Assembly: GCF_014218355.1 (NCBI RefSeq)
Contig: NZ_AP023368.1
Location: 3,166,001-3,230,000 of the forward strand
Reading direction: 5' to 3'
Length of the DNA: 64,000 nt
Source: Anaerocolumna chitinilytica
GTDB taxonomy: Bacteria; Bacillota; Clostridia; Lachnospirales; Lachnospiraceae
The first letter of the stretch is position 1, and each line of letters starts with the position of its first letter. The notes beneath the pieces were generated by a model. That model worked only from the letters and a program-made list of their open reading frames with translations, made no database searches and was not told the origin of the DNA. This document shows, piece by piece, positions 1-64,000 of the stretch. Made by a program: the position numbers and the translations under genes.

Positions 1-67
1 GAGACATACTTCCAACTAAATATTGTTGGCAATAATAAACTTTATCTTCCGGTGTAATTTTAGACAT
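1..67 (-). CDS. IS3-type transposase OrfA, N-terminal fragment cut by window edge
   Basis: The first 22 codons of a minus-strand gene that runs off the left edge. The peptide begins MSKITPEDKVYYCQQYLVG, which resembles the start of the helix-turn-helix OrfA of IS3-family transposases. A very strong ribosome-binding site (AGGAGGG) lies 8-14 bases before the ATG at 67. The leader upstream can fold over this site (see 75-130). OrfA normally binds the insertion-sequence ends and is joined to OrfB by frameshifting. OrfB cannot be seen here. The family call rests on a short peptide, so it is moderate. Confidence 0.55.
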   Translation of the reverse strand, partial: MSKITPEDKVYYCQQYLVGSMS

Positions 68-155
68 ATAAAGTGCTCCCTCCTAAGTAAAACAAGTTTT
101 ATTATTTTACTTGTCTACCTAGAAGGGAGCATATCACAATGTTGACACTAGTCCA
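68..155 (-). mobile_element. Putative IS3-family left end with leader
   Basis: This is the stretch between the orfA start and a likely insertion-sequence terminus. Read on the minus strand the candidate terminus is TGGACTAGTGTCAACATTG, starting at 155. It begins with TG, as IS3-family inverted repeats do. The other end lies outside the window, so neither the inverted repeat nor a target duplication can be confirmed. Confidence 0.4.
75..130 (-). promoter_or_regulatory. Hairpin that can mask the transposase ribosome-binding site
   Basis: GCTCCCT at 75-81 is complementary to AGGGAGC at 124-130, and ACAAGT at 92-97 is complementary to ACTTGT at 109-114. In the minus-strand transcript the proximal arm contains the ribosome-binding site of orfA. 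Read-through RNA from outside would therefore hide the start. Several insertion sequences limit transposase synthesis from neighbouring promoters this way. The pairing is seen in the sequence; the regulatory role is inferred. Confidence 0.45.
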
Positions 156-267
156 AATTTTATTTTTAAATTGAATGAAAGTTATATAACTAGAAGCAGA
201 ATAAATTTTTATATAGTGCTCCATTAGATACTCGAAATATTTAATAATAATAGCTTAATATACTGTA

Positions 268-297
268 AAAGAGTGGAATCAAAGAATTCCACTCTTT
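268..297 (-). terminator. Terminator of the secreted-protein gene
   Basis: A perfect inverted repeat with arms built on AAGAGTGGAAT around a short loop, ending in a TTTT run on the minus strand, about 50 bases after the stop codon at 349. The arms also have T-rich flanks on the plus strand, so it may act in both directions. Confidence 0.7.
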
Positions 298-348
298 ACT
301 AAGTATATGATATCTAAAATTAAAAATAAATAAGTACTAGTTTAGGAT

Positions 349-1044
349 TTAAGATATTGGTGAAGAAGCATATATATCACCTTGTCCGGCTCCAAAGGTG
401 CAACTTATATTATATATAACTCCATCTTGTACATATGCTGAAAGATACTTAACACATTTGAAAGTACAGCTAACCTTAGTTCTATCAGTACTAAATGTTT
501 GTGTAAGGCCAACTGAGGGATCATAATATGGATAAGAACCATGATATTGCCCATATTGATCTACACTACTATAAATATATGTTGTCCCATTAACATTTGA
601 AATAGTAGAAGTTATTTTAAGGTAATTAGAGTTGTACTGTCCTCCATAAAAATATTTTTGTGTACTTGTTGAAGTTGAAGACGAAGTAGATGAAACAATA
701 TTTGATTCCGTAAAATTATTTTCAGCTATAATTGTATTTTGGACAGATTTTATTATACTGTTATCTGTATTATATAAGCCTCTAATATAAGCATCAAACT
801 CATCCATGCTCATATTTTGATAAAAATTAGTCATTTCTTGAATGCTAGAACCGTTTTTTAAAAGATTTTCTTCCGTTGGAAAAGTATAATTGGTACCAAA
901 TTCTTTGTTGATTTTAGCTAGCTCATCAACATAAGGCTTCAATAGTAAATTATTATCTGCTGCAGCAAAGATATTATTCACAGGAACAGTAAAAAATAAA
1001 ATTAACCCCAAAAATATTGATATTCCTTTTTTTAAATAGTTCAT
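349..1044 (-). CDS. Secreted protein of unknown function
   Basis: I do not recognise this 231-residue protein. Residues 1-28 form a typical signal peptide (lysines at 5-6, hydrophobic core, Ala-Ala-Ala at the likely cleavage site). The mature part has a helical, acidic N-terminal half, a Ser/Thr-rich linker near residues 118-128, and a Tyr/Gly/Thr-rich C-terminal half likely to be beta-sheet, with three Cys in the last 40 residues. A GAGGAAA ribosome-binding site precedes the ATG and a good terminator follows. It sits alone between two insertion-sequence remnants and is more AT-rich than the core genes, so it is probably accessory. It could be an extracellular domain protein of the DUF5626 kind, but this is a guess. 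Confidence 0.75.
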   Translation of the reverse strand: MNYLKKGISIFLGLILFFTVPVNNIFAAADNNLLLKPYVDELAKINKEFGTNYTFPTEENLLKNGSSIQEMTNFYQNMSMDEFDAYIRGLYNTDNSIIKSVQNTIIAENNFTESNIVSSTSSSTSTSTQKYFYGGQYNSNYLKITSTISNVNGTTYIYSSVDQYGQYHGSYPYYDPSVGLTQTFSTDRTKVSCTFKCVKYLSAYVQDGVIYNISCTFGAGQGDIYASSPIS

Positions 1045-1189
1045 ATCATTTCCTCTTTAGATAAATTATTATTAACTACAATGATAGTATATCGCAATAT
1101 CCATATTATGTAAAGGTTTTTTTTGTAAATTCCAGATGATTGTTAAACCAATTTACACAATTAACCATATTGTACTTAATTCATAAAGC

Positions 1190-1640
1190 TTTAAAATGTC
1201 AGGTTACACACATCTCGATCTTTATAATCTTACATGTTACTTCTGATATAGCATTATCAAATGGGCATCCTTTGTGGCTCATATATCGAGTGATTTCAAA
1301 AGTTTTAATATATTCACTATAATCTGGTGTTTGAACTCATTGCATTTATCCGTATGGAAAATGTGGATATTTTCAGGTTACCCTTTATGATTGGAAAAAC
1401 TTGTTTTACAAGTAGATCTGTGTTTTATTAGGCCCGGCACTATAACGTACATTTCTCTATTAAAGAGGTCGATAAAAACATATATATAGTTCCATCTCAT
1501 ACCGATTCTAACATATGTTAAATTACTTACTACCACGTTTCGAATGGACTGCTTGTTAAATTGCCGGGCACTTTCTCTTAGCGCTATGGTAGAGATCAAT
1601 GATTTATTGCTTAAATTCTGATATAAATACACAACATCTT
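1190..1640 (-). pseudogene. Frameshifted IS3-family OrfB (DDE transposase) relic
   Basis: Minus-strand pieces of an IS3 OrfB catalytic domain survive in several frames. Near 1440-1540 a frame reads VVVSNLTYVRIG and FIDLFNRE, the first DDE block, where the usual catalytic Asp (SDLTY) has become Asn. Near 1340-1365 another frame reads IFHTDKCNEFKH, the second Asp block. Near 1240-1290 a third reads YMSHKGCPFDNAISE, the conserved block ending in the catalytic Glu. Stops and at least two frameshifts separate them. The N-terminal part of OrfB and OrfA are not seen. The relic is dead, and the 1045-1190 flank holds nothing recognisable. Confidence 0.8.
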
Positions 1641-1785
1641 AGTGTCATTGCTTTAAAACTTTATGGCATCATCTTTTCTCCATTAAGAACATAATTTATA
1701 GCCTTTAAAAATTCTGCCCAATAATTAAGTCGATACAAATATATCATGAAATATATAAAACATACTATGATAAAACAGATTTCAT

Positions 1786-4700
1786 TTAACTAAAGATATC
1801 TTCCAATTCTTCTTTTGTCAGCGAATTAATGAAGACCTCCTGGGATTGTATTACGGAATCTGACAGGTTCTTCTTCTTAAGCTGTAATTTATAGATCTTT
1901 TCTTCAATGGTACCTTTTGTAATAAGCTTTATTACGTGAACGGAATTCATCTGCCCGATACGGTATGCTCTGTCGGTGGCCTGGTCTTCCACCGCTGGAT
2001 TCCACCAGGGATCGTAATGGATAACCGTATCTGCTCCGGTCAGGTTAAGTCCGGTTCCTCCGGCTTTTAAAGAGATTAAAAATACTTCTCCTTCTCCTTG
2101 ATTAAAGCGTTTTACATATTCATTACGTTCCTTAACCTTCGTAGATCCTTCCAGATAGAAACTGGTGATCTTACTCTTTTCTAATTCTGTTTCAATGAGG
2201 GAGAGCATGGAGGTAAACTGTGAAAAGACGAGTATCCTATGCCCATTTGCCAGACAATCCGTAATAATCTCCATCAACAGTTCAAGCTTTCCGCTTCCGC
2301 CGCCATAGTTCTCAAGAAAAGTACCCGGATGGCAGCATATCTGTCTTAGTCTTGTCAGGGCTGCTAATATCTTTAGCTTGCTCTTTTGCAGACCCTTTTC
2401 CTGGATTTCCATATTGATTTCATTTTTGGCGTTCTCCACATAAGCCATATATATCTTACGCTGTTCCTCCAGCATATCCGTTAACATCTTTGACTCAACC
2501 TTATCCGGTAATTCCAAGAGTACATCCTTTTTCATTCTTCTTAGAATAAAGGGTAGAATTCGTTTATTCAGGTCTTCCAGCACTCCCTGTTCTTCTCTCA
2601 TGATTGGTTTTTCATATTGATTTACAAACCGGGCATGGCTAAAGAGATACTCCGGCATAATAAAATCAAAAATGGACCAAAGCTCAGACAGGGAGTTCTC
2701 AATCGGGGTACCTGTAAGAGCAAAACGATGTTTAGCTTCCAGTAACTTCACCGATTTTGCATTCAGGGAATCTGCATTCTTAATATACTGTGCTTCATCA
2801 ATAAACACCGTATGAAAGAGATGTTTCTGATAAAAACTGATATCCCTTCTAATCAAGGGATAAGAAGTAATTAGCACATCCACACCTTCCGTATTCTCAA
2901 TAAGTTCCTGTCTTTCCTTTGGATTACCGGTAACAACCGCAGTATGAAGCATAGGTGCAAAATTCTCAATCTCATCCTGCCAGTTATAGGTCAGGGAAGA
3001 AGGACATACTATCAGGAACTTTTCACTGGGATTAGCTTCCTTTATGGCAGCAATATAAACGATTGTCTGAAGAGTCTTACCAAGACCCATATCATCCGCC
3101 AATATTCCACCCAGCTGATTAGTGGACAAAGTCATAAGCCATTTGTATCCAATTACCTGGTAACCTCTAAGTTCAGCTTGAATCCCCTTTGGTATTTCAT
3201 ACTCAATACTGTTTGGATTAACAATAGCCTCCACCAAGCGGTTAAAGCTTTCATCTTTTAGCACCTGAAACTTGGTGGTATCCATAATATTATTCAAGTA
3301 GACTGCCGCGTTTTTGGGAATATTCACGGTATCTCCGTTCATATCACCTGCGACCCCCAGATTATTCAGTACATCCCAAACACCGGAGATATTATCATCT
3401 TCCAGATTGATAAAACTTCCGTCCTTTAAGCGATAATACTTCTTTTTCATACGAAAAGAACGAAACATTTCCTTTAATTCTTCACCAGGTATTCCTTCAT
3501 AATCTAAATCCATTTCCAAAAGATTAAGACCATTTCCAACCCTTAATCCCGCCTTCACATTACCAGGAGCTTTGATGCTGATTTTCTTAAAGGCCTCTGA
3601 ATAATAAAGCTCACAAAATGCTGCCAGTTCTTTTATCGAATCTGTTAAGAACTGATAGATTTCATCATCATTACGCATGAAAAAGCCATGCTGTTTTGGC
3701 TGAAATCCAAGCTTCTCCAGAAATTCGAGGCAATGTTCTTCCTTCTCCGGCTGTCTGACAATGATAAAATTGTCCATGGGAGCATTTTCAAAAGCATTGA
3801 ATTCATAAGAACCATAACGAAACTTAAGTTCCGCGTGAACATTATTCTTGCTTCTATCCAGATACACCACCGGTTCCAGATCTGCAACAATAAAACGATC
3901 CTTGATTTCCTTCGGTACATTCAATTTCAAAGTCTCTGTAATTCTTGGAAGTACCGACTCCAGGAATTTGCTCTTATTTTGCCCTCTAAAGATTAAAGCT
4001 TCTTTATCAACCCCAAGATTGTTATAAAAAGGAAGATAATTATTTAAGAATCGCTTGGTAGGTTTGTAGAGACAGTCCTTAAAAAATAGCAGCTCCCCGG
4101 ACTGCATAACAGGGATTACTCCGCTGTTTTCTGCATAATCCATGGTAATTGCGTCTTCCTCTAAGGATAAATCATAGTTCAAAACAGGATTATCCTGCCT
4201 GTATATGATATCATCATAGGTCTTACCATAAAGTTCAAGGGTAAATTCCATCCCTTCCAGAAGGGTTAGAATACGAAGTAACATATTCTTTGTTAAAATT
4301 ACATTGGTTTTAGAAAACAGTTTGGAATAAAATAACTTATCGATTCCTTCCTGAATTTCATAAATCTCCATGATATAGTCCAGTATCTTCTGAGAGTGTT
4401 TATCGAATTTACTCTCTCCGGGAACAAACTTGAACTCTTTGCCAATGACGATAGCTTCTTTGTTATTCATATCTGATAGAAACTTCTTAACTGTCTGAAC
4501 TTTATAATAATGGTGATTTCCCACCCTCAGGGATAAAAGTGCAGCACCTACATCACTACGAATAATACTCGGAATAGAAAGAGTAGGTTTTATATGAAAA
4601 GTCTCACCTTTTGTTATGACTTCTTCCTGATTGGTAAAATATCCAAGTATCTGATATACCTGCTTTTCCTCCGGGCTTTCCGGTTCTTCCATCATGGAGC

Positions 4701-4989
4701 GCTCCACATAATTCAGCACGAAAAAGAGAGCAGCTACCACATGGCGGCAGGCTCCGTTGTCCTTTACATGCTCCGGACAATTACATTTATAATCAAAAGA
4801 TCCATCTTCAAATACAGGGATAACTACCTGATATTCAAAGGTGTCCTTCACAGTAATACGATAAAAGTTCTTATGACCTGACCAGGTTGCATTTACAATA
4901 CAGTTTTGCTTATAATCCTGCAAGCCTCTTGCATAGGCGGTTTCACTGGATGCCAAATTTCTGATTCCCATTCTGGATAACCGTATCAT
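1786..4989 (-). CDS. SNF2-family DEAD/DEAH helicase with SWIM zinc finger
   Basis: A 1067-residue Swi2/Snf2 ATPase. The N terminus carries a SWIM zinc-binding motif: C69, C71, C81 and H83 in a CxC...CxH arrangement. A long middle region (about 100-560) corresponds to the helicase-associated domain found in bacterial SNF2 proteins. The C-terminal half is the ATPase: Walker A DDMGLGKT at 632-639, DEAQ box at 731-734, the LTGTP block, and the RAYRIGQ motif near the end. A GGAGA ribosome-binding site supports the ATG at 4989. Such proteins translocate on double-stranded DNA and are thought to remodel protein-DNA or transcription complexes; the substrate is unknown. It appears monocistronic. The 150 bases after its stop contain only the decayed transposon region. 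Confidence 0.93.
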   Translation of the reverse strand: MIRLSRMGIRNLASSETAYARGLQDYKQNCIVNATWSGHKNFYRITVKDTFEYQVVIPVFEDGSFDYKCNCPEHVKDNGACRHVVAALFFVLNYVERSMMEEPESPEEKQVYQILGYFTNQEEVITKGETFHIKPTLSIPSIIRSDVGAALLSLRVGNHHYYKVQTVKKFLSDMNNKEAIVIGKEFKFVPGESKFDKHSQKILDYIMEIYEIQEGIDKLFYSKLFSKTNVILTKNMLLRILTLLEGMEFTLELYGKTYDDIIYRQDNPVLNYDLSLEEDAITMDYAENSGVIPVMQSGELLFFKDCLYKPTKRFLNNYLPFYNNLGVDKEALIFRGQNKSKFLESVLPRITETLKLNVPKEIKDRFIVADLEPVVYLDRSKNNVHAELKFRYGSYEFNAFENAPMDNFIIVRQPEKEEHCLEFLEKLGFQPKQHGFFMRNDDEIYQFLTDSIKELAAFCELYYSEAFKKISIKAPGNVKAGLRVGNGLNLLEMDLDYEGIPGEELKEMFRSFRMKKKYYRLKDGSFINLEDDNISGVWDVLNNLGVAGDMNGDTVNIPKNAAVYLNNIMDTTKFQVLKDESFNRLVEAIVNPNSIEYEIPKGIQAELRGYQVIGYKWLMTLSTNQLGGILADDMGLGKTLQTIVYIAAIKEANPSEKFLIVCPSSLTYNWQDEIENFAPMLHTAVVTGNPKERQELIENTEGVDVLITSYPLIRRDISFYQKHLFHTVFIDEAQYIKNADSLNAKSVKLLEAKHRFALTGTPIENSLSELWSIFDFIMPEYLFSHARFVNQYEKPIMREEQGVLEDLNKRILPFILRRMKKDVLLELPDKVESKMLTDMLEEQRKIYMAYVENAKNEINMEIQEKGLQKSKLKILAALTRLRQICCHPGTFLENYGGGSGKLELLMEIITDCLANGHRILVFSQFTSMLSLIETELEKSKITSFYLEGSTKVKERNEYVKRFNQGEGEVFLISLKAGGTGLNLTGADTVIHYDPWWNPAVEDQATDRAYRIGQMNSVHVIKLITKGTIEEKIYKLQLKKKNLSDSVIQSQEVFINSLTKEELEDIFS

Positions 4990-5129
4990 TATCAGTCTCC
5001 TTTTTCTTGTCCTTACTTTGCATCCTTATATTATATCATATAACAAAATGCTTTGTTAAGCAAAATCCGCAGGAAATACAAAGAAAAAGTAACAATTTAA
5101 CTTTGTATGATTGTAAAATGACTGGAAGC

Positions 5130-5368
5130 GGACGATGGCAGCTGATTTTATTCATACATTTTATTGTTCGGATTTTCGAATTCCACTAAAATAGCAACAG
5201 TCATTCCTAAAAGACTAAATTACACCAAACTCGCTTTCAGCTTAATTGTTATGTAACGCTGTGAGCTCAGACATGGTGTAATTTAATCTAGTCATAACTG
5301 CTGCTATTTAAGTGTCATACGAAATCCCTCAATATAAAATGCCTGAATAAAATCAGCTGCCATCTGTG
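5130..5368 (+). repeat. Structured dispersed element, copy A
   Basis: A 239-bp imperfect hairpin. The outer arms are GGCAGCTGATTTTATTCA (5137-5154) and its exact complement at 5344-5361. Then follow helix GGATTTTCG/CGAAATCC (5170-5178 with 5320-5327), CACT/AGTG (5184-5187 with 5311-5314), and a long helix with internal loop that closes with TACACC/GGTGTA (5221-5226 with 5275-5280). The apical part begins AAACTCGC and ends GAGCTCAGACAT. The ends are CGGACGATG and CATCTGTG. Two other copies occur at 10540 and 48932. The short reading frames through it are not convincing genes. It could be a structured RNA or a small mobile DNA element. Confidence 0.85.
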
Positions 5369-5441
5369 TACGACTATAAATATTTTGATATAATTATAAA
5401 ACTGAATTGGATAATGAGATTGAATAAAGTAGAACTTTCGT

Positions 5442-5726
5442 CTATACGTAATATTCCTTCGCAGAAAGTACTTGTTCCTCACTGTTTTGGGGCTTACGTC
5501 TGCTCCTGATATATTTACGTCTGTCTTTTAACATTAGAAGGATTCCGGATACAAGGCAGAGAAGAAGGCCGAAAAAAGGCACAAGGAGTTTACTCACTCT
5601 TTCACCACCGGTTAAGATATAATAGATTTCCCAAATAGAAAAAAGCAGGGATAGAACAGCATAAAGAAAACCGATTTTTAAGATGTGATATTTACATTTT
5701 TTATTTAGACTGTACTGCTTTTTCAT
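5442..5726 (-). CDS. Small two-helix membrane protein
   Basis: A 94-residue protein with a good AAGGGGG ribosome-binding site before its ATG. The N terminus is Lys-rich (1-15), followed by two hydrophobic segments at about 18-38 and 45-66. The C-terminal third is very basic and Arg-rich, so both ends are probably cytoplasmic. I do not recognise a family. It lies between structured element copy A and the carboxypeptidase gene, about 140 bases downstream of the latter on the same strand, so it may share the transcript. The function is unknown. Confidence 0.6.
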   Translation of the reverse strand: MKKQYSLNKKCKYHILKIGFLYAVLSLLFSIWEIYYILTGGERVSKLLVPFFGLLLCLVSGILLMLKDRRKYIRSRRKPQNSEEQVLSAKEYYV

Positions 5727-5865
5727 AGGAATTCCCCCTTCTGACCGTTCTCAAATAGTGCATTTAATTATTAGACGATTCAAAAGGGAGAAAAGTTTCA
5801 GAAAAATGTTAGAAAAAAGAAATAAATTTGTCAGAATTAAGATTTAGTATTTTTTGATACTGTAT

Positions 5866-7176
5866 TCATTCCATATGCTGCCATATATCAAGGATTTTTT
5901 GGAAGCAATATTTAAAATCTATCTTCTCAACTGACGTCTTTGTTAGAATAGGGACCTCACCAATCAAGGTATCTCCAATATAATATTTCGCGGTCCCTAC
6001 TTCCGTATCACACATAACCGGAGCTTTGATCCAGGACGGAATGGTATATTCCACATGCACCTTTTCACCTTTTCTCATTAAGAGTGAAATATCTCCCTCA
6101 TAATAAAGCGGTACATATTTCTCTTTGCCTTTTAATACGGCAATGGGATCGAATTTCTTATCAGCATAAAAGACCTGCTTCATTTCGTAGTTCTTCACTC
6201 CATAATCCATTAATGCTTTGGTATCCGTCCATTTGTAGGTCTTATGAGGGGGCCAGCCGGAACCTAGAACTGTAGATATAAAGGTCTTATTGTTTTTTTG
6301 CACTGCACCGACAAAACAATAGCCAGCTTTCCCGGTAAAACCGGTTTTTATACCAATGGCACCATCGTATAGGGATAAAAATCTGTCTTTATTATTTACG
6401 GTAAAGCTTCTTCCCTTATTTATCTCTGTGAATTGCCAGGAAGGTGTATTAATTATTTTTAAAAACTCTTGATTTTTAATTGCATAGGCGGCTATACGGG
6501 ATAGCTCTACGGCTGTGGTATAGTGTTCATCTGCATCCAGACCATTTGGTGTTACAAAGTTTGTATGCTCACAGCCTAACTCCTTTGCTTTTGCGTTCAT
6601 CATCATAGCAAAACACTCCACAGAACCTCCTACATGTTCTGCAATGGCAACTGCCGTATCATTATGAGATTCCAGCATTAGTGAGTAAAGTAAATCTCTT
6701 AAGTAGAATTTCTCACCGGCAACGATATTTAACTGTACATCCGGCATAGAAGACGCATATCTCGAGATTGTTACTACATCATCCAGATTCGCATTCTCCA
6801 AAGCTACTATACAAGTCATAATCTTCGTAGTGCTGGCCATGGGGAGTTCTTGTTCGCCATTCTTTTCATAGAGAACTCTTCCATTACTGGCATCAATTAA
6901 AGCGGCAGCTTTCGCAGATAAACTCATCTTTTTGATTTCTTCTGTGTCTGGGTCCGCCTTGGATTTTGCTTCATCGCCGTTGTTTAATTCACTATTCTGT
7001 TCGTCCTCTGTCCCTGTTTTCTGCTGCTCTGTCCTATCCTTTAAACTAGATGCTATTATGTCCTTCGCTGCCAGTCTGTCATATGTAAGCTGCTTTAATA
7101 CTGCATCATACTGTGCTATACCGAAGACGGCAAGCACAATAAGTGAACTAATGATGGATAATATTCGATTTTTCAT
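5866..7176 (-). CDS. D-alanyl-D-alanine carboxypeptidase, PBP5 type
   Basis: A serine peptidase of the S11 family that trims the terminal D-Ala from peptidoglycan stem peptides outside the membrane. With the start at 7176 it has 436 residues: membrane anchor or signal segment at 4-22, an acidic Gln/Glu/Lys-rich spacer to about 85, then the catalytic domain with STTK (S115, K118), SHN (170-172) and KTG (277-279), and a C-terminal beta domain. An ATG at 7206 is also open, but AGGA sits 9 bases before the 7176 ATG and the upstream one lacks a convincing site. The lack of a clear C-terminal amphipathic anchor suggests that the N-terminal segment stays as the membrane anchor. A second paralogue is at 37868. 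The short dyad near 5840-5862 is too weak to call a terminator. Confidence 0.92.
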   Translation of the reverse strand: MKNRILSIISSLIVLAVFGIAQYDAVLKQLTYDRLAAKDIIASSLKDRTEQQKTGTEDEQNSELNNGDEAKSKADPDTEEIKKMSLSAKAAALIDASNGRVLYEKNGEQELPMASTTKIMTCIVALENANLDDVVTISRYASSMPDVQLNIVAGEKFYLRDLLYSLMLESHNDTAVAIAEHVGGSVECFAMMMNAKAKELGCEHTNFVTPNGLDADEHYTTAVELSRIAAYAIKNQEFLKIINTPSWQFTEINKGRSFTVNNKDRFLSLYDGAIGIKTGFTGKAGYCFVGAVQKNNKTFISTVLGSGWPPHKTYKWTDTKALMDYGVKNYEMKQVFYADKKFDPIAVLKGKEKYVPLYYEGDISLLMRKGEKVHVEYTIPSWIKAPVMCDTEVGTAKYYIGDTLIGEVPILTKTSVEKIDFKYCFQKILDIWQHME

Positions 7177-7258
7177 GCATGGGTTTCCTAAAGATATCTT
7201 TAACATTATTTTATTGCATGTTTCTTTCGGATATCCCTTATTTTAAAAGAATCTGATA

Positions 7259-8287
7259 TTATTGCTTTACCGCAAGTTCTCCGCAGAGGTTCGTCTGTAA
7301 TAGTGTCACCAATTCTTCATAGGAATCTGTACTACCAAGCCCCCACATAAGCTTAGTATATACCGCTTCCGTAGTCATATCATAAGCGGAAAGGATTCCG
7401 TTCTTCTTAGCTGTCATACCAACTTCATAAGTATCCAGATTGACTCCGTCATAAACACATTGGGTAGCCATAATAACCGGTATTTTCTTTCCAGCCATCA
7501 GATCTATTTTCGCCATTAGCTCCTTATTGTCCACAGGCATTCCTCCAAGGCCATATCCCTCTATGATAACGCCTTGATAGCCTTCATTTAAAATATAGTC
7601 AATAAGGGATGCTTCAATTCCCGGAACCATTTTAAGCACAAATATCTTAGGTATCTTCTTATTCTTCAATTTCGGAACAGAGCACGCAGCTTCCAATTCC
7701 TTCTCCCTCATATAACTGTATTCCTGGGTTATAAATAATCGATTATCCTTAATCACACCGACATAAGGGTAATTACAGCTTATATAAGCATCCTTATTAA
7801 TTGAGCTTCGTTTATAAGCCCGAGTACCGTTTATAACCTTATCATGAAATACGACAAATACACCTTTTAGCCTTGGATCTGCTGCTGCAATTACCGCATC
7901 CCTCAGATTCTTCCCACCATCACTGTTCTTACCGGATAGCGGAATTTGTGAACCTGTCAAAATAATCGCTTTATTCACTCCTGCAAATAAAAAGGACAGC
8001 ATAGCCGCACTATAGGACATGGTATCCGTGCCATGAAGAATTACAATGCCGTCGTACCTGTCTATACTTCTTTGTATGGAGTCTTTCACGATGTACCAGT
8101 CTTCCGGGACAATATTACTGCTGTCCTTATAGAACACCGCTTCGATATCTATCTCGTATTCTCCTGAAAGCTTTAATAACTTTTCATTCAAAAGCTCTGT
8201 AACATCATTATTACCTGGCTTTAACCCATCTGCTGTCTGAAAACTCAATATGGTTCCGCCGGTTGTTAAAACAAGTACCCTTTTCAA
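7259..8287 (-). CDS. ansA: Type I (cytoplasmic) L-asparaginase
   Basis: Hydrolyses asparagine to aspartate and ammonia in the cytoplasm. There is no signal peptide, and the length is that of the E. coli AnsA type (about 340). The N-terminal TTGGTI holds the nucleophilic Thr (T12), and HGTDTM holds the second catalytic Thr-Asp pair (T87, D88). The lysine of the triad lies in the conserved segment that follows the GSQ motif. The start was set at TTG 8287, because GGAGG ends 7 bases before it and directly abuts the GTG at 8293. It stands between the carboxypeptidase (52 bases to the left) and the flavoprotein gene, all on the minus strand. Confidence 0.93.
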   Translation of the reverse strand: MKRVLVLTTGGTILSFQTADGLKPGNNDVTELLNEKLLKLSGEYEIDIEAVFYKDSSNIVPEDWYIVKDSIQRSIDRYDGIVILHGTDTMSYSAAMLSFLFAGVNKAIILTGSQIPLSGKNSDGGKNLRDAVIAAADPRLKGVFVVFHDKVINGTRAYKRSSINKDAYISCNYPYVGVIKDNRLFITQEYSYMREKELEAACSVPKLKNKKIPKIFVLKMVPGIEASLIDYILNEGYQGVIIEGYGLGGMPVDNKELMAKIDLMAGKKIPVIMATQCVYDGVNLDTYEVGMTAKKNGILSAYDMTTEAVYTKLMWGLGSTDSYEELVTLLQTNLCGELAVKQ

Positions 8288-8413
8288 GGTCACTCCTCCG
8301 ATTCTATTTATTCTTTAATCAGTTATGTATACTAATTTGTTTGGAGCAGCAAATCCTCTATTATCAGATAATTTCTGCCAAAACCTATGTAACCAATTTC
8401 TATTCAAGGTGTA

Positions 8414-8980
8414 TTATATGCCATGGCCAAAGGATTTGCAATTAAATTGCTCCAGAATTATATTCATGTTTTTAACTGCATTTTCATCTTTAATTGGAGA
8501 AATGTTCTCCGTATTATGAGAATATGCTGTCCCGACAGACACCGCGTTCATCTTGCGAAACAGACTCTCTGCCGTATCGATTGCTTTACTCATAGATCCG
8601 TCTCCGCCTCCCACCAAGATAATTCCACCCTTCTTTTTCTTGATAATCGGTATTTCCTTTCTGAAAAACCTGGCACACCAATAGGTCTGAAGTCTGCTCA
8701 TAACCGCTAACAACTGCCCTGTTAGCTCAGAAAAATAAATAGGTGATGCAATCAGAATGTTATCACATTCCTGTATATATTCGTACACCTGCTGCATCTC
8801 ATCCTCTTTCGAACAACCGGCATTTGTCTTACAATATCTGCAGTCCGTACAAGGTGCAATATTACAATAATAAGCATCCACCACCCTATATTCTCCCTCA
8901 AGCTTCTCCGTAAATTCCTTTAATAGAGTTACCGTATCACCATTCTTTCTTGGTGAGCCGTTAAATATAAGTGTTTTCAT
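8414..8980 (-). CDS. Flavodoxin-fold NAD(P)H reductase-like protein with Cys cluster
   Basis: A 188-residue protein of the NADPH-dependent FMN reductase/iron-sulfur flavoprotein superfamily. The N terminus carries the FMN phosphate loop NGSPRKNGDT (residues 7-16). A compact cysteine motif follows at C44, C47, C50 and C56, like the [4Fe-4S] motif of iron-sulfur flavoproteins. The ASPIYFSELTGQL segment is the conserved FMN-contacting stretch. GAGGCG precedes the ATG. Proteins of this type transfer electrons or reduce quinones, nitro compounds or oxygen in anaerobes. The substrate cannot be read from the sequence. The gene ends about 120 bases before ansA on the same strand. Confidence 0.85.
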   Translation of the reverse strand: MKTLIFNGSPRKNGDTVTLLKEFTEKLEGEYRVVDAYYCNIAPCTDCRYCKTNAGCSKEDEMQQVYEYIQECDNILIASPIYFSELTGQLLAVMSRLQTYWCARFFRKEIPIIKKKKGGIILVGGGDGSMSKAIDTAESLFRKMNAVSVGTAYSHNTENISPIKDENAVKNMNIILEQFNCKSFGHGI

Positions 8981-9061
8981 AACTTCGCCTCTTCAATGCT
9001 CTTAATATTATCTGTTTAAGACCATACCCTTCTATAATTATCATACACACAGCCTTTATTC

Positions 9062-9270
9062 TTGTCCAGTTTATTCAGTGCACATATTATGAATTCCTTA
9101 TAGTTCTGCCTTGTAGTCACATTATTAAACCTTGCAGTTCTGTCTTAAAGTCATATTTTTTAACCATTGCCTTTCAGTCTTACAATCATATTATTAAACC
9201 TTTGCCGTTTAGCCTTATAGTCATATTATTAAACTTTTGCTGTTCAGTCTTACAGGCATAGTGTAAAATT
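9062..9270. repeat. Degenerate 35-bp tandem repeat, left part
   Basis: About six direct units with an exact 35-bp period; the TTGC-type unit starts fall at 9132, 9167, 9202 and 9237. The consensus is roughly TTGCYGTTCAGTCTTATAGT followed by CATATTATTAAACCT. The outer units at 9062 and 9097 are more decayed. The same repeat resumes at 10427, so this array and that one were probably continuous. Confidence 0.85.
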
Positions 9271-9410
9271 GGTAAATATAGTATAGTAAAAGAGGATATA
9301 ATTACTTGAGATGGTTTTATAATAAATTTAATGGATTAAACTGGTTTTAAATTGAACCATTATGGTTACTAAGTATCTTTTTTTTTATTAATTGTTGAAA
9401 GGGTTGTTTT

Positions 9411-9800
9411 ATGAAAAATTATTATTTGATTATATTGGTAATTATTACCTTATGTTGCACTGCATGTAGTAAAAAGGATGAAGTGATTATTGATAAAAAT
9501 GTAGATTCAATTACATTATTAAATAATTTAGATGATTATGTAGAATATAAAAGCGATTTAATTGATAATAAAAAATTAATTTTAACATTCAATTTTAGGA
9601 ATGACGTTTCAGTTCCAGATAATCCTCCGGTTGTAGAAGTTAAAGTTTATCTTTGGATGAATGATGATGTTATTGGTATATACCACAAATCTTTATACAA
9701 TAATTATGAAGATTATCTAAATTCAGTAAAACTAACATTTGATGCAGATGGAAAGGAATTTAATAAGTTTGAGGTTTCGTTTGAGGGAAACACTAAATAA
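9411..9800 (+). CDS. Small lipoprotein of unknown function
   Basis: 129 residues. The signal peptide ends in a lipobox (CTAC, lipidated Cys19). The remaining 110 residues are acidic, with alternating short hydrophobic strands that suggest a compact beta domain on the outer face of the membrane. GAAAGGG lies 7 bases before the ATG. I recognise no family. The gene is clearly more AT-rich than the core genes and is a plus-strand gene in a minus-strand neighbourhood. It lies inside the segment that splits the 35-bp repeat array, so it was probably acquired with that segment. Confidence 0.75.
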   Translation: MKNYYLIILVIITLCCTACSKKDEVIIDKNVDSITLLNNLDDYVEYKSDLIDNKKLILTFNFRNDVSVPDNPPVVEVKVYLWMNDDVIGIYHKSLYNNYEDYLNSVKLTFDADGKEFNKFEVSFEGNTK

Positions 9801-9858
9801 ATTAATATACATAATTTTACTAATCCTCCAATTAATAGGGTGTGTCCCAAACCTTATG

Positions 9859-9903
9859 TAACCTCCAAACTGATGTAAAATAAAATTATCAGTTTGGAGG
9901 TTA
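9859..9903. other. Perfect 16-bp-stem hairpin
   Basis: TAACCTCCAAACTGAT (9859-9874) is exactly complementary to ATCAGTTTGGAGGTTA (9888-9903), with a 13-base loop. It lies 59 bases after the lipoprotein stop. Neither strand has a proper T-run after the stem, so it is a poor intrinsic terminator, though it may stabilise the 3' end of the message. Alternatively it is part of a transposon or integrative-element end; the adjacent GGGTGTGTCCCAAACC looks like a transposon-tip sequence but is unproven. Confidence 0.5.
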
Positions 9904-10033
9904 AAAAAGGAAGGGATGAATCTCCTGAAAGACAGGCTTTACTTAGTTCTTTAATAATAAATGCTTTTATATTCCTAATCTACTATAAGATGTATGTATA
10001 TAGTCTTAAAAATCTAACAAATATTCGAGTTTG

Positions 10034-10450
10034 TTATTTTGTACTCGCAAATCCTTTCATAATAGTTTTTATAAGTTCATCTATATCATTATCAGTATCC
10101 TTAGCACCCTCCTTAAATAGATTCCTTATATCTTTTATAGATTGGGTTTCACCGCTTAACTTTTCTGATAAAGCAGTAACCTTATTTATAACATTAGTAG
10201 AAGGTTTGCTTCCATCAAGATTTAATAACGAATTTAATTCATTTAATCTGGCAAGTTTATTTGTTAGTTCCTCCTCTTGTCTAAAAGGGTTGTCAAGTTC
10301 AGCTTTGGCATTCTGTAATTGGTTTATGATTGATTCTAAATCGTCCTGGTACTTTTTCATCCTTTCATCCATATTGAATTTCATTTTTCTTTGCTTCTTC
10401 TTTTCTAGCTTGTTAACTGCGTGCCATTGCCATTTAGCCTTATAGTCATA
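10034..10450 (-). pseudogene. C-terminal relic of integrative-element SNF2/methylase protein
   Basis: A minus-strand frame that is open from 10450, just after a stop inside the tandem repeat, to the stop at 10034. It encodes a Lys-rich, coiled-coil tail containing PFRQEEELTNKLARLNELN and SLLNLD. This closely resembles the extreme C terminus of the very large SNF2-helicase/DNA-methylase proteins of conjugative integrative elements (Tn1549-like), where a PF.QE.EL...RL.ELN.LLN.D block is typical. An internal ATG at 10384 could make 116 residues but has no good ribosome-binding site. None of the thousands of residues that normally precede this tail is present, so I call it a relic. Confidence 0.65.
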
Positions 10451-10531
10451 TTAATAAACCTTTGCTGTTCAGTCTTACATTCATATTTTTAAACTTTTCC
10501 CTTCAGTCTAAATGCTAATATTAAAATTCAA
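10427..10531. repeat. Degenerate 35-bp tandem repeat, right part
   Basis: Three direct units of the same repeat as at 9062-9270, with unit starts at 10427, 10462 and 10497 (exact 35-base spacing). The unit sequence TTGCTGTTCAGTCTTACA is shared with the unit starting at 9237. The array ends a few bases before structured element copy B. Confidence 0.85.
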
Positions 10532-10539
10532 TAGCGATA

Positions 10540-10784
10540 CACAGATGGCAGCTGAATCCATTCAGGTATTTTCTATTGAGGGGTTTCGTATGACACTTAA
10601 ATGCCAGCTGTTATGACTAGGATAAATTACGCCATGTTTGAGCTCACAATGTCACACAACCCAAAAATCAGAAGCGAGTTTGGCGTCATTTATCCTGCCA
10701 GGAATAACAGTTGGCATTTTAGTGGAATTCGAAACCTCGAACCTGAAAATATCTGAATGGATTCAGCTGCCATCGTCCGTCCCC
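10540..10784 (-). repeat. Structured dispersed element, copy B
   Basis: Inverted relative to copy A. On the minus strand it starts GGGGACGGACGATGG and ends CATCTGTG. The outer arms GCAGCTGAATCCATTCAG are perfectly paired. Next come helix GGTTTCG/CGAAACC, the CACT/AGTG helix, and a long helix on ATGCCAACTGTTAT/ATAACAGCTGGCAT. The apical portion is again AAACTCGC...GAGCTCAAACAT. The joints match copy A almost base for base (AATTCCACTAAAAT; TTTAAGTGTCATACGAAA). It lies between the tandem repeat and the VanY-like gene, and no target duplication is evident. Confidence 0.85.
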
Positions 10785-10964
10785 ATAATCAATAAATTTT
10801 AGAACCACCAATGCCAGATCTTTAAACTTCTTAATCCCTCCTTACGTTTTCATAAGATTATCTTAAGTATTCATAATAGCTCCTTAAAACACACAGAGCC
10901 CTCTGTCTGCTATAATATGGTTGTAATGGTAGTATTCCTTTGGAATAGAAATGAGGTATATATT

Positions 10965-11684
10965 ATGAAGAAAATTAAACTTGAGAATAGTAATATACAT
11001 AAAGGGAATCTCATCTTGGTTAACGGAGAACATCCCATTGAAGAAAAATATGCGGCTAACGATACCGCACTTGTGAACATAGACTTTTGGAATCAGGAAA
11101 TCCTGCTGGATTACTTGGCAGCAAAGGAATTGTCTCATTTAATGAATGAGCTGGAATGCGGAAATGAAATTATACCAGTAAAAGGATACGAAAAACCTAC
11201 ACTTCCTGTTTCATCTGAACAGGATAAAGAACATTTCACCGGTCTTGCCGTAGACCTTAGTGCTAACGAAATTGAGAGACAATCCAAGGGTTTCCCGAAG
11301 AAAGGAATTTGCAAGGAATTTCGAAAACTGGCATCTAAACATGGCTTTATTGAACGTTATCCAAAAGCAAAGGAAGAAATTACAGGTGTAGAATATCAAC
11401 CGGGCCATTTTCGTTATGTAGGCTACCCCCATTCGGTTATTATGGAGGCATTGGATATCACCATGGAGGAATATCTTAAAACCATCGAAGAATACTCCTC
11501 CAAGGAAAAAGCTTTTCGTTTCCGTGATAAAGAAAATCTTTATGAGATTTTCTCAGTAAAGGCAAAAGATGACAATTCTACAATAGTAGAAATAGCCGAT
11601 GGAATTCCTTTTACTGTCAGCGGAAACAATATTGACGGATTTGTTATGACTCTGTCTTTAAAGCTACAGAGAGCATTAACTTAA
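10965..11684 (+). CDS. VanY-like M15 peptidase family protein, catalytic Glu replaced
   Basis: 239 residues from the ATG at 10965 (GAGG 8 bases upstream). It belongs to the D-Ala-D-Ala carboxypeptidase family M15. The zinc motif HxxGxAxD is intact (H90, D97), and the third ligand lies in the HFRYVG block (H148). The family normally reads E-P-W-H, with Glu as general base; here it is Q145-P-G-H148, so the base is replaced by Gln. The C-terminal about 60 residues form an extra domain. No signal peptide is evident, so it is cytoplasmic or exported in another way. It may be a substrate-binding or regulatory protein rather than an active peptidase. Its last 41 bases overlap the end of the convergent activase gene. 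Confidence 0.85.
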   Translation: MKKIKLENSNIHKGNLILVNGEHPIEEKYAANDTALVNIDFWNQEILLDYLAAKELSHLMNELECGNEIIPVKGYEKPTLPVSSEQDKEHFTGLAVDLSANEIERQSKGFPKKGICKEFRKLASKHGFIERYPKAKEEITGVEYQPGHFRYVGYPHSVIMEALDITMEEYLKTIEEYSSKEKAFRFRDKENLYEIFSVKAKDDNSTIVEIADGIPFTVSGNNIDGFVMTLSLKLQRALT

Positions 11685-14600
11685 CACGGTTAATCTGATT
11701 CACTTGTGAGATACCAGGATCATAATCAATTGGCATAATGTTAGCCCTCGGATATCTTTCTTTGATAGTTTTAAACATACCTCTGCCGGTTATATGATTG
11801 GGCAGGCAGGCCAAGGGTTGTACACATAAAATATTTTGTATACCATTTTCCAGGTTGTGTATCATCTCTGCCGTAATAAGCCAGCCTTCTCCGGTCTGAT
11901 TCCCTAAAGACAGCACTTCCTTTGCCTTTTCTGCTAACTTCTCAATAGAGGAAGGTGACTGGAAGTGTTTACTTTTATTAAGCTCCTCTATGATAGTCTT
12001 TCGGTAATAGGAGAGATAATGAATACCCATACTGCAAAAGTCCATAGTAGATTTCTTTCCGCCAAGATATTGATATTTAAATCTGGCATTATAAAGGGAA
12101 TAGAAGAAGAAGTCCAGGAAATCAGGAAGTATTACCTCTGCTCCGCCTTCTTCCAGAGTTTTAATGATATCTCCATTTGCCATCGGATGATACTTGGCAA
12201 GGATCTCTCCCACTATGGCTACCTTTGGTTTTTTAATATCCATAACTTCTATTTTGTCAAAATCCTGTATAATCTCAGTCACATTCTTGTCAAACTGCCT
12301 TTTTCCGGTACTTCTGATATTTTCTTTTATAACCTCTTTCCATCTGTTATAAATCTTAATGGAAGTTCCTTTTACTGCTTCATAAGGTCTGGTCCCATAC
12401 AATAGCCGCATAAACAAATCTCCGTATATGATAGCCATCATCAGTCTTTTTACAAAGATTGGTGATAACTTAAATCCCGGTTGCGCTCCAAGCCCCGCCA
12501 CGTTCAAGGAAATTATGGGAATATCTTCGTAACCCGCCTGCTTAAGCCCAAGTTTTAAAAAGGACATATAATTGGTTGCACGGCAGCCGCCACCTGTCTG
12601 ACTTAAGATTACAGAGGTATTGTTTATATCATACTTGCCTGATTTTAGGGCATGAACGATCTGACCGATTAGCAGAATCGCCGGATAACAAGCATCATTA
12701 TTGACATATTTCAAGCCCTCTTCAATGGCACCATCATCTGTATCAGGAAGTATTTCAAGCTGATATCCGCTTGTCCTGGCAGCTTCCTTTACAAGTTCAA
12801 AATGGATTGGTGCCATCTGTGGTGCAAGGATTGTATGCTTTTTACGGTTTTCTTTCGTAAACTGCCTGGATTTATAACCATAATCTAAGAAGTTTTCCTT
12901 TTCCTGTTTTGTCTTTCTCTGTTCAGTTGCTGCTATCAATGAACGGATTCTGATTCTTGCCGCACCTAAATTCATCCCTTCATCAATTTTTATTAAGGTA
13001 TATTGCCGGTTAAAAGAATGAAGTATCTCAATTAATTGATCCGATGTAACCGAATCCAAACCGCAGCCAAAGGAATTCAGCTGTATAAATTCCAGGCACT
13101 TTTCTCTTCCGGATACTTCCGCCGCACGATACAGTCTGGAATTATAAGCCCATTGATCTACTACACGAAGTCTGGAGCTTAATCCTGCCAGATGTGAGAT
13201 ACTATCTTCTGTCAGTACTGCTATACCATAACCTTGAATCATTTCCGGAATACCGTGATGTATCTCCGGGTCTACATGATAGGGTTTACCGCACAGCACA
13301 ATCCCTTGTTTCCCTTCTTTTTTCAGATACTCGATTGTTTCTTCCCCTTTTCTTCTTAATCCCTCTTTGAAAGCTTCAAACTCTGTTCTGGCTTTCTTGA
13401 CGGCTTCTTTGGCTTCTTTTAAAGTTACCATATAAGAATCAAAGGCTTTTACAATATTCTGGGCTAGAAGGGTATCGTTATTCATGTTTAGAAAAGGTGC
13501 TATGAAGGTAATTCCTTTGGCAGCTTCAATGTTATTACGTAGAACTTCTCCATAAGATATTACGATAGGACAGTTAAAGCAATTATCCGCTTCTTCATAT
13601 TCCTTTTTCTCATACACTACGGAAGGGTAAAAGATGGTGTTAATACCTTTTTCAATTAAATCTACAATATGCCCATGGCTTAGTTTTGCCGGATAACAAA
13701 CAGAATCTGCCGGTATACTATCCATTCCCTTCTGGTAGATATCCTTAGAGGAAGCTGATGAAAGTATTACTCGAAAACCAAGCTCTGAGAGAAGGGTAAA
13801 CCAAAAAGGATAATTCTCATAGACAGAAAGTGCCCTTGGAATACCAATAGTCCCTCTCAGAGCAGTTTCTTCCGATAGAGGTTTATAGGAAAATAGCTTT
13901 TTATATTTATAAGCGTATAGGTTGGGGACATCCGATTTACTTACTTTGCTGCCAAGACCTCTTTCACAGCGGTTGCCGGTAATAAAGAGTTCACCCTCGC
14001 CTAATTGATTAATGGTTAATAAACAGTGATTCGTACAATTATCACAGCGTTTATTATCCACTTTGATATGATAATTCTCTACCATATCCTTACTCTTAAG
14101 ACTGCTTTTCCTGCCTTGTTCATAACTGTCTTTTGCTAAAAGTGCAGCACCAAACGCTCCCATAAGCCCTGCTATATTCGGTCTTATTACATTCCTTCCC
14201 GTAATAAGTTCAAAGCAGCGAAGCACTGAATCATTCAGAAAAGTTCCCCCTTGAACCACAATATGATCACCCAAATCTTTTTCATCTCTAATTTTTATAA
14301 CCTTATAAATTGCATTTTTAATAACTGAATAGGAAAGTCCGGCAGAAAGGTCCGAAATCTCCGCTCCTTCCTTTTGTGCCTGTTTTACCTTGGAATTCAT
14401 AAATACCGTACACTTTGTTCCAAGATCAACAGGCGCCAGGGAAAACAGTCCCAGTTTAGCAAATTCCTCGACTGACATCTGCAGAGATTCAGCAAAACTT
14501 TCCAAAAAAGAACCGCAGCCGGAGGAGCAGGCTTCATTTAATAGAATACTGTCCACGTTTTTCTCTTTGAGGCGAAGACATTTCATATCCTGACCGCCTA

Positions 14601-15888
14601 TATCAAGGAGAAAATCAACTTCCGGTTCAAAGAATTTAGCTCCCCGTAGATGAGCTATAGTTTCAATTTCACTCATGTCCATGTGAAATGCTCTCTTAAT
14701 TAATTCTTCTCCGTAACCTGTGACACAGCATCTTGCTATACGGATATCATCTGTAAGCAGTTCATAAATCTCCCGTAAGACTTTTGCTGTTTTCTCCACC
14801 GGATCACCTGCTGATTTTTCATAATGTTCGTATAGCAGTTCTCCGTTTGTTCCAAGCAAAACAGCTTTTAAGGTAGTGGAACCTGCATCCAGCCCTAGAA
14901 ATACATCACCTGTATATTCTGCAATTGGCATTCGTTTGCAATCGTATCTATCGTGTCTTTTTTTAAATTCCTTATATTCAGCCAGAGTAGTGAATAGTGG
15001 CGCCAGCGTTTTTGTTTCCTTTCCGGCAGTTAGACTAACTATTCGTTCTGACAGTTCTTTCAGTGTTATCATATCAATATTACTATATTTTACTTCCTGC
15101 GTTAATAAAGCACTTCCGATTGCAGGATAAAATAACCCGTCAGAAGGCAGAATAACCTCAGTGGTATTAAGGGTTTCCACAAAACGCTTTCTTAGTTCGG
15201 ATAGAAAGTAGAGAGGGCCGCCCAAAAATACGACTCTCCCCTGAATTGCTTTTCCCCAGGATAGGCCTGTGGTGGTCTGATTTACCACTGCCTGAAAAAT
15301 GGAGGCGGCAATATCTTCTTTCCTGGCTCCGTCATTTAATAAAGGTTGTATATCTGTTTTGGCAAATACACCACACCTAGAAGCAATTGGGTATATAGTT
15401 CTTGCTGATTTGGCATATTCATTAAGACCCGAGGCATCCGTATGAAAAAGAGCTGCCATCTGGTCAATAAAAGATCCAGTTCCTCCAGCGCAGCTATTGT
15501 TCATACGCTGTTCTGTTACCGGCTTTAAATACGTAACTTTTGCATCTTCACCGCCAAGCTCAATTACGGTATCTGCCATGGGATGATAAGTTTCAACTGC
15601 TTTTGTACAGGCTATAACCTCTTGTTCAAAAGGAAGCTGTAACCATTTAGCCATTGATAATCCGCCGGACCCGGTTATAATCAACTTACAGGGTATATCG
15701 CCCATATGCTTCCTGCACAAAGTGATAACGGAAATTAACGTATTCTTTAAATCCGAGAGATGTCTTTTGTATTCTTTATAAAGTACTCGGTTCCTGCTAT
15801 CCAATACAGCTATTTTAATAGTTGTGGAACCGATATCCAGTCCAATCTTATAGATTTCTGAACTATTGTTTTTTAATTGATTTTCCAC
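11644..15888 (-). CDS. Giant acyl-CoA dehydratase activase-related protein (two activase domains, DUF2229)
   Basis: 1414 residues. Two ASKHA-fold activase domains of the BcrAD/BadFG type stand in tandem: GLDIGSTT at 16-23 and GLDAGSTT near 330-338. Each has the two Cys segments that in HgdC/BadFG activases hold a shared [4Fe-4S] cluster (CAGGTG and SRCGVF in the first, ACSSGCG and GTKC in the second). A DUF2229 region (about 660-880) and a HgdB/CoA-dehydratase-subunit-like region follow to the end. Known activases use ATP to inject an electron into 2-hydroxyacyl-CoA dehydratases or benzoyl-CoA reductases. The partner of this stand-alone long form is not known, and no dehydratase genes lie nearby. 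GTG start with AGGAGG 7 bases upstream. Confidence 0.9.
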   Translation of the reverse strand: MENQLKNNSSEIYKIGLDIGSTTIKIAVLDSRNRVLYKEYKRHLSDLKNTLISVITLCRKHMGDIPCKLIITGSGGLSMAKWLQLPFEQEVIACTKAVETYHPMADTVIELGGEDAKVTYLKPVTEQRMNNSCAGGTGSFIDQMAALFHTDASGLNEYAKSARTIYPIASRCGVFAKTDIQPLLNDGARKEDIAASIFQAVVNQTTTGLSWGKAIQGRVVFLGGPLYFLSELRKRFVETLNTTEVILPSDGLFYPAIGSALLTQEVKYSNIDMITLKELSERIVSLTAGKETKTLAPLFTTLAEYKEFKKRHDRYDCKRMPIAEYTGDVFLGLDAGSTTLKAVLLGTNGELLYEHYEKSAGDPVEKTAKVLREIYELLTDDIRIARCCVTGYGEELIKRAFHMDMSEIETIAHLRGAKFFEPEVDFLLDIGGQDMKCLRLKEKNVDSILLNEACSSGCGSFLESFAESLQMSVEEFAKLGLFSLAPVDLGTKCTVFMNSKVKQAQKEGAEISDLSAGLSYSVIKNAIYKVIKIRDEKDLGDHIVVQGGTFLNDSVLRCFELITGRNVIRPNIAGLMGAFGAALLAKDSYEQGRKSSLKSKDMVENYHIKVDNKRCDNCTNHCLLTINQLGEGELFITGNRCERGLGSKVSKSDVPNLYAYKYKKLFSYKPLSEETALRGTIGIPRALSVYENYPFWFTLLSELGFRVILSSASSKDIYQKGMDSIPADSVCYPAKLSHGHIVDLIEKGINTIFYPSVVYEKKEYEEADNCFNCPIVISYGEVLRNNIEAAKGITFIAPFLNMNNDTLLAQNIVKAFDSYMVTLKEAKEAVKKARTEFEAFKEGLRRKGEETIEYLKKEGKQGIVLCGKPYHVDPEIHHGIPEMIQGYGIAVLTEDSISHLAGLSSRLRVVDQWAYNSRLYRAAEVSGREKCLEFIQLNSFGCGLDSVTSDQLIEILHSFNRQYTLIKIDEGMNLGAARIRIRSLIAATEQRKTKQEKENFLDYGYKSRQFTKENRKKHTILAPQMAPIHFELVKEAARTSGYQLEILPDTDDGAIEEGLKYVNNDACYPAILLIGQIVHALKSGKYDINNTSVILSQTGGGCRATNYMSFLKLGLKQAGYEDIPIISLNVAGLGAQPGFKLSPIFVKRLMMAIIYGDLFMRLLYGTRPYEAVKGTSIKIYNRWKEVIKENIRSTGKRQFDKNVTEIIQDFDKIEVMDIKKPKVAIVGEILAKYHPMANGDIIKTLEEGGAEVILPDFLDFFFYSLYNARFKYQYLGGKKSTMDFCSMGIHYLSYYRKTIIEELNKSKHFQSPSSIEKLAEKAKEVLSLGNQTGEGWLITAEMIHNLENGIQNILCVQPLACLPNHITGRGMFKTIKERYPRANIMPIDYDPGISQVNQINRVKLMLSVALKTES

Positions 15889-15973
15889 GAAAAAACCTCC
15901 TGTCTTTCCTAATTATGGACAGGATTTTTAAGAATCATTCAGTTGCGAAGCAAATACAGTATCCCATCGGTAA

Positions 15974-16036
15974 CAAAAAAAGTCTTTGTCCTTTCCAACA
16001 GATAAAAACATCTGTAAAAGAAGAACAAAGACTTCT
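15974..16036 (-). terminator. Terminator of the 8-oxoguanine glycosylase gene
   Basis: On the minus strand AAGTCTTTGTTC pairs with GACAAAGACTT, followed by a run of seven T. A smaller hairpin (ACAGATG/CATCTGT-like) sits in the loop. It lies 19 bases after the stop at 16055 and separates this gene from the activase gene's leader. Confidence 0.85.
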
Positions 16037-16054
16037 GACATTCATGATATAAAT

Positions 16055-16870
16055 TTAGCTTAAAGACCGTATGTAGTAAAACATATACTGCTGTACGATA
16101 CCGGCATATCCTTTATAAGTATTTACATCAAACTTGTTTTCATAGACCTCTTTTAATATCCTTTCAATCCATACATCAATTGGAAAGGCATCAATTCTAT
16201 GAAGTCCATAAAGAGCTGCACAATTAGCAACTTTAATTCCCACCCCGGGTAATTTCATAAATTCCCCTAACACCTCTTCATAACTTAATGCTTTCAGGTT
16301 CTGCAAAGCAATTTCCCCTTTTACAACAGCAAGGGCTGTTTTTCTTACATACTCGTCCCTATAGCCGAGCCCTGCCTCCCTTAGCTCTTCTTTAGCAGCT
16401 TCCGCCAATTTAACCGGTGTTGGAAATGTATAATAAACAGTACCTGAAACCATGTCTACCCGTTTTTCACCGAATCTTTGGCATATCTGCTCTACGCAAC
16501 CTTTAATCGCCGGTATACTTTTTCTTTGAGATATAATAAAGGTAATTAACGCTTCAAAGATATCTTGCTTTAATATTCTTAGGCCATATCCATAGGCGGC
16601 TGCTTTCTTTAAGAATTCATCCTCTCCGGCCAATAGATTCTTTACAATACTCTCATAATCATAAGACAAATCAAAGTATTCGCTCCAAAACTCCTGAAAT
16701 TCTTCCTCTGTACAGGATAACTTCACCTCATTTTCGTTTAATTGATTCAAAGACAGATATCTGCCTTTAGCAATAACACTATACTGAGTATCACCGGTTT
16801 TATTCATACGAAAGCATTGTCCGGAAGAGGCGATATGCTCTAAAATAAAATTACTATTTTCTATAATCAA
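16055..16870 (-). CDS. ogg: 8-oxoguanine DNA glycosylase/AP lyase, OGG1 type
   Basis: Removes oxidised guanine from DNA and starts base-excision repair. The 271-residue protein has the N-terminal beta domain of OGG1-type enzymes (1-100) and the helix-hairpin-helix GPD domain: LPGVGIKVAN holds the nucleophilic Lys (K213), and the Asp of the GPD motif is D232 (FPIDVW). TTG start with AGAGG 7 bases upstream, plus a strong terminator. Family identity is clear. A related reading would be a DNA-3-methyladenine glycosylase, but Lys213 argues for the bifunctional OGG type. Confidence 0.92.
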   Translation of the reverse strand: MIIENSNFILEHIASSGQCFRMNKTGDTQYSVIAKGRYLSLNQLNENEVKLSCTEEEFQEFWSEYFDLSYDYESIVKNLLAGEDEFLKKAAAYGYGLRILKQDIFEALITFIISQRKSIPAIKGCVEQICQRFGEKRVDMVSGTVYYTFPTPVKLAEAAKEELREAGLGYRDEYVRKTALAVVKGEIALQNLKALSYEEVLGEFMKLPGVGIKVANCAALYGLHRIDAFPIDVWIERILKEVYENKFDVNTYKGYAGIVQQYMFYYIRSLS

Positions 16871-16962
16871 TATAAAACCTCTCGTTTTTAATAATTACAT
16901 TTTTATTAATTCACATTCTGAATGGTTACTTTTAAAATCTGACTTTTGCTACCCTGCCTATT

Positions 16963-19020
16963 TTAACTGTTTATTTTAAAGTTTGCAACAGTACGGTTCA
17001 GATTGTCAGATATTTCATTTTCCTTCTGGGTCAGCTCTGCTACTTCATCTACAATCGCTGATAAACTGTCAATATTCCCAAGTATTGCACTACTGCTTTC
17101 TGCTGTAATTTGTGCTCCCTGAGCAATCTCAGCTATCGCTTTGGCAACTTCAGAACTGATTCTATCTATCCCATCTGTCATCTGGGAGATAGTCGCAATA
17201 TTCATACCGATTGCACTGGCCTCAATACCATATGCCTTTGCAGTCTCCACAAATGCATTATAATCCTCGGTCACGGTTCCTTTCATAAATTCTAACAGTT
17301 CTCGTGAATTATCCGTAAGGTTATTATAAGCTGATGTAACTTGATAGATTGTATTCTTTATATCTTCAACAGTCCTGGAGGTCATAGCAGCAAGTGTTCC
17401 TATTTCTTTTGCAACCACAGCAAAACCTCTTCCGTATTCGCCCGCACGTGCGGCTTCAATGGAAGCATTTAAGGAAAGCAGGTTAACCTGATCTGCAATC
17501 TCTGCAATCTGTTCCGCCATGCTGCTAATTGTTTCAACTATTTTGGCGTTTTCAAGGCTTACAAGAAGTTTTTTCTCATTGGAAGAAATTAATTCCTGGG
17601 CTTTTTCAAAGGAAATCCGAGTTACTCTTTCAGCTTCCATCGCTTTCTCATAAATGTTTTCTGCCATTTCCTTACCGGTTTGTGTTTCTTGATTAAGGAC
17701 ATCTATGGAAGAATGGACTTCTTCTACTGAAGCATTTACTTCCTCTGTTGAAGCACTGGAGTTCATCATAACTTCATTGATATCTTTAATAGATGTATTG
17801 ATATTCTGGAATTGTTCCATCAGTTTTCGGGTTACTGCTTCCAGCGTCTCACCTGCCTTAGACATTCCTTCCCCGCCTTCAGCGATAGCATGGATAACCG
17901 CTTTATTATCCGTTAACATTTTATTTAAAGAGACTTCCAACTGGCTTAATTCATTTCTCCCCTTAACTTTAAGAGGTTCCAAGGTAAAATCTCCTCCTGC
18001 AAGCCCCCTGGTGAAGGTATTGGCTTTTTTAATCTTATTCGTTATTGCATTCACCTGAAGAATAATCAGCAGAGCTGAAAGGGCAAGAGATACTAATAGG
18101 CTGATAATAAGCATTGAACTTAAGTCCCTTAATGGCTTTCTGGTCTCAGTTTCCGGTATTTTAGCTACAATATGCCAGTTAACCTCAGGAACCGTTCGAT
18201 AATATGTCAGGTATTTCTTGCTATCCTGGGTAAAGCTGCCTTCGCCCTGTTGCTTTTTCAGAATGTCTTCTCCAAGCTTTTTAAGAGTTGCATTATCTGT
18301 ATCTTTAATGTTTTCTTTTAGAATCTTATCTTTATCCGTACCGGTTATAAATAACCCGTCTTTGCTAAGAAGAAAAACGGAACCGCTTTTTCCTATGGTA
18401 ATGGAATTAATAAGATTTTGGATATCATCAACCTGCATGTCTACCGTAACAGCACCTATAAACTTATTGTCTTTTGTGTACATGGGAGCCGTACAGGTCA
18501 TCATAGTAAGCTTTAAGGTATCATCATAATATAACTCTGAAAATACCGAATTCTTGCTGTTTTTTGCATTCTTGTACCAATCATAAGAAAAATAATCGTA
18601 TTGTGCATTGCTATAGTCATAAGTAACAGCCGTTTTATCACCGTCTTTATAGACATATGGACCTATGTATTTTTCCTTTTCATCAAATATATAAGGTTCA
18701 AACCAGATGCCGCTGCCCAAAACAAGCTTATCTTCTTTTACCAGAGCAGATAACATCTCTTCATATTGGCTTAAAGCTGTACTGCCATAGGTTGTTTCAA
18801 CACTATTGCCCAAATCTGCTGCCATGGAGGATATTCGCAGGAGTTTCGTTTCGATGAGATTCATCTGCTTATCTAATTCTGAATTCATAATGGAACTTGT
18901 CTGCCCTTGTATAATACTCTGACTTTGCGAATAGCTGATAAAGGACAGTGATAGCATGGATACCAAAATTACCAGTAATAGAACAGTTAAAAGCTGAGAT
19001 GTTATTTTTCGAAATCCCAT
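16963..19020 (-). CDS. Methyl-accepting chemotaxis protein with dCache sensor
   Basis: A transmembrane chemoreceptor. The start was set at ATG 19020 because GGAGG ends 7 bases before it (685 residues). First membrane segment about 10-30; an extracellular double-Cache ligand-binding domain about 35-300 containing WYKNAKNS and [13 protein letters not shown] motifs; second membrane segment about 302-325; a HAMP-like linker; then the cytoplasmic coiled-coil signalling domain with the conserved hairpin tip [20 protein letters not shown] near 520-540. Dimers couple to CheA/CheW to control flagellar rotation. No che genes are near. A likely -10 TATAAT with a TTTGTAG-like upstream box is found 25-50 bases before the start. 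The ligand is unknown; dCache domains often bind amino acids or carboxylates. Confidence 0.93.
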
Positions 19021-19203
19021 AGACAATCCTCCTTAGTGACTTTTATAAATTATACTACAAATTCGATATTTTGTCATATAATAATTTATACTATTACATT
19101 ATGTGCATATATTTTACCTATTTTACAAATTATTTGTATTATACATTGTTATTTATTGTTATTTTTGGAACATTTGGATTTTCTTGTAAAATTCATGTCA
19201 CAG

Positions 19204-19242
19204 AAAAGCTGCTGTATGTTAATATTTCAACATACAACAGCT
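19204..19242 (-). terminator. Terminator of the P-loop kinase-like gene
   Basis: On the minus strand AGCTGTTGTATGTT pairs with AACATACAGCAGCT (one mismatch) around an 8-base loop, followed by TTTT. It lies about 40 bases after the stop at 19281. Confidence 0.75.
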
Positions 19243-19280
19243 CTCACATGTTCTAGTTCTAGATTTATGTTCTTAATAAA

Positions 19281-19868
19281 TTACTCTTCTTCCAGTGTTT
19301 TTACACAATCCTTCAAGGACTGATTAAACTCAGCCTGAGACGAGTTATGGAATATCAGCAAATCATCCAAAACGTTAGGATCATCTAATTCCGTAGGAAT
19401 ATTAAAATTACAGCCTGCTATATACTCATCCCAATGGGTAAGCTTCCAGGTATCCCTATCAGAATTTCTTTCTATCATTCGTTGCTTGCAGACTTCAATT
19501 GAGGTATCCACCCATATGACAACAAGCTTTGCATTTTTCTCTTTTAGCTTATCCTTAAGGCCATCTATATAAGCCCTGTCCCTAATTTCTCTGGTGAAAG
19601 GTGCATTAATAAGAACGATATCATCATAATCCAAAGCTTCCAGTGCTAATGCAACAATTGCCTCATATTCATAATCCCTGATGTTTTTTTCAAAAAAATC
19701 AGAACTACGGTTGTACTCTTCTCCTGCTACTTTAAAGATCTGCTTGGAAAGGCAAATCAGAGTATCTTTATCCAGATATACTACATGACTTAGTGCTTTA
19801 CTAAGCTCTTTTGAGACATAGGTTTTTCCGCAGGCCGGAGGTGATGTAACTAAAATTAGCTTCTTCAT
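19281..19868 (-). CDS. P-loop kinase-like ATP-binding protein
   Basis: A 195-residue AAA_33/zeta-kinase-type protein. It has Walker A SPPACGKT at residues 9-16, DKDT just after strand 2, and a VIWVDTSIEVCKQRMIERN segment typical of small-molecule kinases, where the Arg-rich stretch forms the lid. AAGGGG precedes the ATG. Such proteins phosphorylate nucleosides, sugars or antibiotics; the acceptor cannot be told. It is transcribed alone with its own terminator and is divergent from the FAD protein gene. Confidence 0.75.
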   Translation of the reverse strand: MKKLILVTSPPACGKTYVSKELSKALSHVVYLDKDTLICLSKQIFKVAGEEYNRSSDFFEKNIRDYEYEAIVALALEALDYDDIVLINAPFTREIRDRAYIDGLKDKLKEKNAKLVVIWVDTSIEVCKQRMIERNSDRDTWKLTHWDEYIAGCNFNIPTELDDPNVLDDLLIFHNSSQAEFNQSLKDCVKTLEEE

Positions 19869-20043
19869 ATATTTCCCCTTTGCTGTCTTATTGTGCTAAT
19901 TTTACCGCAAAGCATATTAATTAGCAAGATATTCCTATCGAATTATCTTCCTGTTAACAGAATAATTTACTTGCACTCTCCTGGTATATGTGATAGAATT
20001 GCTCTGGCAATTTGAAACTTTTACCTTACAAAGGAGTGTTTTA

Positions 20044-21444
20044 ATGCAGAAATATGATGTTATAATTATTGGTGCCGGTCCTTCCGGTATTTTTTGTGCC
20101 TATGAACTTAAAAGTAAAAACCAAGACCTTAAAATACTTATGGTTGAAAAAGGACGCCCCATTGAAAAGAGAATGTGTCCTAAAAGGACAACGAAGCAAT
20201 GTGTCGGCTGTAAGCCCTGCTCTATCACCACAGGCTTTGCCGGAGCCGGAGCCTTTTCAGATGGAAAGCTTTCCCTTTCTCCTGATGTAGGAGGAAATCT
20301 TCCGGAGATTTTAGGATATGAAAAGACAATTGAATTATTAAAAGAGTCTGATGATATTTATCTGAAATTTGGAGCCGATACTAATGTATACGGCTTAGAT
20401 AAAGATGAAGAAATCAGAGAAATCAGAAGAAGGGCTATCAATGCCAATCTTAAGTTGATTGAATGTCCTATCCGCCATTTGGGTACTGAAGAAGGATATA
20501 AAATATATACAAGACTGCAGGAACATCTGCTCTCCTTAGGCGTGGAAATGAGATTTAATACCATGGTCCAGGATATCATAATTAAAGATAAAAAAGTGGA
20601 AGGAATTATCTGCTCTGACGGTAATACTATTTATGCAGAAGAAATTGTATCCGCCATCGGTCGTGAAGGTTCTGATTGGTTCAGCCACATCTGCCAAGCC
20701 CATGAGATTGAAACAAAAGTCGGTACTGTGGACATTGGTGTTCGTGTTGAAGTTAGAGATGAGGTTATGGATTTCTTAAATAAGAACCTTTATGAGGCAA
20801 AACTGGTGTATTATACTCCTACCTTTGATGATAAAGTCAGAACCTTTTGCTCTAATCCTTCCGGTGAAGTTGCGACAGAATATTATGAGAATGGTCTGGC
20901 AGTCGTAAACGGTCACGCTTACAAATCAAAGGAATTCAAGACAAACAATACGAACTTTGCCATCCTGGTATCCAAGAACTTTACCAAGCCCTTTAAGACC
21001 CCTATTGAATATGGCAAATATATTGCACAGTTAAGTAATATGCTCTGTGATGGCAAGATTCTGGTACAGACCTTCGGTGACTTCCAAAGAGGACGTAGAA
21101 CAACCGAAGAAAGGCTTTGCAGAAATAACCTGATACCCACACTAAAGGATGCTGTTCCGGGAGATTTATCCCTGGTATTCCCTCATCGAATCATGGTTGA
21201 TATAAAAGAAATGCTACTTGCTCTTGATAAGGTTACTCCTGGTATTGCAAGTGATGAAACTCTACTTTATGGTGTTGAAGTAAAATTCTACTCCAATAAG
21301 GTAGTAGTCAATAATGACTTTGAGACCAGTGTTTCCGGTCTTCGGGCTATAGGTGATGGTGCTTCCGTAACCAGAGGTCTTCAACAAGCTTCTGCTAATG
21401 GTATAAGTGTGGCAAGAAGTATCTTAAAGAAATTATCAAAGTAG
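20044..21444 (+). CDS. FAD-dependent dehydrogenase/oxidoreductase
   Basis: 466 residues from the ATG at 20044, supported by AAAGGAG 8 bases before; a longer upstream frame from 19990 lacks a start signal. The N terminus is a Rossmann dinucleotide fold: VIIIGAGPSG at 6-15 and an acidic residue in MVEKG at the end of strand 2. A Cys cluster follows (CPKRTTKQCVGCKPC, four Cys near 44-58), then a glycine-rich GFAGAGAFSDGK. The C-terminal AIGDGA near 435 completes the FAD site. This matches the widespread clostridial NAD(P)/FAD-dependent family related to uncharacterised YhiN-like and GidA-type flavoproteins. The substrate is unknown. The Cys cluster could bind a metal or Fe-S centre. Confidence 0.85.
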   Translation: MQKYDVIIIGAGPSGIFCAYELKSKNQDLKILMVEKGRPIEKRMCPKRTTKQCVGCKPCSITTGFAGAGAFSDGKLSLSPDVGGNLPEILGYEKTIELLKESDDIYLKFGADTNVYGLDKDEEIREIRRRAINANLKLIECPIRHLGTEEGYKIYTRLQEHLLSLGVEMRFNTMVQDIIIKDKKVEGIICSDGNTIYAEEIVSAIGREGSDWFSHICQAHEIETKVGTVDIGVRVEVRDEVMDFLNKNLYEAKLVYYTPTFDDKVRTFCSNPSGEVATEYYENGLAVVNGHAYKSKEFKTNNTNFAILVSKNFTKPFKTPIEYGKYIAQLSNMLCDGKILVQTFGDFQRGRRTTEERLCRNNLIPTLKDAVPGDLSLVFPHRIMVDIKEMLLALDKVTPGIASDETLLYGVEVKFYSNKVVVNNDFETSVSGLRAIGDGASVTRGLQQASANGISVARSILKKLSK

Positions 21445-21560
21445 CAGATACTTGTGAGACTATACAATGGCACAGTTATTAATCTAAAAGGCTGTTATTC
21501 TGAAATCATTCATCTTCAAGTCTGCTAGAGATATAGGTTAAATCAGGCGTTATTAGAAAG

Positions 21561-21607
21561 AAGCTCTGTGGTGTATGAGGTAAGTCATATGTCACAGAGC
21601 TTTTTTT
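21561..21607 (+). terminator. Terminator after the FAD protein gene
   Basis: AAGCTCTGTG pairs with CACAGAGCTT around a 22-base loop and is followed by seven T. It lies 117 bases after the stop at 21444. Confidence 0.8.
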
Positions 21608-21640
21608 GTAATAACTATTAATTTTATATCGAGGAAAATA

Positions 21641-21668
21641 AAAAGAGCGGCATAAGCCGCTCTTTTTA
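21641..21668 (-). terminator. rpsO terminator
   Basis: AAAAGAGCGGC and GCCGCTCTTTT flank a 4-base loop, giving a GC-rich 11-bp stem. It begins directly at the rpsO stop codon and is T-rich on both sides, so it can also stop plus-strand transcription. Confidence 0.9.
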
Positions 21669-21935
21669 TTATTTTCTTAAGCCTAAACGCTCAATTAAGT
21701 TACGATATCCTTCGATATCAGTCTTCTTTAAGTACTCAAGAAGACCTCTTCTCTGACCAACCATCTTTAAAAGACCTCTTCTGGAATGATGATCTTTCTG
21801 GTTAACTTTTAAGTGTTCTGTAAGCTCATTAATTCTTGCAGATAAAAGAGCAATCTGAACTTCTGGTGAACCAGTATCCTCAGGTGTTCTTCCAAATGAT
21901 GCAATAATTTCCTGCTTTTTCTCTTTACTAATCAT
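21669..21935 (-). CDS. rpsO: 30S ribosomal protein S15
   Basis: 88 residues, the standard S15 length. The conserved [20 protein letters not shown] and [16 protein letters not shown] segments that bind the 16S rRNA three-way junction are present. It is a primary binding protein in assembly of the 30S platform. AAGGAGG precedes the ATG. The usual partner pnp is not next to it. The leader upstream has secondary structure that could serve autoregulation. Confidence 0.98.
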
Positions 21936-22020
21936 GGTAATTCCTCCTTATAATGGTTAACGCCTGGTACTAAGAATTAGGTCGGAGTGTCCAAATTCCT
22001 GGCACCGGTTTTAAACGTAT
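21936..22020 (-). promoter_or_regulatory. Structured rpsO leader, possible S15 autoregulatory site
   Basis: The 85-base leader contains GGTGCCAGGAATT, which can pair in part with AATTCTTAGTACC nearer the gene, and a GGACACTCCGACC segment between them. S15 messages in several bacteria carry short leader structures that S15 itself binds. The pairing is imperfect and no class was assigned. Confidence 0.35.
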
Positions 22021-22079
22021 ACAAGCCATTTTACCATAATAAAATGAATTTGTAAAGATAAAATAGAAATATGTAAGTT

Positions 22080-23708
22080 TTATAAAAGCTCTAACAATAC
22101 CTTATCGACACTATAATAAAAGGCTTCCTCCCCTATTGAATCAACAAGCCCCGCTTGCCTGAATAATTTCATTACTGAAGGTTGTATGGAAGAGAAAAGA
22201 ACGGTATGCTTACCAGTCTTTGCCTGCTTGCAAAAATCCATTATGACTCCAACAGATGTAATATCGGCCATTGATACCCCTCTTAATGAGAGTATTACCA
22301 CATCATAATCTATAAGACTGCTTAATTTTCTTTTGATTACATCAGCTGTCATAAAAAACATTGGTCCTGCAATATATACCACGCACCAGTTATCTACGTT
22401 TGTATTTTCATCTTTACCAATTCGCATGGGATCAACTTCTTCTATGGATATTTGAATATCCGCACTTTTTATTACAAACATAAAAAGACCTAATAATACA
22501 CCAATCAGAATTGCTGTAGTCAGATCCAGCGCAACCGTTGCAACCATTGTAATGATATACTTTACTACCGGACCTTTGAATTTCTTTGAAAACATATACT
22601 TTATCGCTGACCATTCATTCATTCTCCAGGCGGTAACAATTAATACACCTGCCAGTGCTGCTAATGGTATCTTAGACATAACCGGACTTAGCACGAACAT
22701 GGCAATAAGAAGACCAATTCCATGTATGATACCGGTTAACCTCGTCTTTGCTCCCGATTTGATAGCGACACTGGTTCTTGCAATTGCCGCAGTTGCAGGA
22801 ATTCCTCCAAAGAAAGGCAACAGTATGTTTCCGATACCCTGAGCAATCAGCTCCTGATCGCTATTCATTGCTTTATCTGCCAACCTTCCGGCTGACGCTC
22901 CGCATAAAAGACTTTCAATCATACAAAGCATTGCAATGCTTACTGCAGGTGAAAATACTCCTTCAATATGCTCCCAGGTAATACCTGAAAGATGAAGTCT
23001 CTCGCTGGGGAAAAGTGTTTTTGGTATCTCTCCTACCACTTTTACATCCAACTTCAATAAAATACTAAAGGCAGTAGCTAGAATGATTCCAAGCAATGAT
23101 GCCGGTATTACATTATTCCATTTCTTTGGAAAAAATATCATCAGCAAAATAACAAACATTCCAACACAAAGTGTTTGAATATCAGGTTGAAAACCCAGTC
23201 TTGAATAGCTTAAAAGTTTACTTAAAGCAGTGGCACCTTCCGAATGCACACCAAAGAAATTATCTAATTGCCCCAAAACTATAATAATAGCTATCCCTGA
23301 GGTAAATCCGGTTATTACCGGTGATGGTATAAAAGAAGTAATCTTTCCCAGATGCAGGATTCCCGCAATAACCAGCAATATTCCGGCAATAAGAGTTGCA
23401 ACAAAGACTCCTTGCATGTGATATTTTGCTATAATTGACATTAATATTGCCGCCATTGCACCGGTTGGTCCTGAAATTTGATAAAATGCGCCTGAGAAGA
23501 AACTTACAATTAAACCTGCTACTATGGCAGTAATCAATCCTGAAGCCGCATCAGCACCGCTGGACACACCAAAAGCAAGTGCCAGTGGAAGGGCAACCGC
23601 AGTTACTGTAAGGCCTGCCATAAAATCCTTGCTTAATTTTCCTAGGTTATAATCCTGGAATTCATTCTTTAGTTCTGTTAGAAATGTTAGCCGCATTGGT
23701 ATACTCAT
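22080..23708 (-). CDS. SulP-family anion transporter with STAS domain
   Basis: 542 residues. Ten or more hydrophobic segments cover residues 25-430; the early MAGLTVTAVALPLALAFGVS motif is the SulP signature in TM1. A cytoplasmic STAS domain follows (about 440-540), with SLRGVSMADITSVG as its conserved loop. SulP proteins move sulfate, bicarbonate or dicarboxylates by symport or exchange; substrate cannot be told from sequence. It is monocistronic, with a possible alternative ATG five codons in. The 110 bases between it and the Crp-like gene upstream show no clear regulatory motif, but the two are co-directional and may be linked. Confidence 0.9.
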   Translation of the reverse strand: MSIPMRLTFLTELKNEFQDYNLGKLSKDFMAGLTVTAVALPLALAFGVSSGADAASGLITAIVAGLIVSFFSGAFYQISGPTGAMAAILMSIIAKYHMQGVFVATLIAGILLVIAGILHLGKITSFIPSPVITGFTSGIAIIIVLGQLDNFFGVHSEGATALSKLLSYSRLGFQPDIQTLCVGMFVILLMIFFPKKWNNVIPASLLGIILATAFSILLKLDVKVVGEIPKTLFPSERLHLSGITWEHIEGVFSPAVSIAMLCMIESLLCGASAGRLADKAMNSDQELIAQGIGNILLPFFGGIPATAAIARTSVAIKSGAKTRLTGIIHGIGLLIAMFVLSPVMSKIPLAALAGVLIVTAWRMNEWSAIKYMFSKKFKGPVVKYIITMVATVALDLTTAILIGVLLGLFMFVIKSADIQISIEEVDPMRIGKDENTNVDNWCVVYIAGPMFFMTADVIKRKLSSLIDYDVVILSLRGVSMADITSVGVIMDFCKQAKTGKHTVLFSSIQPSVMKLFRQAGLVDSIGEEAFYYSVDKVLLELL

Positions 23709-23825
23709 CCTTTATGTAAGATTCAAATGTTTATTAGTATACCATAAATATCAGAAAATTCTAGTTCATTTTCGTAAAAACTTTATATTATTTTAATGCT
23801 TTTTTTAGAAATATGTTAGTTTCTG

Positions 23826-24503
23826 TCAGCCAAATAAATCTTCCAGTTCTTCTTCTCGAATTATCGTAACACAATCTCCTTTGATATCAATAATCCCTTC
23901 TTGTTTCATCTTCATAAACTCTCTGGAAAGAGAAGGTCTGGTAACACCTAAGAAATCTGCCATCTCTTCCCTGTTCATTCCCAATAGAATTTTATTATCC
24001 CCATTGTTATGCTTTAATAAAAATGCGGCAATCTTATGCCTTAAAGTTTCCCCGGAAAGAAATTGAAGCTTCTGATTCAAAAAGTATGCCTTTTCTGCCA
24101 GAATATTTAACATATTCAATGTCAGGGTCGTATGGAAACTGCACCGCGTATCGCAATTCACGTATAAAAATGCTCTTGGAATCCACAGAACCTTGGCATT
24201 TGACACTGCTACTGCATAGTAATCATATTCCTGTTTTTTCAAGAAAGCATATACCTCACCAAATAAATCCCCTCCATTAGAAAAAGAAGCTACAAGATTT
24301 CTTCTTCCGGAAGGTGTATCCTGGCACACAGCTACTTCCCCTTCTAATAATAAATGAATATATTCCGGTTTATCCTTCTGATTAAAAATAAAGTCATTCT
24401 TCTGGTAACTTACTTCTTTTGCTTTACAGCATATTAAAAGGGTTTCCAGCTCTTCTGTCGGAATACCCGAAAATAATCTTGCAGTCAATATTGCTTCATT
24501 CAT
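23826..24503 (-). CDS. Crp/Fnr-family transcription regulator
   Basis: 225 residues: a cyclic-nucleotide-binding-fold sensor domain (about 15-120), a dimer helix, and a C-terminal winged helix-turn-helix (about 145-210) containing REEMADFLGVTRPSLSREF as recognition region. There is no Fnr-type N-terminal Cys cluster, so it is not a classical oxygen sensor. Four Cys are scattered, and the C124/C129-type pair around CDTRCS could sense redox. It is divergent from the DUF5692-like gene; a perfect 12-bp palindrome in the shared intergenic region is a candidate operator. Confidence 0.88.
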   Translation of the reverse strand: MNEAILTARLFSGIPTEELETLLICCKAKEVSYQKNDFIFNQKDKPEYIHLLLEGEVAVCQDTPSGRRNLVASFSNGGDLFGEVYAFLKKQEYDYYAVAVSNAKVLWIPRAFLYVNCDTRCSFHTTLTLNMLNILAEKAYFLNQKLQFLSGETLRHKIAAFLLKHNNGDNKILLGMNREEMADFLGVTRPSLSREFMKMKQEGIIDIKGDCVTIIREEELEDLFG

Positions 24504-24606
24504 TAATTATTCATTGTCCTTTCTTACGTAGACATCATAAACCATTACAAGTACCTTATCATATTTTATAACAACTTTCTAGCAGTATAAATGTAAAATA
24601 AACAAA

Positions 24607-24618
24607 ATTTGTACAAAT
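24607..24618. promoter_or_regulatory. Candidate operator palindrome
   Basis: ATTTGTACAAAT is a perfect 12-bp palindrome, 15 bases before the -35 box of the plus-strand promoter and about 100 bases from the start of the Crp/Fnr-like gene. Position and symmetry fit a dimeric regulator. The link to the Crp-like protein is inferred only from location. Confidence 0.4.
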
Positions 24619-24633
24619 CTATCCATCTGTCTA

Positions 24634-24663
24634 TTGCTTTGTATCACTGTTTTTATGTATAAT
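24634..24663 (+). promoter_or_regulatory. Sigma-A-type promoter
   Basis: TTGCTT (24634-24639) and TATAAT (24658-24663) are 18 bases apart, 38 bases before the ATG at 24701. The message carries GGAGG ahead of the start. Confidence 0.6.
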
Positions 24664-24700
24664 TTTAGTATCTAAAATACATATATTTGGAGGTTGAATC

Positions 24701-25681
24701 ATGTTTCAATTTAATTATGACAGCGGAGCTACCTTCCTTGGCTCATGGGGTATGTGGCTTCTGGTATTTGTCATCCTCTTTCTGCTGAATGAGGTAACCA
24801 GAAGATTTAAGTACGTAGGGCTATTTGCCTTTACGGTTCTTCCGCTGGTTCTGTCAGTACTATGGTTTACAGTTTTAAAGGATACTACCTACACTGACTG
24901 GTTCCACCTGGCAAAGGTCTATTCCGCCACGGCAGGATGCCTTGGATTTTGGTTGATTCGTCATTTAAAAGGAACCAACAAAAAAACCGGAAAGGAATGG
25001 AGACTTGCTGACTATAAATGGGCATTATGCTTCCCTCCATTAATTCTTGCTGTTAATATCTTAGAAGCCGTAAGCCGTGACATTCAAGTTGGTTTACAAT
25101 ATTATGGCGGCGGTAAACTTGCAGATGGTTCCATGTATGTGCTTGGCGGCTCTTGGAATTTCATGAATGCAGCAGCAGGTATCTTAAATATTATTACAAT
25201 TACCGGATGGTTAGGTATTAAGATACGAAAGAAAACTGCCAGTGATAAAAGTCAGGATATGCTCTGGCCGGATATGCTTTGGTTCTGGATTATCGTATAT
25301 GATCTTTGGAATTTTACCTATACCTATAACTGCCTTCCCGGTCACGCTTGGTATTGCGGCTTTGCTTTACTGCTTGCTCCAACCCTTTGTGCTTTTACCG
25401 TTGGAAAAGGTGCATGGCTTCAGCACCGTGCTCATACACTAGCACTGTGGTGCATGTTTGCCCAGACTGTTCCTGCTTTTATCGATAATGGAACATTCGC
25501 AGTATCCTCTACCTATAATAAAACTCCGTTATTTTTCTTTGGATTAATTTCCTTGCTTTCTAATATCGCTGTTTTAGTTTATATGATTATGAAAGCTGTG
25601 AAAACGAAAAAGAATCCTTACACCGGTGAATTATATACGGATAACAAGAAATACCTTGAAGTTAAGAATCTTGTAGCTTAA
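24701..25681 (+). CDS. Multi-spanning membrane protein, DUF5692-like
   Basis: 326 residues with about eight hydrophobic helices rich in Trp and Tyr, and a short polar loop near 85-110. TTGGAGG precedes the ATG. It resembles the uncharacterised DUF5692 membrane family of Firmicutes; I am only moderately sure of that label. Conserved-looking features are the WNFMNAAAG segment near residue 152, the YDLWNFTYTYNC segment near 200, and several His in the last third. No signal peptide or catalytic motif was seen. It has its own promoter and a strong terminator. The divergent Crp/Fnr-like gene may control it. Confidence 0.7.
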   Translation: MFQFNYDSGATFLGSWGMWLLVFVILFLLNEVTRRFKYVGLFAFTVLPLVLSVLWFTVLKDTTYTDWFHLAKVYSATAGCLGFWLIRHLKGTNKKTGKEWRLADYKWALCFPPLILAVNILEAVSRDIQVGLQYYGGGKLADGSMYVLGGSWNFMNAAAGILNIITITGWLGIKIRKKTASDKSQDMLWPDMLWFWIIVYDLWNFTYTYNCLPGHAWYCGFALLLAPTLCAFTVGKGAWLQHRAHTLALWCMFAQTVPAFIDNGTFAVSSTYNKTPLFFFGLISLLSNIAVLVYMIMKAVKTKKNPYTGELYTDNKKYLEVKNLVA

Positions 25682-25695
25682 TTCCTTAAATAACA

Positions 25696-25740
25696 AATGG
25701 CTGTGAAAACTGATTGCTCAGTATTCACAGCCATTTTATT
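25696..25740. terminator. Bidirectional terminator between convergent genes
   Basis: AAATGGCTGTGAA pairs with TTCACAGCCATTT, with a smaller ACTGA/TCAGT helix in the loop. T-rich sequence follows on the plus strand and A-rich sequence precedes it, serving both the DUF5692-like gene and gapN. Confidence 0.85.
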
Positions 25741-25751
25741 TTAAGTTAAAT

Positions 25752-27167
25752 TTATCTGTTCAAGTTAATAACAGTTGCTTTTACTCTGGTCATAGCCTCT
25801 ATGGAATAACGTATACCTTGAGTGCCAATACCTGATTTTTTAACACCTAAGAAAGGAAAATGATCCGGACCTCTCTCCGTTTTATTGTTAATATGAACTG
25901 TTCCAACCTCTAATTTACTTGCTACATGAAATGCATCCGTAATGTTCTCCGTAAATACAGAAGATTGCAGACCATATTCGGATTTATTTGCAAGAGCGAC
26001 TGCTTCTTCCACTGTATTCACACGCAGAATCGGAAGAACCGGTCCAAAGGGCTCCTCCCAAGCTATTCTCATCTCTTCTGTAACCTCATCAAATAAAGTA
26101 GGATAGATTAGATTACCTTCTCTCTTGCCGCCTACAATCATCTTAGCACCTTTTGCTTTGGCGTCTTCCATAAGCTCCCATACAAAATCCGCTGCTTTTT
26201 CATTTATTAAGGGAACCACTTCAGCCGGCATCGTCAAGGGATTACCAACCTTAAGTTTATCAATTTCGTTCTTTAGATACCTGATCAGCTCATCCGCAAC
26301 TTCATTTAATACAAGAATTCGCTTTACTGCCGTACAACGCTGTCCTGAATAGGAAAAAGCACCGGCTACGATATTCTTCGCTGCAAAGGGAAGGTCTGCA
26401 TCCTTTAATACAATAGCTGCATCTTTTCCTCCAAGCTCCATTAGAAGAGGAACCATGTGCACCTTTTTGGAGATATCAAGACCAACTTCTGTGCTGCCTG
26501 TAAAGTTAATAAAACTTATATCAGGATGAGTTACAATATAATCGCCTATTACACTTCCCTTACCCGTTACAACGGTTAAAGCACCTTCCGGAAGACCAGC
26601 TTCCAAAAAGATATTCGCCAGTGCGGTTCCGCAAAGGCTGCCGGTGGTAGCCGGTTTGAATACAACTGTATTTCCGGAGACTAAAGCCGGAGCAATCTTT
26701 GATGCTGCCAGATTTATTGGATAATTAAAGGGTGATATGGCTAAAACCACACCAACAGGCTCTCTTGTAACCATAGCAAATTTTTCTTTGCTAAAACCCG
26801 AGAAATTATCCCCTTGTATACTCTCGCCATGAATACTTTTTGCTGTATCCGCAGTAAATCTAATAAAATCAGCTGTACGTGTAACTTCTGATTCTGCACT
26901 TTTTTGGTCCTTCCCGACCTCCAGCATAAGTAATTCTGATAAGCTCTTCGTATTTGCAATTAAGAGATCTGCTGCCTTATACATAATTTCAGCTCTTTGG
27001 CTTAAAGGAACTTCTCTCCATTCATGAAAGGCCTTCTTTGCTCTCTCTACTTCATTATCTACCTCTTCCTGAGACATTGCTTTCACCGAGCCTAATAATC
27101 TGCCATCAAGAGGTGATAGGATTTTAATTGTACTTTCTGTATCATGTAAAGTAATATGTTCACTCAC
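25752..27167 (-). CDS. gapN: NADP-dependent non-phosphorylating glyceraldehyde-3-phosphate dehydrogenase
   Basis: An aldehyde dehydrogenase-superfamily enzyme that oxidises glyceraldehyde 3-phosphate directly to 3-phosphoglycerate, making NADPH and bypassing ATP formation. 471 residues from a GTG at 27167, chosen because AAAGGAG ends 6 bases before it; the frame is open further to 27191. The oxyanion Asn lies in SPFNYP (N148), the general base Glu in MELGGKD (E244), and the nucleophile Cys in YSGQRCTAVKR (C278), a run typical of GapN. In clostridia GapN is a main NADPH source in glycolysis. No phosphorylating GAPDH is in the window. Its upstream neighbour is a BlaI-type regulator on the same strand, 165 bases away. 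Confidence 0.93.
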   Translation of the reverse strand: MSEHITLHDTESTIKILSPLDGRLLGSVKAMSQEEVDNEVERAKKAFHEWREVPLSQRAEIMYKAADLLIANTKSLSELLMLEVGKDQKSAESEVTRTADFIRFTADTAKSIHGESIQGDNFSGFSKEKFAMVTREPVGVVLAISPFNYPINLAASKIAPALVSGNTVVFKPATTGSLCGTALANIFLEAGLPEGALTVVTGKGSVIGDYIVTHPDISFINFTGSTEVGLDISKKVHMVPLLMELGGKDAAIVLKDADLPFAAKNIVAGAFSYSGQRCTAVKRILVLNEVADELIRYLKNEIDKLKVGNPLTMPAEVVPLINEKAADFVWELMEDAKAKGAKMIVGGKREGNLIYPTLFDEVTEEMRIAWEEPFGPVLPILRVNTVEEAVALANKSEYGLQSSVFTENITDAFHVASKLEVGTVHINNKTERGPDHFPFLGVKKSGIGTQGIRYSIEAMTRVKATVINLNR

Positions 27168-27332
27168 TAGCTGCTCCTTTCTAATAAACACTTAAAACCA
27201 TGCCTTTCTGGCATACTGTAGATTAGTCACGGATTTTTTCAACCTAATCTTAATGTTTATTATCCTAAGTTTTGTGTAAATTATAAAGGTATTTTAATAC
27301 TATATAAAAATAACGTATGTAACTAAGTTACA

Positions 27333-27698
27333 TTAAAGTTTCTGTTCACTGAGAATTCTCTCAAGCTCTAATAATTCTCCTGCATTCATTTTCTGATTCT
27401 TTAAAAATTCCGTAAAAAAATTGCTTAACGAACCATTGTAGAACTTATTCAAAAGTGCTACTGTTTCAGTATTTTGAACTGTTCTTTTTGAAATTGTCGC
27501 TTTACATAAGAATCCCGGATCTTCTCTTTTTATAGCTCCTTTATCGATAAGTCTCTTTATAACTGTATACGTTGTATTCTTTTCCCAGCCTATGTATTCT
27601 TTAATTATTTTAGAGATGTCCTTGGCCGCAAGCACTTTATTGGACCATAACAGCTCCATAATATTTAATTCTCCTTCATGTAGGCGTATCTCGCTCAT
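27333..27698 (-). CDS. BlaI/MecI/CopY-family repressor
   Basis: 121 residues from ATG 27698, with GGAG 6 bases upstream; the frame extends to 27734 without a better signal. A winged helix-turn-helix covers residues 5-75 (GELNIMELLWSN and the WEKNTTYTVIKRLIDKG recognition region) and a C-terminal dimer segment follows. BlaI-type repressors bind TACA...TGTA dyads and are inactivated by a membrane protease such as BlaR1. No blaR1-like gene is adjacent. Three matching dyads lie just upstream (27796-27972), suggesting autoregulation. Confidence 0.88.
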   Translation of the reverse strand: MSEIRLHEGELNIMELLWSNKVLAAKDISKIIKEYIGWEKNTTYTVIKRLIDKGAIKREDPGFLCKATISKRTVQNTETVALLNKFYNGSLSNFFTEFLKNQKMNAGELLELERILSEQKL

Positions 27699-27795
27699 TA
27701 TTGCTCCGTTCCGCACATAAAACCTCAAGTGCATTAATATAGTTAGAGATTTATATAAAATCCAGACTAGGATAAAAAGAGGATAGTCATTCGAA

Positions 27796-27972
27796 CTACA
27801 TTTGTAGAATTAAGGTATATTGTGCGAAATTGATGATATCACTGGGTTTTCTTATACATTCGTATTTACGCAGAAAGAATATTCTGTTAAAATACTCTAT
27901 CTGTTCTCGAGAATAGTCTACATTTGTCGGAACGCACATCAATTGATTTTGAATCACAATCTACATTAGTAG
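27796..27972. promoter_or_regulatory. Three candidate BlaI-type operators
   Basis: CTACATTTGTAG at 27796-27807, CTACATTTGTCG at 27918-27929 and CTACATTAGTAG at 27961-27972. All fit the BlaI/MecI dyad form (TACA-N4-TGTA variants). A further perfect palindrome, TTCTCGAGAA, lies near 27905. They occupy the 300-base gap upstream of the BlaI-like gene and downstream of the ATPase gene. Binding is inferred from the family's known operators. Confidence 0.55.
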
Positions 27973-28036
27973 TTTTTACCATATATATATTCTATCTAAA
28001 TAGAATTAACTTGTCAATGAAAAAAACATTGGCACT

Positions 28037-29431
28037 TTAAGCCATTTCGCTTAGGCAAAAAATGCTGTAAAGAGATAGAACCTGGATATTATCTGGCTTT
28101 TTACCATCATCCGTTTTATCCGCAGTAAGCCTAATTGCAGGCTGGCTATAAGGATGTTTTTCGCGAAAGGAATTCAGTACTTTTGAGCGGTTTCCGGACT
28201 TTTCACGGACTTCTAAGAGATAAAATCCATTCGGATGATTGTCATCAGGTGAGTACCCTTCCTCAAGATTGGAAGAATACAATAGTAATTCTTCTGGTAT
28301 TTTATTTAATAAAAACAGCGAGCAGGATCCCGAGGCTGTTTCCCAATAGCCAAATTCAATTCCAGAAGCAGCCAGCGCCTCTGCTACATAAGTTTCAAGT
28401 AACCCTTCACGGAACTCCTTATCTTTTTCGATGCCAGTTAAGTTACTAAGGGAATGATATAGACCAACATCGAAAAGATAGATTTTTGTAGCTACATTTT
28501 TTTGATGTGCTGTCTGTCTGTTTTCAATTTCATCATCCGTTAATTTATTATTATAGATTCCAAACCAAGTATTCTTTATGTAAGTATGTCCTTCCAAAAA
28601 TAATCCTTCAGTAGCTCCTTGCCGAATCAGGTTATATTGAAATTTTTTATTCTTTTTAGATAGCTGTTCGGGCAGTGAGTAGAGTATTTGTTTTACCTTT
28701 AAAGCACATCCATCATTCCTTCTTGTTCCAATCTCAAATAGATAGGAGTATAATATATTCCTGTGTATTTCTGTGATGTTGTCTTTGCATCCGCTAGTGA
28801 TATACTCATTTACAGCCTGAGGGAGGCCGCCAACGGTAAGATATTCCTCCAACAGTTCTAACAGTTCTGAATGAACAATCTCCGGTATACTTTTGCTGCT
28901 TCTGAATTCTTCCTTAATAACTTCTATGTACCATTCGTTTCCGGTTGCCATAAGGAACTCTTCAAAATCCATCGGATAGAGTTTTCCTATCTTAAAATCC
29001 TCTTCCCGGTAATCCATGCAATCCTCACTTACATCAGGAATTATACTGGAAACAGTCATTATATCGGAATCCGGATACAGCTCCATTATTTTGCTGATTA
29101 TGGATTTTACCTTTGAACAGAGAAATATCTCGTCTAAGATAACGATATTCTTTTGATACACTTCATTACCGCCAGAAGGGTCCATAACCCTACTCCCCGT
29201 TTGAATACACGAAAAAAAGGCAGCCAAATCATCTTTGCCTGCCTGTAATAGACTTTCCGTATTTACAGGATAATTTTCAAAATTCCAATATACATAAGAT
29301 TCATAAAAGTTATGTGCAAAAGCAAGGGCAAGATATGTTTTCCCGGTACTCTTTGCACCAGTTAATAAAAATGGTTTCTTTTGTAGTGAACTTCTCCAAC
29401 TTTCCAGATACGCAATTATTTTTCGTTTCAA
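28037..29431 (-). CDS. AAA ATPase with DUF4143-type C-terminal domain
   Basis: 464 residues. Walker A TGAKSTGKT near 24-32 and Walker B IVILDEIF near 107-114 mark the AAA_14 ATPase core. A winged-helix section follows, and the C-terminal half resembles DUF4143, which has a nuclease-like fold. This architecture is common in bacteria and archaea, often in many paralogues, with no settled function; suggestions include defence and mobile-element roles. TTG start with AAGGAG 6 bases upstream. It lies 19 bases after rluD on the same strand. A long Asp/Asn-rich C-terminal part (about 385-420) is less conserved. Confidence 0.82.
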   Translation of the reverse strand: MKRKIIAYLESWRSSLQKKPFLLTGAKSTGKTYLALAFAHNFYESYVYWNFENYPVNTESLLQAGKDDLAAFFSCIQTGSRVMDPSGGNEVYQKNIVILDEIFLCSKVKSIISKIMELYPDSDIMTVSSIIPDVSEDCMDYREEDFKIGKLYPMDFEEFLMATGNEWYIEVIKEEFRSSKSIPEIVHSELLELLEEYLTVGGLPQAVNEYITSGCKDNITEIHRNILYSYLFEIGTRRNDGCALKVKQILYSLPEQLSKKNKKFQYNLIRQGATEGLFLEGHTYIKNTWFGIYNNKLTDDEIENRQTAHQKNVATKIYLFDVGLYHSLSNLTGIEKDKEFREGLLETYVAEALAASGIEFGYWETASGSCSLFLLNKIPEELLLYSSNLEEGYSPDDNHPNGFYLLEVREKSGNRSKVLNSFREKHPYSQPAIRLTADKTDDGKKPDNIQVLSLYSIFCLSEMA

Positions 29432-29450
29432 AGCTTACTCCTTATCAATG

Positions 29451-30383
29451 TCATCTTCTTAATTTCTTTAGAAGTTCTTCATAATAAGCAGGAAGCGGTG
29501 CTTCAAATTCAACATATTCACCGGTTGAAGGATGAATAAAACCTAGCACTCTGGCATGAAGCGCCTGACCTTCCAGTCCGAAATTACTCTTATTATTGCT
29601 ATATAGTTCATCTCCCAATAACGGATGTCCGATACTGGCCATATGAACCCTTATCTGGTGTGTTCTGCCTGTTTCTAATGTACATTCAATATGGGCATAG
29701 CGGCTGCCTAAATTCTCCAATAACTGATAATGTGTCACCGCATGCTTGCCATTTTTATGATTTATCGCCATCTTTTTTCTATCTACCGGATGCCTGCCGA
29801 TAGGGCCTTCTACGGTGCCATGGCCTTCTTTAAAGGTCTGATAGACGATAGCGTTGTATTTACGTGTAATTGAATGAACCTTCAGCTGCTCTGCAATTGC
29901 CTGGTGAGCCTTATCGTTCTTGCAAACCACAAGGACCCCTGTTGTGTTCATGTCAATACGGTGTACAATCCCAGGTCTCATAACCCCATTAATTCCTGAG
30001 AGCTCTTCTTTGCAGTGAAATAACAATGCATTTACAAGGGTATTGGTGTAATGCCCTGCAGCAGGATGCACTACCATCCCTTTTCCCTTGTTCACCACAA
30101 TAATATCCTTATCTTCGTAAATAATATCAAGGGGGATATCCTCCGGCTTAAGCTCAAGATCAACAGGCGGAGGCAGCATCAATTTTATAGTATCTCCGGT
30201 ATTCACCTTGTAATTGGCCTTAACAGACTTTTCATTTACCAATACCCGCTCTTCGCCTATGAGCTTTTGCAGATAGGAACGTGTAAGGTCTTCCTGATTA
30301 TCCGCAAGATAACGGTCAATGCGCAGCCCCTTATCTTCTTCCTCTACAAAGAAATCCAGAATTTCATCATTTATGGTTTTCAA
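29451..30383 (-). CDS. rluD: RluA/RluD-family 23S rRNA pseudouridine synthase
   Basis: 310 residues: an S4 RNA-binding domain (about 18-80) and the synthase domain with the catalytic HRID motif (D144). RluD-type enzymes convert specific uridines of 23S rRNA helix 69 to pseudouridine. TTG start; the first codon overlaps the lspA stop (ATTGA), so the two are translationally coupled. The lspA-rluD pair is a classic Firmicutes arrangement (ylyA/ylyB region in Bacillus). The precise site specificity among RluA/C/D types is inferred from context. Confidence 0.93.
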   Translation of the reverse strand: MKTINDEILDFFVEEEDKGLRIDRYLADNQEDLTRSYLQKLIGEERVLVNEKSVKANYKVNTGDTIKLMLPPPVDLELKPEDIPLDIIYEDKDIIVVNKGKGMVVHPAAGHYTNTLVNALLFHCKEELSGINGVMRPGIVHRIDMNTTGVLVVCKNDKAHQAIAEQLKVHSITRKYNAIVYQTFKEGHGTVEGPIGRHPVDRKKMAINHKNGKHAVTHYQLLENLGSRYAHIECTLETGRTHQIRVHMASIGHPLLGDELYSNNKSNFGLEGQALHARVLGFIHPSTGEYVEFEAPLPAYYEELLKKLRR

Positions 30384-30928
30384 TTTTGTGTATCATCCTC
30401 TTTATCATCCGACATCGTACTTACATCAGCGGATATGGTTTTCTTTGACTTAGGAGATAAGAACTCAAAATCCTCATCTTTGTAATAGAAAAGGCCTAAT
30501 ATGATTAACAATACAGATGACATGGTAATATAGCAATCCGCCAGGTTAAATACAGGAAAATCTATCAGCTCAAAGTAGATAAAATCCACCACGTATTTGT
30601 TAAACATTCTGTCAATCAAGTTTCCTACTGCTCCGGCACAAATGAATACCAATATAATTCGAATAGCATTATACCTTTTTTCCTGTGGGACCTTTAAATA
30701 TAAAAATACCATTAAACCTAACAGGATAAAGGTCAGAATTACCAAAAAGACTATTTTACCGCTTAAAATCCCCCACACTGCTCCGTTATTTTCATGGTAC
30801 GTAAACTGAAAAACCTTTGGAATAATGATAAAAGGATTTTCTTTCACATTGGTCACCGCTAAATGCTTTGCGAACTGATCCAACGCAATTAATAAAATTA
30901 ATAAAAGGAAATGTCTTAATTTTCGCAT
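30380..30928 (-). CDS. lspA: Lipoprotein signal peptidase II
   Basis: 182 residues with four membrane helices. The two catalytic aspartates are D106 (GNLIDR) and D131 (FNLADC). It cleaves the signal peptides of diacylglyceryl-modified prolipoproteins; the window encodes at least three likely substrates (9411, 37868, 62835). A charged cytoplasmic tail of about 30 residues follows the last helix, longer than usual. GGAGG precedes the ATG, and the gene overlaps rluD by 4 bases. Confidence 0.97.
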   Translation of the reverse strand: MRKLRHFLLLILLIALDQFAKHLAVTNVKENPFIIIPKVFQFTYHENNGAVWGILSGKIVFLVILTFILLGLMVFLYLKVPQEKRYNAIRIILVFICAGAVGNLIDRMFNKYVVDFIYFELIDFPVFNLADCYITMSSVLLIILGLFYYKDEDFEFLSPKSKKTISADVSTMSDDKEDDTQN

Positions 30929-31020
30929 AATGCCTCCGAATACGCCACATTTAATGTGTCTTATTATTATAACTGCTTTTGTAAAAATACTTATCTTTAT
31001 AATATAATTTAATAACTTCT

Positions 31021-32133
31021 TTAACCTTTATCATGAGGCAGAATATATTCAATTGCCCTTTTTATCTCTTCTCTTGTAACCGTTGAATCTATTACCGCTT
31101 CCCCTTTATTTTTCAAAAGAATAAACTTAATCGAATCACCATCGACCTTCTTATCATGATAAACAGCTTCTAATATATCCTCAGCCGGTATTTCCTTATC
31201 TTCCAGTGCTATAGGAAGATGATAAGAAGAGATGGTCTCCTTTATTTCCTCTACTTCCTGCAGGTTAAGGTTACCCCGCATAAAAGACAGATAGGATGCT
31301 GCCACCATTCCAATAGCCACACATTCGCCATGAAGCAGATTAAAATCTAAGCACCTTTCAACCGCGTGCCCGATTGTATGTCCAAAGTTCAAAAGAGCAC
31401 GTATCCCTTTTTCGGTAGGGTCAGCCTCTACGACCTCCTTTTTTATCACGCAGGAGTGTGCTACCACATCCATTATAACAGAGGGTTCTTTATTAAGAAG
31501 ACTTTCGTAACCAGCTTTTAGTGTATGATAATAATTCAAATCTTTAATCAGACCATGTTTGATTACTTCCCCCATACCGTTTACCAGCTGACGTTCCTCT
31601 AATGTATTTAAATGAGAAAGGTTTATATATACCAGCTTGGGCTGATGGAAGGCTCCGACCATGTTCTTATAAGCCTTGAAGTCAACACCGGTCTTTCCAC
31701 CGATACTGCTGTCTACGCATGCCAGCAGTGTAGTAGGTATCTGTATAAATGGAATCCCCCGAAGGTATGTTGCAGCTGCAAATCCTGTAAGATCACCAAC
31801 CACTCCTCCACCTAGTGCAAAGAGCATATCATTCCGGTCAAATTTTGATTGAATTAGTTTCTCATAAAGTTGGCTGACAACAGATAAATTTTTACTTTTC
31901 TCTCCAGCCTCAAACGTAAAGGTCTCAACCACCCTGGCATAATCCTTTACAATCTCTAACAGATTACTTAAGTGCAATTTGCTGACGTTAGAATCAGTAA
32001 CAATACATACTTTCCTTCCTGTAAGACTCAATGCTTTTAATTCTTCCTGCAATAAATTATAATCTCTTGCTAATACAATATCATATATTGGTTTATTATC
32101 CTCTTTTATGGTAATGCGTTCGGAATTATTCAT
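31021..32133 (-). CDS. aroB: 3-dehydroquinate synthase
   Basis: Second step of the shikimate pathway: converts DAHP to 3-dehydroquinate with NAD and a divalent metal. 370 residues. The NAD-binding GGGVVGDLTGFAAATYLRG and the metal-binding Glu (KHGLIKD region) and His residues (NFGHTIGHAVE; HGECVAIGM) are all present. GGAG precedes the ATG. No other aro gene is in the window; the gene is inserted between divIVA (36 bases upstream) and lspA in a division/lipoprotein cluster. Confidence 0.97.
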   Translation of the reverse strand: MNNSERITIKEDNKPIYDIVLARDYNLLQEELKALSLTGRKVCIVTDSNVSKLHLSNLLEIVKDYARVVETFTFEAGEKSKNLSVVSQLYEKLIQSKFDRNDMLFALGGGVVGDLTGFAAATYLRGIPFIQIPTTLLACVDSSIGGKTGVDFKAYKNMVGAFHQPKLVYINLSHLNTLEERQLVNGMGEVIKHGLIKDLNYYHTLKAGYESLLNKEPSVIMDVVAHSCVIKKEVVEADPTEKGIRALLNFGHTIGHAVERCLDFNLLHGECVAIGMVAASYLSFMRGNLNLQEVEEIKETISSYHLPIALEDKEIPAEDILEAVYHDKKVDGDSIKFILLKNKGEAVIDSTVTREEIKRAIEYILPHDKG

Positions 32134-32169
32134 GTAGCTTCGTCTCCTTGTAATATCCTTCTATATGCT

Positions 32170-32763
32170 TTATTCCTCTGTCAGATTGTAGAATTCAAAC
32201 GCAGCCTCATCTTCTGATACATCCTTATGTTCTGAGGTAGCTTTCTCCTTTTCTGAAGGTGCAGGGTAAAGTGACTCCATCTTAGGAATATCTTTCAAAG
32301 AATCCATGTCCTCTATATGTAACGCAAAAGCCTCACTATCCAATATCTCTGCCTGTGCTGCCGCAAAATGCTTGAATTGGGTCCTGCAGGTTTCGTACTG
32401 CTGAACAAGTTTTAAGGTTTGCTGTTTAAGACGTATAACTTCTTTATAGCTTTCAGATATAATTAGTGATGCCTTACCATTTGCCTCGTCTTCAATAGCT
32501 TTCGCTTGTTTTTTAGCGGCATTCTTGGTATCTTCAGCTGCCTGTTCCGCTATTATGAGTGCTTTCTGAAGGGTTTTTTCAATTGATTTATAATAATTAA
32601 TTCCTTCATTTAAAGTATTTATTTTATCATTTAATTCCATATTCTCTTTATACATGGTTTCATAGCTTTTCTGCAGTTCTGAAAGAAAGTTATCTACATC
32701 CTTTTTATCATACCCAATTCCGGTTTTAAATGTTTTACTTTGCATTTCAATTGGTGTAATCAT
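32170..32763 (-). CDS. divIVA: DivIVA-family polar/septal scaffold protein
   Basis: 197 residues. The N-terminal lipid-binding domain begins MITPIEMQSKTFKTGIGYD, with the conserved GYD..DVD..L pattern, and a long coiled coil follows (about 35-135). The last 50 residues are acidic and low-complexity. DivIVA recognises negatively curved membrane at poles and septa and recruits partners. In this species a Min system with MinE is also present (40587), so DivIVA is more likely used for septal or polar organisation than for MinCD placement. It stands directly downstream of ylmH, as in Bacillus. Confidence 0.95.
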   Translation of the reverse strand: MITPIEMQSKTFKTGIGYDKKDVDNFLSELQKSYETMYKENMELNDKINTLNEGINYYKSIEKTLQKALIIAEQAAEDTKNAAKKQAKAIEDEANGKASLIISESYKEVIRLKQQTLKLVQQYETCRTQFKHFAAAQAEILDSEAFALHIEDMDSLKDIPKMESLYPAPSEKEKATSEHKDVSEDEAAFEFYNLTEE

Positions 32764-32836
32764 TATTAACTCCTATCTGCGTTCTTTTGTACGCTTCTAA
32801 ATCAGGTGATATAACTTATCCCTATTTTTCCCTGGT

Positions 32837-33598
32837 TTAAATATATTTTGATAACGATACATAATATCGTCCTTTTTTCGTTTGGTTTTCAAGTCCATTA
32901 TAAATGAATTTCCCATATCCTCTGACTGAGACTGTTTCGTTTTCTTTTAGCTGATAGCTGTTGCTTTCTACCAGCCTTCCGTCTACAAAGACTTTTCCTC
33001 CTGAAATCAAAGAAAGAATGCTGCTTCTGGAGGATTGAAATGCCAGTGCAATTACAGCATCCAGTCTCGGGGATGCTACACTCCCTTTTATCTCTTTAAA
33101 TTCCGGTGTAAGAGCTGGCGCATCTCCTGCAATCACCTCGCATCGGACATTTGTATGTTTGATTTTCTCAAGATTTTCAGCGAGGTAATAACTTAGCTTG
33201 GATTCACAATAAATATAACCTTCTTTATCTTTTACTAAAATATCACCTATCTTACCACGAGTGGTTCCAAGGTTCATAATGGAGCCCAAAAAATCTCTAT
33301 GACTAAAATCATCACTGTATTTCTTATTTAATGGTGTTATTTTTAAACAAGCAATATAATCTGAAAAAGCTTTTACGGAGGAATCTCCGCAAAAGCATAG
33401 GATTCTCCTTTCAGCTCCATCAAAACCGCCGAAAAGCTCATATTTTACATCCGGTAGTTCCGGTTTTGTACTGTAAAAAATACTGATTTCATTTAAGGTT
33501 AAAAAATCAGTATATGTATTAATATTTTTGTTATAGGCAGTTCTTGCCAACTCAAGAAGCCTTTTTTTGAAAAGCTGTTCGTCTTTTTCTGTGTTCAT
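32837..33598 (-). CDS. ylmH: YlmH-type S4-domain RNA-binding protein
   Basis: 253 residues from ATG 33598 (GGGG 6 bases upstream; another ATG lies four codons before). The N-terminal two thirds is the YlmH fold, and the C-terminal S4 domain (about 180-250) carries SSRSSILSLISGGKVFVDG. YlmH sits in the division cluster of most Firmicutes. Recent work on the family links it to rescue of stalled 50S-nascent-chain complexes, with some overlap with RqcH/RqcP; that role here is by homology only. Confidence 0.92.
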   Translation of the reverse strand: MNTEKDEQLFKKRLLELARTAYNKNINTYTDFLTLNEISIFYSTKPELPDVKYELFGGFDGAERRILCFCGDSSVKAFSDYIACLKITPLNKKYSDDFSHRDFLGSIMNLGTTRGKIGDILVKDKEGYIYCESKLSYYLAENLEKIKHTNVRCEVIAGDAPALTPEFKEIKGSVASPRLDAVIALAFQSSRSSILSLISGGKVFVDGRLVESNSYQLKENETVSVRGYGKFIYNGLENQTKKGRYYVSLSKYI

Positions 33599-33709
33599 AT
33601 TGATCCCCATTTGTACTTCTTACTGTCTACTGCCATGACATAGTATCTGTTATTGTTAAAGTAAAGCAAATTATATATCTTTAATATATCTGTCATAGCA
33701 CAATGGCAA

Positions 33710-33973
33710 TTATTGCAGCAAATGCTCAAAAAAATTCTGTAAAAACAAAATTATTACAAAACCTATTAAAGGCGACAAATCAGCCGCAGGATTACTGAAG
33801 ATTGAATATTTCAGCAAAAATCTCACAGGTGTCAGAATTGGTTCCATAAGAAGTGCTAACAGGTTCTTAATTCTTTCTCCGCCATTAAACCAGGAAGAGA
33901 ACATATATAATAATAGAACCAACTGCAATATCATAAAAAATATATAAAATGTTGTGTATATAATTTGAGCCAT
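33710..33973 (-). CDS. yggT: YggT-family membrane protein
   Basis: 87 residues with two membrane helices (about 5-27 and 62-85) around an amphipathic middle with the family motif MEPILTPVRFLLK. YggT/YlmG proteins are conserved beside sepF; the chloroplast relatives affect nucleoid distribution, but the bacterial function is not settled. The gene starts 3 bases after the sepF stop, so it is co-transcribed. Confidence 0.92.
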   Translation of the reverse strand: MAQIIYTTFYIFFMILQLVLLLYMFSSWFNGGERIKNLLALLMEPILTPVRFLLKYSIFSNPAADLSPLIGFVIILFLQNFFEHLLQ

Positions 33974-33976
33974 ATT

Positions 33977-34543
33977 TTAGAAATCCTTATTTAGTGTAGG
34001 TACTTCAAATCCATTGCTCTGCAGTATATCGGAGTAATCTCCTGATATATCCACTGATTCAGGTGATATTATAAAGATAAAACTGGAAATTTGATGCAGC
34101 TTGCCATTCAATGAGTATACAGAACCGGATATAAAATCCATAATCCTTTGTGCAAGATCAACATCAAGGCCTTCCAGATTAATAACAGCAGCTCTTCCGG
34201 ATAACAGCATATCACAGATTTCCTGGGAATCCTCAAAGGTTGCAGGCTTCATAATACAAACTTCAAAGCCTTTAGGACTTGTCCTGATGGGCACTACCTT
34301 TCCCTGGGAAGGTTTCTCTCTGTCAACTTTAATCTGTTTTTCTCTTCTTGCTTCATTTATAACATTACTAACTACCTGAGAGGACATGTCTGTTTCATAA
34401 GCAGGCTGATAAGCAGGTCTAACCGCTTTTTTTTCAATCTTCTCGGCTTGCCTATACTCTTTCTCCTCCTCGTAATCGTCATCATATTCATCGTCTTCTG
34501 TTAATTTCAGTGAATCTAAAATGCTTTTAAAAATATTCTCCAT
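33977..34543 (-). CDS. sepF: SepF, FtsZ membrane anchor
   Basis: 188 residues. A short N-terminal amphipathic membrane-targeting helix (about 1-13), an acidic/basic linker (about 17-95) and the C-terminal SepF domain (about 98-180), with the MLSGRAAVINLEGLD signature. SepF forms rings that bundle FtsZ filaments and tether them to the membrane. AGGAGG precedes the ATG. Gene order yggS-sepF-yggT-ylmH-divIVA matches other Firmicutes. Confidence 0.96.
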   Translation of the reverse strand: MENIFKSILDSLKLTEDDEYDDDYEEEKEYRQAEKIEKKAVRPAYQPAYETDMSSQVVSNVINEARREKQIKVDREKPSQGKVVPIRTSPKGFEVCIMKPATFEDSQEICDMLLSGRAAVINLEGLDVDLAQRIMDFISGSVYSLNGKLHQISSFIFIISPESVDISGDYSDILQSNGFEVPTLNKDF

Positions 34544-34617
34544 ACGACCTCCTATTGTGAGTTATTTGAATAATCTTGATTATTCCAACAACTCCTATTT
34601 GTAATAATAGCTATCCG

Positions 34618-35325
34618 CTAGCTTGTCCTATAATTACGTTCCCCAAATATCCCGGTTCCCACACGAACCATCGTTGCGCCTTCTTCAATGGCTATCTCAT
34701 AATCTCCCGTCATGCCCATAGAAAGCTCATCCATAGTAACATTATCAATGTTTTTCATTTTTATGTCAATATTTAATTGTCGCAATTTTCTAAAATACTT
34801 TCTATTTTTCTCGGCTTCTTCAACATTTGGAGCAATTGTCATCAAACCACATATATGCACATTGGGAAGCTTTGCTATTTCCAATATGAGAGCTTCTACA
34901 TCCTCTTCATATACCCCGAACTTGCTTTCTTCTCTGGCCATATTTACTTCGATTAAGATATTACAGATAATCCCTTTCTTCTCGGCTTCTTTTTGTATTT
35001 GCTCTGCAAGCTTCAAGGAATCAACCGAGTGAATCATGGCTACCTTATCCACAATATATTTTACTTTATTGGTTTGGAGATGTCCAATCAAATGCCAGCG
35101 GATATCCTTCGGCAGTAATTCATATTTTTCTGTTAACTCCTGTACTTTATTCTCGCCAAATACGGAAATGTTTTCTCCTAGAACAGTTTCAATATCAGAA
35201 ACCGGCTTTGTCTTACTTACAGCAATCAACGTAATTTCATCCCTTTCCCTGCCAGCCCGGGTACACGCTGCGTTTATTCTAGTTTCCACTTCTTTCAGAT
35301 TCTCTTTTATAATATCAGCGTTCAC
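34618..35325 (-). CDS. PLP homeostasis protein, YggS/YlmE family
   Basis: 235 residues, a single-domain alanine-racemase-like barrel without the C-terminal domain. The PLP lysine lies in the LIAVSKTKP segment (K38), and the phosphate-binding SMGMTGDYEIAI and GTGIFGER motifs close the protein. These proteins buffer free pyridoxal 5'-phosphate and affect amino-acid and vitamin B6 pools; no enzyme activity is known. GTG start with AAAGGGAG upstream. It is the gene just before sepF, as ylmE is in Bacillus. Confidence 0.95.
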   Translation of the reverse strand: MNADIIKENLKEVETRINAACTRAGRERDEITLIAVSKTKPVSDIETVLGENISVFGENKVQELTEKYELLPKDIRWHLIGHLQTNKVKYIVDKVAMIHSVDSLKLAEQIQKEAEKKGIICNILIEVNMAREESKFGVYEEDVEALILEIAKLPNVHICGLMTIAPNVEEAEKNRKYFRKLRQLNIDIKMKNIDNVTMDELSMGMTGDYEIAIEEGATMVRVGTGIFGERNYRTS

Positions 35326-35390
35326 AAAACTACTCCCTTTCTATTTCTATGCTTTCCCATTTTACCAATTACAGCCCATAATGAATTATT

Positions 35391-36776
35391 TTAGTATATA
35401 ATAGACTGTTCTGTTGCTGTTCTACTATCTAAAGCAATATGATCAAATACGGATAACCCATTTGGGGTATTCTTTTTTACAATACAATACTCTTCATTTT
35501 CATAAAGAATCTCAACAGGACGAAACACTGCATATCCTTTGTTAACATTATAAACGCCTTTAAATTTTTTTGTTTTCTCAAGCATGAAGGTATCGCTGTC
35601 ACTCTGACCTTTAATCACATCTCTGTTTTTAAACAAATTTGAATCAACATAGATATAATCACCATCTTCATAATAGTCAACAGCTATAAACTCATAAGTG
35701 GTTTTATCACCGTTATCCGTGGAAGAAGAATCAATTCGAATTAATCCTTCTTTGTCTGAGTCACCACCATGAGTAAGGTAAGATTTCGGTACCTTGTAAA
35801 ATTTCTTTTCCGTTATAGCACTTACAGGTATCTTCAGCCCTTCTGCCGAATTAATAACAATCTCTGTAGATAGAAAACGCTGATTAATATAACGAGCCAT
35901 ATACTTGTCCAATGTCACTTTTGCAAAATAATCATTACCCTTTTGATATACTTTAACGGGTACCGTTTGCTTCAAATCATCTGCAGTAAAAATTATTGTA
36001 ATAGTTTCATTGTCCTGTATTTTTTCATACTGTTCTTTCGTCAATAAATATACAATACTCCAATTATCATCTGTTACTATTTTATATACCGGATTGCCTC
36101 TCTTCTGCATTTTGTTTGTACGAAGCTGCGTTTTCTTATAAATAGTCTTGTCGAAATCCTTCGCTGTGGCAGAATCAGCACCCATATCTTCATATCCATC
36201 TGTATAATATACGATTACACCGCTAGTATCCGTCTTCGCTACTTTTAAAGAAGCCGTTTTATCTTCTAAGAGTGTTCTTAAATTAGTCAGCATACTGTCG
36301 TTATAGATCTGCATTGAAGAATTAGCCAATTCTTCTTTTAATTGATATACATAGGTAAAATTTCCATCGTTATAATCTTTTTGAAAATCGGTAATATTAT
36401 TCTTAATGCTCTGTGCATCATCAACGGATATAGACTTACCGCTGTCATCAGCAGCAAGTACTTCAGAATATTCATTACCGCCATCTACAGAATACACTAC
36501 TGAATTTTTAGCTACACGCTCGCCTTCTCTATGATAATAGTTAATATAACCTGCTGTATCTGTGTTGATAACCTTCTCATCCCGAAAGGCGATTCCATCA
36601 AGTACAAAATCCTCTGCTGTCGTACCTTCTTTCACTTCATAGATAGTAAGATGATCTTTTGTAAAATACAGATATATATTTATAAGCACGTAAACAAAAA
36701 CAATGAAAAAAATGATAACTCCAATGTTTATGCTTCTGGCTTTTCTGAATTTCCTTACATTGTTACGAGAGCCCAA
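35391..36776 (-). CDS. HlyD-like membrane-anchored protein ahead of sepF
   Basis: About 461 residues. A short basic N terminus, one membrane helix (about 18-38), and a large external part with beta-barrel/lipoyl-like segments resembling HlyD-type efflux adaptors (the AGYINYYHREGERV segment near 75-88 is the lipoyl-like strand pair). The start is best placed at TTG 36776, because AGGAGG ends 9 bases before it but touches the TTG at 36785. There is no partner ABC transporter or outer membrane, so export adaptor function is doubtful. Its place as the first gene of the sepF cluster suggests an envelope or division role; this is inference. Confidence 0.75.
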   Translation of the reverse strand: MGSRNNVRKFRKARSINIGVIIFFIVFVYVLINIYLYFTKDHLTIYEVKEGTTAEDFVLDGIAFRDEKVINTDTAGYINYYHREGERVAKNSVVYSVDGGNEYSEVLAADDSGKSISVDDAQSIKNNITDFQKDYNDGNFTYVYQLKEELANSSMQIYNDSMLTNLRTLLEDKTASLKVAKTDTSGVIVYYTDGYEDMGADSATAKDFDKTIYKKTQLRTNKMQKRGNPVYKIVTDDNWSIVYLLTKEQYEKIQDNETITIIFTADDLKQTVPVKVYQKGNDYFAKVTLDKYMARYINQRFLSTEIVINSAEGLKIPVSAITEKKFYKVPKSYLTHGGDSDKEGLIRIDSSSTDNGDKTTYEFIAVDYYEDGDYIYVDSNLFKNRDVIKGQSDSDTFMLEKTKKFKGVYNVNKGYAVFRPVEILYENEEYCIVKKNTPNGLSVFDHIALDSRTATEQSIIY

Positions 36777-37047
36777 AAATGCCAACCTCCTCTTTTCATT
36801 CTTTATCTATTATACTTTCTACAGGAGAAGAATAAAAGCCCCTAATTAATAATTTTGAACAAATATAAACTTATAATTCGCTTTCTTTCTCTATTTTATA
36901 ACTTTACTCTATATAAGTATATGGTACTATTGCATTAACTCCAAACTATTTAAAAAAGATTAAATTATACTTCATTACCTTTCTTTCATTTCGAGAATAA
37001 TCTGTACAAAAATGGCAACAATAAGAAAGCAAGAAGGAGGTAATCAA

Positions 37048-37245
37048 GTGAAAACATTAGATTATATTGCATTGACACTTGTCATCATCGGCGCCATTAA
37101 CTGGGGACTCATCGGCTTCTTGGGATTTGACCTTGTCAGAGTTATTTTTGGTGATATGACAGTGATGTCTAGAATCATTTATGCTCTAGTAGGTATTGCA
37201 GGCTTATATGCCCTTAGTTATTTTGGAAGACTTCGCAGCGAATAA
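37048..37245 (+). CDS. DUF378-family small membrane protein
   Basis: 65 residues, two membrane helices with the family signature ALTLVIIGAINWGLIGF and a GxxGLYAL second helix. The GTG start at 37048 is supported by AAGGAGG 6 bases upstream; the frame is open further back without a site. DUF378 proteins have no known function. It is the only plus-strand gene in this part and has its own terminator. Confidence 0.88.
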   Translation: MKTLDYIALTLVIIGAINWGLIGFLGFDLVRVIFGDMTVMSRIIYALVGIAGLYALSYFGRLRSE

Positions 37246-37270
37246 TGAAAAAGCAGATTTAAGCAAAAAT

Positions 37271-37306
37271 AAGAGACTGGTATTATATACCAGCCTCTTA
37301 TTTTTA
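37271..37306. terminator. Terminator between convergent genes
   Basis: AAGAGACTGGTAT pairs with ATACCAGCCTCTT (one A-C mismatch) around a 3-base loop, followed by TATTTTTAT. It ends the DUF378 gene and, read on the other strand, lies just after the stop at 37315. Confidence 0.85.
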
Positions 37307-37314
37307 TAATTAAA

Positions 37315-37734
37315 TTATAAAGCAACAGCTATATTTTCACGTATCATTTCCGGAAACGCATGCTCTGACATAGAGATGCTTATGATAAAATCTACGTTAT
37401 ATTCCTTTGATATCTTATCTAATTTCGTTAAGGTGGGAGCTAACAATTCTCCTTCAATGAAGGCGATAGTCAGAAAACTGTCTAAAAAAACAGCTTCAAG
37501 ATCATGATCCTGAGATACCAGTCCGCATATAAAACCAATAAATTCACTGGAATTTTCAATACAGTAATCCTTCACATTAATAAGCCGTATCCGGTTGCTG
37601 AGTTCATACATGTGCTTATTATTTTTATCCAGATAAATAATATTGCCCTTTACTTCTCGTGCTGCCAGATTGGCCTTTTCCAGAAGTATCTTGGTTTTGC
37701 CTTTGCCTTTTTCGCCTGCAATTATCTGTATCAT
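37315..37734 (-). CDS. Small P-loop ATP-binding protein
   Basis: 139 residues from ATG 37734, with AAGGAGG 9 bases upstream. The N terminus holds a Walker A GEKGKGKTK (residues 7-15); a Walker B-like hydrophobic strand ends in FLDSF near 87-91. It is a RecA/P-loop fold without other recognisable domains. Short proteins of this kind are common in clostridia and are sometimes labelled PilT-like, which the sequence does not support strongly. The function is unknown. Confidence 0.75.
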   Translation of the reverse strand: MIQIIAGEKGKGKTKILLEKANLAAREVKGNIIYLDKNNKHMYELSNRIRLINVKDYCIENSSEFIGFICGLVSQDHDLEAVFLDSFLTIAFIEGELLAPTLTKLDKISKEYNVDFIISISMSEHAFPEMIRENIAVAL

Positions 37735-37867
37735 TGTAATCTCCTCCTTAAGATGTGTATTCAATTTAGGTGAATTTCTATAAATAATTCCTAAATATAA
37801 TCTTATTATAGTATGTTTTCACCTAAAGTACAACCAAAATATAACTTATCAGAAATTGCTTTCCAAG

Positions 37868-38842
37868 TTACTTTATCATCTTCAATAAATCCGTCATTTG
37901 TGAGAAAAGACTATCACTGTTGTCGGCTTTTAATATAAGGGAGATATAGTCTTTGTTATTTTTATCTTTACTGTATAATATAAGGCAGTTCCCAGCTTTA
38001 CTGGTTGTTCCTGTCTTACCTCCAATAACCGTGATACCTTCAGGAGATTCTTCTGTTCCTTTCAGATAGCGGTTGGTGGTGGCGAAGGTTTTCGTTACCG
38101 GGCTTCCTCCTGCATCTTTATATGTTACAGTATATTCCGAATTATTAATAATAGAAAGAAATTTATCATATGTGACCAATTGATGGAATATCAAATATAA
38201 ATCATAGGCGGTGGTATAATGATTATCATCATGTAAGCCATGAGGATTTACAAAATTAGAATGTACAGCTCCTGCAGCTTCTGCTGCCTTATTCATCATC
38301 TTAGCAAACTCTCCGATGGTTCCTCCTACATGCTCAGCAATTGCAACTCCGGCATCATTTCCGGAGTATACCAAAAAGGCGGTAAGTAAATCCTCTAATT
38401 TGATGGTATCGCCTTCTTTGAAACCGCAAAGCTTCGCTCCGCTTTCTGTAATATGAGATGCATTATAACTAATGGTAACAGTATCGTTTAAATCAGCTTT
38501 TTCTAATACCACCAATGCTGTTATCAGCTTGGTTAAACTAGCCGGATACAACCTCTCATATACATTATTGGCATAAATTATCTTATTATCCGTATCATTT
38601 ACAACTAATGATGCTTCTGCCGTAATTTCCGGGTCAGCCATATGGTTAAGCTCGTCCGGTACAACAGCCAAGTCAGCTGCAAAGAATTCAGGAGCTGCTT
38701 CACTGTTATTAGCTGTCAGATTCAACCCATCACTGTTAGTAAAGGGCAGTGACAAATCATCCTGACTTCTGCAGCCAGTCAGAAGCGTTACAGATAACAA
38801 AAGACAAAACAGCTTTTTCTTCATTGAATTATCTTCTCTCAT
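37868..38842 (-). CDS. D-alanyl-D-alanine carboxypeptidase lipoprotein, PBP5 type
   Basis: A second S11-family carboxypeptidase, shorter than the one at 5866. The signal peptide ends in the lipobox LLTGC, so it is predicted to be lipidated. Catalytic motifs are SLTK, SGN and KTG (GGKTGTTSKAG). It lacks the usual C-terminal beta domain and membrane helix, since the lipid replaces them as anchor. The start at 38842 is preferred because GGAG lies 5 bases before; ATG 38824 is also possible. It trims D-Ala from stem peptides, limiting cross-linking. It lies near the shape cluster, 200 bases after mgsA. Confidence 0.92.
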   Translation of the reverse strand: MREDNSMKKKLFCLLLSVTLLTGCRSQDDLSLPFTNSDGLNLTANNSEAAPEFFAADLAVVPDELNHMADPEITAEASLVVNDTDNKIIYANNVYERLYPASLTKLITALVVLEKADLNDTVTISYNASHITESGAKLCGFKEGDTIKLEDLLTAFLVYSGNDAGVAIAEHVGGTIGEFAKMMNKAAEAAGAVHSNFVNPHGLHDDNHYTTAYDLYLIFHQLVTYDKFLSIINNSEYTVTYKDAGGSPVTKTFATTNRYLKGTEESPEGITVIGGKTGTTSKAGNCLILYSKDKNNKDYISLILKADNSDSLFSQMTDLLKMIK

Positions 38843-39039
38843 GTTAGCTCCATTCATATCACATGTTTACTGGCAATTAATCAATAATCTGTCATATTGG
38901 TTGAACTTTTACTAAGGAACATTTGGCCTTGAACCCTCCAAGGTCAGATGTGATATATACATATTATGGGCCTGCCTGCAGATAATTGACAGGACAACTA
39001 TGCTCCCAGATAAAGTTTAGATTTCAATGTTTAAAATTT

Positions 39040-39438
39040 TTAAGGTCTTAAGATTTCACGCCAGTCAAGATCCCCGCGATCCAACGCTTTAATCATAAGT
39101 TCTGCAGATGCCAGATTTGTAGCTAATGGTATATTATGTGTATCACATAAGCGTACAACCGTATTAACATCCGGTTCATGGGATTTAGGAGACAGCGGAT
39201 CCCTAAGGAAAATAACAAGATCCATTTGATTATGCTCAATCTGAGCTCCCATCTGCTGCTCTCCGCCAAGGTGACCGGCAAGGTATTTGTGAACATTTAA
39301 GTTCGTTACCTCCTCGATCAACCTTCCTGTTGTACCGGTTGCATACAACTCATGCTTATTTAAAATACCCCGATATGCTATACAAAAGTTCTGCATTAAT
39401 TTTTTCTTTGCATCATGCGCTATCATGCCAATATTCAT
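39040..39438 (-). CDS. mgsA: Methylglyoxal synthase
   Basis: 132 residues. Converts dihydroxyacetone phosphate to methylglyoxal and phosphate, a glycolytic overflow route. The family blocks are present: an early IGMIAHDAKK, the phosphate-binding TGTTG, the GGEQQMGAQI segment, FLRDPLSPKSHEPDV, and the C-terminal WREILRP. GGGGG precedes the ATG. It stands directly after rodA; this pairing is common in clostridia, with no obvious functional link. Confidence 0.97.
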   Translation of the reverse strand: MNIGMIAHDAKKKLMQNFCIAYRGILNKHELYATGTTGRLIEEVTNLNVHKYLAGHLGGEQQMGAQIEHNQMDLVIFLRDPLSPKSHEPDVNTVVRLCDTHNIPLATNLASAELMIKALDRGDLDWREILRP

Positions 39439-39444
39439 GTGGTT

Positions 39445-40566
39445 TTACCCCCTTCTAAATTTTCTCTGTAAATTTATATTGATTATGATTCCGATGGCTA
39501 TCATACTGCTCATCATGGAACTTAATCCATAACTGACAAAAGGCAGTGGAATACCGGTATTCGGTAATAGTTTGGTTGCCACACCAATATTGACAAACAT
39601 CTGAAACACAAACATTGCAGAAATACCAATAGCTATCAGGCGCCCTAACCTGTCAGGAGCATGACTTGCTATTATTAAACATTTAAAAATAATAATGGAT
39701 AATAGCATTATTATAACCAGTCCACCGATAAATCCAAGGCTTTCACCTGCAACCGAAAAGATAAAATCACTTTCTGATATTGGGACATAAGTGTCACTTT
39801 GGATAGCATCCTTTCCCTCTGAGAAAAGTTTACCGGTTAGTTTTCCTGAGCCAATCACTTCAACAGAATTCTCCTGTTGATAAAGAGCGGCGGATGACTG
39901 GTCTGATTCCGGGTTCATAAAAGCTTCTATTCTATTCTGCTGGTAATCCGTTAAGAAGAAGATATCGTAATTATTTTGTATCCCCCATAATGTTCCTATT
40001 ATAATCGGAATAACAGTTAATAAAATTGGAAGAATTACCTTTAAACTTAACCCTCCTGCAAATATCATTATAGCAAAAATAAATAGAATAACAAGACTGG
40101 TGGATAAATTTGTTTGTATTAAAATGAGAAAAGTTGGTATTCCCATAAGCACTCCGGTGAGGAGCAATACATAAAATTTCTTCATTTTGTCCTTAAATAT
40201 CATTAATAGTCTTGCCATAAAAATGATAAGTATAATCTTAGTTAGCTCTGAGGGCTGAAATTCAAACACTTTAAAGTCTAACCATCTTCTGGAACTGTGA
40301 TGTTCCACTCCAAAAAGCCTAACTGCAACTAGAAGTATCAGGTTAATAAAGTATAGTACAATATAGAATTGGCTTATAAAATGATAATCAATCATTGAAA
40401 CCACTGCCACAATCATTAACCCTAATGCCAACCCCATAATTTGTTTGAGAAACAGTCCTTCCTGCGCTATCCTGACAAGGTATATCCCAAGCACACTTAG
40501 AACTAATACCAAGGTCAATAGGCTGAAGTCATAATTTTTTATACTGTACTTTTTAAATGGAAACAT
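39445..40566 (-). CDS. rodA: RodA-type SEDS peptidoglycan glycosyltransferase
   Basis: 373 residues, about ten membrane helices. The SEDS signature FQPSELTKI is near 101-109, and the C-terminal LPFVSYGLSS motif is present. RodA polymerises glycan strands with a class B PBP during cell elongation. The assignment to RodA rather than FtsW or SpoVE rests on the neighbourhood (mreBCD and pbp2 upstream on the same strand). It starts 20 bases after minE. The ribosome-binding site is weak (GGGTAAAG). Confidence 0.93.
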   Translation of the reverse strand: MFPFKKYSIKNYDFSLLTLVLVLSVLGIYLVRIAQEGLFLKQIMGLALGLMIVAVVSMIDYHFISQFYIVLYFINLILLVAVRLFGVEHHSSRRWLDFKVFEFQPSELTKIILIIFMARLLMIFKDKMKKFYVLLLTGVLMGIPTFLILIQTNLSTSLVILFIFAIMIFAGGLSLKVILPILLTVIPIIIGTLWGIQNNYDIFFLTDYQQNRIEAFMNPESDQSSAALYQQENSVEVIGSGKLTGKLFSEGKDAIQSDTYVPISESDFIFSVAGESLGFIGGLVIIMLLSIIIFKCLIIASHAPDRLGRLIAIGISAMFVFQMFVNIGVATKLLPNTGIPLPFVSYGLSSMMSSMIAIGIIININLQRKFRRG

Positions 40567-40586
40567 CGCTTTACCCTAACTTTTCT

Positions 40587-40859
40587 TTATTTGTTGGACT
40601 TCATATCTTTAATTGGGATATTCGCAAACAATGCCGGAACTGTCCCATTATTGCCCTCGGATTCTGTCTGGGTGATTTTTATATCAAGTCCTTCTAAGTC
40701 AATTTCTACATAACGGGAAATAACGGCGATAATGTCATTCTTTATCTGTTCCATTAATTCCGGTGAACATCCTGCCCTGTCTGAGACAAGCACAAGCTTC
40801 AAGCGGTCTTTCGCGACACCGCTGGAAGTTTTCTTTTTAAAAAAATCCGCTAATCCCAT
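40587..40859 (-). CDS. minE: Cell-division topological specificity factor MinE
   Basis: 90 residues. The N-terminal membrane-targeting/MinD-binding part begins MGLADFFKKK, and RLKLVLVSDRAGCSP and the beta strand ending in VEIDLEG are characteristic. MinE stimulates MinD ATPase to drive pole-to-pole or dynamic Min patterns. Its presence together with DivIVA is notable for a Firmicute. GGAGG precedes the ATG. Confidence 0.96.
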   Translation of the reverse strand: MGLADFFKKKTSSGVAKDRLKLVLVSDRAGCSPELMEQIKNDIIAVISRYVEIDLEGLDIKITQTESEGNNGTVPALFANIPIKDMKSNK

Positions 40860-40873
40860 ATTAATATCCTCCC

Positions 40874-41665
40874 CTAATTTTTCTTAAGTAAACTTAACAG
40901 CCTGTTAAATAATCCCTGTTTTCCGTTTAAATCTAAAAACGGCACTTCCTCCCCTAAAATTCTACGGCAAATATTCATATAAGCCTGACCTGCCTGGGTA
41001 TTTGTCCCAACCAATGGTTCACCTTGATTTGTTGAAATTACGATATTTTCATCATCAGGAACAACTCCGATTAAGCCTACAGCAAGTATCTCCACAACAT
41101 CATCACTGGACATCATGTCGCCTCTCTTTACCATATCAGGTCTTAAACGGTTTACAATCAAATGAGTCTGTTTCATATCATTAGCTTCTAATAAGCCGAT
41201 AATTCTATCCGCATCCCTTACAGCTGATACCTCGGGAGTTGTAACAACTAACGCTCTGTCCGCACCTGCAATAGCATTTTTAAAGCCTTGTTCGATACCT
41301 GCAGGACAGTCCATTAATATGTAATCGTATTCATCGCGTAATTCATCTGCGAGCTTCTTCATCTGTTCCGGTGTTACTGCCGTTTTATCTCTGGTTTGTG
41401 CGGAAGGCAGAAGATAAAGGTTCGGGTATCTCTTATCCTTAATCAAAGCCTGCTTCACTCTGCAATTTCCTTCGATAACATCCACCAGATTATAAACAAT
41501 TCTGTTTTCGAGGCCCATAACAACATCCAGGTTTCTAAGACCTATATCTGTATCAATCAGAATGACTTTCTTATCTAGTTTGGCAAGTCCTGTTCCTACA
41601 TTTGCCGTTGTTGTTGTCTTACCTACTCCACCCTTACCGGATGTTATTACGATTACTTCTCCCAT
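40874..41665 (-). CDS. minD: Septum-site determining ATPase MinD
   Basis: 263 residues from ATG 41665 (GGAGG 8 bases upstream; a TTG five codons earlier overlaps that site and is unlikely). Deviant Walker A GKGGVGKTTT at 10-19, switch regions IDTDIGLRNLD and LMDCPAGIE, and a C-terminal amphipathic membrane helix (GLFNRLLSLLKK). MinD recruits MinC to the membrane to block FtsZ polymerisation away from midcell. Order minC-minD-minE is conserved. Confidence 0.98.
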   Translation of the reverse strand: MGEVIVITSGKGGVGKTTTTANVGTGLAKLDKKVILIDTDIGLRNLDVVMGLENRIVYNLVDVIEGNCRVKQALIKDKRYPNLYLLPSAQTRDKTAVTPEQMKKLADELRDEYDYILMDCPAGIEQGFKNAIAGADRALVVTTPEVSAVRDADRIIGLLEANDMKQTHLIVNRLRPDMVKRGDMMSSDDVVEILAVGLIGVVPDDENIVISTNQGEPLVGTNTQAGQAYMNICRRILGEEVPFLDLNGKQGLFNRLLSLLKKN

Positions 41666-41687
41666 TATATTATCCTCCAAAAACTTA

Positions 41688-42356
41688 TTATAAGTTTATA
41701 TCATTTATAACCTCTTTACTCAAAGGTTCTATATAGATATTCCCATCTTCTAAAAAGGCAATCTTCGTTTCTTTCCCTGAGATTTTCTCAGGCTTGTCCG
41801 GCGACCTGGCGATAGTATCGGCTATCCGTATCTGGACAGGATTCAAATCAAGCGCCACCACGAAGGAATTTGTATTGCCGGCGGCTCCGGCAAATACACT
41901 GCCCTTTAGGGAACCAAGAACAATAATATTACCCTTGGATACTATACGGGCACCTGGGTTGATGTCTCCTATAACTATTATACTGGTTTCTGATTCCAGT
42001 ACTTGTCCTGATCTTAAATTCCCTTTGTAAAATTGCCCTGTCGTATTAGATAATTCCATCAATTTTTCATCCAGGGCTTTTTTGAATTTTTCTTCTGTTT
42101 GCGGATCATCTTCAATCACACACACAACATGCAGCTTTGTTTCCTCTGCAATAATATTTAAGATATCACGCTGTTGTTCGGTAGTAAGCTTTCTTCCCTC
42201 AAAGCTTAAAGCCATTTGAGCTTTATCAAAGAATTTTGCAGATTCACGGAACTTTTCTGCAATCTTTTCTCTTAGGCTTTCATATTCCATATCGCTGTCC
42301 AGCACTACGATTATACCGTATTTATTACCTTTTATGATAACTGGGTTGTTGTTCAT
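41688..42356 (-). CDS. minC: Septum-site determining protein MinC
   Basis: 222 residues: an N-terminal domain (about 1-105) that acts on FtsZ, and a C-terminal beta-helix (about 112-200) with VIGDINPGARIVSKGNIIVL, which dimerises and binds MinD. AGGAGG precedes the ATG. It lies 34 bases after pbp2 and 22 before minD, so shape and placement genes form one transcription unit. Confidence 0.96.
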   Translation of the reverse strand: MNNNPVIIKGNKYGIIVVLDSDMEYESLREKIAEKFRESAKFFDKAQMALSFEGRKLTTEQQRDILNIIAEETKLHVVCVIEDDPQTEEKFKKALDEKLMELSNTTGQFYKGNLRSGQVLESETSIIVIGDINPGARIVSKGNIIVLGSLKGSVFAGAAGNTNSFVVALDLNPVQIRIADTIARSPDKPEKISGKETKIAFLEDGNIYIEPLSKEVINDINL

Positions 42357-42390
42357 AAAACCTCCTGGCTATTTTTAGATATGATTAACC

Positions 42391-45273
42391 TTAACCTGTA
42401 TAGGATGACTCTGATTCCGGCATTATTGCTTTTCCCTCAGGGCTCTTATAACCGTCTTCTTTAAAATAATAACCATATAGATATTTACTTAACATCGCAG
42501 CATTACTGGATGTATATCCATTTGGTATTACAACCGCCATAGATATTTCAGGATTTAAATAAGGAGCGTACGAAACAAATAAAGCATGATTTCCATGGGA
42601 TTTACTCTCCTGTGCGGTACCTGTCTTTCCAGCCAGTTTTACCGGGAAATTCTTAAACAAATAAGATACGGAACTTCTGCTGCCATTCGCTACCTTGAAC
42701 ATGCCTTCATGTAATAGGTTCCAATCCGTACTGCTTATAGAATTAATCTTCGTACTTTTGGCTTTATTATTTACTATCACCTTTCCATCCTTATCCACTA
42801 CCTTGTCAAGAAGCGTTAAATCATAGGAGGTTCCGCTGGTAGTGATGGTTGTAATATATCTTGCCAGCTGAATAGGGGTGTAGTTATTTGTTCCCTGACC
42901 GATGGAAGAGCGGACAGTATCCATATCCGAGCTTTCCGGATCAGCCTCCTCCAACTCTATTCCTGATTTTTTATTCAGTCCTAACAACTTTGCATACTTG
43001 GCAAGTTTATGAAGACCAATCTTTGTTTTGGCAGCATCATTACCATTATTATTTAAGCGCCATCCCATTTCATAAAAGAAATAGTCACAGGATACCTCAA
43101 GAGCCGTAGTTACATCTATATTGCCATGACTGGAGGTTGACCAGTCTTTGGGCGGCTGATAAGTTATTTTGTTAAATACAACCTTATCCAAAACAGTTTC
43201 TCCCGGCTGCAATGCTCCTTCTTCAAGAGCGGCAACGGATGTAACCATCTTGTAAGTAGATCCCGGAGCTGTTTTTTGCTTTGTAGCTCTGGAAATAGTC
43301 GGTTGTGAGAGATCAGAGTTCACTTTTGTGTAATAATTATAATCAATTTTATTGGCAAAATAATTATTGTCATAACTTGGATAAGACACAATAGCTCTGA
43401 CTTCACCGGTTTTATCATCCGTTACAACTACCGATGCGCTGCAAGGATCCAATGCCAGCTGAGCAGGAGTTATCTCTATATTACGTATTTTATCTGTAAT
43501 AAAAGTGTAAGGTGAAAGTGTACCGTTTTCTAATTTAGAAATATCTTCCTTATTGTATTTTATCACACCTTGATCAAATAATAAAAGACAAATTTCTTTT
43601 CCGCTTAATTGATAGGAATATACCAGTTCTTTATATACCATCTTTTGGAAAGTTACATCATCGGAAAGACTATCCATAATATGAGCTAAAAGCTTACTGT
43701 ATATTTCATCGGTGCTGTAATAGGATTCTCCTTTTGCTTTCTTATTAAGGAATTTGTCAATATTAATCCAATTTTTTGAGATTGCATACTGAAGGAACTT
43801 ACTGAGGCTAATCTTATCCTGTGTATAATTTATATACACTTCATCATTTGGATCCACTGGTGTCAATACAGAAGAGGTGTCTGTGACATCGGATTTTTTC
43901 GTCAATAGAATACCTTCATTTTTTAGTTTCGTATAAACATAGTCCAGATAATCAGCCATAGATTCAGAAACCGTAAAATCAAGAGCATCGGAATTACTGC
44001 CAAGTTTTGATTTTAATTCCTCCAGCACCGTATCCCTCTTACCGATATATTTCTGATAAACCGACTTTTCAAGGTCTGTCGCATCATTTGCTTTAAAAGC
44101 GGTCACATCTATCACACTGTTGTTTATGAGTGCATAATAGACATCATAAATCGGTATTTTGATATCTTTCGCAGATTCTCCTCTTGTTCCGGCATCTGTG
44201 CTATTATTGATCTTAGACAATAATATACCTGCTAAAACACGCTCTATAATCTTATAATAAGCTTTTTGGAGGTCGCTGTCTATGGTCAGATAGACATCCT
44301 CTCCTGCCACCGGCTCTGTCCTTTTAATCGTTGATAAGTATTTGCCGGCGGAATTCACTGAAACGGTTTCGATGCCTTTTTTCCCTGCCAAAAAGGTTTC
44401 AAACACCTTTTCTACTCCAAGCTTTCCAATCATATCGGAAGTGTTATAACTGGTATCAGACCCCATGCTTTGTAGTTCTGCGTCCGAAACAAGTCCGGTA
44501 TACCCAATAATATGTGAATTGTAGATACTGTCATTATATACGCGGTACGACTGCTGTTTAATCTCAACTCCCGGCAGAATATCGCTGTTTTCGTAAATAG
44601 CCGCTACCGTTTCAGGATTTACCTTGGAGGAGATAATTATCTGATTGTAAGGGGGGAAATTACTAAAGATTGCATAACGCAAAGTCATAATTTTAAGAGC
44701 ATCTTTCATGCTGTAGCTATCTGAAATATTAAACATAGCCACACTCTTATCACCATGCCTTAAGAAATCAAATACCTCCTGTGCAGTAGCATTTAACTGT
44801 TCGTCTGTCAGCTTGTCGACGGAGGATTTTCCGTAAGCATTCATTTTAAATCGTTTTTCAGCGTTACCGCTTATTGTAAATTGCGGAACACCTTGTTTAT
44901 CTAAAGTAATACCAAATTGATTCTCAATGGTATTCCCATATTTCTCAAGAATTGTAATCAAATTAAAAAGCATTTTATTTAATTCATCATTTGTGGCTAT
45001 CTTTGAGATATTCTCCAGCACCACGGAGTAACTGATTTCATTGTAGGCAAGAAGTTTTCCATTGACATCGTATATATTTCCCCTAGTACTCTTTATCTCT
45101 CTTTCCTTTGTCTCTCTGACCTGAGAAATCTTTGCAAATTCATCACCTTGTATAATCTGGAGTGTATATATCCGACTTATTAATACCCCTATTAATGTTA
45201 AAAAGATCAGAGTGACCGGAAATAACCTGGAGGTGAATACTTGCTTTAATTTTTCTAATATGATATCGAACAA
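42391..45273 (-). CDS. mrdA: Class B penicillin-binding protein 2 with large insertion
   Basis: 960 residues, longer than the usual 600-750. Membrane anchor at 16-36, the dimerisation/pedestal region (about 55-330), then about 240 extra residues (roughly 355-590), mostly helical and polar, placed between the conserved LTIDSDLQKAYY helix and the transpeptidase strand ASVVVTDDKTGEV. Transpeptidase motifs: STYK (S672, K675), SCD in place of SxN, and KTG (K883). It cross-links peptidoglycan during elongation with RodA. TTG start with GAGGAGGGG upstream, one base after the mreD stop. Confidence 0.95.
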   Translation of the reverse strand: MFDIILEKLKQVFTSRLFPVTLIFLTLIGVLISRIYTLQIIQGDEFAKISQVRETKEREIKSTRGNIYDVNGKLLAYNEISYSVVLENISKIATNDELNKMLFNLITILEKYGNTIENQFGITLDKQGVPQFTISGNAEKRFKMNAYGKSSVDKLTDEQLNATAQEVFDFLRHGDKSVAMFNISDSYSMKDALKIMTLRYAIFSNFPPYNQIIISSKVNPETVAAIYENSDILPGVEIKQQSYRVYNDSIYNSHIIGYTGLVSDAELQSMGSDTSYNTSDMIGKLGVEKVFETFLAGKKGIETVSVNSAGKYLSTIKRTEPVAGEDVYLTIDSDLQKAYYKIIERVLAGILLSKINNSTDAGTRGESAKDIKIPIYDVYYALINNSVIDVTAFKANDATDLEKSVYQKYIGKRDTVLEELKSKLGSNSDALDFTVSESMADYLDYVYTKLKNEGILLTKKSDVTDTSSVLTPVDPNDEVYINYTQDKISLSKFLQYAISKNWINIDKFLNKKAKGESYYSTDEIYSKLLAHIMDSLSDDVTFQKMVYKELVYSYQLSGKEICLLLFDQGVIKYNKEDISKLENGTLSPYTFITDKIRNIEITPAQLALDPCSASVVVTDDKTGEVRAIVSYPSYDNNYFANKIDYNYYTKVNSDLSQPTISRATKQKTAPGSTYKMVTSVAALEEGALQPGETVLDKVVFNKITYQPPKDWSTSSHGNIDVTTALEVSCDYFFYEMGWRLNNNGNDAAKTKIGLHKLAKYAKLLGLNKKSGIELEEADPESSDMDTVRSSIGQGTNNYTPIQLARYITTITTSGTSYDLTLLDKVVDKDGKVIVNNKAKSTKINSISSTDWNLLHEGMFKVANGSRSSVSYLFKNFPVKLAGKTGTAQESKSHGNHALFVSYAPYLNPEISMAVVIPNGYTSSNAAMLSKYLYGYYFKEDGYKSPEGKAIMPESESSYTG

Positions 45274-45783
45274 CTAGAACCCCTCCTCTTCTTCCTTTTT
45301 CTCCGTTTTGTCATTGATTATGTTCAGCAATTTATACAGAAAAACAGATACTATGACTGTATAAATCAATTCAGGAAGCCCTTTATGGATGAAATAAAAT
45401 CCAATATTTAATTTGCCTCTAAGTAAATATTCGAAAACGTAATAGAGAAAAAAGTATACCAAATCGCTAAGTCCGACCAATATCAGCGGAATCGTCAGAT
45501 TTTCTTTTACGAAGATCCTGTGGCAATAACCGTTTAAATATCCAATAGTCATGTAGATAAAAGCGTAAAGTCCAATAATGGAACTATAACACAATTCTAT
45601 CAGCAGGCCGCATAAAAAACCTGTCAATAAACCTTCTTTCCTTCCCTTAGAGAACCCTGCTGTGGCAGTTAGGATTAAGAGTAGATTAGGAACGACTCTT
45701 GCTAAGGAAAACCATTGGAATATAGTAGTCTGCAATAAAAAGCAAATTAATATTTCTGCAATAACAATAATAAATCTTTTCAC
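45274..45783 (-). CDS. mreD: Rod shape-determining membrane protein MreD
   Basis: 169 residues with five or six membrane helices; the early VVPNLLLILTATAGF segment is typical. It is part of the MreBCD elongasome scaffold. GTG start with only a weak ribosome-binding site. It ends in a charged Lys/Glu tail immediately before pbp2. Confidence 0.93.
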   Translation of the reverse strand: MKRFIIVIAEILICFLLQTTIFQWFSLARVVPNLLLILTATAGFSKGRKEGLLTGFLCGLLIELCYSSIIGLYAFIYMTIGYLNGYCHRIFVKENLTIPLILVGLSDLVYFFLYYVFEYLLRGKLNIGFYFIHKGLPELIYTVIVSVFLYKLLNIINDKTEKKEEEEGF

Positions 45784-45831
45784 TGAAAGTATGGTTCACC
45801 TTGCCTTTCCTGTACTGTTTTCATAACTGTA

Positions 45832-46683
45832 CTATTTCTTTAACTGTTCTTTTAATTCAGTTATAATAAGTACTTCATCCAACCTGCTAAAATCCACCGC
45901 AGGAATCAGATGAGCTGTTTTTGTTAAATTATTAGGTTCCACTGCAATATCAGAGACATAGCCAATTAAAATTCCCTGCAGATATTTTGTGCTGATGGAA
46001 GAGGTTACCACTTCATAACCATCTGATATTTTAGCATCTTTCGCAATTAAAGAAACATCCAGAACGCCTTTGTTATAGGACTCCATGCTGCCGTTTACAA
46101 CACAAGTGTCAGAGGTTTTAATAAACATCCCGTAGACATTACTGGAATCATCTATTATTGAACGAACAATGGAATAATTCTGATGTACCTCCACAACAAT
46201 TCCTACCAGACCGTTTCCGGCAATTACATTCATATCTACCGCAATTCCATCATTGATGCCTTTGTCGATTGTAAATGTATTATACCAGCCGTTGGGATCC
46301 GTACTGATAACTCTGGCTCCAACTTTGGGATAATCCGCATATTTTTGATCCAGTTTGTATAAATCACGAAACCGATCCAACTCATATTTATCCTGAAGCA
46401 GTATCTTGTTTTCATAAGAAACTTCGGATAGTTGTTTTTTTAAATCTTCATTTTCATTTAACAAGGTGTTAAGTTTTACAAATTTGTCTCCCTGTGCAGC
46501 CACCATCTTACCTACAGAATTAATTCCTTTCTGCATTGGCATTACAACATCTCCGACAGCACCTTTTACAGGTGAAAGAACCCCACTGTAACGAAAGGAT
46601 ACAAACATCAGAATGAGACATAAAATAATACCACCGATAAAGAGATGCTTTGGATTAATCGAAAAACCTGTTCTCCTTCTCAT
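45832..46683 (-). CDS. mreC: Rod shape-determining protein MreC
   Basis: 283 residues: basic N terminus, one membrane helix (about 14-32), a coiled coil (about 65-105) and the external double beta-barrel (about 115-275) with the NGWYNTFTIDKG and GLVGIVVEV motifs. MreC connects MreB filaments to PBP2 and RodA and regulates their activity. Confidence 0.96.
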   Translation of the reverse strand: MRRRTGFSINPKHLFIGGIILCLILMFVSFRYSGVLSPVKGAVGDVVMPMQKGINSVGKMVAAQGDKFVKLNTLLNENEDLKKQLSEVSYENKILLQDKYELDRFRDLYKLDQKYADYPKVGARVISTDPNGWYNTFTIDKGINDGIAVDMNVIAGNGLVGIVVEVHQNYSIVRSIIDDSSNVYGMFIKTSDTCVVNGSMESYNKGVLDVSLIAKDAKISDGYEVVTSSISTKYLQGILIGYVSDIAVEPNNLTKTAHLIPAVDFSRLDEVLIITELKEQLKK

Positions 46684-46723
46684 ACGGGTTTCCTTCCCTT
46701 TCCTTTAATTAATATGGCAGCCC

Positions 46724-47746
46724 TCACACCTTAATGGTGTTTTCTTTAAGGGGACTTGCCAGGTCTTTTAGATGGTGGTCTTCTATAATTTTACCAAGTC
46801 CATTTACAACGGTATTGGCAGGATCACTGCAGATATTTATCTTAAGGCCTGTTTCTTTAGCTAACAGACTGTCAAGTCCTTTGATAGCAGAAGATCCTCC
46901 GGTAATATAAATACCGGAATCAATAATATCAGAAGAAATTTCAGGCGGCGTCCTCTCAAGAATAATTCTTATAGCATCAATAATAGCATAAATATATTCA
47001 ATAATGGCATCATATACAAAAGAGGAGCTGATATCTACTTCCGTCGGAAGACCTGTTACCACATTTCTTCCACATGCTTTTATACTGCGTTCCTCCATCG
47101 GAGAAGCTGTGGCAAGTTCCTTTTTAATATTCTCTGCCGTTTTATCACCGATTACCAGATTATAACTTTTTTTCATAGTGGATTTAATGGATTCATCCAA
47201 TCGGTTGCCCCCAATGGGAATCAGCTTGCTGATAACAATCCCTCCCAGCGACATGATTGAAACTTCAGTCGTGTCCGCTCCAATATCCACCACCATTACA
47301 CCCTTGGCATTATTCACATCAAGACCGATGCCAACTGCATCTGCAATCGGCTTTTCTACTATTTTAATACTTTTGGCTTTTGCCTTGGAACTTGCTATCA
47401 GGTCATAAAAAGCACGGCGTTCTACCTCTGTAATATCTGTCGGGGTAGCTATTAAGATGGCTGAAGCTTTCATGCCCCCTCTTTTATAAAGCCTGTTAAA
47501 CATATAGTTAACCAGTTCCAGCATGTTATTGATATCAGCGATAACACCGTTTTTCACCGGATAAGTGACCGATATGTTTGCCGGTGCTTTTCCGTGCATA
47601 TCAAATGCTTCATTGCCGGCGGCTATTACTCTTTTCTTTCCTTCCACTGCTATGATATTCTTTTCGTCTACCACAACACCTTCATTCTTATGATATATTT
47701 TAATGGTACTAGTTCCCAAATCAATTCCGTAAGTCTTTCCTGCCAT
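46724..47746 (-). CDS. mreB: Actin-like rod shape protein MreB/Mbl
   Basis: 340 residues. ATPase motifs of the actin fold: phosphate-1 GIDLGTSTIKI at 7-17, phosphate-2 VVDIGADTTEVSIM near 155-168, and adenosine motif YITGGSSAIKG near 285-295. It forms membrane-bound filaments that guide lateral wall synthesis. It is followed by mreC and mreD. The paralogue type (MreB, Mbl or MreBH) cannot be decided from sequence alone. Confidence 0.96.
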   Translation of the reverse strand: MAGKTYGIDLGTSTIKIYHKNEGVVVDEKNIIAVEGKKRVIAAGNEAFDMHGKAPANISVTYPVKNGVIADINNMLELVNYMFNRLYKRGGMKASAILIATPTDITEVERRAFYDLIASSKAKAKSIKIVEKPIADAVGIGLDVNNAKGVMVVDIGADTTEVSIMSLGGIVISKLIPIGGNRLDESIKSTMKKSYNLVIGDKTAENIKKELATASPMEERSIKACGRNVVTGLPTEVDISSSFVYDAIIEYIYAIIDAIRIILERTPPEISSDIIDSGIYITGGSSAIKGLDSLLAKETGLKINICSDPANTVVNGLGKIIEDHHLKDLASPLKENTIKV

Positions 47747-47788
47747 TTTTTTTATCTCATTGCAAGAGCTTTCGCAATGTTTCCCTTT

Positions 47789-48487
47789 CTAAATGTATCC
47801 CTGCTCTGCAAGGCTTATATACTTATTATCACCAATAATAATATGATCCATAAGCCGGATTCCTACTAAATTTCCAGCTTCTTTCATTCTTTGTGTTGTT
47901 TTGATATCTTCTCTGCTGGGATTCGGATCTCCGCTGGGATGATTGTGCAGAAGTATGATATTAACAGCTTCATACTTAAGAGCATTTAAGAAAATCTCCC
48001 GAGGTGAAAGCAGGGAGCTGCTAACCGTACCGGTGGATATAATCATATCTTTTAGTATTCTGCTCTTGGCATCCATCATGACCAGATAGACCATTTCCCT
48101 TTGCAGATGTCTCATTTCCTGCATATAGTAGTCTGCAACCGTTTCGGGAGTCGTAAAGGCTTTCATCCCGTCTTTTGTGGCCTTAGCCATCCGTTTTGTC
48201 AGTTCTGTAACACATAATAACTGTATTGCTTTTACTCTGCCAATTCCCTTAATAGATTGCAAATCCTTTAAGTTCATGTGGTTTAATCCGATAAGTCCCG
48301 GATATGCCTTAGAAAAGGAAAGTACCCGGATTGCAACATCTACCGCCCGTTCTCCTGCCGTTCCGGTTCGCATAATAACAGCAAGAAGTTCGGCATCAGA
48401 GAGTACCCCCGGGCCTGATTTTTCGCATTTTTCATAAGGCCTTTCTGTTAAAGGCATTTCCTTTAATGTGTAACACTTTTCATTCAT
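47789..48487 (-). CDS. radC: RadC/JAB-domain protein
   Basis: 232 residues: N-terminal helix-hairpin-helix (about 70-90, QSIKGIGRVKAIQL) and the C-terminal JAB/MPN metalloprotease-like domain with the JAMM residues H181, H183 and D194 (LLHNHPSGDPNPSREDI). Historically named for DNA repair, its function is uncertain. radC next to mreBCD is conserved in many bacteria. AGGAGG precedes the ATG. Confidence 0.95.
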   Translation of the reverse strand: MNEKCYTLKEMPLTERPYEKCEKSGPGVLSDAELLAVIMRTGTAGERAVDVAIRVLSFSKAYPGLIGLNHMNLKDLQSIKGIGRVKAIQLLCVTELTKRMAKATKDGMKAFTTPETVADYYMQEMRHLQREMVYLVMMDAKSRILKDMIISTGTVSSSLLSPREIFLNALKYEAVNIILLHNHPSGDPNPSREDIKTTQRMKEAGNLVGIRLMDHIIIGDNKYISLAEQGYI

Positions 48488-48525
48488 TTGTCCTCCTGAC
48501 TTCTCTCTCCGGGAAAAGCAGGATA

Positions 48526-48801
48526 TTAAAGCTTTCGGTATATAAGTATTGCCAAAATAATACCAATAATACCACCAATGGTTATTTTAATGGATAAGCC
48601 AAAGCTTATTACCATAACACCCAAATTAAGTTGTACAACCCCATTCTCTCCAGTACTGCCAATGCCAAAACGCTGTCCATAATTCAGCCACGTCAGATAA
48701 GGAACATCTTTTGCAAGATATCCCAAGAATCCTCCCAGGACTACTCCAGCCAGCAGAACTATTAATAAGACACCTGTGTTTTTCGCATTTATTCTGGACA
48801 T
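48526..48801 (-). CDS. DUF4321-family membrane protein
   Basis: 91 residues from ATG 48801, with a run of six G about 10 bases upstream; an in-frame GTG at 48819 overlaps that run. Two membrane segments (about 10-28 and 65-88) around a polar middle with YLTWLNYGQRFGIG. DUF4321 proteins are found beside radC and mreB in clostridia; function unknown. Confidence 0.85.
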   Translation of the reverse strand: MSRINAKNTGVLLIVLLAGVVLGGFLGYLAKDVPYLTWLNYGQRFGIGSTGENGVVQLNLGVMVISFGLSIKITIGGIIGIILAILIYRKL

Positions 48802-48931
48802 TGAACTTGTACCCCCCACTAAAAATTCCCCTATATTCTAACATATATTCCTGGTTTTGTATACACCAATAGAATAAAAACAGGGGGCAGCTTGCCGAAA
48901 GTACTTTATGTAGGAAAAGAAGGGGCGTTGT

Positions 48932-49174
48932 GGGGACGGACGATGACCGGGGGTTGGTTTTTCCGTTTTGTTGCTCGAGGTTCTCTATTCTACTAAAGCG
49001 GCAGAAAAGGCAACTGGCAGTCAAAACAGCGCCAAACTCGCTGTAACAGTATGGATGCGTAAGTTTACAGAGCTCAGGCATGGCACTGTTTTTCCTAGTT
49101 GCCTTTTCTGCCGCTTAAGTATCATTAGAGACCTCTCGAGACAAAACTCCAAAACCAACCCCCGGTCATCTGTT
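48932..49174 (+). repeat. Structured dispersed element, copy C
   Basis: The ends GGGGACGGACGATG and CATCTGTT match copies A and B, but the outer arms are quite different: ACCGGGGGTTGGTTTT near 48946 pairs with AAAACCAACCCCCGGT ending at 49166. The inner helix is GGTTCTCTA/TAGAGACC (48979-48987 with 49126-49133). The short helix is TACT/AGTA (48991-48994 with 49118-49121) where A and B have CACT/AGTG. The long arm GCGGCAGAAAAGGCAACT pairs with AGTTGCCTTTTCTGCCGC. The apical part is again AAACTCGC...GAGCTCAGGCAT. Open reading frames across it are by-products of the palindrome. Confidence 0.85.
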
Positions 49175-49431
49175 TCTCTCTACAATTGTCTTGTATTGCC
49201 TTGTATAGGGTTTGCTTTCTATTCACTACCAGATATTAGAACTCAAAAAAGCAGAGGAGAATATAAACGAATATGTTTATATTCCACCGTACTTTGTGAT
49301 ATAACAATAACAAAATTAAAAATGCTGCTATTTGAAATCCAGACAATTGAAATACAGGCAAAAAGTACTGATTTGATAGATTTATCTTAATTCAACATAA
49401 ATCAGAGCAACACTTCATATATCGGTTAAAT

Positions 49432-50751
49432 TTACAGTGAAATCAGACCTTCCTCATAAAGCTTCTGGGCGGACATTAATATACCGAACTTGGCGTGATA
49501 CCAGGTCAGGCCGCCTTGGAAGTATACGTTGTAGGGAGGTTTTATGGGGGCGTCTGCGCTGAGTTCTATGCTGGCTCCCTGGATGAAGGCTCCTGCTGCC
49601 ATGATTACATCACAGCTATAGCCCGGCATTGCCCAGGGTTCCGGGATTACGTAACTGTCCACCGGTGCGGCAGCCTGGATGCCGCGGCAGAAGGCAATTA
49701 CCCCTTCCTTGGTTCCAAGGGTTACTGCCTGTATGATATCATGTCTTGATTCTGTACCGTTTGGTACTACTGTAAAGCCAAGTTTTTCATAGATGTTGGC
49801 AGCAAAAATTGCTCCCTTTAGGGCTCCTGATACTACCTGGGGTGAGAGGAATAATCCCTGGAAGAGCTGACTGTTTACCCCCAAGGTTGCGCCGACTTCT
49901 TTTCCAAGACCGGGAGCGGTAAGCCTGAAGGCTGCATTGTCAACATACTCTTCTTTACCGGCTATGTAGCCTCCGATTGGTGCAAGCCCACCACCGGGAT
50001 TCTTAATCAGGGAGCCCACTACCAGGTCAGCTCCTACGTCTGTGGGTTCAATGGTTTCTACAAATTCACCGTAACAGTTATCTACCATGCAGATTACATC
50101 GGGTTTAATGGATTTCACGAAGGTAATTAATTCGCCAATTCTGCCAACGGACAGTGTCGGTCTTGTAGCATAGCCTTTGGAGCGTTGAATGGTTACTAAC
50201 CTTGTCTTCTCATTAATCGCATTTCTTATACCTTCAAAATCAAAATCTCCGTTTTCTAACAAATCCACCTGGGCATAAGTAATTCCATACTCACGCAAAG
50301 AGCCTGTTAACCGTTCCTTTTTCTCACCGCTTTCACCGATTCCGATAACTCCTTCTAATGTATCATAGGGCTTTCCAACGGGTGAAAGTATCTCATCACC
50401 AGGTCTTAAATTACCGGATAAAGCGGTACTAAGCGCATGTGTTCCGCTGATGAGCTGAGGCCTTACAAGAGCTGCCTCTGCATGAAATACAGATGCATAT
50501 ACCTGTTCTATCGTATCCCTGCCAAGGTCGTTATAGCCATAACCGGTAGTCGCAGCAAAATGAATATCACTGACACGATTATCCTGAAATGCTTTAATGA
50601 CCTTTAGCTGGTTATATTCTGCAACTTTATCAATTTCTTCGAATCGTTCCTTTAATTTACTCTCAACTTCTCTTCCCAGTTCCAGTATTTCCGGATGAAT
50701 GGATAGAGCCTTATACATTTGTTCCAACTGCTGTTTCATTATTTTTTCCAT
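49432..50751 (-). CDS. Aluminium-resistance/methionine gamma-lyase-like PLP protein
   Basis: 439 residues of the Cys/Met-metabolism PLP fold, in the clade called aluminium resistance protein (YnbB in Bacillus). The PLP lysine lies in VVGSLIKNPGGG, and the aspartate is in CMVDNCYGEFVE. The cofactor-binding SGTHALSTALSG motif is near residue 97. The physiological reaction is not established; family naming comes from an aluminium-tolerance screen. It stands downstream of miaA, as in other Firmicutes (mutS-mutL-miaA-ynbB-glnR order). The first ATG has GAAAGG only 2 bases away; a Met four codons later is possible. Confidence 0.9.
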   Translation of the reverse strand: MEKIMKQQLEQMYKALSIHPEILELGREVESKLKERFEEIDKVAEYNQLKVIKAFQDNRVSDIHFAATTGYGYNDLGRDTIEQVYASVFHAEAALVRPQLISGTHALSTALSGNLRPGDEILSPVGKPYDTLEGVIGIGESGEKKERLTGSLREYGITYAQVDLLENGDFDFEGIRNAINEKTRLVTIQRSKGYATRPTLSVGRIGELITFVKSIKPDVICMVDNCYGEFVETIEPTDVGADLVVGSLIKNPGGGLAPIGGYIAGKEEYVDNAAFRLTAPGLGKEVGATLGVNSQLFQGLFLSPQVVSGALKGAIFAANIYEKLGFTVVPNGTESRHDIIQAVTLGTKEGVIAFCRGIQAAAPVDSYVIPEPWAMPGYSCDVIMAAGAFIQGASIELSADAPIKPPYNVYFQGGLTWYHAKFGILMSAQKLYEEGLISL

Positions 50752-50848
50752 TACCTTTCTAAATTAATACACCGTACTTTTATTTCTTTCTTAATGTACT
50801 TAGAGATTGTACCCAAGATTTCAAAGGCATGAACTATTGTATATTGAA

Positions 50849-51832
50849 TTATACAATGTCCTTCTCTTTCATGTACCCAAGCAATGCTTCAAGGATTTCT
50901 TCATCTGATATATAATCTTCTTTTAAAATCCATGTAACTTCCTTTTCCCTTTTAAACCAAGTTATCTGCCGCTTAGCAAAATGTCTGGTTTCCTGTTTTA
51001 TATCATAAACTGCCTGCTCCAGGGAATATTCCCCGTTAAGGTAACCTATGATTTCTTTATAGCCAAGGCCTTGCATGGATACCATATCAGCTCTTAAGCC
51101 TCTCTCTAAAAGTAACTTAACTTCCTCCGTCAGGCCTTCTTTTATCATGACTTCCACTCTCTGATTAATCCGTTCATAAAGAATCTTTCTGTCTGTATTT
51201 AATACAAAATAGCAAAAATTATAGGGAGACTCTTTCTGTCTTTGTTCATCATTATGGTCAGATATCCGCTCTCCTGTCTGTGTATGGTATTCCAGCGCTC
51301 GGATAACCCGTTTCATATTATTGGGGTGTATTGTCTCTGCTGCTTTGGGGTCAACTTCTTTTAACCGGTCATGGAGGTAATCAGCCCCCTTTTCCAACCC
51401 CAGAGCCAAAAGCTGCTCTCGAATATCGGAATTTTCTTCTGCTTCTTTAAAATCAATTCCGTAAAGAACTGCCTGTATATAGAACCCCGTTCCTCCAACC
51501 AGAATAGGAATCTTACCTTTCGCATAGATTTCATCCATATACTTATGCGTTAACTCCTGAAACCGGACTACATTAAAATCCTCCTCCGGCTCCAATTCAT
51601 CTATGAGATAATGCTTTACCCCTTGCATTTCTTCCTGTTTGATCTTAGCAGTCCCAATATCCATATGACGGTACACCTGCATAGAATCTGCACTGATTAT
51701 TTCGCCGCCGATTGCTTTGGCAAGCTTTACCGAAAGTGCAGTTTTTCCCACGGCAGTTGGTCCGGTCAATATTATCAAAGGTTTTTTCATATCTTCTACC
51801 GGCAGCCTTTCATTTTCAATAATTTCACTCAC
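50849..51832 (-). CDS. miaA: tRNA dimethylallyltransferase
   Basis: 327 residues. Adds a dimethylallyl group to A37 of tRNAs reading UNN codons. P-loop GPTAVGKTALS near 24-34, SADSMQVYRHMDIGTAK and the VGGTGFYIQAVLYG motif are all present. GTG start. It lies 18 bases after mutL on the same strand. Confidence 0.97.
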   Translation of the reverse strand: MSEIIENERLPVEDMKKPLIILTGPTAVGKTALSVKLAKAIGGEIISADSMQVYRHMDIGTAKIKQEEMQGVKHYLIDELEPEEDFNVVRFQELTHKYMDEIYAKGKIPILVGGTGFYIQAVLYGIDFKEAEENSDIREQLLALGLEKGADYLHDRLKEVDPKAAETIHPNNMKRVIRALEYHTQTGERISDHNDEQRQKESPYNFCYFVLNTDRKILYERINQRVEVMIKEGLTEEVKLLLERGLRADMVSMQGLGYKEIIGYLNGEYSLEQAVYDIKQETRHFAKRQITWFKREKEVTWILKEDYISDEEILEALLGYMKEKDIV

Positions 51833-51850
51833 TTATATACTTCCTATTTT

Positions 51851-53953
51851 TCAGACGATGCGCTTAAATTTCCTCTCTACCTCATATTTACTCATTGAGA
51901 TAATAACCGGTCTGCCATGGGGGCAATTGTATGGATTTTCAAGAGTCAGCAATTGTTCGATTAAAGCACGGGCTTCTTCTACAGATAGCTTATGGCTCCC
52001 CTTAACTGCGGCTTTGCAAGACATTGAAGCTATTTTATCCAGTATAATTTCCGGGGTATTATTTGTGCCTTCCTCTGTAAGACCGTCTATAATTTCAATT
52101 AATACATCATAATGCACCAGATTATACAAATCTCCCGGAACAGCTCGAACTGCGTATTCCTTACCCCCAAACTCTTCAAATTCAAAGCCTGCTTCAGTTA
52201 AGAAATCCAGATTCCGAACCAGTGCTTCTCTTTCCCTGATGTTTAAAGAGAGGATAATAGGCGGCATTAACTGTTGTGAAAAATGTTCCTTTTCTTTAAA
52301 GCGTTTTATAATGCGCTCATAGAGAACTTTTTCATGAGCTGCATGCTGGTCTATTATAAACATCTTATCGCCGTATTCAATAATCCAATAGGTATTAAAT
52401 AGTTGTCCTATGATTTTATGTTCTGTTACAGCTTCTCTGGAGAGGAAAGCCAGCTGCTCATAGATTTCACCAGTTTCATTATCTATTGCATCCTTTTCTT
52501 CCTGGTATTCAATCTCAGTGTCAGATTTCCTGACAGCCCTTTCCTCATCGCCTGATTTCCCGGTTTCTTTATCAAAGTCTCTGTTAACTGCCATACTATC
52601 TTGGTTAGACAAGGAGACTGCCTCTACTGCATTTCTTGCAGCTTCGTAAACATACTTCGGAGGTACTGTATCCTCTAGGAGTACCTCACTCTCTCCTATT
52701 CCGGACGACTTAACTCGGTCAACAGCTTCCTTAACAAAAGAAGGAGCAGCATCCACATAATTCTTAAGACGGCCGATTTCTGTTGTTTTGACAGCTTCTG
52801 CCTCTTTCTCATCGAAGAACATCTTTTTATCCTGTGATGTCACTTGCTGCTTAAAAGCAGATAATCCCTCTCCCTGACCTCTCCTGACTTCAAATGGCTC
52901 CGGAAGTTTCTGATGAATCTTTTGCTTGTCTTCTTCCTTGGTGAGATAGACTTCTGTAATCAAGTCTCTGCCTTCCAGAGTATCCTTCAAACTTTTGTAT
53001 AAAAAGCTGTAGAGTTCTTCCCCGTTCTTAAAACGTACCTCCAGCTTGGCTGGATGAACATTTACATCAATTAATTCGGTATCAATGGTTAACATCAAGG
53101 CAGTAAAGGGATATCGGTGAAGCATAATATATGGCTTGAAGGCTTCTTCTATGGCTTTATACATTATAGGATTTTTTACAAACCTGCCATTAATGAAATA
53201 ATTCTCATAGTTCCTGTTTCCTCTGGAAATAGCCGGTTTTGCAATAAAACCGGACAGAGAAAAGCTCTCATCTTCCGCTTTTACCGATACAAGATGTGAG
53301 GTGATATCCCTTCCGTATATATGATAAATAACATCTTTCTGGTTATTGTTTCCTGAAGTATGGAGCTTAATCTGTCCGTTAATAATAAATTTAAAAGAAA
53401 TTTCAGGATGGGATATTGCGATTCTTTCCATAAAATCCTGTATATAGCCTGCCTCTGTTTGAGGGGATTTTAAGAATTTTCTTCTGGCTGGTGTATTAAA
53501 AAAGAGATTCTTTACAATAAAGGTCGTACCGGAAGGGCAGCCGATATGTTCCATTCCCTTTTCTACACCACCCTCAATCAGATAACGGACTCCGGTAAAG
53601 CTCTCTGTATTTTTCGTTACAAGCTCAATCTGCGAAACAGCTGCAATACTGGAAAGTGCTTCACCGCGAAAACCAAGACTTTTAATCCTCAGTAAATCAT
53701 CGGCATTCTTTATTTTGCTGGTTGAATGGCGCAAAAATACATAAGGCATATCACTTTCGTCAATGCCGGAACCATTGTCTGTGATTCGGATAAAGCTAAT
53801 TCCGCCTTCTTTAATTTCCACTGTAATCACAGTGGCTCCCGCATCAATAGAGTTCTCCGTAAGCTCTTTTACAACAGCTGAGGGGCGTTCAATAACCTCT
53901 CCTGCTGCAATTTTATTTATAGTTGCATCATCCAATAATGTTATACTCGGCAT
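51851..53953 (-). CDS. mutL: DNA mismatch repair protein MutL
   Basis: 700 residues. N-terminal GHKL ATPase: AAGEVIERP, the ATP-lid ENSIDAGA, DNGSGI, and GFRGEALSSI; then a long acidic linker (about 335-500); then the C-terminal dimerisation/endonuclease domain with DQHAAHEKVLYE, the zinc/Mn endonuclease motif of MutH-less bacteria, and CPHGRPV. The start at ATG 53953 was chosen for its distance from AGAAAGG; an ATG four codons earlier touches that site. It acts with MutS, encoded 57 bases upstream. Confidence 0.97.
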   Translation of the reverse strand: MPSITLLDDATINKIAAGEVIERPSAVVKELTENSIDAGATVITVEIKEGGISFIRITDNGSGIDESDMPYVFLRHSTSKIKNADDLLRIKSLGFRGEALSSIAAVSQIELVTKNTESFTGVRYLIEGGVEKGMEHIGCPSGTTFIVKNLFFNTPARRKFLKSPQTEAGYIQDFMERIAISHPEISFKFIINGQIKLHTSGNNNQKDVIYHIYGRDITSHLVSVKAEDESFSLSGFIAKPAISRGNRNYENYFINGRFVKNPIMYKAIEEAFKPYIMLHRYPFTALMLTIDTELIDVNVHPAKLEVRFKNGEELYSFLYKSLKDTLEGRDLITEVYLTKEEDKQKIHQKLPEPFEVRRGQGEGLSAFKQQVTSQDKKMFFDEKEAEAVKTTEIGRLKNYVDAAPSFVKEAVDRVKSSGIGESEVLLEDTVPPKYVYEAARNAVEAVSLSNQDSMAVNRDFDKETGKSGDEERAVRKSDTEIEYQEEKDAIDNETGEIYEQLAFLSREAVTEHKIIGQLFNTYWIIEYGDKMFIIDQHAAHEKVLYERIIKRFKEKEHFSQQLMPPIILSLNIREREALVRNLDFLTEAGFEFEEFGGKEYAVRAVPGDLYNLVHYDVLIEIIDGLTEEGTNNTPEIILDKIASMSCKAAVKGSHKLSVEEARALIEQLLTLENPYNCPHGRPVIISMSKYEVERKFKRIV

Positions 53954-54022
53954 ATTATTCACCATCCTTTCTATCTAAGAAATAAGATCCCAAACACTGT
54001 AATTCTTAGATTTTGGTCGGAT

Positions 54023-56719
54023 TTAACCTTCTTTTCTAACCTTTTGCTGTAACTGGTATAAATAATTCATAGCATCCATGGGTGTCATGGCATTTAAATT
54101 CAATTCACGAACTTCCTCCATATACGAAGGCATAGAAAACTGGTAATCAAAAAGAGAAAGCTGATTTTCAATTTCTTTTGTCTTTCTTACCCCTCTCTCC
54201 CTGGTCGCAGCAACTGATGTTTCCATGATATAAGCTGCCTCTGCTGCCTCATCAGGTACCGTAACAGCCTTCATGGATTTCGCCTTATCGGCTATATCGT
54301 TTAAGCTTAATTCTTCTACAATATCTCTAGCACGTTTTAGTACCCCATCTGGGACACCCGCCAGTTTGGCAACCTGTATTCCATAGCTCTTGTCAGCTCC
54401 GCCGGGAATAATTTTCCGAAGAAAGATAATGTCTTCACCCTGCTCTTTTACAGCAATGCAGTAATTATTAACGCTATCAATCTTGCCTTCCAATTCTGTT
54501 AATTCATGATAATGAGTGGCAAATAAAGTCTTAGCTCCAAGAAGTTTTGGATTGGCAATATGCTCTACCACTGCCCAGGCAATACCAAGCCCATCAAAGG
54601 TACTGGTTCCTCTACCAATTTCATCTAAGATTAGCAGACTGTTCTTGGTTGCATTACGAAGTATATTAGCTACTTCTGTCATTTCCACCATAAACGTACT
54701 CTGCCCGGAAGCTAAATCATCGGAAGCTCCAACTCTGGTAAAAATCCTGTCCACGATACCGATGTTACCGGAGGCCGCCGGTATATAGCAGCCTATCTGT
54801 GCCATGAGAACTATTAAAGCTGTCTGCCTCATATATGTGGATTTACCTGCCATATTAGGTCCGGTAATAATGGAAATTCTTTTTTCTTTATTGTTTAAAT
54901 AGGTATCATTGGCAACAAACATATCCCCTGAAATCATTTGCTCCACTACAGGATGTCTGCCGTCTTTGATATCAATCGTCCCTTCCTCATTGATTACCGG
55001 TCGCATAAAGCGGTTTCTTTCCGAAACATAAGCAAGAGAAGCAAATACATCGATTTTAGCAATTGCTCTGGCAGTCTTTTGTATACGCTGTACCTCTATG
55101 GAGATAGTGTCTCTGATATTGCAAAACAGCTCATATTCCAAGGAAAAAAGTTTATCTTCGGCTCCTAATATAACATCTTCTAATTCCTTCAGCTCTGAGG
55201 TAGTATATCTCTCTGCATTGGCAAGGGTTTGTTTTCTGATCCAGTTATCCGGTACCAAGTTCTGGTAGGAATTTGTTACCTCCAAATAATAGCCGAATAC
55301 TCTGTTGAACTTTATCTTCAGATTCTTTATTCCGGTACTATCCCTTTCCTTGGTTTCAAGATCCGCCAGCCAGTTCTTACCTTCTGTTTTAGCCTTCCGG
55401 AGCCTGTCTACTTCTTCATGATAGCCATCCTTTATGATGCCGCCCTCTCTTACTGTAATAGGAGGTTCTTCTTCTATTCCGGCTTCAATCAGATTATATA
55501 GATCCCTTAAGGGATCGAGGTCCCCTTCGATTTCTTGTAAAAGAGTACAATTAGAGTTCTCAAGCAGCAGTTTAATATTAGGAATCATAGCAAGGGAATT
55601 CTTAAACGCAATCAAATCCCTTGGGCCGGCACTCTTATAGCTGATACGGCTGATAAGCCTCTCCAGATCATAAACAGCATTTAGATATTCTCTGATTTCT
55701 TCTCTGGTAATAGCCGAATTATTCAGCTCTTCTATGGCATCCAGTCTATCTGTAATATCGGCTTTCTCAATCAGAGGCTGCTCAATATAACTTCTTAGAA
55801 GTCTTGCCCCCATTGCAGTCTTAGTCTTATCTAATACCCAGAGCAGTGAACCTCTCTTTTGCTTTTCTCTTAAAGTCTCCACAAGCTCTAGATTTCTTCT
55901 GGTGGAACTGTCAAGAATCATATATCTGCTGGTTGAATAAGGCAGAATTCGGGTTAAATGGGATAGGGAATTCTTTTGAGTTTCATAGAGATAGAGCATA
56001 ACAGCACCGGATGCAACCACACCGATGGAATAATCCTTCAGCCCAAGACCATTTAAGGAGGCTACCTGAAAATGGTCCATTAGAGCTTTCCTGCAAGCTT
56101 CTTCTTCAAAATACCAGGGTTCTAAATCAGAAATAGAGATATTTAACCTGTTCCTTAGATCGGAAATATCTATGCCGCTTACTAAAAACGTGCTGTTACA
56201 GATAATTTCCGAAGGTGAATACTTGTTAACCTCATCCAAGAGTTTTCTTTCAGTATCAACTTCCGTTACAAAGAAATCGCCGGTAGTAATATCCACCGTT
56301 GCAATTCCATATGCATTAACCGTATGTACAATACCCATTAGGAAGTTGTTTTTTCCTTCTTCCAGGGTCTGTGTATTTAAATTTGTACCCGGAGTTACAA
56401 TTCGGATTACCTCTCTTTTAACAATTCCTTTTGCAGCCTTTGGGTCTTCTACCTGTTCGCAGATAGCTACACGATAACCCTTCGCAATCAATCTGCTTAA
56501 ATAATTCTCTACCGCATGATAAGGCACACCACACATAGGAGCACGCTCATCCTGTCCCAGATTCTTACCGGTTAGAGTAATTTCTAGTTCCTTTGCACAA
56601 GTTACCGCATCCTCAAAAAACATCTCATAAAAATCACCGAGGCGATAAAAAAGGATGCAATCTTTATACTGTTCTTTTATCTCAACATATTGCTGCATCA
56701 AGGGAGTTAATTCAGCCAT
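54023..56719 (-). CDS. mutS: DNA mismatch recognition protein MutS
   Basis: 898 residues of the MutS1 type. The mismatch-reading FYRLGDFYEMFFEDA (Phe-x-Glu motif) is at 23-37, the clamp and lever domains follow, then the ABC-type ATPase with Walker A TGPNMAGKSTYMRQ near 624-637, signature STFMVEMTE and Walker B LLILDEIGRGTSTFDG. The C-terminal tail (about 800-898) has a dimer/tetramer region. GGAAGG precedes the ATG. Confidence 0.98.
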   Translation of the reverse strand: MAELTPLMQQYVEIKEQYKDCILFYRLGDFYEMFFEDAVTCAKELEITLTGKNLGQDERAPMCGVPYHAVENYLSRLIAKGYRVAICEQVEDPKAAKGIVKREVIRIVTPGTNLNTQTLEEGKNNFLMGIVHTVNAYGIATVDITTGDFFVTEVDTERKLLDEVNKYSPSEIICNSTFLVSGIDISDLRNRLNISISDLEPWYFEEEACRKALMDHFQVASLNGLGLKDYSIGVVASGAVMLYLYETQKNSLSHLTRILPYSTSRYMILDSSTRRNLELVETLREKQKRGSLLWVLDKTKTAMGARLLRSYIEQPLIEKADITDRLDAIEELNNSAITREEIREYLNAVYDLERLISRISYKSAGPRDLIAFKNSLAMIPNIKLLLENSNCTLLQEIEGDLDPLRDLYNLIEAGIEEEPPITVREGGIIKDGYHEEVDRLRKAKTEGKNWLADLETKERDSTGIKNLKIKFNRVFGYYLEVTNSYQNLVPDNWIRKQTLANAERYTTSELKELEDVILGAEDKLFSLEYELFCNIRDTISIEVQRIQKTARAIAKIDVFASLAYVSERNRFMRPVINEEGTIDIKDGRHPVVEQMISGDMFVANDTYLNNKEKRISIITGPNMAGKSTYMRQTALIVLMAQIGCYIPAASGNIGIVDRIFTRVGASDDLASGQSTFMVEMTEVANILRNATKNSLLILDEIGRGTSTFDGLGIAWAVVEHIANPKLLGAKTLFATHYHELTELEGKIDSVNNYCIAVKEQGEDIIFLRKIIPGGADKSYGIQVAKLAGVPDGVLKRARDIVEELSLNDIADKAKSMKAVTVPDEAAEAAYIMETSVAATRERGVRKTKEIENQLSLFDYQFSMPSYMEEVRELNLNAMTPMDAMNYLYQLQQKVRKEG

Positions 56720-56839
56720 ATCTTATGTTCCTTCCTGTTAATACATAAATATATATTTCATTTCACATTCATCTTATAATACAATAAAACCTCAAAGCAA
56801 TAAAAGACTTAAAAGGCCTCATTACACCAATAAGGTCCT

Positions 56840-57310
56840 CTAAAAAACGTCTTCTGCCAGGTCCGTACCATCTGCAGCACTGGTCGCCAGTTTATCACAG
56901 CGTTCATTCTGCGGATGTCCATCATGCCCTTTTACCCATACAAATGTAACCTTATGCTGTTCCATGGCTTTTAAAAGTCTCTGCCAGAGGTCAACATTTT
57001 TAACCGGTTCATTCTTGCCTCTCTTCCAGCCCTTCTTGATCCAGCCCTCCAGCCAATGTTCATTAAAAGCCTTTACAAGGTATTGAGAATCCGAATACAG
57101 GGTAACTTCACAGGGACGTGTCAATGCCTCCAGCCCGGCAACTGCCGCCATCAGTTCCATTCGATTGTTGGTAGTCTTTTTATACCCTTTTGAATATTCA
57201 CGGATATGTTCTGTCCCTGAAGGGTCCACATAGCTGATTATAGTTCCATATCCTCCCGGTCCGTCCGGATTTCCTCTGGCAGAACCATCTGTATATATTG
57301 TTACTTTCAT
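56840..57310 (-). CDS. rnhA: Ribonuclease HI
   Basis: 156 residues from ATG 57310 (GAGGG 4 bases upstream). The active site DEDD is visible: D8 in YTDGSARGNP, Glu in MELMAAVAG, Asp in YSDSQYLVKAF and the last Asp in NERCDKLA. It removes RNA from RNA-DNA hybrids. The full basic handle (WIKKGWKRGKNEPVKN) of the E. coli type is present. The start overlaps the stop of the preceding gene (ATGA). Confidence 0.97.
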   Translation of the reverse strand: MKVTIYTDGSARGNPDGPGGYGTIISYVDPSGTEHIREYSKGYKKTTNNRMELMAAVAGLEALTRPCEVTLYSDSQYLVKAFNEHWLEGWIKKGWKRGKNEPVKNVDLWQRLLKAMEQHKVTFVWVKGHDGHPQNERCDKLATSAADGTDLAEDVF

Positions 57311-57936
57311 TGTGCCCTCTTTTCCCATGTCAGTAATTCCTCACTGTAAGGAAGCTCTTTTACATAGTCACAGAAATCATGCCATTCCTTTAATTTGTGG
57401 TTTTTTCTGGCATTATAAATATTAATGAGATTCTCATAATTAAAAGTACAGGTTCTCATCTGATTATATCCGGAAGGAAGCAACTGTATAATACTGTACC
57501 AGTATTCCTTGTCCCCTGTCTCCAGAAATAACAGTCTTAGTTTTTCCAAGTGGCTAAGTAAAGTTTCAAAGAAAGCTCTTGTATCCTCCGTTAACTGATC
57601 CGTTGAAAAATCCTCCATTGCAAAACTTTTGCTGTGAATCTTATGCATGGTACTGGTTGAGTTAGCGGTTGTACCAACTTTATAAGTGTCAAATTCCTTC
57701 CACCAGTAAATCGGAGCTGTTATGTCCATCGATACAAATATTTGGCGCATAAACTTTCTATGATCTGTGCCGGACTTGCATAGTCTGACTGCGAGACCCA
57801 GGTCATTCTCACCTAATATGTACTCACCTTTATCATTATAATAACTGTCACTTTTTTCCCAGCTGTTCATGGGATTTCTGGCACCTCTCATGGCATTTTC
57901 AAGATTCATAACGCTGATGCGCTCGATTTTTAGCAT
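57307..57936 (-). CDS. ThyX-like protein of unknown activity
   Basis: 209 residues. The fold pattern recalls FAD-dependent thymidylate synthases: an N-terminal strand with GARNPMNSW, a long helical middle, and QMRTCTFNYENLINIYNARKN followed by HKLKEWHDFCDYVKELP, a stretch seen in phage-like ThyX relatives. The classic ThyX motif RHRxxSxNExSxRY is not present in that form, so thymidylate synthase activity is unlikely or altered. AGGAGAG-type site before the ATG. It overlaps rnhA by 4 bases, so the two are co-translated. The assignment is tentative. Confidence 0.55.
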   Translation of the reverse strand: MLKIERISVMNLENAMRGARNPMNSWEKSDSYYNDKGEYILGENDLGLAVRLCKSGTDHRKFMRQIFVSMDITAPIYWWKEFDTYKVGTTANSTSTMHKIHSKSFAMEDFSTDQLTEDTRAFFETLLSHLEKLRLLFLETGDKEYWYSIIQLLPSGYNQMRTCTFNYENLINIYNARKNHKLKEWHDFCDYVKELPYSEELLTWEKRAQ

Positions 57937-58229
57937 AATGACCTACTCTCCTCTAATACACTTACTTTTTCTTCGGACTATTTACAATTTTCACTCATTC
58001 TATCCTGTTATGAAAAAAGTATAATTCCGTATTTTTCATCTGATATACTTATTTCTCAGGATAGAAATTATCTCAGGAATTAATCTGACAACTTCGTTTT
58101 TCTAAAATTTACTATATGTTTTTTTATTTCTTGTCCAATAAAAAATATTATAACATTTTCTGACCATAATTTCATCTTAATATTTCTTGAAAATTTTAGC
58201 CTATCCCATATCATAATATTTATTTCAAA
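57937..58229. other. AT-rich intergenic gap
   Basis: About 290 bases of very AT-rich sequence between the ThyX-like gene and the terminator of the HAAS-DUF4097 gene. I see poly-T and poly-A runs and possible promoter-like TATAAT-type boxes for the minus-strand ThyX-like/rnhA pair, but no gene, repeat or hairpin of note. Confidence 0.5.
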
Positions 58230-58235
58230 AAAGAA

Positions 58236-58275
58236 AAAAAGCTTTCTGACTTATAAGTCAAAAAGCTGCTTTTCT
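58236..58275 (-). terminator. Terminator of the HAAS-DUF4097 gene
   Basis: On the minus strand AGCTTTTTGACTTATAAGTCAGAAAGCT forms a long hairpin centred on the self-complementary TTATAA, then seven T and CTTTTTT. It lies 35 bases after the stop at 58302. Confidence 0.85.
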
Positions 58276-58301
58276 TATAGTTATTAATTTACAATTCTAG
58301 A

Positions 58302-59942
58302 TTAGTCATATAAATGTATATCTCCGCTTATTGAACTTAATGTAAGTTCACTTCCCTGGTTCCCATGGGTATAGGTTCCGGATTTTAAGTCTCTCTGATG
58401 AGACTTGTCATAATCAATATATAAATCTCCGGAAACGGTTCTAGCTTTTAACGAATAGCCATTGTTATTATTTCCAAGTTTAACCTTCGTATCACCACTC
58501 GTACTATTGGATTCCAAAATAACATCTCCAATGCAATTCGCTGAGATATCACCACTCTTTGACATCAGATAACATTTTCTAACATTTACATCCAGAGAAA
58601 TATCACCGCTGGTGCTGCTGGCTCTTAATCCCTTACCGGATAATCTGGATATTTTTATATCACCGCTGACACTGCTGATATCTAAATTATTTAAGGTTGT
58701 ATTGTTCACATCAATATCACCGCTGGTAGTGCTTATTTTGCATTCTCCTGCTTTTGTATTGACAGCATCCAAATCTCCGCTGGAAGAACCATTATCAATA
58801 ACCTCAGCTGTAATATTTCTGGTGTCGATATCGCCGCTGGCACTTTTTAGTGAAAGAAACTTAGCTTCAATATTGTCAGCCTCAATGTCGCCGCTTGCTG
58901 TTGTAGCCAGAATATGATCTGCCAAAACATCGGATAGCTCAATATTTCCGCTGGCTGTTTTGATACTGAGGTTGTTCATATTATCTGGTACCTCTACATA
59001 TATGGTTGTGGAATAGAGCTTAAAGTTGAATAGAAATACAGCTTTTCCCACCCTGCGAATCCCAGCATATACAGTATTTCCTTCTTTATAGCTATAGAAT
59101 TCAAACATCTGCCTTTGTCTGTCGTCTCCATTATTTTCGTATTTTATATTAATTTTACTGTTGGGGGATTTTCGTACCTCTATATCGGCATGTATTCCAT
59201 CTATAATAAGATTTAACCCAGTGACAGCATCGTGGGAATCTGAATCCTTACTCTCATTTACTGTTTCTGTCTGTTCTGTGGTTTCAATGTTTTCTGCTGC
59301 TTCTGTCTCATCAGAACTATTATCTGTCTTTTCCGTTTCATTGGAAACCTCAGTTATCGTTTCTCCATCCGTATCAGTTTCGAAACTAACATTATTCACA
59401 GGTGTTTCTGTAAAATCTACTGAGTCATCGAAACTTCTCGATACATTCTCATTAAACCCATCGTCCTTCTTCCGGCTGTCAAATGTATCTTTCCATTGAT
59501 TTTTAAAATGGTTACTTGCAAAGTTATTGATAGAAGTCGTTGCCTGATCCAAGGTGTTCTTAACTGTCCGGCTTATCTCATTGACATCGATTTTACTGAT
59601 TGCATCACCAGCGGTATCCAGAGCACTGTTAATAGCTTCTCCAATCTTTTCTCCGTCCAGATTATAAATAGCGGAATACCATTCTTTACCTTTATTATTC
59701 TTACTTGTCTTATCACTCTCAGACTTTTTCTCTTCCGTATCACTTGTATGATATACTTCTTTGATTTCTTCTACCAGGTCTTCAATGGAACCCAGCTCTT
59801 CACAAATCTGTTCTTCACTTTTCCCATATTCCATTCCGACCTGAAAATGTTCTTCATAATCGGATACGATTTCTTCCATCGTACTTTCGTCGGTATCTTT
59901 TAATGCTTCTTTTAAATTACTCAAATATTCACTTTTATTCAT
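58302..59942 (-). CDS. HAAS/DUF1700 plus DUF4097 beta-repeat protein
   Basis: 546 residues. Residues 1-75 form the HAAS (DUF1700-like) domain with the DYEEHF and ELGSIEDLVEEI motifs, typically found in genes next to PadR regulators. An acidic, Ser/Thr/Glu-rich low-complexity linker follows (about 150-235). The rest is DUF4097: ten repeats of an SGDI/SGDL-type turn about every 18-20 residues, a right-handed beta-helix. No membrane helix or signal peptide is evident, so the protein is probably cytoplasmic. Family members such as LiaG are linked to envelope-stress systems; here the role is unknown. It starts 10 bases after padR ends. Confidence 0.88.
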   Translation of the reverse strand: MNKSEYLSNLKEALKDTDESTMEEIVSDYEEHFQVGMEYGKSEEQICEELGSIEDLVEEIKEVYHTSDTEEKKSESDKTSKNNKGKEWYSAIYNLDGEKIGEAINSALDTAGDAISKIDVNEISRTVKNTLDQATTSINNFASNHFKNQWKDTFDSRKKDDGFNENVSRSFDDSVDFTETPVNNVSFETDTDGETITEVSNETEKTDNSSDETEAAENIETTEQTETVNESKDSDSHDAVTGLNLIIDGIHADIEVRKSPNSKINIKYENNGDDRQRQMFEFYSYKEGNTVYAGIRRVGKAVFLFNFKLYSTTIYVEVPDNMNNLSIKTASGNIELSDVLADHILATTASGDIEADNIEAKFLSLKSASGDIDTRNITAEVIDNGSSSGDLDAVNTKAGECKISTTSGDIDVNNTTLNNLDISSVSGDIKISRLSGKGLRASSTSGDISLDVNVRKCYLMSKSGDISANCIGDVILESNSTSGDTKVKLGNNNNGYSLKARTVSGDLYIDYDKSHQRDLKSGTYTHGNQGSELTLSSISGDIHLYD

Positions 59943-59952
59943 ATCCAGCCTC

Positions 59953-60258
59953 CTATCCTATAATATCCTGTACTATTTTTGTAAAATCAAGCCATTCTTT
60001 TTTCTGAGCTGTCTGCTGTAATCTGCCTTTTTCTGTCAGATGATAATATTTTCTGGCAGGGCCCTCTCCGGACTCCACTAAGTAGGTTTCAACAAGAGCA
60101 TCATCTTTTAAACGCTTTAAGATTAGATATAAAGTTCCTGTAGAAATAATCATCTGTTTTGATATCGCTTCCGTTAATTCATAACCATATTGATCTGCTT
60201 CTGATAATTTTGAAAGCACGCATAATTCCAGCACGCCTTTTTTAAATTGTGCATTCAT
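59953..60258 (-). CDS. PadR-family transcription regulator
   Basis: 101 residues, the short (subfamily 2-like) form: winged helix with KKGVLELCVLSKLSEADQYG at the N terminus, TGTLYLILKRLKDDALVE as recognition/wing region, and a C-terminal dimer helix. GGAAAGGAG precedes the ATG. It is first gene of a two-gene unit with the HAAS-DUF4097 gene and most likely regulates that unit. The region upstream (60259-60456) is AT-rich with TATATTATCACTATCTATTC-like direct repeats, and may hold its operator. Confidence 0.92.
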   Translation of the reverse strand: MNAQFKKGVLELCVLSKLSEADQYGYELTEAISKQMIISTGTLYLILKRLKDDALVETYLVESGEGPARKYYHLTEKGRLQQTAQKKEWLDFTKIVQDIIG

Positions 60259-60456
60259 ATGTCAACTCCTTTCCGCTTGTTCGATACGTTTATTAATCAT
60301 TAGAATTTAAATAATAAATTGGTATCACAATCTTCTTGTATTGTTGAATATATATTATCACTATCTATTCTATATTGCAATATAGTATTTATAAAATAAT
60401 TCTAAAATCGTAATCATTTTTATTTTTCTTATTTTAATTGCTTTTGTACAATTAAA

Positions 60457-60489
60457 AACAAGCCTGACCTGCAGTCCGGCTTGTTTTCT
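60457..60489 (-). terminator. Terminator of the ABC cassette
   Basis: AACAAGCC pairs with GGCTTGTT around a 13-base loop containing CTGCAG, followed on the minus strand by TTTTTAATT. It lies 33 bases after the stop of the ATPase gene at 60522. Confidence 0.8.
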
Positions 60490-60521
60490 TATAGCCCTAA
60501 TCCATTCTTTGTTTTATAGTT

Positions 60522-61175
60522 TTACATTAAAACTAATTTTCCTTTTTCCATATGGTAGATACTTTTGCAAAAGGGCAGAACTTTTTCATCATGGGTGCTT
60601 ATTAATACAGCAGTTCCTTCTTCATTGATATTCTGAAACAATTCCATTACTTTGAAAGCATTTTCAGTATCCAGATTACTGGTAGGTTCATCCGCCAGCA
60701 ATAATTTCGGCTTTAACATTAACGCTCTGGCTATGGCAATCCTTCGCAGTTCGCCTCCTGAGAGTCTGGAAGGGTAAGAAAACAGGACATTTTCCAATCC
60801 GACCATTGTAAGCACCTCAACTGCCCTCTGATAATAATTTCCTCTTAATCCTGCCAAATATAGAGGAAAATAAAGATTGTCTTCTATTGTAAAGTTCGAT
60901 AGCAGATTCTGCCCCTGCATAATAAAACTTATTTCTTTTGTTCTGATAGGGGACTTTGCACCGGATACAATTTCAATTCCATTCAATACCACAGATCCTT
61001 CTGATGGTTTTAACAACCCGGCTATCGTATGAAACAGTGTACTCTTGCCGCTACCGGAAGGTCCGGTTACTGCGGCAAAATCCTGTTCATTAATAGTAAG
61101 TTCCACCTGATTCAGCGCAGGGTAAGCATTAACAGAATACTTGTAATATTTTGATATTTTTCTTACTTCCAGCAT
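60522..61175 (-). CDS. ABC transporter ATP-binding protein, LolD/MacB type
   Basis: 217 residues. Walker A TGPSGSGKSTL near 38-48, Q-loop IMQGQNLL, signature LSGGELRRIAIARAL, Walker B LLLADEPTSNLD and the switch His in STHDEK. This clade partners FtsX/MacB-type permeases, which act as mechanotransducers rather than importers. The start overlaps the permease stop (TAATG), so the two are coupled. Confidence 0.95.
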   Translation of the reverse strand: MLEVRKISKYYKYSVNAYPALNQVELTINEQDFAAVTGPSGSGKSTLFHTIAGLLKPSEGSVVLNGIEIVSGAKSPIRTKEISFIMQGQNLLSNFTIEDNLYFPLYLAGLRGNYYQRAVEVLTMVGLENVLFSYPSRLSGGELRRIAIARALMLKPKLLLADEPTSNLDTENAFKVMELFQNINEEGTAVLISTHDEKVLPFCKSIYHMEKGKLVLM

Positions 61176-62398
61176 TATTCATTCTCCTTTATCAGGGTAT
61201 AAGCCTCTTTCTTTCGGATTAAAGCAGTACCAACTAATGAGGCAGCTACTCCGGTAAAAACGGACAATATTAAGCAAAATCCCGAGAGTAAAAGCATTCC
61301 CAAGATACTTTGGCGAAAATAGGGAAGCTTAAGATGCAGAATAATCAGATTGCGAAAAAGTGTTAGTATTAATACTGCCAGGAAACTCCCTGAGGCACTG
61401 CCTATAAAACCAATTGCTGCCGCCTCTCCTATGGTAAGAAAAAGTATCTGCAAAGAACTTCCGCCAAGACTTCTTACTATTCCATACTCTTTTTTTCTTT
61501 CATTAAGAGTTATGGTAAAGATACTTATCAGTGATAAAAAGGTGAAACCCAAAAGCATACCTCCAATTATAAAAAAGTAAGCCGAATATTGCTTAACCGT
61601 ATTTTTGGTATCTTCCATCAGCTTACCGGAGGTTTCAACACTTACATTTTCTTTCTCCAATTTATTCTGTAATGCCCTAGCTACTTTATCAACATTCTCA
61701 TTTTTATCTATTCTGATGGTTATAAGGGATACTACATTCTTTTTATTTCCTAAGGAAAGATAATTCTTTACCACCGGTTCAGCTAAAAGCTGATTTGCAG
61801 TATGAAAATTCAAAAACACAGTACTGTCATACCCCATTCCCGTTTCCTCCAATTTACCAGCCACATGAAATTTTTTACCAAAGAAGGTAGCCGTATCCCC
61901 TTTTTTGTAGGACAGCTTACTGCCCACTACAATTTCCCCGTCTGGGATATCTTCTTTTAGTTCTTTTTCAATCCATGGCTGTACCAGAAAATCACTCTCC
62001 GGATGATAAGCAATTATCTGGACAGCTTCATCACAGCAGGGACTGTTATAAATGGTTGCAAGGAACAGTTGGGCACTGACTTGTGCAACTCCTTTTTCAC
62101 TGGCAGCCTTTTCGACCAATGAGCTGTCAAAGTATACTGTACTGGGTATTCCTAAAAAAAGTGCATCTTTAACAGAACTGATATATTCCTTCGGCACCAG
62201 AAGAATATCCGCTCCAGCTCTTTCGACTGTATTGTCAAGTCCTTGCTTCATGCTATAAAGCACACTGGAAAAGCTGAAAATCGTAAAAGTTAAAAGCATC
62301 AAAAAAACAGATAATAACAATGTTCTTCCGGCTTTATGTTTCAGGTTCTGAAGAATAATATGTAAAAAGTGAAGATTACCGGTATTTTTTCTGCTCAT
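61175..62398 (-). CDS. FtsX/MacB-type ABC permease
   Basis: 407 residues from ATG 62398 (GAAAGG 8 bases upstream; an in-frame GTG further up overlaps the previous gene). Topology of the FtsX family: one membrane helix (about 25-48), a large extracytoplasmic domain (about 50-265), then three helices (about 265-385). The SIFTITLNERKKEYGIVRSLG motif after the second helix is the family signature. It works with the ATPase encoded next. Substrate unknown; possible roles are lipoprotein, peptide or metal handling. Confidence 0.9.
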   Translation of the reverse strand: MSRKNTGNLHFLHIILQNLKHKAGRTLLLSVFLMLLTFTIFSFSSVLYSMKQGLDNTVERAGADILLVPKEYISSVKDALFLGIPSTVYFDSSLVEKAASEKGVAQVSAQLFLATIYNSPCCDEAVQIIAYHPESDFLVQPWIEKELKEDIPDGEIVVGSKLSYKKGDTATFFGKKFHVAGKLEETGMGYDSTVFLNFHTANQLLAEPVVKNYLSLGNKKNVVSLITIRIDKNENVDKVARALQNKLEKENVSVETSGKLMEDTKNTVKQYSAYFFIIGGMLLGFTFLSLISIFTITLNERKKEYGIVRSLGGSSLQILFLTIGEAAAIGFIGSASGSFLAVLILTLFRNLIILHLKLPYFRQSILGMLLLSGFCLILSVFTGVAASLVGTALIRKKEAYTLIKENE

Positions 62399-62417
62399 TC
62401 TATTCTTACCTTTCAAA

Positions 62418-62816
62418 TTAAACACCCTTCTTAGGAAACAGATAAAGGATGTTTCCTATCAGATAAACCAATCCTAGAACTGAAATAAAGTAAAAAGAAG
62501 GAAAAGTTAAGCTTTTGCAAGGCATATCTTTATTTTTACACCCACCGATCAATATCGAAGGGATGAGAATACCAACAATATAAATACCTGCTGTTTGAAT
62601 GCTTAAAAGAAGCCTCGTTGTTTTTACTTCGGAAAGGACATATAGAATAGCAGATATTATCAGGAGTATTCCTATGCCTGCCTCTGCCCGTACAGACCAG
62701 TGGCAGGTCATAACCATCTCTTCTGTAGGGCATACCTTAAAGATAGTATACGGTCCAATAAGAAATAACAGGCCGGACATTAAATTAATAGCGGCGGTAA
62801 CAATCCGGTTCTTCAT
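62418..62816 (-). CDS. DUF4418-family membrane protein
   Basis: 132 residues with four membrane helices. Cys residues in outward loops (CPTEEMVMTCHWS near 29-41 and GGCKNKDMPC near 91-100) are characteristic of DUF4418 and look suited to metal or disulfide chemistry. DUF4418 genes commonly sit beside FtsX-type ABC genes in anaerobic Firmicutes. AGGGAG precedes the ATG. It lies 18 bases after the substrate-binding protein gene. Confidence 0.88.
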   Translation of the reverse strand: MKNRIVTAAINLMSGLLFLIGPYTIFKVCPTEEMVMTCHWSVRAEAGIGILLIISAILYVLSEVKTTRLLLSIQTAGIYIVGILIPSILIGGCKNKDMPCKSLTFPSFYFISVLGLVYLIGNILYLFPKKGV

Positions 62817-62834
62817 AAACGATTCTCCCTTCTA

Positions 62835-63935
62835 CTACTTTAATTGAGAATTGGGATCGATAGGCGGTGTTACTTTTCCGGTTATTTCATCCTCTACTCC
62901 GTCAAGTCTGGCAAAACTGTTTTTGGCGAGAGTATCCGCATCTGTATCCTTACGAATCAGGCCTAATGCCTTCATGTCCTTTATATTTCTGGTCAGCGCT
63001 GCCTGAACCCCGCTGACAGATGGAAGATATTTATAATCCTTTAGCGTATGCTGATCGACATCCAATTCTCCAACCACCCATTTATTATCCAACTGAATTT
63101 CAGCTGCCAGATCCTTGTTCTGATCAATCCAGACGGATGCCTTCTGGATTGCTGTAACAATTTTAGCAAGTTTATCAGGCTCCTTGTCTATAATCTCATT
63201 TCTGGCCCAAAGAGCGCAGCAGTATTCATCCTTTAGAAGGTCGGAGGTTGCAGAATTAAATAATGAAATACCATCGCCGTCCTTTACCAGAATGGAGGCC
63301 TGAGGATCACCTATAGCAATTGCATCTACCTTCCCTTCTTTTAATGCAATCGGAAGATCCGCCTTGGGAAATACTACAAATTCTACTTGCATGTTTTCCC
63401 CCGTTGAACCTATACCCACATTAGCCAGAGCTCGCTGGGTCACAATATGCGGAGAGGAAGCCAATGCTTCTATTCCAATTTTTTTGCCTTTTAACCCCTT
63501 TACATCTGTGATGCCGGACTTTGCTCCTGCCAGCACCTGAATACAACCGGTATGAATACCAAGAACAGTCTTGGCTTCCAGTCCGTTATCCAAAGGTGCT
63601 AACATTGCTGCCACTAAGCCAAAGGATACATCAGCCTGCTTGGTAGAAAGCATCTCAACTCCGGAAGTACTGCTGGTTACATATGTATAATCTACATTTT
63701 CTTTCAAACCTTCTTCTTCGAAAAATTGAAGCTGCTTGGCAATATGTATGGGAATACCACACAAACCTGCCCCATAAAGAATTTTTATCGGCTCATCTTT
63801 CGCGGCTTCTGTTGTTATCGCTTCTGTTTTTATATCTGTCTCTTTACTTCCCCCCTTATTGGAGCAGCCATTTATAAATAATGCTGCTACCAATATCATA
63901 CTTAGTAATATGGTATGTTTCTTATACTTTTTCAT
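62835..63935 (-). CDS. NMT1/SsuA-type ABC substrate-binding lipoprotein
   Basis: 366 residues with a lipobox at INGC (Cys24) and a low-complexity linker. The mature part is a type II periplasmic-binding fold of the NMT1/SsuA/TauA kind (LCGIPIHIAKQLQFFEEEGL, GLKGKKIGIEALAS, VDAIAIGDPQASILV). Relatives bind nitrate, sulfonates, thiamine precursors or similar. The usual BPD-type permease and ATPase are not downstream; they may be upstream, outside the window, or it works with the FtsX-type pair here. GAGAGG precedes the ATG. It contains a Cys-Cys pair (EYCCALW) in the ligand lobe. Confidence 0.9.
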   Translation of the reverse strand: MKKYKKHTILLSMILVAALFINGCSNKGGSKETDIKTEAITTEAAKDEPIKILYGAGLCGIPIHIAKQLQFFEEEGLKENVDYTYVTSSTSGVEMLSTKQADVSFGLVAAMLAPLDNGLEAKTVLGIHTGCIQVLAGAKSGITDVKGLKGKKIGIEALASSPHIVTQRALANVGIGSTGENMQVEFVVFPKADLPIALKEGKVDAIAIGDPQASILVKDGDGISLFNSATSDLLKDEYCCALWARNEIIDKEPDKLAKIVTAIQKASVWIDQNKDLAAEIQLDNKWVVGELDVDQHTLKDYKYLPSVSGVQAALTRNIKDMKALGLIRKDTDADTLAKNSFARLDGVEDEITGKVTPPIDPNSQLK

Positions 63936-64000
63936 TTTTACCTCTCTCTCATGGGTCTATTACCCTTAACAATCTGTTTACAAATAGAATTCCGGTGTCT

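Follow-up and report, generated by a model that had tools for sequence, protein, structure and literature searches.

REPs, BIMEs and REPINs are palindromes scattered between genes, have unpaired features at their ends, and also occur as dimers in opposite orientation (PMC3733652). In the passages of that paper drawn on here, REPs measure 20–40 bp and CGTC stems 8–9 bp, one of the GTAG and CGTC super-families lacks a dedicated transposase, and the phyla named for these super-families exclude Firmicutes, a word absent from the paper's main text (PMC3733652). The same passages describe TIRtrons, in which RAYT-like genes lie between long inverted repeats, some of them self-complementary and some carrying GGGGWSAS (PMC3733652). 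In template-switch correction, as outlined in the excerpts of two papers used here, one arm is copied onto the other and compensatory changes arise in one event (PMC8794818; PMC7202029); template switching has been proposed for RNA genes, chiefly rRNA and microRNA (PMC8794818).

In comparative genomics, covariation is widely held to be the strongest evidence of a functional RNA. An RNA that is kept by selection tolerates G-U pairs. The attC sites of integrons are folded single-strand DNA that is read via unpaired bases, the sequence of the arms being variable. Here, we analyse a hairpin element, copy C, in a 64,000-nucleotide stretch of the Anaerocolumna chitinilytica genome (the window), which also holds the related copies A and B. 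A preliminary description had noted that copy C keeps the fold of the other two with replaced helix sequences, and had seen in this either selection on structure or repeated hairpin-templated correction of the arms. DNA-level correction of the arms is the best supported reading of these covarying hairpins.

Results

Copy C and its family in the home genome

The home genome (G000; 5,621,910 bases or 5.62 Mb, one contig) carries 32 full-length hairpins of about 245 nt, dispersed between genes. DNA searches of this genome gave 21 matches with copy C and 23 with copy A; some palindromes were matched in both directions. Of the 36 distinct DNA matches, we used 32, copies A, B and C included, for an alignment and a covariance model, and dropped four that are short or degenerate; the consensus fold of these 32 copies has 71 pairs, and at least one change on both sides is seen in 59 of them. 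Searching G000 with the model returned 70 matches, 32 of which are full-length at 198 bits or more, while the others are opposite-strand readings of the same palindromes and five short or degenerate copies. The features of copy C are listed in Table 1.

Table 1. Features in and near copy C, and copies A and B (window positions count from the first letter of the window)
Feature	Window position	Genome position	Strand	Basis
Promoter-like site, between the left end of copy C and the start of a small frame that reads away from it	48835..48863		-	consensus match
Copy C, full-length hairpin element, C-type subfamily	48932..49175	3214932-3215175	+	covariance-model match, 233.9 bits, model 1-247
Unpaired left end GGGGACGGAC of copy C, kept across copies	48932..48941		+	motif, 64 of 98 copies (34 listed orthologues taken out)
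Left arm of copy C (outer arm, joint, long arm)	48942..49015		+	inverted repeat, consensus fold
TC, left half of the 2x2 TC/TC internal mismatch of copy C	48989..48990		+	alignment columns 68-69
Apical core of copy C: AACTCGC, variable loop, GCTCAGGCA	49035..49080		+
Right arm of copy C, complementary to the left arm	49097..49170		+	inverted repeat, consensus fold
TC, right half of the 2x2 internal mismatch of copy C	49122..49123		+
Copy A, A-type subfamily	5124..5369	3171124-3171369	+	246.9 bits
Copy B, A-type subfamily	10539..10784	3176539-3176784	-	250.8 bits

By an ungapped count, the arms of copy C are 80% complementary, and GCTCAGGCA is one substitution away from GCTCARACA. Direct reading of both sequences shows T48991-A49121 in copy C where copy A has C5184-G5314. 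The arms of copy C had been called entirely different from those of copies A and B; they have diverged strongly, but the wording goes somewhat too far, as A- and C-type arms have scattered positions and GATG/CATC ends in common. The ends of the element are conserved, but their symmetry does not extend beyond GATG/CATC. Conversion between copies is unlikely, as the arms differ strongly among copies while the joints agree. The protein adjoining copy C shares 81% identity with an Anaerocolumna aminovalerica protein; the remaining listed matches come from Lachnospiraceae and other Clostridia.

Five convergent pairs are found among 31 G000 loci, and elements with the common core show no other paired arrangement. 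One variant-core copy (L150:61-285) lies 1.2 kb upstream of an element in the same orientation. In the right flanks of L220, L200, L197, L223, L252, L209 and L152, a second hairpin type, whole or in part, starts about 70–200 bases downstream of the element; at L220 and L200 its core is oppositely oriented, so that convergent pairs can mix two types. Internally deleted hairpins whose outer arms still pair are present at L021 (G000 3986978-3987068) and in the right flank of L152. Within the window, a 35-base unit resembling CCTTTGCCGTTTAGCCTTATAGTCATATTATTAAA occurs in tandem at 9129-9268 and 10424-10528, about 1.2 kb apart, and the second array stops just before copy B.

Covariation of the arms

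We aligned 97 copies to the covariance model (32 of G000, 22 of G004, 21 of G010 and 22 of G013; cut-off 1e-30 on 88 sources), leaving out the overlapping loci L135, L144 and L149, opposite-strand hits and the weak variant-core copy at L150. For the three relatives this represents 65 of at least about 85 forward sites, the rest belonging mostly to a weaker subfamily of about 257 nt. In this alignment, whose figures lean towards the structure because it was fitted to it, 62 of the 71 pairs have changed on both sides, 94.7% of the cells pair (72.5 ± 0.3% in shuffles), 1569 cells are altered on both sides (424 ± 25 in shuffles), none of 500 shuffles reaches any of five measures, and the covariation score of 0.598 drops to 0.06–0.11 once the partner is slid by 1–3 columns.

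The compensatory change that had been described for three copies, each arm remaining complementary to its own partner, thus holds for copy C and for the family, and the covariation persists under shuffle and sliding controls as the sample grows to four genomes. Covariation alone, in this case, is no proof of a functional or folded RNA.

Changes in place at orthologous sites

From flank matches we hand-picked 21 orthologue groups in G004, G010 and G013, one of which is also common to G000; weaker matches stayed ungrouped. In overlapping within-group comparisons among the three relatives, G000 left out, double changes are Watson-Crick in 69 cases and of another kind in 14, while single changes lead to GT in 35 cases, to AC in 48 and to other combinations in 90. 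In the group common to G000, each comparison with that genome shows 13–14 double changes and 1–2 GT. Double changes in orthologous copies mean that compensation occurs in place and not solely on movement; compensatory double changes happen at inherited sites.

The internal 2x2 mismatch, ATTCCACT opposite AGTGTCAT, records how the arms change. Its left/right dinucleotides in the 97 copies are TC/TC (82), TC/GA (5), GA/TC (5) and, once each, GC/GC, GT/TC, TA/TC, TC/TT and a gap. In 10 of the 97 copies, one half of TC/TC, on the left in five and on the right in five, has thus been replaced by a dinucleotide that exactly complements the facing arm; such a multi-base change in a single arm marks quasipalindrome correction. 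Two-base changes confined to one arm number 11 at this mismatch; beside the 10 exact complements there is one GT, in a copy that has a GA orthologue (group 11). All 10 cases lie in G004, G010 and G013, with none among the 32 home-genome copies. Single loci show the alternatives side by side: in group 14, the left dinucleotide is TC in G010 but GA in G004 and G013; in group 17, GA stands on the right in G010 only; and in group 15, G010 has TC/TC, G004 GA/TC and G013 GC/GC. Such exact overwriting is what template switching on a hairpin would produce. Stepwise change should leave one-base intermediates, and a pairing intermediate was seen in one of 97 copies (TA/TC). The hairpin-templated correction proposed in the preliminary description is thereby supported by double changes in orthologues and by exact two-way overwriting, the latter in relatives and not in home copies.

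Orthologous sites are constrained as well. Between G004 and G013 (17 groups), the proposed comparison of stems with joints gives 3.2% difference in stems and 3.5% (44/1272) in unpaired columns outside the apical loop, whereas the apical loop differs by 10.6%, the nearest 60 bases of flank by 14.6% on either side, and bases 60–160 on the right by 18.6%. Bases 60–160 on the left, which by our reading hold a promoter and a gene start, differ by 4.6% and are about as conserved as the stems. Unpaired columns picked for conservation differ by 1.0%, a partly circular figure as they were chosen in the same copies. The pairs G004-G010 and G010-G013 show the same order of divergence classes at larger distances.

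Stems are thus 3–6 times less divergent than the nearest flanks. Conversion alone would leave them at the neutral rate, so selection on pairing is needed as well. These alignments support selection on pairing, joints and core, acting beside conversion in shares that the figures do not separate. The TC/TC mismatch itself is probably selected, since 82 of 97 copies keep it though conversion can erase it. Plain decay of a mobile element is rejected, given the constraint at orthologous sites.

Distribution in relatives and the apical core

Of 15 genomes of the genus, 9 have matches to the model; over both strands, these number 70 in G004, 58 in G010, 60 in G013 and 33 in G011. Six genomes, including G002, G003 and G008, have no match. 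At the copy C locus of G004, G010 and G013 the flanks are conserved and the element is absent. The orthologous locus of G011 (L186, about 1095-1370) is occupied by another kind of long hairpin, whose core is the variant AACTCCTCGC..GCTCGTCAGACA; this intergenic site is thus used by different hairpin types in G000 and G011.

Across Lachnospiraceae, under strict filters, 11 of 299 genomes have model matches, the home genome and one of its genus counted. Most hairpins in these genomes keep AACTCGC..GCTCARACA, some with 1–2 substitutions, within other arms. The exact core occurs in 47 of 398 Bacillota genomes. At least three sites are present in 16 of them, from 11 families (38 sites in G506, 23 in G661, 18 in G338), and one or two in 31. 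A backward control reaches this last level (12 sites in 11 genomes), and we therefore take 16, not 47, of 398 as the firm distribution of the core. Arms of at least 50 pairs flank 39 of 62 distinct core sites (one site with N left out) and 1 of 248 shuffles; a threshold of at least 10 pairs is too lax, as 180 of 248 shuffles reach it. The 1x1 mismatches at core sites, with a few sites counted twice, are 23 GT, 55 AC and 130 other.

Of variant core sites, for which AACTCCTCGC..GCTCGTCARACA is an example, G011 has 39, G000 and G014 have a single one apiece, and 12 further genomes lack them; such a lineage-specific variant is as expected if a core-reading factor co-evolves.

At the Rfam gathering score, nothing matches over the element in the window and 13 relatives, the sub-threshold hits being to miRNAs only. 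Searches of open papers for six 15-base core strings gave no match, and none of the matches listed for hairpin, REP or REPIN literature describes the present hairpin family.

Further observations concern single genomes and contigs. In the draft genome G506, core sites lie below position 70 of contigs C8, C12, C23, C29 and C42, as expected of near-identical copies breaking an assembly, and three G506 copies have the same arms. The core pattern is found in at least 120 stretches of viral contigs, many of which may be chance. In G131, some 100 bases separate a hairpin element from a TwoAYGGAY RNA (Rfam RF01731, 113.6 bits; L262:1242-1407).

Mismatch spectrum of the arms

Pair cells of the 97 copies comprise 6425 Watson-Crick, 78 GT, 109 AC and 252 other combinations. 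In a control run through the same pipeline, 26 Lachnospiraceae 6S RNAs (of 30 loci, four near contig ends were dropped) show 177 GT and 5 AC. The 33 G000 element copies give GT 42 and AC 64 on the plus strand, and GT 101 and AC 43 when the minus strand is folded; for all 98 copies the counts are 79 and 123, and 209 and 90, respectively. The GT/AC ratio of the 98 copies is therefore 0.64 on the plus and 2.3 on the minus strand, against 35 in the 6S RNAs (Fisher p 2.5e-29 for the 33 G000 copies on the plus strand versus 6S, in cells that are not independent). In another fold, the minus strand has 102 GT and 66 AC, and mild wobble tolerance on this strand is possible.

Three further controls are less informative. 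One that forbids G-U pairs is cruder and does not discriminate (6S: GT 9, AC 5; Fisher p 0.086), SAM riboswitches are too conserved to serve (among 14 sequences, variation at 1 of 30 pairs), and eight tRNAs are too few. Of the marks of an Rfam-type structured RNA, the elements thus show covarying helices and, by their GT/AC counts, lack wobble tolerance. An RNA fold fails to explain the covariation, because G-U is hardly favoured over A-C, unlike in 6S RNA. The elements may have an additional RNA function, as conversion would also wipe out G-U pairs; for the covarying hairpins, an RNA function is not needed. Of the suggested selection on structure, the constraint in orthologous copies stands, while pairing seems not to be kept at the RNA level.

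Neighbouring sequences

For 30 copies we looked at the longest reading frame to the left of the element: it points away from the hairpin in 25, and for 15 of those it starts 54–175 bases off; the frames are mechanical and not annotated genes. Near copy C, two promoter-like sites were found and 2.4 are expected by chance; the stretch with the tabulated site is conserved in L182-L184. By eye, no promoter-like motif was seen at a fixed spacing or position upstream of the copies. A regulon was considered and rejected: the neighbouring proteins of 20 copies are of diverse kinds, among which MatE occurs twice and a radical-SAM domain three times.

Discussion

We think it probable that copy C belongs to a dispersed family of REP-like DNA hairpins in which each arm is corrected from the other and selection preserves the joints, core and ends. 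A mutation of one arm would pass into the other when replication switches template on the folded strand (quasipalindrome correction), and the arms would in this way drift jointly. The joints, apical core and ends would be held by selection, for which the simplest cause may be a protein that reads the folded DNA, as a single-stranded hairpin or a cruciform, via its unpaired bases. Over longer times, sites were gained or lost. No protein partner of the hairpins was found.

A broader version of this reading is put forward more tentatively. The hairpins may represent an undescribed class of folded-DNA sites across many Bacillota families, in which core and mismatches are read by a cognate protein in a cellular role, and the arms are free and homogenised by arm-to-arm copying. 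Replication, chromosome organisation or the control of neighbouring promoters would be candidate roles.

Could mobility alone have renewed the arms? Non-autonomous MITE- or REP-like elements might have been spread by a single-strand (Y1/HUH) transposase, with arms renewed at each transposition and convergent pairs as remnants of a hairpin-tnpA-hairpin unit. We regard this as rather unlikely. The argument that plain transposon copies should have their stems in common does not dispose of it, since that exclusion is invalid once arm-to-arm copying is allowed. Dispersal, subfamilies, patchiness in the genus, the empty copy C site in three relatives and the five convergent pairs in G000 all agree with mobility, as do the remains of an IS200-like tnpA, which three of the four Y1 loci of G004 and G013 have next to an element or between two. 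Against it, constraint and covariation in place at inherited sites mean that renewal of the arms needs no transposition, PF01797 at E <= 1e-3 was not found in G000, G010 and G011, all rich in copies, and the core is absent from the flanks (up to 1.5 kb) of 30 Y1 loci, part of those listed, in core-bearing genomes. A Y1 transposase as sole agent is thus unsupported by the PF01797 searches and the Y1 flanks, and we treat a transposase link as a lead only. Y1 matches occur in 19 of 26 core- or model-bearing genomes, with one in G335 about 600 bases from a core. Decayed IS200-like sequence lies between two convergent elements at L496:1501-1623 and L505:1501-1677, and beside one element at L502:1402-1593.

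That the family is a multi-copy structured non-coding RNA, its arms covarying through a selected RNA fold, appears improbable. Very strong covariation, conserved joints, constrained orthologous sites, the orientation bias of the left frame (away in 25 of 30) and the excess of GT over AC on the folded minus strand (101 versus 43) are what such an RNA would give. The GT/AC ratio, however, is far under that of 6S RNA on either strand, exact two-base loop conversions are unexpected under stepwise compensation, and neither an upstream promoter-like motif at fixed spacing (by eye) nor an Rfam gathering-score match over the element (window and 13 relatives) was seen. Bidirectional terminators or mRNA-end hairpins, both strands of which would fold as RNA and even out G-U and A-C, suit the intergenic positions and the nearly symmetric mismatch spectrum, but are very improbable given that no T-run was seen at the element ends, that most copies, with a left frame pointing away in 25 of 30, do not lie between convergent genes, and that copy C has one terminator-like site, within its left arm, where 0.5 are expected.

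With arm-to-arm correction as the preferred reading, the hairpin family offers a testable natural counter-example to the usual inference from covariation: its arms covary very strongly, yet the spectrum of mismatches and the conversions of the loop suggest an origin at the DNA level. The family also suggests a simple filter, namely G-U versus A-C mismatches together with exact multi-base conversions. The repeat super-family, with its conserved apical core and without an Rfam match, can be used as bait for a binding protein. If the class of folded-DNA sites is real, it would be a natural case of RNA-style covariation arising from DNA.

Among described systems, and as far as the cited passages go, the elements resemble REPs, BIMEs and REPINs in being dispersed, intergenic and palindromic and in forming opposite-orientation dimers (the five convergent pairs). 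They are set apart from REPs and BIMEs by 71 consensus pairs over a length of about 245 nt, by mismatches inside the fold, and by an apical core between long arms that covary, and are thus neither palindromes of 20–40 bp nor built on a CGTC stem of 8–9 bp. As for a REP end tag, the minus strand of the element ends in CATCGTCCG, in which CGTC is present with its first base paired. Like TIRtron repeats, as described in part of the source, they are long, partly self-complementary and often in dimers (PMC3733652), and their left end GGGGRCGGAC is near, though not equal to, the TIRtron GGGGWSAS. Unlike in TIRtrons, a Y1 transposase match is absent from G000. If a protein does read their unpaired bases, the elements, with arms of variable sequence, would resemble integron attC sites; judged by eye, however, the ends CGGACGATG and CATCTGT do not look like attC boxes. 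Finally, in contrast to template switching in RNA genes, as treated in the excerpts drawn on here, the present case concerns bacterial DNA repeats, followed in orthologues at the same locus, in which a marked loop has been overwritten.
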